A stretch of DNA of 32,036 nt from Gammaproteobacteria bacterium RBG_16_51_14 (GTDB lineage Bacteria; Pseudomonadota; Gammaproteobacteria; Eutrophobiales; Eutrophobiaceae), in assembly GCA_001802375.1 (NCBI GenBank), contig MGXK01000068.1, forward strand, positions 1 through 32,036, written 5' to 3'. Position numbers and translations under genes: made by a program. Positions 1-32,036 of this stretch are shown in pieces (position 1 is the first letter of the stretch; every line of letters begins with the position of its first letter). The notes beneath the pieces were generated by a model. That model ran no database searches. It saw only the letters and a program-made list of their open reading frames with translations, and was not told the origin of the DNA.

Positions 1-654
1 ATTGCGCATGAGGTCCGGAACCCGCTGGGCGCCATCAGTCATGCCGGCCAGCTCCTGTCCGAATCAGAATTGCTCACAATGGAAGACAAACGCCTCACGC
101 GGATTATTACTGAACACTCGCGCCGGGTGAACAGGATCATTGAAAATGTGCTGAGCCTGAGCAGGCGTGAGGCGGCCATACCTGAAACTATTGAACTCAG
201 GGGCTGGCTGGACCGGTTCATTGAAGAATTTACAGCCAGGAACCAGTTGTCGCACGCGGCAGTGCAGGTGGTCATGCAGACGGATAATCTCATGGCCCTG
301 TTTGATCCCGGCCAGCTGCATCAAATCATGTGGAATCTGTGCGAGAATGCCCTGCGCTACAGTAAACGAAACCCGCTACTGGAATTTCATTGTGGCATCA
401 GGTCAGAGACCGGGAGATCTTATATCGATGTTATTGATCACGGTCGCGGCATCCCGGGTGAAATGGTGGAGCAGCTGTTTGAACCTTTCTTTACGACGGA
501 GGCAAAAGGTTCCGGTCTGGGTTTGTATATTGCACGTGAACTCTGTGAGGCAAACCGGGCAAGCCTGAATCTGCATGCCAACCGTCCGGGAGGTTGTACC
601 TTCCGGATCAATTTTGCCTACGCGGACGATGGCCAGGGCCATGCAATCTCGTAA
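1..654 (+). CDS. pilS: Sensor histidine kinase PilS, C-terminal part (5' end outside window)
   Basis: The reading frame is open from base 1, so the gene starts upstream of the window. What is present is the catalytic core of a two-component kinase. The H-box motif HEVRNPLGAISHAG begins at bases 7-9, where the phospho-accepting His is encoded. The N-box (WNLCENALRYS), a G1 box (DHGRGIPGE) and a G2 box (GSGLGLYIARELCEAN) follow. The family's N-terminal membrane segments and PAS domain are therefore missing from view. The stop at 652-654 overlaps the likely start of pilR by 14 bases, so the two are probably translationally coupled. In known systems PilS phosphorylates PilR and sets transcription of pilA, which lies just downstream here. 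The identity rests mainly on the PilR and pilin context. Confidence 0.9.
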   Translation: MAHEVRNPLGAISHAGQLLSESELLTMEDKRLTRIITEHSRRVNRIIENVLSLSRREAAIPETIELRGWLDRFIEEFTARNQLSHAAVQVVMQTDNLMALFDPGQLHQIMWNLCENALRYSKRNPLLEFHCGIRSETGRSYIDVIDHGRGIPGEMVEQLFEPFFTTEAKGSGLGLYIARELCEANRASLNLHANRPGGCTFRINFAYADDGQGHAIS

Positions 655-1966
655 TATAAAACAGGCACTCATCATTGATGATGAACCGGATATCCTTGAG
701 TTACTGGCTATCACCTTGCAGCGGATGGAGGTTGACAGTATCTGTACCGGGACCCTGGCAGGGGCCAGGAAATTGCTCAAGAACCGGCATTTTGACATCT
801 GCCTGACGGACATGAGACTGCCGGACGGCGATGGCGTGCATTTTGTTTCCTACCTGCAGAAAAACTACCCGTCCCTGCCGGTCGCCGTTATCACGGCCCA
901 CGGCAATATGGAATCCGCTATCCAGGCGCTGAAATCCGGCGCCTTTGATTTCCTGACCAAGCCGGTGGACCTCAATTTATTGCGTACCGTGGTCAAGGGC
1001 GCACTCCGCTTGACCGGTGAAAAGTTTCACACCGAGCGCCAGTTGATCGGTGAGAGTGAGGCCATCAGCAATACCCGGGCAACCATCGTTAAGCTGGCAC
1101 GCAGCCAGGCGCCGGTGTATATCAGCGGGGAATCGGGCACCGGCAAGGAACTGGTGGCGCGGATGATCCATGAACAGGGGCCCCGCTCAGACCGGGCGTT
1201 TGTCCCTGTCAATTGTGGTGCAATCCCTGCGGAATTGATGGAGAGTGAATTTTTTGGTCATGTAAAGGGCAGTTTCACGGGGGCAAGCCTGGACAAGGAT
1301 GGACTGTTCCAGGCAGCGCAGGGAGGTACCTTGTTTCTGGATGAGATTGCGGAATTGCCGCAGCACATGCAGGTGAAACTGCTGCGTACCATACAGGAAA
1401 AGAGTATTCGCCCGGTTGGGGCCACCGGTGAAATCTCCGTTGATGTGCGTATCCTGAGCGCGACCCACAAGGACCTCGCAACGCTGGTAAAGGAAGCTGC
1501 GTTTCGGCAGGACCTGTTCTACCGCATCAACGTGATCGAGTTACAGGTCCCTCCCTTGAGGGAACGTGCCGGGGACATTCCGTTACTCGTCTCCTATATC
1601 CTGGAACGGTTTGCCCGGGAATCGGGAGACAGGCACATTCAACTCGCGAAAGATGCCCTGTCTGCATTGATGCATTACCGTTTCCCCGGCAATGTCAGGG
1701 AACTTGAAAATATCCTGGAACGTGCAATGACGCTGTGTGAAGGAGATGTCGTTGCTGTTGCAGACCTGAAACTGCCTGATTTGAGAGAAGCAGGGTCGTT
1801 GACCGGAGAGGGCAAGGCCCTCGATTCCTATCTGGATGATGTCGAGAAACAAACCATATTGAAGGCGCTTGAGGAGACACGCTGGAACAAGACCGCGGCC
1901 GCCCGGATGCTGGGGATCAGTTTTCGGGCGCTGCGTTATCGTCTGGAAAAACTGGGACTGGATTAG
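641..1966 (+). CDS. pilR: Sigma-54-dependent response regulator PilR
   Basis: An NtrC-family activator of 441 residues from the ATG at 641. The frame is open further upstream (ATG at 629, and to about 575), but those starts lengthen the overlap with pilS and add residues before the usual receiver start. The receiver domain has acidic residues DDEP at about 13-16, phospho-acceptor Asp57 (LTDMRLPDG) and Lys107. The AAA+ domain has Walker A GESGTGKE at 163-170, the sigma-54 contact loop GSFTGA at 210-215, and Walker B GGTLFLDE at 228-235. A Fis-type helix-turn-helix (NKTAAARMLGISFRALRYRL) ends the protein. The GSFTGA loop differs by one conservative residue from the usual GAFTGA. PilR is known to activate pilA with sigma-54, and pilA with a sigma-54-like promoter follows directly. 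Confidence 0.96.
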   Translation: MQSRNIKQALIIDDEPDILELLAITLQRMEVDSICTGTLAGARKLLKNRHFDICLTDMRLPDGDGVHFVSYLQKNYPSLPVAVITAHGNMESAIQALKSGAFDFLTKPVDLNLLRTVVKGALRLTGEKFHTERQLIGESEAISNTRATIVKLARSQAPVYISGESGTGKELVARMIHEQGPRSDRAFVPVNCGAIPAELMESEFFGHVKGSFTGASLDKDGLFQAAQGGTLFLDEIAELPQHMQVKLLRTIQEKSIRPVGATGEISVDVRILSATHKDLATLVKEAAFRQDLFYRINVIELQVPPLRERAGDIPLLVSYILERFARESGDRHIQLAKDALSALMHYRFPGNVRELENILERAMTLCEGDVVAVADLKLPDLREAGSLTGEGKALDSYLDDVEKQTILKALEETRWNKTAAARMLGISFRALRYRLEKLGLD

Positions 1967-1980
1967 TAGAGGGATGAATA

Positions 1981-2060
1981 GTGTCGGGTGTCGAGAGCTT
2001 GTTCAGGGATGATGACACCGGGTAGGTGACGTATTGCGTCACAAACTGACAAACTATGTC
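1981..2060. promoter_or_regulatory. Candidate PilR enhancer: cluster of TGTC/GACA elements
   Basis: Five short elements lie within 80 bases. There are two tandem GTGTC copies (1981-1985 and 1988-1992), an inverted copy GACAC (2014-2018), and an inverted pair GACA (2048-2051) and TGTC (2057-2060). Pseudomonas PilR is known to bind repeated C/G-TGTC motifs upstream of pilA. A perfect 6-bp inverted repeat, GTGACG-N5-CGTCAC (2026-2042), lies in the same stretch. The cluster sits about 135-215 bases before the predicted transcription start, a distance suited to an enhancer acting by looping. The motif is short, so chance matches are possible. Confidence 0.45.
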
Positions 2061-2118
2061 TGTTTACAAGGGAAGCGATGAGATAAAGACTGGGAGCCGA
2101 TTTAAAAATCTATTATTA

Positions 2119-2131
2119 AATCAATTAATTA
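2119..2131 (+). promoter_or_regulatory. IHF binding-site match upstream of pilA
   Basis: The sequence AATCAATTAATTA matches the IHF consensus WATCAA-N4-TTR at every fixed position, and an A/T-rich run (2101-2118) adjoins it as in many strong IHF sites. It lies between the putative PilR elements and the sigma-54-like promoter, where a DNA bend would bring the activator to the polymerase. The position is typical of NtrC-type promoters. Confidence 0.55.
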
Positions 2132-2168
2132 GAATGCTATTGATGGTAGAATAGCCTGCCCCATGGGT

Positions 2169-2184
2169 TGGTATGGATCCTGCG
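2169..2184 (+). promoter_or_regulatory. Sigma-54-like (-24/-12) promoter of pilA
   Basis: TGGTATGGATCCTGCG fits the pattern TGGCAC-N5-TTGC with the invariant GG (2170-2171) and GC (2182-2183) at the required 12-base spacing, though with substitutions at other positions. Transcription would start near 2195, leaving a leader of about 130 bases. The pilR gene directly upstream supports sigma-54 control. A nearer TGACAC...TTGC match (from 2267) was set aside because its spacing is two bases too long. Confidence 0.5.
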
Positions 2185-2198
2185 TACTTACAGGGTAC

Positions 2199-2251
2199 AA
2201 TCATGATACTGAATGTCATCGTCAATGATCGATATCGTCAGTATCGTGATT
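2199..2251 (+). promoter_or_regulatory. Stem-loop in the pilA leader
   Basis: Arms at 2199-2212 and 2238-2251 are inverted copies of 14 bases with one mismatch (core GATACTGA / TCAGTATC), separated by 25 bases. If transcription starts near 2195, this hairpin is at the very 5' end of the pilA mRNA. Such a structure could protect an abundant message, or the repeat could be a DNA operator. Confidence 0.5.
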
Positions 2252-2326
2252 ATTTTGAAGACAAGTGACACAGAAGTGTTGCCGCTGTCGAGTTTAGCTA
2301 AATTTCAATTGTAAGGAGAGTTCATA

Positions 2327-2737
2327 ATGAAAAAGATGCAACAAGGCTTTACCCTCATCGAGTTGATGATCGTCGTGGCCATCATCGGTATCCTGGCCGC
2401 CGTCGCGATTCCGTCCTATCAGGACTACACCAAGCGTGCCCATGTCTCGGAAGGTCTGCAACTGGCGGGTGCCGTCAAGACCGGGGTTGCGGAATTCTAT
2501 GGCGCCAACGGTACATGGCCGTCAAACAATACTTCAGCAGGTGCTTCCCTCACTATCACCGGTAATGCAGTCACCTCAGTTGTTAGTGCGGATGGCGTAA
2601 TTACCATCACCTACAACGAAAAAGTGACAGACGGGCTTTTTCTCTTATTGTCCCCAACCACGACTGCCGGCTCGATCGAGTGGGTGTGTACCGGTGGTGA
2701 TGTGGATAGCAAGTATCGACCTGCCAATTGCCGTTAA
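2327..2737 (+). CDS. pilA: Type IV major pilin PilA
   Basis: A prepilin of 136 residues. A short positively charged leader ends at Gly7, and PilD-type cleavage would occur before Phe8. Mature residue 5 is the conserved Glu (FTLIE), followed by a hydrophobic helix of about 20 residues that packs in the pilus core and anchors the subunit in the inner membrane. Cys121 and Cys135 near the C terminus can form the usual disulfide-bonded D-loop. The variable middle contains Ser/Thr/Asn-rich stretches ([16 protein letters not shown]) that could carry glycans. AAGGAG at 2313-2318 sets the start, eight bases upstream. Expression is probably under PilR/sigma-54 control, and a strong hairpin terminator follows. 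The length and the single pair of cysteines are normal for type IVa pilins. Confidence 0.97.
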
Positions 2738-2742
2738 TCAAA

Positions 2743-2762
2743 ACGCCTAGTAAATCAGGCGT
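2743..2762 (+). terminator. Small hairpin after pilA
   Basis: ACGCCT (2743-2748) and AGGCGT (2757-2762) are perfect inverted copies around an 8-base loop, starting six bases after the pilA stop. It has no T tract of its own and lies directly before the stronger hairpin. It may protect the 3' end of the mRNA. Confidence 0.4.
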
Positions 2763-2764
2763 GA

Positions 2765-2793
2765 AAAAAACCCCTCATTCCGAGGGGTTTTTT
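2765..2793 (+). terminator. Rho-independent terminator of pilA
   Basis: CCCCTC (2771-2776) pairs with GAGGGG (2782-2787) around a 5-base loop. Six A residues before the stem pair with six T residues after it, giving a classic and potentially bidirectional terminator. It ends 15 bases before the next start codon, so the downstream gene needs read-through or its own promoter. Confidence 0.9.
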
Positions 2794-2808
2794 ATTTAGA
2801 ATAGCGGC

Positions 2809-4722
2809 ATGTACTGTCTACCCGCACCGGTCTTCTTCTCCCTCCTTGTCCTGACTTTTCTCGTATACCTCCCCGGCCTGGACGGCCCGTTTTTATTTGA
2901 TGATTTCGGGTCTGTCGCGGCACTGGATAAGTATGGGGGCATTTACGATTGGGAAAGCTTCCGTTTGTTTGTATTCGGTGACCACACTGGGCCACTGGGA
3001 CGTCCGATCTCACAATTATCCTTTCTGCTGGATGGGGCTTCCTTTGCTGATCCCTGGCGCTTCAAGTATACCAACCTGATGCTACATCTGTTGAACGGTG
3101 TCATGCTGTGCTGGTTGTACCTGATACTGGAATCCGTGCGGACGAACGGTCAGCACCGGCAACGGATCGCCTGGGTGGCCGTCCTGGCCGCAGGTGCCTG
3201 GCTGTTACATCCTTTTAATGTGTCTACCACCCTCTACGTGGTACAACGGATGACCCAGCTTTCATCACTCTTTGTGCTGGCCGGACTGGTGGGTTATTGC
3301 TTCGGCAGGAGATTGCTCGGGACGGTGCCATGGCAGGGTTATTTTGTCATGAGTATTTCCATCGTTGCCGGTACCGGACTGGCGGTCTTGAGCAAGGAAA
3401 ACGGCTGTTTATTGCCATTATTTATACTGGTACTGGAGTCAACGGTGCTGTCAGGTGTAGGTGAACCGCCTGCCCGCCGCTGGTATGGTCTGTTCCTCGT
3501 AGCACCCGTGGTGTTGATTATTGCCTATTTTGTGTACTACATCGTCAGCGGCCGACTTGTGGATGCGTACGAACTGCGGATATTCACTTTAATGGAACGT
3601 CTGCTGACGGAGGCCCGGGTATTGTGGGATTATCTTGGCAGCTGGTTCTTTCCCGCCGGGATGCCCCGTGGTCTGTATGCGGATGATTACCCGTTATCGA
3701 CCGGCCTGTTTTCACCACCCGGGACGTTGATTGCGATCCTGGGAATCATCCTCCTGCTCGTTGTGGCTGCCAGCAGGAAGGTATGGTCGCCCCTGAGACT
3801 GGCGATCCTGTTTTTCCTGGCCGGTCATCTGATCGAATCCACGATATTCCCCCTGGAATTGTATTTCGAACATCGAAATTATTTGCCGGTGATGTTTCTT
3901 TTTTATCCGGTGATCCTGTTTCTGGAAACTGTCTTGCAGGCAAAGGGTTTGCGCTATCTGGTCGGGGTGTTACTGATTTGTATACCGGCAGTTGTGACGG
4001 CACAACGGGCGTCGTTATGGGGTGATGAATATGCCCTGACCATGATGACTGTGGAGAGATATCCGTATTCAGAACGTGCCCACCGTGTTCTTGCCCTGAT
4101 CCTGGAAAGGAAAGGATACCGGGAGCTTGCGCTGCAGGAATTGTTACGTGCTGAAGATATCCTGTCTGACAGCATGCCCATCAAGATGAATATATTTATA
4201 CAGTCCTGTCTGCATGGTCTGGATGCACGGGAGAGGTTCTCCGAACTGGGTGCCTTGTTTAAAAATGTATCGTACAAGACCATAGAGTATGAATTATTAA
4301 AGTCAGTTGTTATGGTGGTTCATGATCAGGGATGTGTAAATCTGGGACGTGAAAGGGCGCATGTCTTTCTGGATAATTTCAGTCTGAATCCGGGTATACG
4401 GGAACGAAATGGTCCGAAACGGGTAATTTCACATCTTCGTGGTGTGCTTTATGCAGAGGAAAGAAAAGGGGCTCTGGCACTGGATGCATTTATCCGCGCC
4501 CAGTCGTATTACCCGGATGTGGATGCAGGCCTGCTGGAAGTAGCCATTCTGGCGACCAATGACCAGTATGCGGAAGCCCAGGCCTTGCTGGAAAGGGTGG
4601 AATCTATCTCGCAGGCGAAAAATGCCATCCTTTCCGGACGGGGCACCCTGGATTACCCTAAAGAGATTGCGAGATTACGCGGTATTATCCGGAATGATAT
4701 TGAGCAAACCCAGTTTAAATAA
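2809..4722 (+). CDS. GT-C-like membrane glycosyltransferase with helical-repeat C-terminal domain (copy A)
   Basis: This 637-residue protein has many hydrophobic helices over roughly residues 8-395. Its soluble C-terminal third (about 400-637) reads as degenerate TPR-like helix pairs. An Asp-Asp pair (LFDDF, residues 31-32) after the first helix fits the first-loop acid of GT-C enzymes that use polyprenyl-phosphate sugars. Shared motifs with the next gene include YLPG, GRP near residue 65, and HPFN followed by YVVQRM. They correspond to the HPLH...ERKDLL block of the TMTC-like protein at 18536-20371. The ATG at 2809 is the first start after an in-frame stop at 2797, and no clear ribosome site is visible. 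Position next to pilA suggests modification of pilin or another exported protein. Substrate and donor are unknown. Confidence 0.7.
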   Translation: MYCLPAPVFFSLLVLTFLVYLPGLDGPFLFDDFGSVAALDKYGGIYDWESFRLFVFGDHTGPLGRPISQLSFLLDGASFADPWRFKYTNLMLHLLNGVMLCWLYLILESVRTNGQHRQRIAWVAVLAAGAWLLHPFNVSTTLYVVQRMTQLSSLFVLAGLVGYCFGRRLLGTVPWQGYFVMSISIVAGTGLAVLSKENGCLLPLFILVLESTVLSGVGEPPARRWYGLFLVAPVVLIIAYFVYYIVSGRLVDAYELRIFTLMERLLTEARVLWDYLGSWFFPAGMPRGLYADDYPLSTGLFSPPGTLIAILGIILLLVVAASRKVWSPLRLAILFFLAGHLIESTIFPLELYFEHRNYLPVMFLFYPVILFLETVLQAKGLRYLVGVLLICIPAVVTAQRASLWGDEYALTMMTVERYPYSERAHRVLALILERKGYRELALQELLRAEDILSDSMPIKMNIFIQSCLHGLDARERFSELGALFKNVSYKTIEYELLKSVVMVVHDQGCVNLGRERAHVFLDNFSLNPGIRERNGPKRVISHLRGVLYAEERKGALALDAFIRAQSYYPDVDAGLLEVAILATNDQYAEAQALLERVESISQAKNAILSGRGTLDYPKEIARLRGIIRNDIEQTQFK

Positions 4723-4844
4723 TCAGGGTTTCCGTTGTACCGGGAGGTATCGATACTAATGATGCAAGACAGGCATTTATCATGATTTTAGTTTTCGCGG
4801 TCTGAAAATTCCGGGATGGGAATTGTTCATACCTTGACAATATA

Positions 4845-6740
4845 TTGGCCCGGGAATTGGTGGTGAACTGGCGTTATACAATCTTGCTTGTTATTGCAGT
4901 AATCCTGGTTTATCTGCCCGGATTGCCCGGGGGATTCATTTATGACGATTACGTAAATATTCTGCAAAACGAGTTTATCAGCAATTCAGGTTTCAGTATT
5001 GCAGGCGCATGGGAGACCATGAAATCAGGTATCGCCGGACCTCTGGGACGTCCCCTGCCCATGCTGAGTTTTTACCTGGGCTTCAAATTAAGCGGTTTTT
5101 CCCCACTCGGATACAAACTGTTTAACATTACTGTTCACGCTGTTAATGCAGTACTTGTTTTCATTGTTGTCCGCCGCATTTTATATTTTCTTGGCAGGCA
5201 TGATAAATTCTCCGGGGGCAGGCTGGGTCCAGAGCTTACCGCTTTCTGGGTGACCCTGTTGTGGGCAGTCCATCCCATCAACCTGACATCCGTTCTTTAT
5301 GTGGTACAGCGCATGACCAGTATGGCTGCGACCTTCACACTCATCGGGATATACATTTATCAGCGCATCCGCGAAACCCAACTCCCCGGATCCTGGAAAA
5401 TGGCAGGTGGTTTGGGGCTGGTTATCCTGGCTGGCTTGATTTCTGCAATGTACAAGGAAACCGGGCTGCTTTTATTTTTATACCTGCTTGTATTTGAATG
5501 TTTCCTTTATCGGTGGCAGGTAACCAGTGGAAGGGTACGCCAGTACCTGAATATTTTTTATGCGCTGACTGTCGCCCTGCCTTTTTGTGCAGCAGTCTAT
5601 CTGTCGGTGTTTGGTGATTTGCTGGCAGGCTATGACACAAGACCCTTCGACCTGCAGCAGAGAGTACTGACCGAATCCCGCGTTATCTGGTTCTATATCA
5701 GCCAGATACTGTTACCACAGGCCCATTTATTCAGTCTTTATCACGATGATTTCATTGTATCTGCAGGCCTGTGGGAACCATTGACTACACTGCTATCCAT
5801 CATCGGGATCATTTTCATTGTATCAGCCGGGATTAAATATGCAGGGCGTTTCCCATGGCTGGGTTTCGGGATCGCCTTTTTCCTGTGCGGCCATGCGCTG
5901 GAATCCACCATTTTTCCACTGATCCTGGTTTTTGAACACAGAAACTATCTGCCTTCATTAGGTCTGGTTGTGATCCTGGTCCTGTCACTCAGGATGCTAC
6001 TGAATCTGTCAAAGAACATAAACAGCAATCCTGTTTTTGCCATCATCAGCCTGTTGTTCGCGTCGGTAACGGCAAGTATGGCCTATGACTGGAGTAATAT
6101 TCCCCTGCTGGCGGAAAGAATGGTGCAGCGGCACCCGGCTTCTTCCGGGGCGCATTATGAGCTTGGATATACCTACATGAAATTATATGAGGCGGAACGT
6201 AATCCTGTTTTTGCCGGTGTTTCCCTGCAGGCCTTCAGGGATGCCTATCTGCTTGCCGACAGAAGCAGGAAACTTGAAAGGGCAATTGTGCTTTATCATA
6301 TGACGGTCCTGTATGGCAAACCCCGGGATCAGGCATTGCTGGATGAGATCCTGAACGCTTTCAGGAACAGGAAGGTGGTTGCTGATGATATGAAAGCCTT
6401 GCTGCGTTTCATTAATTGCAGGAATGAAGCGATTTGCAATACGGACGATTCAACCTGCCAGGAAATATTCACCAACCTGTTGGACAATCCGGGCTTGCAG
6501 GGAAGCCTGCGTGATGATGTGTTGTATATCTATGCGACCTATCTTGTTACCGTGCCTGGCAGGGAAGAAAAGGCATTGGTTATTATGCGTGATATCGTGG
6601 CAAGAAATCCGGAAAACCTGGCCTATAAAGTGAAGCTGATTTCTGTGCTTTTGACCAACGAATACAGGGCAGAAGCATACAAGATGATGGACGAACTGAC
6701 GCAGCGTTACGGTACCGAGTGGAAAATTATCAGGAAATAA
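4845..6740 (+). CDS. GT-C-like membrane glycosyltransferase with helical-repeat C-terminal domain (copy B)
   Basis: A tandem paralog of the preceding gene, of similar length (631 residues from the TTG at 4845). Shared landmarks appear in the same order: YLPG at residues 23-26, an Asp-Asp pair (IYDDY, 34-35), GRPLPMLSF, HAVNAV, HPIN followed by YVVQRM, a Lys-Glu pair (MYKETG), and a late ESTIFP...EHRNYLP block also present in copy A. Residues of about 410-631 are soluble and helical. The start is uncertain: GGGAA at 4852-4856 lies just before GTG codons at 4860 and 4863, which would give a 5-6-residue-shorter protein aligning better with copy A. The two copies have diverged clearly, so they may act on different acceptors or with different sugars. 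The role in surface-protein O-glycosylation is inferred from the family and from pilA. Confidence 0.7.
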   Translation: MARELVVNWRYTILLVIAVILVYLPGLPGGFIYDDYVNILQNEFISNSGFSIAGAWETMKSGIAGPLGRPLPMLSFYLGFKLSGFSPLGYKLFNITVHAVNAVLVFIVVRRILYFLGRHDKFSGGRLGPELTAFWVTLLWAVHPINLTSVLYVVQRMTSMAATFTLIGIYIYQRIRETQLPGSWKMAGGLGLVILAGLISAMYKETGLLLFLYLLVFECFLYRWQVTSGRVRQYLNIFYALTVALPFCAAVYLSVFGDLLAGYDTRPFDLQQRVLTESRVIWFYISQILLPQAHLFSLYHDDFIVSAGLWEPLTTLLSIIGIIFIVSAGIKYAGRFPWLGFGIAFFLCGHALESTIFPLILVFEHRNYLPSLGLVVILVLSLRMLLNLSKNINSNPVFAIISLLFASVTASMAYDWSNIPLLAERMVQRHPASSGAHYELGYTYMKLYEAERNPVFAGVSLQAFRDAYLLADRSRKLERAIVLYHMTVLYGKPRDQALLDEILNAFRNRKVVADDMKALLRFINCRNEAICNTDDSTCQEIFTNLLDNPGLQGSLRDDVLYIYATYLVTVPGREEKALVIMRDIVARNPENLAYKVKLISVLLTNEYRAEAYKMMDELTQRYGTEWKIIRK

Positions 6741-6813
6741 CCGTCCGGGAGTTTTCAAGGATAGGCACATCATTTTGTATTACTATATCCTTGGCATATG
6801 GCATATCCTGTAG

Positions 6814-7725
6814 ATGAATTATCAAAATGATCAGCCAACCACCAGACATGAATATCAGATTATGGAAAACAGAGTAAGTATCATTCTCCCGGCAAAGGAT
6901 GAGTCTGAGGCACTGAAGATCCTGCTGCCGAGACTCAGGAAACTCTATCCGGAAGGGCAGATCATCGTAGTAAATGACGGGTCCAGTGATGATACGGTGG
7001 TAGTTTGCCGGGCCAACGGGGTGGAAGTTGTCTCACACTCCTATTCGATGGGTAACGGGGCGGCGATCAAATCCGGGGCGAGGGCAGCCAGTGGTGATAT
7101 TTTCGTTTTCATGGATGCGGATGGCCAGCATGATCCGAATAATATCCGGCATCTGCTGGAAAAAATACACGAGGGGTTTGACATGGTGGTGGGTGCCCGT
7201 GATGCAGCATCACAGGCAAGTCTCGGGCGTGGCCTGGCGAATTTTATTTACAATAAATTTGCCGGATTCATAGTAAACCATCGCGTTGCGGACCTGACTT
7301 CCGGATACCGTGCCGTCAGGGCCAATAAATTCCGGGAATTCCTGCATCTGTACCCGAACGGATTCTCCTATCCGACGACAAGTACCATGGCATTTTTCCG
7401 ATCCGGTTATTCTGTTGCCTACATCTCCATCAAGGCCGGTAAAAGAACAGGTAACAGTCATATCCGGATAGTAAAGGATGGTATCCGGTTTCTGCTGATT
7501 TTATTCAAGGTCGGGACCCTGTATTCGCCATTGAAAATATTCTTCCCCCTGAGTGCGATGAGTTTTGCCATGGGGATCAGCCATTATTTATATACCTATA
7601 TGACAATCGGCCGGTTTACCAATATGAGCGCACTCCTGTTGATGACCAGTGTGCTGATTTTCCTGATCGGTCTGGTGTCGGAACAGATTACGATGCTGCT
7701 CTACCAGAGAACCGATGGTAAGTGA
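6814..7725 (+). CDS. GT2 glycosyltransferase, polyprenyl-phosphate-sugar synthase type, with C-terminal membrane helices
   Basis: A 303-residue GT-A-fold enzyme. The nucleotide-sugar motifs are VNDGSSDDT (near 55-63) and DADGQHDP (near 101-108), followed by an SxGYRAV-type acceptor motif. The last 80 residues contain two hydrophobic helices, as in polyprenyl-phosphate mannose or glucose synthases. Such enzymes load a sugar onto a lipid carrier on the cytoplasmic face, and GT-C enzymes like the two preceding genes use that product after flipping. The start at 6814 lacks a clear ribosome site. ATG 6862 (MENRVSII) is an alternative that starts nearer the fold. The stop overlaps the next gene's GTG by four bases (GTGA). 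A decayed copy of this protein's C-terminal end occurs at 17151-17310. Confidence 0.8.
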   Translation: MNYQNDQPTTRHEYQIMENRVSIILPAKDESEALKILLPRLRKLYPEGQIIVVNDGSSDDTVVVCRANGVEVVSHSYSMGNGAAIKSGARAASGDIFVFMDADGQHDPNNIRHLLEKIHEGFDMVVGARDAASQASLGRGLANFIYNKFAGFIVNHRVADLTSGYRAVRANKFREFLHLYPNGFSYPTTSTMAFFRSGYSVAYISIKAGKRTGNSHIRIVKDGIRFLLILFKVGTLYSPLKIFFPLSAMSFAMGISHYLYTYMTIGRFTNMSALLLMTSVLIFLIGLVSEQITMLLYQRTDGK

Positions 7726-8084
7726 AGGTTCTTATTGATATCGGGCATCCTGCCTATGTGCACTTCTTTTACCAGCCGATACAACTGCTGCGCAGCCATG
7801 GTCATGAGGTGTTCATCACCAGTCGCAAAAAGGAAATAGCCACCGATTTGCTGGACAAACTGGGTATCGAACATGTCGTGTTGTCTGCAATGGGAAGCAA
7901 GGGGTCCCTGTCCCTGCTCAGGGAATTGATTACGCGTGATATCAAACTGTACCGTGTGGCCAGGCAATATCGCCCGGACATCATGGCGGCGATCGGCGGA
8001 ACTTTATTTCCCAGAATACCGCTGTTCTGTCCAGTCAGCCCTCTGAGTTTTTGCCTACTTCCATACAGGCCCTTAACATACTGA
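7722..8084 (+). pseudogene. Truncated DUF354-like glycosyltransferase gene (5' part only)
   Basis: The first 95 or so residues look like the N-terminal Rossmann half of the DUF354 family, related to UDP-sugar transferases. They include IDIGHPAYVHFF near the start and PDIMAAIGGT near residue 86-95. Family members are about 340-390 residues, but here the similarity stops at about base 8005 and the frame ends 80 bases later in an unrelated tail rich in Pro and Leu. The GTG start overlaps the GT2 stop (GTGA), so this was once the next gene of that operon. The break coincides with a change of gene direction and marks the left edge of the polysaccharide cassette. The family call comes from recalled motifs and is moderately sure. 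The truncation is a visible fact only if that call is right. Confidence 0.6.
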
Positions 8085-8178
8085 TCTTATCGTCAGCCTT
8101 TATTTTATAGCTGTGGATCAATTTATGGGACTATCCCCTGTACAGAGATGATGCCCCCGTCTGTATAATCAATCACAC

Positions 8179-9366
8179 CTATGCCAGGCTACGCCTTGCT
8201 TTGACAACCCAACTGGCGCTGGCATCAGGTCTTGCGATAATTTGTACATCGTCAAAGCCCGCTTTATCCAACATGGTCTCCACATCGATTTTAGAAAAGT
8301 AGTAGGTTACGGGTGCACCGAGGCGATCGAACCAGCCAACGACATTCTCGCGGAATGGAAACCTTGTGTAGATACGTCCTGGTATTTTCCCCGCCAGTTT
8401 TTTGGTGAAAGGAATTCTTGAGAGTATTCGGTGCGGGATAAGCAAAAATAATTCTGACAGTGCAGCCAGTGTGATGGAAATGACGCGCAAAATACCAAAA
8501 GGCAACCGTGTAGTAATTTTTCGAATCCATATAATCGGCTGATACCATAATTCACGCACTCCGTATACCCATAAAACGAGGCTCTGTCCCGGCGTGACTA
8601 CCCCGGCTATACTTGCCAGCGCCTTTTGGGGATCGGGTATATGCTGAAGTACGCCTACAGAATAGACGAAATCAAACCGCGGACGGAATGGAAGCGCGTA
8701 GACATCTCCCTGCACTACATGAAGCAAGGGATAATGTTCGGTTAGCGATTGCGCCGTTTGCACGGCCTCGCTCAAGTCAACACCGACCACCTCTGCACCA
8801 AAGCTCGCCGCTACGCTGGCCGGCCGCCCAGAACCACAGCCCACTTCCAGAACAAGCTGGTTTTCAAAATCCTTCTCTTTCAGAAACGGGTGTACGAAAC
8901 CGAGAAAGATTTCCTTGTAATAGCCAAAGTTATCTACAAATGTTGTCCACTGATAACCAAAAAGGCGCAGTGTTTTGAGTTTTTTGGTTTCAACAGTTTT
9001 TGTGAGATCATCCTGCTCACCCATTTTGTCCCAGTATTCCTCCAAAAACTCCTGGTGGTAGTTGACAAGGGCTTCATGAAGCAACGTGGCTGGCAACAAT
9101 CGCGGCACACTCTGGATAATGGGGTATCGGTTCCCGCACCCGCAGCAAGTCAACAGACCCGAGATGATCTCATTCTGATAACAGGAAACACATTCTTTTG
9201 CGTCTATTTGGGTAACATCTTTGTTATGAAAAAAGCACCAATACCGGCACCTCGGTTGATCGGATATTGGCGGACAAACTTCCCGATGTTCCCGGGTGAA
9301 TACCTCCAAATCAAATGTCTCATTGCAATTCGGGCACGAGATAATTTCCAATAGTCGGTATTTCAT
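8179..9366 (-). CDS. SAM-dependent methyltransferase with Cys-rich (TRM112-like) N-terminal region
   Basis: A 395-residue protein. Residues 1-90 resemble a zinc-ribbon head: CPNC near 11-14, and later C..C and CCGCG groups followed by YPI...VPRLLP, as in TRM112-like domains fused to methyltransferases. The methyltransferase core follows, with motif I LVLEVGCGSGR near 170-180, an acidic VGVDLS strand end, and a VLQHIPDP motif. The last 130 residues include a hydrophobic patch that may touch the membrane. The gene reads away from the cassette. Nine bases upstream of its start is the stop of a gene remnant (9376-9531), so it has lost an upstream operon partner. The substrate is unknown. Its neighbours suggest a glycan or lipid-linked intermediate. 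Confidence 0.8.
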   Translation of the reverse strand: MKYRLLEIISCPNCNETFDLEVFTREHREVCPPISDQPRCRYWCFFHNKDVTQIDAKECVSCYQNEIISGLLTCCGCGNRYPIIQSVPRLLPATLLHEALVNYHQEFLEEYWDKMGEQDDLTKTVETKKLKTLRLFGYQWTTFVDNFGYYKEIFLGFVHPFLKEKDFENQLVLEVGCGSGRPASVAASFGAEVVGVDLSEAVQTAQSLTEHYPLLHVVQGDVYALPFRPRFDFVYSVGVLQHIPDPQKALASIAGVVTPGQSLVLWVYGVRELWYQPIIWIRKITTRLPFGILRVISITLAALSELFLLIPHRILSRIPFTKKLAGKIPGRIYTRFPFRENVVGWFDRLGAPVTYYFSKIDVETMLDKAGFDDVQIIARPDASASWVVKARRSLA

Positions 9367-9375
9367 ATTCCGTTC

Positions 9376-9531
9376 TCACAATTCCAGTTTTCTGGCATTT
9401 GCCAGTAGTTGCCCAAAGAGTTTTGGTTCGATTCCGGGCTTCGAAATAGAATTCATTTTAAGTGAGCGGTATCCAAAATCAAGAATACTTCCTGCTATTG
9501 CCCGGTTTGCAACCTGACGATGCCTCCAGGA
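9376..9531 (-). pseudogene. 3' remnant of an unidentified gene upstream of the methyltransferase
   Basis: On the minus strand an open frame of 51 codons runs from just after a TAG (9532-9534) to a TGA at 9376-9378. Its peptide (VANRAIAGSILDFGYRSL ... LFGQLLANARKLEL) has a composition typical of real protein C termini and no start codon near a ribosome site. It ends nine bases before the next gene's ATG, the spacing of an operon partner. I do not recognise the family. The rest of the 9532-9827 gap shows no convincing gene or RNA. Confidence 0.35.
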
Positions 9532-9827
9532 CTAAACGATCTGGGACAGAGTCTGGATCGGATTCCGTCCGCAACGATTATTCGTATATGCCTGGTCGTA
9601 GATGGCCTGATATACAGGTGGCAATTGCGAACGATTTCAAGGAAAATCATCCAGTAAGCGATCTATATTCATTTTCACGTGTTTTTTATCCATACAATCA
9701 TTATGCGTAAAAGAGCACAGTTACTGACTATGGCATATTCCCCCGCAGGAAGACAAATCTCCAATTGACATGCTGATCGGGATAGTCAGATAGCTTGTCC
9801 GTACCTGCCGCCATTAATAGAAAGCCA

Positions 9828-10586
9828 ATGAATACTGAACAAAAACCAGAGGCACAGAAGCATTATAACATCTCAAAGGAGTACTCCGTGGAGTCTGCCC
9901 TACGCAGGTATATTCGTCTGACGGTGGGTGAGAATGCCTCGCTTTTCAGCCTTATCTGGCATGAACTTTTACTGGGATTCTGTCTGTATATTCCCGGCCT
10001 GCCTGGACTGGCGATAAGAAATCTGCTGTATACAATTTGTTTCCCGCATTTCCATCGCAAGGCCTATGTCGGCAGGCAGGTAACCCTGCGATGCCCACGA
10101 CAGATCTGCCTGGATTCCGGAGTCATTATAGACGATGAAGTCCAGTTAATTGCAACCTCACGTCATCCACATGCCATCTCGATTAACAAGGATTCCTTTT
10201 TACGTAGCCATGTCATGATCAATGCGGGATCTCCTGAAGGCTTTGTGAGTATTGGAGAACGAACGGGTATTGGGCAGGGGACGATTCTGTATGGTAACGG
10301 TGGTCTGCGTATAGGTAATGATGTGCTGATCGCGGGCCATTGTTTTATTGTTGCCTCTTCACACGCTTATGAACAGACGTACATGCCGATAAATCAGCAG
10401 GGTTATACTGCACAAGGTATCACCATAGGTAATAATGTATGGATAGGTGCAGGCGTTACCATTCTCGATGGCATATCGATCGGTGATAACGTTATTATTG
10501 GTGCCAATTCAGTGGTCAACAAATCTGTAGAGGCTAATTCAACCGTAGCCGGCTCACCTGCCAGGCAGATCAAACGAACGACCTGA
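9828..10586 (+). CDS. Hexapeptide-repeat (left-handed beta-helix) acyltransferase
   Basis: A 252-residue protein from ATG 9828. An upstream in-frame TTG at 9795 is possible but has no better ribosome site. The C-terminal 110 residues show the [LIV]-G-x-x-x-x repeat of beta-helix acyltransferases: [21 protein letters not shown], then [18 protein letters not shown] and a closing [14 protein letters not shown]...AGSPAR. His residues near IVASSHAY fit the catalytic His region of O-acetyltransferases. The N-terminal 130 residues hold a hydrophobic stretch that may sit at the membrane. It probably transfers an acetyl or other acyl group to a sugar of the surface polymer. The next gene starts three bases after its stop, so the two form an operon. 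Confidence 0.85.
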
Positions 10587-10588
10587 CG

Positions 10589-11500
10589 GTGAAAATACTT
10601 CGCTACCTGTTCATTATCATTGCGCTTGGCTTCATGCTGAGTCTGCTTTACCAGCAGAGTGCACAGATCTTACAACTTGACCTTAAGTTGTCCATCCCTT
10701 TCATGCTGCTTGGGATCATCGGTATCACGGTGCTTTTTATTCTGGATGCCTACGGTTGGTTATTGATTCTGCGGGTACTTGGCCATCATCCTCCCGTACT
10801 GAGAGCTATCAGAATCTGGATGATTTCCTCTATCGCCCGCTATATCCCCGGCGGTATATGGTCTTATGCCTCTCGTGCAGAACTGGCTCGCCGTGAAAAC
10901 ATTGGCATCGCCACCTCCAGCCTGAGCCTGTTGCTCGAAACCGCGATGCTGGCGAGTTCTTCTCTGGTCATCGGATTACCGGCCCTGCTGCAAGCGAGTG
11001 GTCTGCAGTTTGGTCTATGGCACGCGCTGGGTATGTTTTTCTTCCTCGGCTTATGCATGCATCCAAAAATGTTGACCATGCTTCGCTTCATGCCTGGACG
11101 CGTTGGAAAGGCTTTTGCCAATGTGGCGTTACCCTCCCTAGGACACATATTTACAATCTACTGTTATTACGTCCTGTTCTGGTGCCTGTTCGGACTTGCG
11201 TTTGTAGTATTTTCCAACATGATTTTTCCGTTGGATTACGAGATATGGCTGCCTGTCGGTTCAAGCCTGGCGCTTGGCTTCTTTGCAGGTTTCATTATTC
11301 TTTTTGTGCCGGGAGGAATTGGTGTGCGGGAAACAACACTTTATTTTCTTCTGGTTCCACACATGCCGGACGCACAGGCACTATTGCTCGCCATCACCAG
11401 CCGCTTATGGATCATGTGTGGAGAATTATTATCTCTCGTACTGATAGAAACTCTGTTTCGCATAACAGACAAAACAAAAACCGTTCATCCCGCTTTGTGA
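10589..11500 (+). CDS. LPG-synthase-TM / UPF0104-like integral membrane protein
   Basis: A 303-residue protein, almost entirely hydrophobic, with about eight membrane helices. The signature ARYIPGGIWSYASRAELARR (near 88-107), the later FVPGGIGVRE block (near 240-250) and their spacing are typical of the family that includes the flippase part of MprF. Members often occur in polysaccharide clusters and may move lipid-linked material or modify lipids. The start is GTG at 10589, three bases after the acyltransferase stop. The 3' end overlaps the convergent radical SAM gene by 16 bases. The exact role here is unknown. Confidence 0.75.
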   Translation: MKILRYLFIIIALGFMLSLLYQQSAQILQLDLKLSIPFMLLGIIGITVLFILDAYGWLLILRVLGHHPPVLRAIRIWMISSIARYIPGGIWSYASRAELARRENIGIATSSLSLLLETAMLASSSLVIGLPALLQASGLQFGLWHALGMFFFLGLCMHPKMLTMLRFMPGRVGKAFANVALPSLGHIFTIYCYYVLFWCLFGLAFVVFSNMIFPLDYEIWLPVGSSLALGFFAGFIILFVPGGIGVRETTLYFLLVPHMPDAQALLLAITSRLWIMCGELLSLVLIETLFRITDKTKTVHPAL

Positions 11501-12612
11501 ACCTTTTCTATATCACGCAGTTTTTCCTGGGTATCGGTTGGCGTCTCAATAAATGAAGGCCGTATTCCGGTGCGCATACAGTCATAACAGGCAATCTCTG
11601 ATTTCTCCAGTTCCTCACCCTTGCGTGCCTGCACTATGATCCGTCGGGCCTGTTGAAAATGATCGTTATTCCAGATCTCCAGAAAACTGTTGCTGCTCAG
11701 TTCTCCCAGGTCGTCTTTTTTAAAGAAGGTGTAACAACATGATGCAACACCTCCATCTGCCCTGACATTCAGATGAGACCATGGCCTGGCGCAGTTAAAC
11801 AGCCTTTCAGGATTACCGAGATCCGTACGGTACTCCGGATCGGTAGCCGCCCAGGCTTCATCCTCAACATAGGCTGGTAATGGGGTAAATTTATTAATGC
11901 CTATTTCATAGGCCATTTGTTCAGTACTGCGAACCTCATGCTCATTGTGTCGAAAGACGATATATTGCCATTCCAGAAATGGCAAATGGCCCCCCTGTTC
12001 CTGACGCTGTTTGAGCATATCCTTTACATTGGCAAGTACCTTGTCATAGTTGCCGCCTTTTCTATATTGCCGGTAGGTCTCATCACTACCACCGTCTATA
12101 GCGACCATGATGTAGTCTATCTCTGACTCAAGCAGACGCTCATTGTAGGCAGGTGTCATCGCCGTGGCATTGGTAGACATCATGACATAGATATTTTTCT
12201 GTTTGGCATATTCGATGATTTTTATAATATCTTTATTTAATAGCGGCTCTCCCCAGGTATATACCTGAAGAAAATAAAGATAATCTCCTACCTGATCGAG
12301 AATCTTTTTTGCCTCCTCAAACTCCATGTGTCTGACATCACGCCCACCGGATATTCCCTTGCCGGTGAGACAGAACGGGCACTTGAGATTACAGACATTG
12401 GTTACTTCCATCACGAACAGATACGGATAGCACTTTACTTTTGGGTGCCCTCGTTTCATGGCCCAATGCACGTGCAAAAAATTAAAAAATTTCTTGAAGG
12501 AATTATTGAACAGGAAAGCCTGTATGTGAGCGAAATTGAGTCGGCTGGCAAAAAAATGCCGGGATATCCAGTTTATTGCTCTAAAAAGCTGTTTGCGCAG
12601 GGTAAGGTTCAT
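11485..12612 (-). CDS. Radical SAM/SPASM-domain protein
   Basis: A 375-residue protein with the radical SAM cluster motif CNLKCPFC (C74-x3-C78-x2-C81) and a following GGxxxR-like region. A Cys-rich C-terminal part (FNCARPW, ASCCY, ACYDC) looks like a SPASM domain binding extra iron-sulfur clusters. Such proteins act on peptides or on sugars and alcohols, and many unassigned ones lie in lipopolysaccharide and capsule clusters. It is the last gene of the minus-strand operon. Its start overlaps the preceding methyltransferase stop by four bases. The 3' end overlaps the convergent membrane-protein gene. Confidence 0.85.
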   Translation of the reverse strand: MNLTLRKQLFRAINWISRHFFASRLNFAHIQAFLFNNSFKKFFNFLHVHWAMKRGHPKVKCYPYLFVMEVTNVCNLKCPFCLTGKGISGGRDVRHMEFEEAKKILDQVGDYLYFLQVYTWGEPLLNKDIIKIIEYAKQKNIYVMMSTNATAMTPAYNERLLESEIDYIMVAIDGGSDETYRQYRKGGNYDKVLANVKDMLKQRQEQGGHLPFLEWQYIVFRHNEHEVRSTEQMAYEIGINKFTPLPAYVEDEAWAATDPEYRTDLGNPERLFNCARPWSHLNVRADGGVASCCYTFFKKDDLGELSSNSFLEIWNNDHFQQARRIIVQARKGEELEKSEIACYDCMRTGIRPSFIETPTDTQEKLRDIEKVHKAG

Positions 12613-13370
12613 AGTCTCTTCTTCCGAAGAATTAGTATATACGTCGGTAACACTCTGTAAAACAGTTTCCAGATAAACAAAGGGATCTTGCTGAGCAATC
12701 CATTCTTGGGCAATAGATCTCGGGCATGAAATTTATCCGGGTTTGAAATAATCTCCAGCGTATAATCATTGATCTTGAAATCTTTAATTAATTCCTGAAT
12801 GCCACCATAGGTTCGTAAGTTCTCATAATAGAAATCTCCCTTGCCGCAAAGCCTCATGTATCTATGTGCAAGGGGCTTGGGTAACCATGAGAGAAATGGC
12901 AGGTGATAATGCGGCTCGATTAGTGTCAGCATTGAAGCCGACCCTAGATAACAGACACCTTCATCACTCAAAACCCGGTATATATCCCGAAACATCTGTT
13001 CAGGATCGGGAACGTGCTCATAGACATGATTACAGATGATCAAATCCACCGATTTATCCGGCAATGGCAGATTCAGGGAATCTCCTGCAAGATAGGTCAG
13101 ATTGTCAGCCTCATTACTTTTGTTGGCCAGTTTCAGGGCATGGGTATCAATATCAAGGCCAAGCACCTGATTAAAGTATGGAGTGATCGCTGAAGTAAAA
13201 AAACCGCCCGAACAACCAATATCGAGCGCAAGACCCTTTTTTGAGTCGCCTATAGCGCCAGCATCCTTGAGTATTGCCAGCATTTTTTCCACTTTCGGAC
13301 GCTTATATTCATAATCCAGCAATATCGGGGATTTTAACGACAGATCTTGTTGATAATCACTTATGGTCAT
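12609..13370 (-). CDS. Class I SAM-dependent methyltransferase
   Basis: A 253-residue protein. Motif I LALDIGCSGGFFTSA lies near 48-62, the acidic LGLDID follows near 74-79, and ICNHVYEHVPDPEQM near 112-126 matches the post-motif region of Methyltransf_11/23-type enzymes. The C-terminal 60 residues are basic and hydrophobic. It overlaps asnB by four bases upstream and the radical SAM gene by four bases downstream, so all three are probably translationally coupled. The methyl acceptor is unknown. The context of an amidotransferase and a glycosyltransferase suggests a sugar or glycan intermediate. Confidence 0.8.
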   Translation of the reverse strand: MTISDYQQDLSLKSPILLDYEYKRPKVEKMLAILKDAGAIGDSKKGLALDIGCSGGFFTSAITPYFNQVLGLDIDTHALKLANKSNEADNLTYLAGDSLNLPLPDKSVDLIICNHVYEHVPDPEQMFRDIYRVLSDEGVCYLGSASMLTLIEPHYHLPFLSWLPKPLAHRYMRLCGKGDFYYENLRTYGGIQELIKDFKINDYTLEIISNPDKFHARDLLPKNGLLSKIPLFIWKLFYRVLPTYILILRKKRL

Positions 13371-15232
13371 ATATTACCAAATCGATTTTTCCACCAGTAT
13401 GAGTAGACAAAGATACTCCAAAGTTTAAAGCCATGATCACTGCGACCCGTTTGATGCGCCTGCCATAGTTTCATCACCTCAGTCCGATTCAGTCCTGTAT
13501 TCATATCCATATCAAATACAAGGTTTTGAAAAGCGTCGCGCAGTGAATTCCTGAACCAGTTCGCTAATGGTACGGAAAAACCATGCTTGGTGCGGGTCAA
13601 TACCTCTTTCGGCACTGCATCAGCATAGCATTTCCGAAGTGGATATTTCTGTGTGCCGTTTCCTAGTTTGTAATGTAACGGCAGTTTATCTGAGAACTCA
13701 ATCACCCGATAATCAAGGAAGGGGCTGCGTACCTCCAACCCATGTCGCATACTCATTCTGTCCACCTTGGTCAGAATATCCTCCGGAAGATAGGTATGCT
13801 GATCAGCCATGAGCATCTGTGTCACTCGATCCTGACCATGTAAATCATAGGTTGAAATAAAATCAAACTGATGTGGTGGCTGGATGATATCAGCCAATAA
13901 TCTTTGTCTCTCTGTGTAATTAAAAGTTTGCGCCAGAGGATCTGCAGGCGACAGATCATGACGTCTTAGCAGGGCGTAGAAAAGCTTGAGTTTTTTTACC
14001 GGGCTCGCGGCAAAATACGTATCGGGTTCCGACAACAGATCGACCAGTTTGCCCACCAGCCCTTCGCGCAACCAGGCAGGCAATTTCAAATAGTGCTGTA
14101 GCATTTGCATCGCTGCATAACGGCGATAGCCGGCAAATAATTCATCTGCGCCGTCACCCGACAGGGCAACAGTCACCTCGGTGCTGGCATACTTGCACAG
14201 ATACCAGGTGGGAATGGCGGATGGATCGGCGAAGGGTTCACCAAATGCCTTGAGACAGTGTTCAACGGCTTCATCAACCAGAATATCCACCCTCTTCAGA
14301 TGATGACGGGTGTCAAGTTGTGCGCTTATAGATGCTGCTTGCTGACTCTCATCATAGCTGCCCTGTTCAAAACCTATGCTATAGGTAGACAGCTCGTAGC
14401 CCAGCCGCCGTATGGTTGCAACAATGATGCTTGAATCCAGCCCCCCGCTTAGAAATGCCCCGAGAGGAACATCACTACGCAGCCTGATACGCACCGCATC
14501 ATCCAGCAGATGCCTGAGTTCCTCACATAGATCCATCTCAGTTCTTGTCTCATGGACCGGCAGGGGCATCTGCCAATAGCGCTGTATGTTCAGTTTGCCT
14601 TCACGCCAGATCAAATAGTGCGCCGGAGGCAGCTTATGTATTTCCTTAAATATGCTTCGGTTCTCACCGATGAATCCATGAGCAAAGAAATCACTGATCG
14701 CATACAGGTTCACTTCATTAGAGAGAAAGCTGAAACCAGACAGGCCTGCCAATTCTGAAGCGAATACCAGTTCGTCATTTTTGTGCGCATAATACAGGGG
14801 TTTTTTACCAACACGGTCACGGGCGATAAACAGACTACGTGTCTCGCTGTCCCATATAGCAAAGGCAAACATCCCATTCAGCTTTCCCAGACACTCACTC
14901 CCATAACGTTGATACAGTGTTAGCAGAACTTCGGTGTCGCCCCGACTACGAAATTGATAACCAGCCCGCTGTAATTCCTCACGCAGTTCCAGGTAGTTGT
15001 AAATCTCACCATTAAAGACCATGTGATATCTACCGCAGGTAGATGACCAGGGTTGTGGGCTGCCCACAATATCTAGAATACTGAGTCTTCTATGTCCCAG
15101 ACTGACATACGGTAGATTCAATAGCCCTTCACCATCTGGGCCGCGATGACTCATTTGTTGCATGCCATGGGCAACAGCCTTCTGATCAGTAGTCCCCGGA
15201 TGAGAGCTTATGTGACCAACGATTCCGCACAT
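13367..15232 (-). CDS. asnB: Asparagine synthase (glutamine-hydrolysing)-like amidotransferase
   Basis: A 621-residue protein with both AsnB domains. The glutaminase domain starts with catalytic Cys2 (MCGIVGH) and contains RGPDGEG (30-36), the NGEIYNY loop (74-80) and RGDTEV. The synthetase domain carries the ATP-binding PP-loop SGGLDSS at 262-268 and the LSGDGADELFAGYRRY block. The family converts aspartate to asparagine. Copies inside glycan clusters are thought by some to amidate uronic acids or related acids. Its place between a GT4 gene and a methyltransferase, with one- and four-base overlaps, favours a cluster-specific role over general asparagine supply. The symbol marks the family, not a proven housekeeping function. 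Confidence 0.92.
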   Translation of the reverse strand: MCGIVGHISSHPGTTDQKAVAHGMQQMSHRGPDGEGLLNLPYVSLGHRRLSILDIVGSPQPWSSTCGRYHMVFNGEIYNYLELREELQRAGYQFRSRGDTEVLLTLYQRYGSECLGKLNGMFAFAIWDSETRSLFIARDRVGKKPLYYAHKNDELVFASELAGLSGFSFLSNEVNLYAISDFFAHGFIGENRSIFKEIHKLPPAHYLIWREGKLNIQRYWQMPLPVHETRTEMDLCEELRHLLDDAVRIRLRSDVPLGAFLSGGLDSSIIVATIRRLGYELSTYSIGFEQGSYDESQQAASISAQLDTRHHLKRVDILVDEAVEHCLKAFGEPFADPSAIPTWYLCKYASTEVTVALSGDGADELFAGYRRYAAMQMLQHYLKLPAWLREGLVGKLVDLLSEPDTYFAASPVKKLKLFYALLRRHDLSPADPLAQTFNYTERQRLLADIIQPPHQFDFISTYDLHGQDRVTQMLMADQHTYLPEDILTKVDRMSMRHGLEVRSPFLDYRVIEFSDKLPLHYKLGNGTQKYPLRKCYADAVPKEVLTRTKHGFSVPLANWFRNSLRDAFQNLVFDMDMNTGLNRTEVMKLWQAHQTGRSDHGFKLWSIFVYSYWWKNRFGNI

Positions 15233-16410
15233 TATCGGTTTGCCCGCATCACAGTTCGGTAAAGCGTGGAGTATTTATCAGCCGTAGTTTGCCAGACCAA
15301 GCCGCGCTGTAGAATGTCCTGACGGGCATTGCGCCCCATCCTCCTGAGAGATGCCTGTGTTTGCAGTAAACTGTCTATGCTGGCAGCCAGTTCAGACGTG
15401 TCACCGGCCTTAAACAGAAAGCCTGTCTCGCCGTCTCTTACCAGCTCGTCCACACCGGGTATATCAGATCCAATGACGGGCATTTCTGCAGCCATGGCTT
15501 CGAGTATGACATTTGGGCGACCTTCACTATAACTGGCCAGGATCAATACATCGTGCTGTTGCAGAAGTCGAGGTATGTGATCGGGTTTTACTGCCCCGAT
15601 GAAATGCACCCTCTCGGCCAGATCATTCTCCTGCGCCAAACGTCGCAAAGCAATTTCTTCAACACCCTCCCCGACGATGGTCAGGGTCAGCGGTATCTGG
15701 CCAGTATACGCATTCAACGCCTTCAGGATCACATCCATACCTTTACGCGGGATCAGACTACCGATGGTAATCAAGCGTAAAATCTTGATATCATTATACT
15801 CACGCTGAATAGACAACAATGCATCGTCAACCCCATTCTCAATTAGACATACATGGGTCTTGCCGGGTACAGTCCTTTGTCTGAGAAAATCCACAATGGT
15901 CTGACTCACGCCGACCATGCCGTCAGATAAGCAAATACAGAGTTTCAGAAGTAGTTTATCCAGTAGCTTGCACGCAGCACGTGTCATGTCTTCTCCCCGC
16001 AGGGTAGTTACCACGGATATGCCGAGGGCTTTGCCGGCAAGGCCCGCGACCACACCGCAGATAGCCCAATTGGCATGAATCACATCCATCGTTTTCCCAT
16101 TCCTGAGACAGGCGTACAACATCCCCCCCAGTAGTAGTGGTAGTAACAGATACATCAATGGATTTCGTTTCAAGGCGACGGGAATTCCACCAGGCGCATG
16201 GGCCAATATCTGCCATTTTACCGGGGCATATCGGAACGGCACGACTGTAATATCACCAGTTTTTATTACTTCGCAATGCCACGCATCAGCAGGTGTTAGA
16301 ACAGTTACCTGATGTTGCCTTGCCAGTTGCCGTGAAAGACGGTAAACAAAAATTCCACTTGAGGATGCATCTTCAAGTGGAAATGATGTGGTCAGGAGTA
16401 GAACATTCAA
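15232..16410 (-). CDS. GT4 family (GT-B fold) glycosyltransferase
   Basis: A 392-residue protein. The N-terminal Rossmann half begins MNVLLLTTSFPLEDASSSG and contains a DVIHANWA segment. The C-terminal half has the nucleotide-sugar site: TIGSLIPRKGMDVILKAL near 215-235 and the GT4 E-x7-E motif SEGRPNVILEAMA. It transfers a sugar from a nucleotide donor on the cytoplasmic side, probably in building the surface polymer. The start ATG overlaps the upstream methyltransferase stop by four bases. The stop shares one base with the asnB start. Confidence 0.9.
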   Translation of the reverse strand: MNVLLLTTSFPLEDASSSGIFVYRLSRQLARQHQVTVLTPADAWHCEVIKTGDITVVPFRYAPVKWQILAHAPGGIPVALKRNPLMYLLLPLLLGGMLYACLRNGKTMDVIHANWAICGVVAGLAGKALGISVVTTLRGEDMTRAACKLLDKLLLKLCICLSDGMVGVSQTIVDFLRQRTVPGKTHVCLIENGVDDALLSIQREYNDIKILRLITIGSLIPRKGMDVILKALNAYTGQIPLTLTIVGEGVEEIALRRLAQENDLAERVHFIGAVKPDHIPRLLQQHDVLILASYSEGRPNVILEAMAAEMPVIGSDIPGVDELVRDGETGFLFKAGDTSELAASIDSLLQTQASLRRMGRNARQDILQRGLVWQTTADKYSTLYRTVMRANR

Positions 16411-17135
16411 TTGCTTTCACACTGGGGTCGAACAGGCCTGGCCACAACGAAATGACCAAACACCGCTGCATTACTATTGTTTAAGCCAAGTAGGAGAAGG
16501 GCGAGCAAGTTTATCGTAATACATAGCGGGTAGCAAAATATGGCCAGTAAAAGACCCATAACAGATGAACAGTCCATAGTCTTTTTAACCTGCTCTAACA
16601 GTGACAAATTAAGCATTTGCAGCGCGACCACAAACGAATTACCGTGCTGTTTGATAGTTACAACGTTCAGTCCATGACGGGCAAGATCCTTTACCAGGCC
16701 GTGTCGTGTAAAGCGATGAAAATCATAAGGCACATCATGTGCCGGATAGATGAACGGCGCTGAAAGATACAATTCACCGTCCGCTTTTAGGATGCGTTGT
16801 ATCTCGGCTAGAACCTGCTCGAATTGCTCCACATGCTCGAGCACCTCAAGCAATAAAACTGCATCGGCTGATGAATCTGCTAATGGCAACTGAGCTGCAT
16901 CGGCAAACACGTGGGGTGGACTATTATAGCGACAATGGGTGTCTGGATAATCAAATCGTAGCAAATCGACACCCGAAGCAATATAACTGGAATGGTTGCT
17001 ATCACCACTGCCTATATCAATTACCCTCCCTGACAAAATATTAGCCAGTAATCGCCTGGATTGAGTATGGTATCGATCTGATAGCCACTGTGGATGCAAG
17101 CATGTTCCTTTTAGCTTGTTCAGTAGTGAACGCAT
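16407..17135 (-). CDS. Class I SAM-dependent methyltransferase, first intact gene of the minus-strand operon
   Basis: A 242-residue protein. Motif I VIDIGSGDSNHSSY lies near 37-50, the LEVLEHVEQFE region near 95-105, and a hydrophobic C-terminal segment (LLLAIFCYPLCITINLLALLLLG) suggests a membrane anchor. It opens the run of five overlapping genes going left. Sixteen bases upstream of its start is the stop of a GT2 remnant (17151-17310), so the operon once had at least one more gene at its head. No clear promoter is visible in the remnant, and expression may come from suhB read-through. Confidence 0.8.
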   Translation of the reverse strand: MRSLLNKLKGTCLHPQWLSDRYHTQSRRLLANILSGRVIDIGSGDSNHSSYIASGVDLLRFDYPDTHCRYNSPPHVFADAAQLPLADSSADAVLLLEVLEHVEQFEQVLAEIQRILKADGELYLSAPFIYPAHDVPYDFHRFTRHGLVKDLARHGLNVVTIKQHGNSFVVALQMLNLSLLEQVKKTMDCSSVMGLLLAIFCYPLCITINLLALLLLGLNNSNAAVFGHFVVARPVRPQCESN

Positions 17136-17150
17136 GATGATGACAGTCCG

Positions 17151-17310
17151 TTATTCTTTAACATACTTTTGATAGATCAGCGAGGTTATCTGCTCGGACA
17201 CCAGTTCAATGAGAAATTCCAGCACACTCGTCAATGGCAGTAATGTACTCATATCGATGCAACGCCCCGAAGTTATGAATGTATAATGATATACTCATTA
17301 TCCATAAATC
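17151..17310 (-). pseudogene. Decayed 3' end of a second DPM1-like GT2 gene
   Basis: Reading the minus strand to the TAA at 17151-17153 gives MSTLLPLTSVLEFLIELVSE, continuing QITSLIYQKYVKE. The intact GT2 gene at 6814-7725 ends MSALLLMTSVLIFLIGLVSE, continuing QITMLLYQRTDGK. The match extends upstream (YHYTFITSGRCIDM against YLYTYMTIGRFTNM) to about 17296. A frameshift then occurs, with a weaker MSIS/MGIS match to about 17310. No start or catalytic domain remains. The rest of the 17136-17387 gap shows no other gene. Confidence 0.8.
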
Positions 17311-17387
17311 CTTCACCCCTGCAGATTTCTGTGTTTTGTATCGCCAGCCTGCCGGGTCTATTGATCATGATATGCCACTCTTGTTTT

Positions 17388-18188
17388 TTATACTTGTTCT
17401 TGACAGGTTGCCGGCATATCCCGCAACGCCTTCAGCATTACCTTGAACAATTTTGGGTTGGCGGCAACGATATTGCCGGAATCCATATAATTCACTCCCC
17501 CCGACAGTTCTCCCACCAGGCCACCGGCCTCCTGGATCAGCAGGGCGCCTGCTGCAATATCCCAGATATTCAGTCTGAATTCCCAGAAACCATCGAGTCG
17601 TCCGCAGGCAAGATAGGCCAGGTCAAGTGCTGCCGCCCCGGCCCGCCTGATCCCGGAAGACATCGGGAAGAAGGCCCGGAAGGTATTCAGGTAGTCTTCC
17701 AGAATATCGTTATCCCTGAACGGGAAACCGGTCCCGAGTAATGCCCCCTCAAGGGTAAGCTGGTTGCTGACGCGAATGCGGCGGTTATTCAACTGGGCTC
17801 CCTGGCCGCGGCTGGCGGTGAAAAGTTCCTGCCGGAGAGGGTCATAGACGACGGCCTGATCCAGAATACCTTTGTGTCGTAATGCGATGGATACGGCAAA
17901 TTGCGGGTAACCATGCAGGAAATTGGTCGTACCGTCCAGCGGGTCGATGATCCATTGGTAATCACTGTTACCTGTTACGCCGGTTTCTTCCCCAAGAAAC
18001 GCGTGTTGTGGAAACGATGTATGGATTGTATTAATGATGATTGCCTCCGCCGCCTTGTCCACGTCCGTGACAAAATCATTCCTGCTTTTTACCTGGACGG
18101 AGATATCCTGTACACGATCCATCTGGCGCACAATCGCATCGCCCGCAGCGCGGGCAGCACGGATAGCAATATTCAACATGGGGTGCAT
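17388..18188 (-). CDS. suhB: Inositol-1-monophosphatase family protein SuhB
   Basis: A 266-residue protein with the metal-dependent phosphatase motifs in order: GEETG (66-70), DPLDGTTNF (82-90) and WDIAAG (209-214). All metal ligands of the family are visible. The enzyme hydrolyses inositol phosphates. In E. coli SuhB also joins the rRNA antitermination complex. In E. coli it lies divergent from trmJ, and a diverged copy of that junction occurs here at both ends of the adjoining 3.5-kb insertion. The gene itself is intact. Length and start (MHPMLNIAIRAAR) are standard. Confidence 0.95.
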   Translation of the reverse strand: MHPMLNIAIRAARAAGDAIVRQMDRVQDISVQVKSRNDFVTDVDKAAEAIIINTIHTSFPQHAFLGEETGVTGNSDYQWIIDPLDGTTNFLHGYPQFAVSIALRHKGILDQAVVYDPLRQELFTASRGQGAQLNNRRIRVSNQLTLEGALLGTGFPFRDNDILEDYLNTFRAFFPMSSGIRRAGAAALDLAYLACGRLDGFWEFRLNIWDIAAGALLIQEAGGLVGELSGGVNYMDSGNIVAANPKLFKVMLKALRDMPATCQEQV

Positions 18189-18529
18189 AAATTTCTCCGG
18201 GATGGCAAATACCTGTTTAACGGGATTATATTATTACACTGATATCGCCGTATGAAGTTTACCATGATTGACAATACCATGGATTGATCTGGTGAAAATG
18301 ACGCATCCGGTCAATATCGGGATGACAATACAAGAAATAATGGCAATGGGGCATAACTGATGTTTAACTGCAGCATCGCCAGAAAAGATATTTTCAACAT
18401 GGCAAGATCACCTGTATTCACACCAGTTATGAAATTAACCAGGTTGTTTAATACCTTGGCGAAAACAACCAGTTTTACAGTGCAACGATGATCTGCGTAT
18501 AGCCGGATCAAAAATATCAATCCGGTCTG
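18102..18529. repeat. Left copy of the suhB-trmJ junction (diverged direct repeat)
   Basis: It covers the first 87 bases of suhB coding sequence, the intergenic gap and a broken trmJ start. It aligns with 22108-22532, about 4.0 kb to the right and in the same orientation. The best-kept parts are GCATAAATTTCTCC against ACATAAGTTTCTCC, TATGAAGTTTACC against TATGAAGTTTAAC, and GATTGACAATA in both. Confidence 0.85.
18252..18529 (+). pseudogene. Broken 5' fragment of trmJ
   Basis: ATG at 18252 gives MKFTMIDNTMD and then a stop. One frame over, LVKMTHPVNIGMTIQEIMAM matches the intact trmJ segment LVETTHPGNIGATARAMKTM. Nucleotide similarity continues through AAAGATATTTTC / AAAATATTCCC and TGCAACGATGATCTGCG / TGCAACAGGGTGATTGCG to about 18529. 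That is seven bases from the stop of the next gene. About 90 codons are represented, with frameshifts and stops. This explains most of the 18189-18535 gap. Confidence 0.85.
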
Positions 18530-18535
18530 TATCAT

Positions 18536-20371
18536 TTATTCAAGCTGCTCAATCTGTTTATCAATTCTCCCGTCATAGCCATATCCATATGTTTTCTTCA
18601 GTCTGGTTAAAATGCCCAGGGCGATATCCTTGTTATGATAAGAATGAGCTTGTGCAAGCAGTAATTTTGCCTCGAGATCGACGGGGGAATCTGCCGGCAC
18701 GGATTCAAGAACACGAATTGACTGTTTAATGTCACCAAGCTGTATGAATAATCTGCCCAGCCGCAGCAAACCATATGGATAGTTGGTCTCGACCTCGATC
18801 GAACGTTTATAGTAATCAAAAGCGCGTTTATATTGTCTGTCGGCATAAAAATAATCTCCGGCCTGGATATACGCCAATGGATTTTCAGGATTATTTGTTA
18901 TTCCCGTCATATAGGTGTCAAGTGATTTTTCATTCTCTCCCAGTTTGCCATAGGCTAAAGCAAGATTTGAGTAAGCTGAAAGCTTGTGTTTGTTCAATTC
19001 AATCGCATTTGCATACTGAATAGCAGCATCATGAAAGTTGCCCAGTTCGTAATAGCTGTTGCCGAGATTTTGATGTGCTGTCGTGGATATATGGGGGTAT
19101 TTGCTGACAACATAATCCCATAAGGATAAATCAGAGCGCCAGACGTCCTTATACTGATGTGTATGCAAGGCCAAAAGCAGTATCACGAGTGGTATTGCAC
19201 TAATCGATATGACCCGGTACCAGCCAGCCCTGAAGATGGCTTCAGCGGCCAGATAACCGGTCAGCAGGTAAAAACCTGTCATCGGCAGGTAGGTATACCT
19301 GTCGGCATAAGCCTGCTCACCTACTTTTATGATCCCGATGACAGGCAGTAGTGCTATCAGGAAAAATGTAAAAACAAGCAATAACACTTTCTGCCTTGTC
19401 ATTACCAGTCCTGCAATAAAAAGCATTCCAAGGAAACCGGATAAGTATAAATAACCCTGTGGAACCGTATTCAGTATCTCCATGGGATAAAAAGGAGACA
19501 GAGTAAACGGATAAAAAAAGGCGAGCAGGTAATGTTGTACGGCGGAAATTGAGATATTGATTTTATCAATTACCGGAGGTTGCACTGTCTTGACGACGCC
19601 CTGGGATATGATTGTTATGGCAAGTACAGCAAGTGCAGTAATGTAATAGTGGATTTTCTCGATAAAACAGATATGGAAACGTTGGCTTGATGACCTGGAG
19701 GCAAATCTTTGTAATGGATAAACATCCAGCAGCAATAGCACTATTGGCAGGCTAACCGCCATTGGTTTTGAAAAAAGGGAAAAGCAGAAAAACAGGAAAG
19801 GCATATCCGCCCTGCATGAGTCCCTGCCGTTATGCAGGCGAATATAAAATATTATCGATAACAGATAAAACAGGCTGCTGAGGAGATCCTTCCTCTCGGC
19901 TGCCCATATCACGGACTCGGCATGCAGGGGATGTACGGCAAACAGGGATGCGGAGATGATACTGGCAATAAAAACCCTGGACTGATGTGCCTGATTATCA
20001 GGAATCAGGGTATTGATCATCAACCAGCACAAACAATAGACAAGAAAGGCATTCACTGCATGCAAGCCTGTATTTGTCAATTTATAGCAACTGGCAGTAT
20101 TCCCGCAAAGATAGTAATCAGGTATATAGCTCAGCCAGGTGAATGGATGCCAATTTTGCAAGTGAAATGACGTAAAGAGATCAGAAATACCGGACCACGA
20201 TGGATCTGTTACCCAGGGATTGGTCGTGATGTAGGTTATATCATCCCAGTGCAGCAGTTCATGATTACTGTTATCAGAATAGGAGATCCATACCAGTAAC
20301 AGGCAGGTCAGCAAGGCCCCCAGATGGAGCTGGTTACTTGAGCGGAAAATCACCGGGTTTGCGAAAATCAA
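18536..20371 (-). CDS. TMTC-like GT-C membrane protein with C-terminal TPR repeats
   Basis: A 611-residue protein. About ten membrane helices occupy residues 15-400. The Asp-Asp pair HWDDITYI (43-44) lies in the first outer loop. WHPFTWLSY, a HAVNAFLVY helix and the block FAVHPLHAESVIWAAERKDLLSS (split here as FAVHPLHAE and AERKDLLSS) are as in the TMTC/DUF1736 family. Residues of about 415-611 hold at least four TPRs (for example AHQNLGNSYYELGNFHDAAI, SNLALAYGKLGENEKSL). Eukaryotic TMTC proteins are O-mannosyltransferases that use dolichyl-phosphate mannose. Bacterial homologues are largely untested. The start overlaps the GT2 stop by 38 bases. Copies A and B near pilA are more distant relatives. 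Confidence 0.78.
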   Translation of the reverse strand: MIFANPVIFRSSNQLHLGALLTCLLLVWISYSDNSNHELLHWDDITYITTNPWVTDPSWSGISDLFTSFHLQNWHPFTWLSYIPDYYLCGNTASCYKLTNTGLHAVNAFLVYCLCWLMINTLIPDNQAHQSRVFIASIISASLFAVHPLHAESVIWAAERKDLLSSLFYLLSIIFYIRLHNGRDSCRADMPFLFFCFSLFSKPMAVSLPIVLLLLDVYPLQRFASRSSSQRFHICFIEKIHYYITALAVLAITIISQGVVKTVQPPVIDKINISISAVQHYLLAFFYPFTLSPFYPMEILNTVPQGYLYLSGFLGMLFIAGLVMTRQKVLLLVFTFFLIALLPVIGIIKVGEQAYADRYTYLPMTGFYLLTGYLAAEAIFRAGWYRVISISAIPLVILLLALHTHQYKDVWRSDLSLWDYVVSKYPHISTTAHQNLGNSYYELGNFHDAAIQYANAIELNKHKLSAYSNLALAYGKLGENEKSLDTYMTGITNNPENPLAYIQAGDYFYADRQYKRAFDYYKRSIEVETNYPYGLLRLGRLFIQLGDIKQSIRVLESVPADSPVDLEAKLLLAQAHSYHNKDIALGILTRLKKTYGYGYDGRIDKQIEQLE

Positions 20372-21104
20372 AGCGCCTGCTTTTCATAAAACCGAGTCTG
20401 GCGAGTTTGTATTCAAGCGTCGTCGTTACTACCGCGAGTCCATACCTGATTGAACGCATGAACCCGATGGAGGATGAATCTTCCAGATAACGTGTCGGGC
20501 AGGTGATTTCGCCAATGGAGTAACCTGCTCCGATGATCTGCAAGAGCATCTGGTTATCGAAAATATAGTCATCACTGTTCTGGTCAAGCGGCAGGCTCTC
20601 GATAATGGTTTTGGAAAAAGCCCGGAATCCTGTGTGATATTCTGACAATTTATAAGGGATAAGAAGATTTTGATAAAGGGTTAATATCCTGTTGGCCATG
20701 TACTTGTAGACAGGCATGCCACCTTTCAGGGTCCCCTGGCCCAGGATGCGGGATCCCAATGTACAGTCAAATACTCCCTGGGCTATCAGTGAGGCCATTG
20801 CCGTAACCAGTTTTGGTTCATACTGATAGTCAGGATGCACCATGATGATAATATCGGCCCCGATGTCCAGTGCCTTCCGGTAGCAGGTTTTCTGGTTTGC
20901 CCCATAACCCTTGTTTGTATCATGACGTATCACGTGCTGGATACCCAATTTTCTGGCTTTATCTGATGTATCATCAGAGCTGCAGTCATCAACCAGAATT
21001 ACGTCATCGACAATATCCATTGGCAAAAAACGGTAGGTTTTTTCAAGTGTTCTGCCTGCATTATAGGCAGGCATGACGACTGCTATTTTCTTGTTGTTAA
21101 TCAT
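20334..21104 (-). CDS. GT2 glycosyltransferase, DPM1-like
   Basis: A 256-residue GT-A enzyme. The opening VVMPAYNAGRTLEKT, the DDVILVDDCSSDDT donor site (near 33-46) and the metal-binding VHPDYQYEP (near 89-97, with HPD in place of the usual DxD) are followed by TGFRAFSK. It lacks the C-terminal membrane helices of the GT2 at 6814-7725, so it is soluble or peripheral. It sits between a TMTC-like transferase and a methyltransferase, with overlaps on both sides, and could make the polyprenyl-phosphate sugar used by the former. The pairing is inferred from context. Confidence 0.82.
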   Translation of the reverse strand: MINNKKIAVVMPAYNAGRTLEKTYRFLPMDIVDDVILVDDCSSDDTSDKARKLGIQHVIRHDTNKGYGANQKTCYRKALDIGADIIIMVHPDYQYEPKLVTAMASLIAQGVFDCTLGSRILGQGTLKGGMPVYKYMANRILTLYQNLLIPYKLSEYHTGFRAFSKTIIESLPLDQNSDDYIFDNQMLLQIIGAGYSIGEITCPTRYLEDSSSIGFMRSIRYGLAVVTTTLEYKLARLGFMKSRRFDFRKPGDFPLK

Positions 21105-22077
21105 GATTATTAATTGTGACCTGTATGGTCAGACATGCTCCCTGCCTGAATAAGCCGGAGATATAATGTTCTGTGACAGCAAGAATCATAAGCGGAAACA
21201 AAATCGGCAGATAGGCTACAGACAGAAAAAGCGAGGTAACGTTCATATCTTTTTTGAGCAAGCTGTAAAGATGATTATTTTTAATTCCGGGCAGGTAATT
21301 CAGTATGCTCTGAATAAATCCATAAGTGTTTTGATCAAATACACACGTGTTTTGTCTGGTAATTTTCATATTAACAGTCCGGAGTAACAACTCTAAAGAC
21401 GTGTATTCAAAGTGAAATAGATGCCTTGGTAAATCCAGGTGAAACCAGTGATTATTGAATAATCGTGACTGATTACTGCCGAAATTGGGGACGGAAATAA
21501 AAAGGCTCCCTGAATTGTCAAGTAGATCCCTGGCTTTTGCCAGTGTCTCTTTAGGGTTGTTCAGATGTTCTAACACATGCCACAGGACAATAATATCAAA
21601 TGATCCTGTCTGTGCCTCAAGGTCAGCAAGATCACAACATAGTATATGTGGTAAACCGGAGAACGGTGAACCTTCACGTTCTGTACCCATTATAGTATGA
21701 CCTGCAGCTGCAAAGGCATTCAACAGCACGCCACGACCGCATCCGATATCCAGAATACGCAGGGGTTTGTCCGGGCCCCCGTGCTGTCTCAGCAGCCACC
21801 TGGCACGCCTTCTGCCGATGAATCTTGACCAAAGCTCCGGCAGGCGGTTAAATTTCGAGTCACTACTGCCGTAATAGTCAGAATTGTAAGCCTGTGCCAG
21901 TAGATCAGTGGAAGGCTTTGGATAAGTTTGTACTACACCACATTGAAGACACCTGCAGAGGCAATAGTTACCGTTTCCATCAAAACCGGCCGCTGTAAGG
22001 AGAGGACTGGCAGTATTCACATCATTACTGCCACATAGAGCGCAATACCCATACCCCTCTATTGATTTTTGAGTCAC
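21097..22077 (-). CDS. SAM-dependent methyltransferase with N-terminal zinc-binding region
   Basis: A 326-residue protein. YCALCGSND (11-19) and CRCLQCGVVQ (near 42-51) supply paired cysteines for a zinc ribbon, as in several sugar methyltransferases. The core has motif I RILDIGCGRGVLL (near 106-118) and VLWHVLEHLNNPKE (near 162-175). A hydrophobic stretch near 290-310 suggests membrane contact. It heads the three-gene minus-strand module, overlapping the GT2 start by eight bases. The broken suhB copy begins about 30 bases upstream of its start. Confidence 0.82.
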   Translation of the reverse strand: MTQKSIEGYGYCALCGSNDVNTASPLLTAAGFDGNGNYCLCRCLQCGVVQTYPKPSTDLLAQAYNSDYYGSSDSKFNRLPELWSRFIGRRRARWLLRQHGGPDKPLRILDIGCGRGVLLNAFAAAGHTIMGTEREGSPFSGLPHILCCDLADLEAQTGSFDIIVLWHVLEHLNNPKETLAKARDLLDNSGSLFISVPNFGSNQSRLFNNHWFHLDLPRHLFHFEYTSLELLLRTVNMKITRQNTCVFDQNTYGFIQSILNYLPGIKNNHLYSLLKKDMNVTSLFLSVAYLPILFPLMILAVTEHYISGLFRQGACLTIQVTINNHD

Positions 22078-22089
22078 CAGGCCTCACTT

Positions 22090-22195
22090 TCCGTGTTAAA
22101 TTTCACAGATATCATGTGTACAGATCCGTCTGTCATACAGTAGCATCTTCCACACCTTGGGGAGCATGGATAACGGTATTCAGCATCGGATACAT
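22090..22195 (-). pseudogene. Broken 5' fragment of suhB
   Basis: From ATG 22195 the minus strand reads MYPMLNTVIHAPQGVEDATV, then a stop, then QTDLYT. The intact suhB reads MHPMLNIAIRAARAAGDAIV, then RQMDRVQD. The start, the MLN..I.A pattern and the D.A.V.Q.D spacing agree, with in-frame stops marking decay. The similarity fades near 22090, just before the methyltransferase gene. Confidence 0.82.
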
Positions 22196-22532
22196 AAGTT
22201 TCTCCCGGGGGAGCCACCTGTTCAACAGTTATTATTACAGCGAAATAGTCGTATGAAGTTTAACGTGATTGACAATATCAGGATAGTTCTGGTGGAAACG
22301 ACGCACCCGGGCAATATCGGGGCGACAGCTCGGGCGATGAAGACGATGCGGCTCAGGAATCTTTATCTGGTGCGGCCGAAAATATTCCCGAGCGCTGAAG
22401 CAACGGTGCGGGCGGCGGGGGCGGATGATGTTCTTGCCCAGGCACGGGTCGTGGACTCACTGGCGGTTGCTGTGACTGATTGCAACAGGGTGATTGCGAC
22501 CAGCGCCAGGGAACGCAGTATCCCGTGGCCTG
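22108..22532. repeat. Right copy of the suhB-trmJ junction (diverged direct repeat)
   Basis: It covers the suhB remnant, the intergenic part and the intact first 280 bases of trmJ. It is paired with 18102-18529 at an offset of about 4.0 kb. Both copies have the same direction, so together they bracket the three-gene GT-C module. Confidence 0.85.
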
Positions 22533-23017
22533 CGCTTGACCCAAGGGTGTGTGCGACTGATGTGGTGAATAGTGCCAGGGCAGGTCCTGTTGCGATTGTG
22601 TTCGGCAGGGAAAGTTCGGGTCTGAGCAATGCAGAGCTCGAGCTGTGTAATTCCGTCGTTCAGATCCCGACCAATACCGGATTCAGTTCTCTCAATATCG
22701 CTTCCGCCGTCCAGATTATCTGCTATGAAATTATGAGGGCCTGTGATGAACCTGCTGATCCCGGTCTGGCCGGAAGGGACCGGATTCCGCTTGCCGATCA
22801 CGGCCGGATGCAGCAGCTTTTTCACCATCTCGAACAGTGTATGATTGATGTCGGGTATCTTGACCCGGCCAGACCGAAGTGGCTGATGCGGAGGATGAAA
22901 CGTCTGCTCAACCGGGCGCAACCGGATCAAAGTGAAACGAATATCCTGCGCGGGTTTCTGGCTGCAATACAGGAGATATTGAAAACCAGGACTGGCAGAA
23001 ATAATGGCTCCGGATAA
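22253..23017 (+). CDS. trmJ: tRNA 2'-O-methyltransferase TrmJ
   Basis: A 254-residue SPOUT-class enzyme from ATG 22253. The longer open frame to 22157 only reads through the suhB remnant, and the pseudogene copy starts at the equivalent ATG. Motifs are VETTHPGNIGATARAM (near 14-29), VFGRESSGLSNAEL (near 115-130) and the knot-forming IPTNTGFSSLNIASAV (near 138-155). TrmJ methylates the ribose of residue 32 in several tRNAs. In E. coli it lies divergent from suhB. Here the neighbour has been pushed 4 kb away. A hairpin follows the stop. Confidence 0.94.
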   Translation: MKFNVIDNIRIVLVETTHPGNIGATARAMKTMRLRNLYLVRPKIFPSAEATVRAAGADDVLAQARVVDSLAVAVTDCNRVIATSARERSIPWPALDPRVCATDVVNSARAGPVAIVFGRESSGLSNAELELCNSVVQIPTNTGFSSLNIASAVQIICYEIMRACDEPADPGLAGRDRIPLADHGRMQQLFHHLEQCMIDVGYLDPARPKWLMRRMKRLLNRAQPDQSETNILRGFLAAIQEILKTRTGRNNGSG

Positions 23018-23042
23018 GGCGGAGTTTGTTTAACTTGTAATT

Positions 23043-23063
23043 CCCTGTAGTCTTGCTACAGGG
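23043..23063 (+). terminator. Hairpin after trmJ
   Basis: CCCTGTAG (23043-23050) and CTACAGGG (23056-23063) pair around TCTTG and are followed by the T-rich GTTTCCTT region. A sister hairpin with the same loop occurs at 23350-23372. Confidence 0.7.
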
Positions 23064-23076
23064 TTTCCTTATGGAT

Positions 23077-23318
23077 GTCATTCCGCACTCTTGTGCCCTG
23101 AGGGTATGATGCGGAATCCAGTATTTTTTTTCTGGATTCCTGCTTCGGCTTTGTCTCGAAAACCAGTTCCCGACGTTTTCTATCACCTATATCCCTATAG
23201 GCGTCCTGAGTCGCACTCGGCAGCGTGTTCCCGACGCTGTCTACCTCACCCATCCCTGGGTTCGTATCTCCTGCTTACCCGCAGGGCATAAATCCATGCA
23301 GTCGTTCGCAGGAATGAC
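23077..23318. repeat. MITE-like intergenic repeat
   Basis: GTCATTCC (23077-23084) and GGAATGAC (23311-23318) are perfect inverted termini of a 242-base stretch without a gene. Inside, GGAATCCAG (23113-23121) and CTGGATTCC (23132-23140) form a second inverted pair around a T-rich loop. The CATTCC...GGAATCCAG pattern resembles widespread non-coding repeats of gammaproteobacteria. No target-site duplication is obvious. Together with the two hairpins this accounts for the 23018-23375 gap. Confidence 0.6.
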
Positions 23319-23349
23319 GACAGCCAGCCTGGGTTGTTTTGATTTTGAT

Positions 23350-23372
23350 ACCCTGCGGTCTTGCCGCAGGGT
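23350..23372 (+). terminator. Hairpin before the purM 3' end
   Basis: ACCCTGCGG (23350-23358) and CCGCAGGGT (23364-23372) pair around TCTTG. It lies four bases beyond the purM stop and so may terminate purM on the minus strand, though a good U tract is lacking in that direction. Its form repeats the hairpin at 23043-23063. Confidence 0.55.
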
Positions 23373-23375
23373 TCT

Positions 23376-24428
23376 TCATTGCCCTTGCATGATGACCTGA
23401 CTGCAACCATTAGCCCGCTTGTCAATTCTGCCGATCTCCCATACGGTCTCTCCCTGCTCCTGCAGGAGTTTCATCGCCTGCCCGAGATGTTCCTGGGCAA
23501 CACACACCACCATTCCGATGCCACAATTAAATGTGCGAAACATCTCGACCGTTTCGACATTCCCCTGCGCCTGTAACCAGTTGAAAATGGGTGGAAACAC
23601 CCAGCGGTTGATATCAATGACGGCACTGGTATCTTGCGGCAGGACGCGGGGTATGTTTTCAAGCAGCCCCCCGCCGGTAATATGTGCGAGCGCCTTTACC
23701 GGCAACTGCCTGATCAGGGCAAGCAGGGGTTTGACATAAATCCGCGTGGGTTCCAGCAGGATCTCCAGTAACGGTTTATTACCAAGGGTGTCATCAAGAT
23801 GCACATCGGTATGTGCAAGTATCTTGCGGATCAGTGAATAACCGTTGGAATGCGGGCCACTCGATGCGATCCCGATCAGGGCATCACCGGGCCGAACGTG
23901 CCTGCCATCGATGATCGCATCGCGTTCCACAATACCGACACAGAAACCGGCCAGATCATAGTCACCTGCCTGGTACATACCGGGCATTTCTGCCGTTTCG
24001 CCACCGATCAGGGCACAGCCTGATTCAATACAGCCGCGTGCTATCCCCTTGATGACAGTTTCCGCAGTATCGACATCCAGACTTGAGCAGGCAAAATAAT
24101 CAAGGAAGAAAAGGGGTTCGGCACCCTGGACGATCAGATCATTGACACACATGGCGACCAGATCAATGCCAATCGTGTCATGTTTGCCAGAATCTATGGC
24201 AATCTTTATCTTGGTGCCCACGCCATCCGTCCCTGATACGAGCACCGGCTGTCTGTAGCCAAGGGGGGCGAGGTCAAACAAGGCCCCGAATCCCCCCAGA
24301 CCCGCCATCACGCCGCTGCGATGGGTGGCCGTTGCTGTTGCCTTGATACGATCAACGAGCCGGTTGCCGTTTTCAATGCTGACGCCGGCATCCAGATAAC
24401 TCAGTTTTTCAGGTTTTTTATGGTCCAT
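23376..24428 (-). CDS. purM: Phosphoribosylformylglycinamidine cyclo-ligase (AIR synthetase) PurM
   Basis: A 350-residue protein starting [16 protein letters not shown]. The frame is open to an ATG at 24506, but the extra 26 residues are not part of the family and the shorter start gives the standard length. Motifs include [14 protein letters not shown], the [11 protein letters not shown] region and [11 protein letters not shown]. PurM carries out step five of purine synthesis, closing the imidazole ring of AIR with ATP. In Pseudomonas and E. coli purN follows purM. Here the repeat region and trmJ follow instead. The divergent gene at 24540 is its usual neighbour in Pseudomonas. Confidence 0.95.
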
Positions 24429-24539
24429 TGTGCGTAATGGTATCGGGGCAACCCTTGTGTCGCAATCCTTGACTTGTCCACGAGTCTTGAATAGCGTGCT
24501 CGCCATGAATATATATCACCGATTTTACCGGAAAGTCAG

Positions 24540-25613
24540 ATGATCTGCCGCCATGAATTACCCCCTGCCAGGTCTGCCATCATTGCAGGTATGCTTGCGA
24601 TCACATTCTGCTGGTTACCGGCATCTGCCTTTGCGATAACCATATCCGGTCTGTATGAGGCCGAAGTACCTGTAGCTGACCAGTCTGGTGACACGCGCAA
24701 ACAGGCTGTTAAAACAGCACTGCGGGTTGTGCTGGTCAAACTTACCGGTGATCGTAACGCCCCTGACCGGGCGGCACTTAGCACTGTCATGGCACAGGCT
24801 GAGCGCTATCTACTGCAATACAGATATCAAAAAGACACTTCCCGTCCCGAGCCGCAGGCGATGAATCTCTGGGTACAGTTTGATGAATCTGCGCTGAATG
24901 ACATTATGCGTAATTATGGTATCCCGCTATGGGGCAAGGAGAGGCCGTCGATACTGGTATGGCTGGCTTCTCAAGGCCCGGAAGGACGCCAGTATGTCAA
25001 TCCGGAGGATGGTACCGGTTATCTGCGCGTCATGGAAAAGCGTGCACAATCACGCGGCGTCGCCCTGATTTTCCCCCTGCTCGATCTTGTGGATAGTGCA
25101 AGCCTCAAGGCGAGTGATCTATGGGCAGGATTCAGGGAACCTGTCATTTCGGCTTCCGGACGCTATCAGGCAGATGTCGTTCTGACCGGGATGATTGAAC
25201 AGGTCATCCCGTCGGTCTGGGAGGCGCGCTGGACGGTCTACATCAATGAACAGGCGTCAAACTGGACGACAGAGGGTGACCTGCCGGAGGTCGTGCTGGA
25301 TGAGGGCATCGATGGCCTGGTTGATCACCTGGCCAGCCGGTTTGCCGATAGCGGTGGTGATGTGCAGGAGAACACGGTTGATATCATCGTAAGTGATGTT
25401 GTTAACCTGGATCAATACGCACGTACCTTGAGATACCTTGCGTCACTGAATTCTGTCTTGAGGGTCAACGTGAAACGTGTTGAACCCGGGCAAGTCACTT
25501 TCCAGCTCAGGGTCCATGGCGGGGAAATGGTGATTACACAGGCAATTGCCCTGGGCAGGACCCTTGAATCCACTGCCGCTGATAATTACTCATATCGACT
25601 GATGCCGGAATAA
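24540..25613 (+). CDS. DUF2066 family exported protein
   Basis: A 357-residue protein with an N-terminal hydrophobic signal (near 14-32, ending ASAFA) that would send it to the periplasm or envelope. The early block YEAEVPVADQSGDTRKQAV with VVLVKLTGDR soon after is the hallmark of DUF2066. The family has no known activity. It is conserved next to purM on one side and a permease plus hda on the other, the same setting as here. The next gene's ATG shares one base with its stop (TAATG), so the three plus-strand genes form an operon. Confidence 0.88.
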   Translation: MICRHELPPARSAIIAGMLAITFCWLPASAFAITISGLYEAEVPVADQSGDTRKQAVKTALRVVLVKLTGDRNAPDRAALSTVMAQAERYLLQYRYQKDTSRPEPQAMNLWVQFDESALNDIMRNYGIPLWGKERPSILVWLASQGPEGRQYVNPEDGTGYLRVMEKRAQSRGVALIFPLLDLVDSASLKASDLWAGFREPVISASGRYQADVVLTGMIEQVIPSVWEARWTVYINEQASNWTTEGDLPEVVLDEGIDGLVDHLASRFADSGGDVQENTVDIIVSDVVNLDQYARTLRYLASLNSVLRVNVKRVEPGQVTFQLRVHGGEMVITQAIALGRTLESTAADNYSYRLMPE

Positions 25614-26674
25614 TGACTGCTATGTCTGACGCGCAGAAATGGCTGGTGCTGATCAGTGTCCTCCTCGGTGTCTGGGTTTTATATCTCCTGGCCCCGGTGC
25701 TTACCCCTTTTTTGATCGGGGCATTTCTGGCCTACCTGGGCGATCCGGCAGTCGACAGACTGCAAACGATACGCTGTTCAAGGACTCTGTCGGTTATTTT
25801 CGTATTTTTTCTGATGTCGATTATTGGCTTGTCATCATTATTGGTACTGCTGCCACTCATTGAGGATCAGTTGGCCCGGTTGATTATCCGCCTTCCCCAG
25901 ATGATCACCTGGGCCCAGGCTGAACTGCTGCCGTGGGTGTCCTCGAGACTGGGTATTGAAGTGTCAAATATCCATCTTGATAGCATGAAAAACGCCATTG
26001 CCAGTAACTGGAAAGATATAGGCAATGTGATTGGTCTGGTACTGGGAAGAGTGACCCAGTCCGGGCAATGGTTTCTGGTCTGGCTGAGTTATCTGGTATT
26101 GATCCCGGTTGTTACCTTCTACCTGCTCCGCGACTGGGATACCCTGGTAGCCAGAATTCATGAATTAATCCCTCGCCATTATGAACCGGTAGTGGTCAGA
26201 CTCGTCAGTGAATGTGATGCAGTCCTGGCGGAATTTCTGCGTGGTCAGCTGATGCTGATGCTGGGACAGGGCATTATTTATTCCATCGGTTTATGGATTA
26301 CCGGACTTGAATTTGCCTTATTAATCGGCATGCTTGCCGGTCTGGTAAGTTTTGTCCCCTATCTTGGTTTTGTTGTCGGAGTCACGGTTGCGGGGATCGC
26401 TGCATTCATGCAATTTCATGATCTCATGCACCTGGTTTTTGTGTTCATTGTATTTGGTACCGGCCAGTTTATTGAAGGCATGCTGTTATCACCATGGCTG
26501 GTCGGTGATCGTATTGGTCTGCATCCCGTTGCCGTTATCTTTTCAGTCATGGCCGGCGGCCAGTTATTCGGTTTCTTTGGTATCCTGCTGGCGCTTCCGG
26601 TCGCTGCGATCCTTACGGTTTTGTTACGTTATTTTTGTGATCGGTATAAGGAGAGCAGTTTTTATACACCATGA
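25613..26674 (+). CDS. AI-2E family (PerM-like) membrane transporter
   Basis: A 353-residue protein with about eight hydrophobic helices. An initial pair is followed by a soluble segment (near 70-150), then the family's conserved late part with FVPYLGFVVG (near 245-254), GQFIEGMLLSPWLVGDRIGL (near 285-305) and HPVAVIFSVMAGGQLFGFFG. Relatives export various small molecules or ions, and the autoinducer-2 role applies only to some. Start ATG 25613 or 25622 (MSDAQKW). The stop overlaps the hda start by four bases (ATGA). Confidence 0.9.
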   Translation: MTAMSDAQKWLVLISVLLGVWVLYLLAPVLTPFLIGAFLAYLGDPAVDRLQTIRCSRTLSVIFVFFLMSIIGLSSLLVLLPLIEDQLARLIIRLPQMITWAQAELLPWVSSRLGIEVSNIHLDSMKNAIASNWKDIGNVIGLVLGRVTQSGQWFLVWLSYLVLIPVVTFYLLRDWDTLVARIHELIPRHYEPVVVRLVSECDAVLAEFLRGQLMLMLGQGIIYSIGLWITGLEFALLIGMLAGLVSFVPYLGFVVGVTVAGIAAFMQFHDLMHLVFVFIVFGTGQFIEGMLLSPWLVGDRIGLHPVAVIFSVMAGGQLFGFFGILLALPVAAILTVLLRYFCDRYKESSFYTP

Positions 26675-27426
26675 TCGAAAGTAATGTAACGACAGGACAA
26701 CTGGCATTTCGATTCGGGAATTCTGACAAGACCAGTTTTGAATTGTTTTTGCCCGGTGAAAACAGGGAGGTCTGTCAGCAGCTGCAGCAGGCAGCCGTTG
26801 GTAAAATCAATACCTGTATCTACCTCTGGGGGCAGACCGGCACAGGTAAAAGTCATCTGCTACTGGCAACCTGCCGGTATGCAACAGAAGCAGGCAGGAG
26901 TGCTGCGTATATTCCCCTGGCACAGTCTGACGAGATAGAACCGGCGCTGTTGCAGGGACTGGATTCCCTGGACCTGGTGTGTGTCGATGATATCGACAGG
27001 CTTGCCGGGAGTGAAGCATGGGAGCAGGCATTGCTGCATTTATATAACCGGCTGCGTGATGCCAGGCACTCGATTGCGATTGCAGGTAAAACAGCCCCGA
27101 ACAGTACCGGCATACATCTGCCGGATCTGAAGTCACGGCTGTCCTGGGGATTAAGCTATCATCTCAAGCAGCTGGATGATGAAAACAAGATTACGGCGCT
27201 GCAAAGGCGTGCCCGGAACCGGGCTTTTGAATTGCCGGATGAAGTGGCGTCTTACCTGATCAACCGGGTCGATCGCGATATGCCGACCCTGATGGACATG
27301 CTGGACAGGATCGATGTTGCCTCACTTGCCGCGCAGCGCAGGATCACAATCCCCTTTGTAAGGACCTTGCTGGATGAATTGTCGTCCGGCCATCCCGCAG
27401 GTCCTGTAAAGGAACATTTTGAATAG
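26671..27426 (+). CDS. hda: DnaA regulatory inactivator Hda
   Basis: A 251-residue DnaA-like AAA+ protein without a DNA-binding domain. QLAFRF at 10-15 corresponds to the beta-clamp binding motif. Walker A is GQTGTGKS (54-61), Walker B VCVDDID (near 105-111), and a sensor-2-type Arg lies in RRARNRAFELPDEV. With the sliding clamp, Hda stimulates ATP hydrolysis by DnaA to prevent re-initiation. It closes the DUF2066-permease-hda operon. It converges with wrbA at a gap of 21 bases. Confidence 0.93.
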   Translation: MIESNVTTGQLAFRFGNSDKTSFELFLPGENREVCQQLQQAAVGKINTCIYLWGQTGTGKSHLLLATCRYATEAGRSAAYIPLAQSDEIEPALLQGLDSLDLVCVDDIDRLAGSEAWEQALLHLYNRLRDARHSIAIAGKTAPNSTGIHLPDLKSRLSWGLSYHLKQLDDENKITALQRRARNRAFELPDEVASYLINRVDRDMPTLMDMLDRIDVASLAAQRRITIPFVRTLLDELSSGHPAGPVKEHFE

Positions 27427-27447
27427 CAGCGATGGCTGGCTTTTTTC

Positions 27448-28414
<967 letters not shown>

Positions 28415-28705
28415 GGATGTTTTCTTTCAATTCGATATATGAATAAATGTTTCTGTTCCCCTGCGGTCGATGCTGAATACAAGGTTGAATGGCAAGGATA
28501 AGTTTCATGGTAAAACAATTTACCACAGAGTTTGCCACAAGGGCATTTTCTCATCCTGTCTTCGGTTTCGTACCGGGCATACCCCAGGGGCAATTCTTCG
28601 GGCGCATAGAGGTCGCAGCGCAAAAAATCAGGAAAATTTCTTTAGCAGCGATATGATCTGGCAGGAAATCCATGTTCATTACCAGGGCTGTGCATAACCA
28701 CGGTT

Positions 28706-30019
28706 ATGCGAGTAGGATCAACCAGTATTTATTCCATTGTAATGACTATGTCGAACATCGCAGCCATTCCCGTTTCTGTGCATGCAGGCGTAACGCGAAT
28801 ATTCCATTTCATACGCTATTCCAGCAGGCAGTTTTATCTTCAAAATGGCTTGCAGATTGCCTCGTCACTTGCCTATGCAACCCTGCTGTCCATAGTGCCG
28901 CTGGTAACAGTCATGTTCGGATTTTTTGGCGGATTACCGCTGCTGGAGGGTGTATCAGAATCCATCCAGGCGTTTGTGTTCAGTAATTTTGTACCCAGCT
29001 TCGGGGACACTGTGCAGAAATATATTCTGGATTCTTCAATCAAGGCTTCCCAATTGACAATAACGGGCAGCATCCTTTTACTTGCAATCGCTATTATGCT
29101 TATGGCGACCATAGACAGTGCCTTTAATCATATCTGGCGTATCAGCAGAAGGCGCAACCCCCTGGCCCGTTTCCTGGTGTACTGGGCTGTGCTTACCCTT
29201 GGCCCGCTTCTGGTGGGTGCAGGTCTGGTATCCACATCCTATTTATTGTCACTGCCGGTTATCAGTGATGTTGATTCTGCCCTGCAGATCAGGACACGCT
29301 TATTATCGTGGCTGCCATTTTTGAGCACCTGGCTGGCCTTTGCTCTTGTCTATATCCTGGTCCCTAATGGTTATGTAAACAGACTGCATGCCCTCATCGG
29401 CAGCCTCTTTTCTGCACTCCTGTTTGAATTTGCCAAATACGGATTCGGTATTTACGTCATGGCCATGACCACCTATGAGACTATCTATGGGGCAATCGCG
29501 ATTATACCGTTGTTCCTTGTCTGGATTTATGTTTCATGGGTCATCGTTCTTCTTGGTGCCCATATTACATTTTGTTTTTCTTCATTCCAGACGGAACAAG
29601 AGAAGTGTGGCGTGTACGGGACAGGATGGGAATTCCGGGATGCCTTTCGTATTATCGGTCAGTTATGGTCGGCGCAGAAGCATGGCAATAGCCTGGATAT
29701 TCCCGGGTTAAAAAGACGGGGAATAACATTACCCCAGGCCGAGGTTGATGAGATATTCGAGCATTTGCTCAGGGAGAAGTGGGTTAATTACACTTCTTCC
29801 GGTGACTGGATATTAACAAGGGATCTCGCTGCACTGACTTTGTATGACTTGCAGAAAATCCTGCATTGTCGTTTCCCTTTTGAAGGTATAAAAAATCCGC
29901 GTGACGGGTGGGAGCGTTCATTACAATCTTTTTTTGAAACCTGTCATGATGAGATGAAGGATATCCTGTCCGTGCCGATAAGCTCGTTGCTGGACGAAGG
30001 GGATCAGACCGGGAAATAA
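28706..30019 (+). CDS. YihY/BrkB family (UPF0761) inner membrane protein
   Basis: A 437-residue protein. About six membrane helices fall in residues 50-290, beginning with the family pattern LQIASSLAYATLLSIVPLVT and ending WIYVSWVIVLLGAHITF. The last 140 residues form a soluble tail with a winged-helix-like look (GITLPQAEVDEIFEHLLREK). Older annotations call this family ribonuclease BN, which is wrong for its E. coli member, and the true role is unknown. ATG 28706 is the longest start, and ATGs at 28742 and 28748 are plausible. The position after arsC matches Pseudomonas. Confidence 0.87.
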   Translation: MRVGSTSIYSIVMTMSNIAAIPVSVHAGVTRIFHFIRYSSRQFYLQNGLQIASSLAYATLLSIVPLVTVMFGFFGGLPLLEGVSESIQAFVFSNFVPSFGDTVQKYILDSSIKASQLTITGSILLLAIAIMLMATIDSAFNHIWRISRRRNPLARFLVYWAVLTLGPLLVGAGLVSTSYLLSLPVISDVDSALQIRTRLLSWLPFLSTWLAFALVYILVPNGYVNRLHALIGSLFSALLFEFAKYGFGIYVMAMTTYETIYGAIAIIPLFLVWIYVSWVIVLLGAHITFCFSSFQTEQEKCGVYGTGWEFRDAFRIIGQLWSAQKHGNSLDIPGLKRRGITLPQAEVDEIFEHLLREKWVNYTSSGDWILTRDLAALTLYDLQKILHCRFPFEGIKNPRDGWERSLQSFFETCHDEMKDILSVPISSLLDEGDQTGK

Positions 30020-30031
30020 TTCAAACCGGTC
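30007..30031. terminator. Possible shared hairpin between convergent genes
   Basis: GACCGG (30007-30012) and CCGGTC (30026-30031) pair around a 13-base loop spanning both stop codons. There is no T tract, so terminator activity is doubtful. Confidence 0.3.
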
Positions 30032-31631
30032 AGTCCGGGGTACATTTGAAATATTCAAAACCAACTGTGGCTTCGAGAAGATCCTTGGCTTTCATTATTA
30101 TCCTTTTGCCATCAAATTCCATTTCCAGTTCCCGTCCGGAAACATACATGCCTTTATCAGTAATTATTGAAATATCCGCCGCACTGCCATTATGGCTGAT
30201 AATTAATGCACGTTTGTATTCTCTATCCAGATTGCTTTCACTGCATGCCCTGACCGCCCCCGCCCTTGCTGATGCTGCCAGATTCTGAATGCCGATTTTA
30301 TGGATTTTATTTTTTCCGATTATCAACCAGCGGATAAGGCCCAGCGTCCAGTAACCCTGATCATCATCAGGGTGCCGTATCGCCACCAAATCCCCGACGC
30401 GTACCGGGTTTTTCGGGCAGCCATTATTGATGAGGGCATATCCGCCCGCACCCTGGTCAACGATCTGCCATTGTTCGGTGGGAAAAACAGAAGACGCCTG
30501 ATTTTTCAGTCGATCAGGCTCTTCCGTCATAAAATCATCTTCGTTGTCATCCAATACAAGTGACCGGATAAAATCCTTCTGGTCATTACAGAAAAAATAG
30601 ACCGGATTCATCCCGCACACGAGATCAAGTTGCCCCGCTTTTGGCAGGCGTTGCAGGTAGCGTTTGGGGGGTAGCCCCCATGCCTTGAGCATATGGCCCA
30701 TCAATGATTTGGCAAAAAATGGGGTGAGTCTGATGGTGCTGTCGACCGGTTGCCCCATTTTTAACCGTTCGACATATTGCTGGATAAGATTCTCCAGGGG
30801 TGTGGTATCAAGCAGCCTGTGCATTGCATCAGCATTATTGCCATCAAACTTGATGTAGGGGAGTGGTTTGGAATCACTGTTCAGATTCAGGACAAAATAA
30901 CCCGTCGGGTTATCAACAAGCCGGTATTCATGCAACTGGCTGTATTCTGCCCAATCGTTCAGCTGGTCATAGATTTCCCAGATGGCACCGAAAGGGAGAT
31001 GGTACGGATCGGCAAGTGACGCCAGAATAATTCGTTTATAGGCATGTTCGATAGAGCTACGGGTTTTTGCCTTGTGGCCCGGTAACTCCAGGGTGGTTTT
31101 CTGTTGGCCAAGTCCCTCAGCAAAAGAATAGATCAGGTTCAGTTCGCTCCATACTTTTTTCGGTGTTGGTGCATATTCCAGAAAGCTGAATATCAGGGCA
31201 TGTGACAGATAATTAAGCGACATCAACATGGGCTGCAACGGTGGCTTGCCTTGTTTCCACAAGGTCTTCCTGTTGAGTACTTCTTCAACCGCGAGTTTGC
31301 ACGAAAAACTCAGTTGGACAGCGATCTGTTTCAATGACTGTACCTGATGCAACATGGTATCAGTGGACTGTGGTGTATGTTGCGCACCTGTTTTTACCTG
31401 GGAGTCTATGTAGTATTGATATGGCCAGTTATAGAGTTCAACCAGTTCCAGGCGTGTCGACGATGTGACTTGTTGTTTGTTGGTTGCCTGCAAGGCCTCC
31501 TGCAGAAGTGCGCAGGTTTTTACAGAATCAATATAGGGCAGGGATTCCAGCCACTCTTCAACTTGAAGCGGACGGGTCTCGATCTCCTCACCGTGAACCC
31601 CTTTTCTGGTAGGAATGTTAGCTGGATTCAT
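30030..31631 (-). CDS. Large PilZ-like protein of unknown function
   Basis: A 533-residue protein from ATG 31631 (MNPANIPTRK). The frame is open 45 residues further, but that part looks non-coding. No signal or membrane segment is seen. Residues of about 50-380 are mostly helical and unrecognised. The C-terminal 150 residues read like a PilZ-type beta barrel: QWQIVDQGAGGYALI, RVGDLVAIRHPDD, YWTLGLIRWLIIG and KIGIQNLAASA. PilZ domains often bind cyclic di-GMP with an RxxxR motif before the barrel. No convincing RxxxR followed by D/NxSxxG is visible, so binding is uncertain. Type IV pilus genes elsewhere in the window make a motility link plausible but unproven. The 405 bases beyond its start show no further gene. 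Confidence 0.55.
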   Translation of the reverse strand: MNPANIPTRKGVHGEEIETRPLQVEEWLESLPYIDSVKTCALLQEALQATNKQQVTSSTRLELVELYNWPYQYYIDSQVKTGAQHTPQSTDTMLHQVQSLKQIAVQLSFSCKLAVEEVLNRKTLWKQGKPPLQPMLMSLNYLSHALIFSFLEYAPTPKKVWSELNLIYSFAEGLGQQKTTLELPGHKAKTRSSIEHAYKRIILASLADPYHLPFGAIWEIYDQLNDWAEYSQLHEYRLVDNPTGYFVLNLNSDSKPLPYIKFDGNNADAMHRLLDTTPLENLIQQYVERLKMGQPVDSTIRLTPFFAKSLMGHMLKAWGLPPKRYLQRLPKAGQLDLVCGMNPVYFFCNDQKDFIRSLVLDDNEDDFMTEEPDRLKNQASSVFPTEQWQIVDQGAGGYALINNGCPKNPVRVGDLVAIRHPDDDQGYWTLGLIRWLIIGKNKIHKIGIQNLAASARAGAVRACSESNLDREYKRALIISHNGSAADISIITDKGMYVSGRELEMEFDGKRIIMKAKDLLEATVGFEYFKCTPD

Positions 31632-32036
31632 GGCAATGGTTTTCAGTTGGTTGTGAACAATTTGAATAATTATGTAGTTAGATGTGCTGTTGTTTGTAAA
31701 GATTCTCCGTACCAGTAGCGGCATCGTCAGGCTATAACCGGTGCCTATGTTGCACTGTCCGAACAATGATCAACAGTTGCACCGGCGGGTTCACTGGCGG
31801 GAAGTATTGGTTCTCTCTCAGCTGTACTCCCGGAAGAAGACCGCAAGTCATAGTGAAAAGATTATATACATCAAGAAGTTGATGGTAAAACATAAATATG
31901 TATTATTCTCCTGTGTTCAATACCAGCAGCTTGCTTGATCGTCAGCGGCTGGATATTGCATGCCTTGACACTGTCGCGGTGGGGAAGTAACAACATAACT
32001 TTTTGATAATTATATGAAAAATGCAATTCATTGTTT

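Follow-up and report, generated by a model that had tools for sequence, protein, structure and literature searches.

Loci for O-antigen and capsule synthesis have fixed flanks, an exchangeable middle and broken genes at the joins, and stubs of genes where swapped surface-glycan blocks meet their neighbours are a familiar phenomenon. In the locus described here the corresponding flanks are pilA-TPR-GT2 on one side and suhB-trmJ-purM on the other.

Repeated, superimposed horizontal replacements are described at the pilA-centred pilCABRS cluster of Xanthomonas vasicola (PMC4235730). The present locus is similar in that it is centred on pilA and has probably undergone horizontal replacement; the variation reported in X. 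vasicola concerns pilA and the neighbouring pil genes of close strains, whereas here a block of glycan genes behind pilA varies across families, and the scar is the tail of a gene. In Pseudomonas aeruginosa, the pilA-associated genes tfpO and tfpW encode proteins that glycosylate pilin (PMC11841053), and TfpW is a GT-C arabinosyltransferase according to a title cited there. By comparison, the present locus has GT-C/TPR proteins, a GT2 and a many-gene block behind pilA, and its role in pilin glycosylation is putative. No paper describing a pilA-to-suhB locus was found by title or by the opening of the abstract.

The window, i.e., the whole stretch of DNA that was analysed, spans 32,036 nucleotides (contig MGXK01000068.1, Gammaproteobacteria bacterium RBG_16_51_14, family Eutrophobiaceae). 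Our main reading, to which we give a probability of about three in four, is that positions 17151-17291 are the final 46 codons of a GT2 gene that once headed an imported MT16-GT4-Asn-MT12-rSAM cassette, left behind as a dead scar. The features of the locus are as follows.

2327..2737, plus strand: pilA, type IV pilin (Pfam Pilin, E 1.7e-21, and N_methyl)
2809-4722, plus strand: TPRa, membrane protein with C-terminal TPR
4845-6740, plus strand: TPRb, membrane protein with C-terminal TPR, modelled GT-C fold
6814..7725, plus strand: intact GT2, polyprenyl-phosphate-sugar-synthase-like, the only full-length copy of its type in the genome
7722..8084, plus strand: broken DUF354 gene, on the resident side, with homology in 7722-8018 only (residues 1-100 of 355)
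8179..9366, minus strand: MT8, methyltransferase (Pfam), 61% identical in the L079 cassette
9795..10586, plus strand: hexapeptide acetyltransferase (Pfam Hexapep), 62.5% identical in L165
10589..11500, plus strand: LPG_synthase_TM-like membrane protein (Pfam), convergent with the rSAM gene, as in L077
11485..12612, minus strand: rSAM, radical SAM/SPASM protein, 79% identical in L077
12609..13370, minus strand: MT12, methyltransferase, 70-73% identical in L076/L077
13367..15232, minus strand: Asn, asparagine-synthase-like amidotransferase (Pfam Asn_synthase), in an order common to L076-L079
15232..16410, minus strand: GT4, glycosyltransferase (Pfam Glycos_transf_1), in an order common to L076-L079
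16407..17135, minus strand: MT16, methyltransferase (Pfam Methyltransf_11), the first intact gene of the cassette
17151..17291, minus strand: GT2 C-terminal remnant (GT2 residues 258-299, four more residues and TAA), by tblastn and profile
17252-17151, minus strand: open frame of 33 codons inside the remnant, ATG at 17252
17292..17387, minus strand: right junction, in-frame TAA-TGA; from there to the suhB stop no GT2 similarity is detected
17388..18188, minus strand: suhB, conserved right flank of the variable locus (Pfam Inositol_P)

L076 and L077 are loci from Sedimenticola, L078 is from Thiolapillus brandeum and L079 from Ectothiorhodospiraceae; L165 is a second contig of the L077 genome, and numbers with G denote genomes of the family.

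Judged from sequence, the region from pilA to suhB is a variable locus with conserved flanks. In the relatives, the layout is pilA-(GT-C/TPR)-GT2, then a variable block, then suhB-trmJ. A full-length GT2 is present in 25 relatives. In 18 of them a single contig carries both GT2 and suhB, and in 17 of these the two genes are convergent and 4.8-24.7 kb apart; the exception, G037, has them 96 kb apart and not convergent, and the seven relatives outside this count have suhB on another contig or none found. The genes between GT2 and suhB vary widely in the ten loci that we listed. The left side, with pilA and the two TPR proteins, also carries a sigma-54 response regulator and a frame that we take to be sensor-kinase-like. 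TPRa and TPRb have no Pfam match. The AlphaFold model of TPRb (mean pLDDT 85.4, 14 sequences) gave no Foldseek match at E 0.001 or better; a second-look structural aligner superposed it on OST, PMT, PglB and ArnT chains with Z of 14-18 over ~310-370 residues. The model thus makes TPRb a putative GT-C transferase that carries a TPR domain at its C-terminus, and the TPRa/TPRb family may represent pilin glycosyl- or oligosaccharyltransferases that have yet to be named. By sequence, the intact GT2 matches 5mlz, 9hwj and 5ekp, and it resembles DPMS, ArnC and sll0501. By fold and family resemblance, then, pilA adjoins a predicted GT-C transferase and a prenyl-phosphate-sugar-synthase-like GT2, and the region from pilA to suhB is a probable pilin-glycan locus, in which GT2 would load a sugar on polyprenyl phosphate, the GT-C enzymes would use this sugar at the pilin or close to it, and changes in the glycan would come from the variable block.

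At the left end of the variable block, DUF354 is broken, and the part beyond residues 1-100 of 355 was not found anywhere in the genome. In the GT2 tree, the GT2 of the window groups with those of G039, G003 and G002 (SH-aLRT 91 in a short search). In all three genomes, GT2 is followed by an intact DUF354 and then by a gene of the Asn type, so that the resident block of the window probably also began with DUF354 and was cut there.

At the right end, the first-pass annotation had noticed that a short C-terminal peptide resembles the GT2 encoded at 6814-7725. With the 303-aa GT2 as query, tblastn in the window aligns 17291-17166 (minus strand) with GT2 residues 258-299 at 64% identity (E 1.9e-10), and in a search of the whole 2.67-Mb genome with the same protein the match covers GT2 residues 254-299 (E 5.8e-9). 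The remnant scores 40.3 bits on a GT2 profile built from 55 intact GT2s, against 11.5 bits for the best of 200 randomised windows obtained by first-order Markov resampling. As sole query, it matches 26 of the 53 family genomes: each of 25 relatives gives a single match, the C-terminal tail of a full-length GT2, and the genome of the window gives two, the remnant itself and GT2. The same search found no second copy of a bare GT2 tail in the other 52 genomes. Because tblastn, profile and remnant-only searches all point to GT2 tails, the observation stands. The region is short and hydrophobic, as would suit a chance similarity of two membrane helices, but the 40.3 bits lie far above the 11.5 bits of the random windows, the remnant alone retrieves only GT2 tails from 53 genomes, and it sits exactly where relatives have their GT2; the probability of a chance match is negligible.

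No stop interrupts the frame of the remnant between 17291 and the TAA at 17153-17151, and it extends 13 codons upstream of the 33-residue peptide. The similarity had been thought to run upstream as far as a frameshift; it stays in the same frame up to 17291 and ends at an adjacent TAA and TGA in frame just upstream, beyond which the GT2 profile detects no similarity in three frames. A frameshifted continuation was ruled out, as both other frames score not above 0 bits. The two stops are located where the homology gives out and could be part of the junction rather than of the old gene, which makes them, by themselves, weak evidence of decay. What is left is the C-terminal membrane end of GT2; unlike the polyprenyl-phosphate glycosyltransferases of family GT2 (DPMS, ArnC and sll0501), it has no catalytic domain. 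The stop codon lies 15 nt ahead of the MT16 ATG at 17135, rather than the 16 bases given earlier.

Lost constraint is seen when the remnant is compared with 57 distinct intact GT2 tails from family members and wider homologues. Eight of its residues, and its two stops, are unseen at those positions in the intact tails; in leave-one-out controls, 56 of the 57 intact tails have five or fewer unseen residues, and one outlier has 10. Gly286, invariant in 57/57 intact tails, is replaced by Glu, and the hydrophobic stretch around it contains a second Glu. Second codon positions account for a share of 0.241 of the differences, compared with a maximum of 0.240 and a median of 0.169 in the 57 intact genes. 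With its homology, truncation, relaxed constraint and syntenic intact orthologue, the remnant is classified from its sequence as a GT2-family pseudogene, and it is likely to have no function by itself. One could suppose that the peptide of 33 residues has been retained as a small gene, or that it serves as a leader whose translation is coupled to that of MT16: the frame starts with ATG, it stops 15 nt before MT16, and, by eye, no strong ribosome-binding site is seen immediately upstream of MT16. We consider this improbable in view of the residues and stops unseen in intact tails, the two acidic residues in a hydrophobic stretch, one of them at Gly286, and the lack of another such tail in the other 52 genomes searched.

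Across its 46 codons, the remnant differs from the resident GT2 at 13 first, 12 second and 29 third positions, and only 11 of the 28 shared residues are encoded by the same codon. This pattern is that of long divergence while the gene was apparently functional, with decay added. A recent duplication of the resident GT2 was rejected, since 29 of 46 third positions differ. Over 46 residues, the remnant shares 61% identity with the resident GT2 and 41% with the Sedimenticola GT2 tails, and it is closer to most GT2 tails of its own family than to the Sedimenticola tail. Tree placement, for which 46 codons are too few, rejects neither grouping with the resident GT2 (AU p 0.473) nor grouping with the GT2s of L076/L078 (AU p 0.575).

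The gene order in relatives indicates what stood ahead of MT16. Good MT16 homologues occur in four of the 53 family genomes (G029, G030, G001 and G022; E 4e-43 to 1.5e-38, the next match being at 8e-18), and in all four MT16 lies directly behind the TPR-GT2 pair. Outside the family, an intact GT2 heads the series GT2-MT16-GT4-Asn-MT12-rSAM in L076, L077 and L078, as far as the contigs reach (L078 ends in Asn and L076 in MT12); the gene behind GT2 in these loci is 51-52% identical to MT16. The three do not count as independent cases, as their GT2s are near-identical. The broader scan of the genome collection returned 80 loci, of which 55 have an MT16 match below 1e-15 and 53 of these at least 700 bp of upstream sequence. 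In 26 of the 53 loci, MT16 is preceded by a GT2 no more than 1.5 kb away on the same strand, with a gap under 100 bp in 23 of the 26; in seven further loci GT2 is elsewhere in the locus, and 20 loci have no GT2. Four of the 26 (L081, L082, L095 and L105) are family genomes again. Strains of Luteimonas and Sinimarinibacterium are among those in which MT16 comes after a GT2. The order-level search yielded the same 53 genomes as the family search, and the class-level search added 8 genomes of 369 with MT16 below 1e-25. In these short loci, GT2 is directly ahead of MT16 in L068, L069 and L073, further upstream in L071 and L074, and missing from L070, L072 and L075. The suggestion that the cassette arrived with, or once possessed, its own GT2, together with the proposal to look for an intact GT2 ahead of the same operon in relatives, is thus borne out by L076-L078 and, for MT16, by the four family genomes.

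The similarity of arrangement extends through the cassette. From 17291 down to 9795, the order and strands of genes match L077/L165; in L165, the LPG-Hex pair adjoins a TPR gene and pilA, and the two contigs are probably neighbours because each of them ends inside the LPG gene. In L079, all eight intact cassette genes form one block, located between what we take to be pilB-like genes and GT2-TPR-pilA, which identifies the interval of 8.2-17.1 kb as a coherent unit. GT2 there lies at the other end of the cassette, and there is no GT2 tail near MT16, so that no intermediate stage is seen elsewhere. MT16 is 47-52% identical to its homologues in Sedimenticola, Thiolapillus and Ectothiorhodospiraceae and 38-40% identical to those within the family, and the nearest homologues found for the other cassette genes are in Sedimenticola. 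The cassette genes have a G+C content of 42-50%, below the 54% of suhB.

In L079/L164, the LPG gene is split into two frames. The Hexapep-LPG pair (9795-11500) is inverted relative to L079 and has the same orientation as in L077/L165, and this difference indicates that block-internal inversions occur in the cassette family.

These relationships would be explained if the cassette was inserted into the slot between the pilA-TPR-GT2 arm and suhB, bringing along no less than the end of a GT2 of its own, with the head of the cassette placed at suhB by a presumably non-homologous join. The resident DUF354-led genes would have been displaced, and DUF354 cut at about codon 100. As the resident GT2 is intact, the second one would be redundant, and its tail would drift freely. 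Redundancy fits the finding of one GT2 match below 1e-90 per genome in 26/26 genomes, among the matches listed. Some observations speak against import: the lower identity of the remnant to the Sedimenticola GT2 tail than to the resident GT2, the lack of a repeat or insertion sequence at the junctions, and the lack of a GT2 tail near MT16 in L079.

The serious rival is that the locus was inverted in place and its left arm repaired afterwards. A TPR-GT2-MT16 arrangement would once have been in forward orientation, as in G029/G030; an inversion with its ends inside GT2 and by suhB would have turned it around, and the left GT2 would then have been restored by recombination with a TPR-GT2-DUF354 strain, ending inside DUF354. 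Relatives within the family do carry MT16 forward behind GT2, a break inside GT2 predicts precisely a bare, flipped C-terminal tail beside suhB, and the greater proximity of the remnant to most in-family tails is in accord with such an origin. This scenario nevertheless requires two events, the cassette genes, MT16 included, are nearer to Sedimenticola, Thiolapillus and Ectothiorhodospiraceae than to in-family homologues, and the L079 cassette likewise faces GT2 tail-first. We regard inversion as unlikely, though to be taken seriously, and prefer import. As inversion with later left-arm repair would leave the same junctions, the earlier proposal of a replacement of about 9 kb holds in part: the broken DUF354 and the unity of the cassette agree with it, and a single step is not demonstrated.

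At the right junction, positions 17280-17400 are single-copy in the genome, and a search for repeats or an insertion sequence at the two junctions found only short, chance-like repeats and no convincing pair. An insertion sequence or integron cassette was rejected, as there is no terminal repeat pair at the junctions and Pfam finds no recombinase among the cassette genes. The genome is a draft in 154 contigs, in which the cassette might have been wrongly joined to suhB; such an assembly join would not make a degraded GT2 tail, and the flanks match the usual locus of the family (17/18), which leaves a chimera improbable as well. A simple consensus scan found no promoter or terminator between suhB and MT16 (17136-17387, minus strand), which would make read-through from suhB a likely way for the cassette to be transcribed.

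The remnant is a common sort of scar left by gene exchange, and its chief use is to show how the block was joined. The GT2 stub places the right-hand join within ~100 bases, the DUF354 stub marks the left-hand join, and the GT2 stub also identifies GT2 as the natural first gene of the block. This points to a portable pilin-glycan unit that is found behind different pil genes in several families, with one GT2 copy persisting. Rather speculatively, a pilus-glycan locus may be kept across gammaproteobacterial families at one GT2, the donor-sugar synthase, per genome, while blocks are exchanged between pil-gene settings (pilB-like in Sedimenticola, suhB here) and flip, with the GT2 and DUF354 stubs recording the order of exchange; if so, the switching of glycan types could be read from these scars.

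Between suhB and trmJ, at 18311-22077, the window also contains a gene for a large TPR membrane protein, a second, different GT2 and a methyltransferase, at 44-46% G+C. As suhB and trmJ are adjacent in all six relatives in which both flanks were read (L059, L060, L062, L065, L066 and L067), this segment looks like a second, separate insertion.
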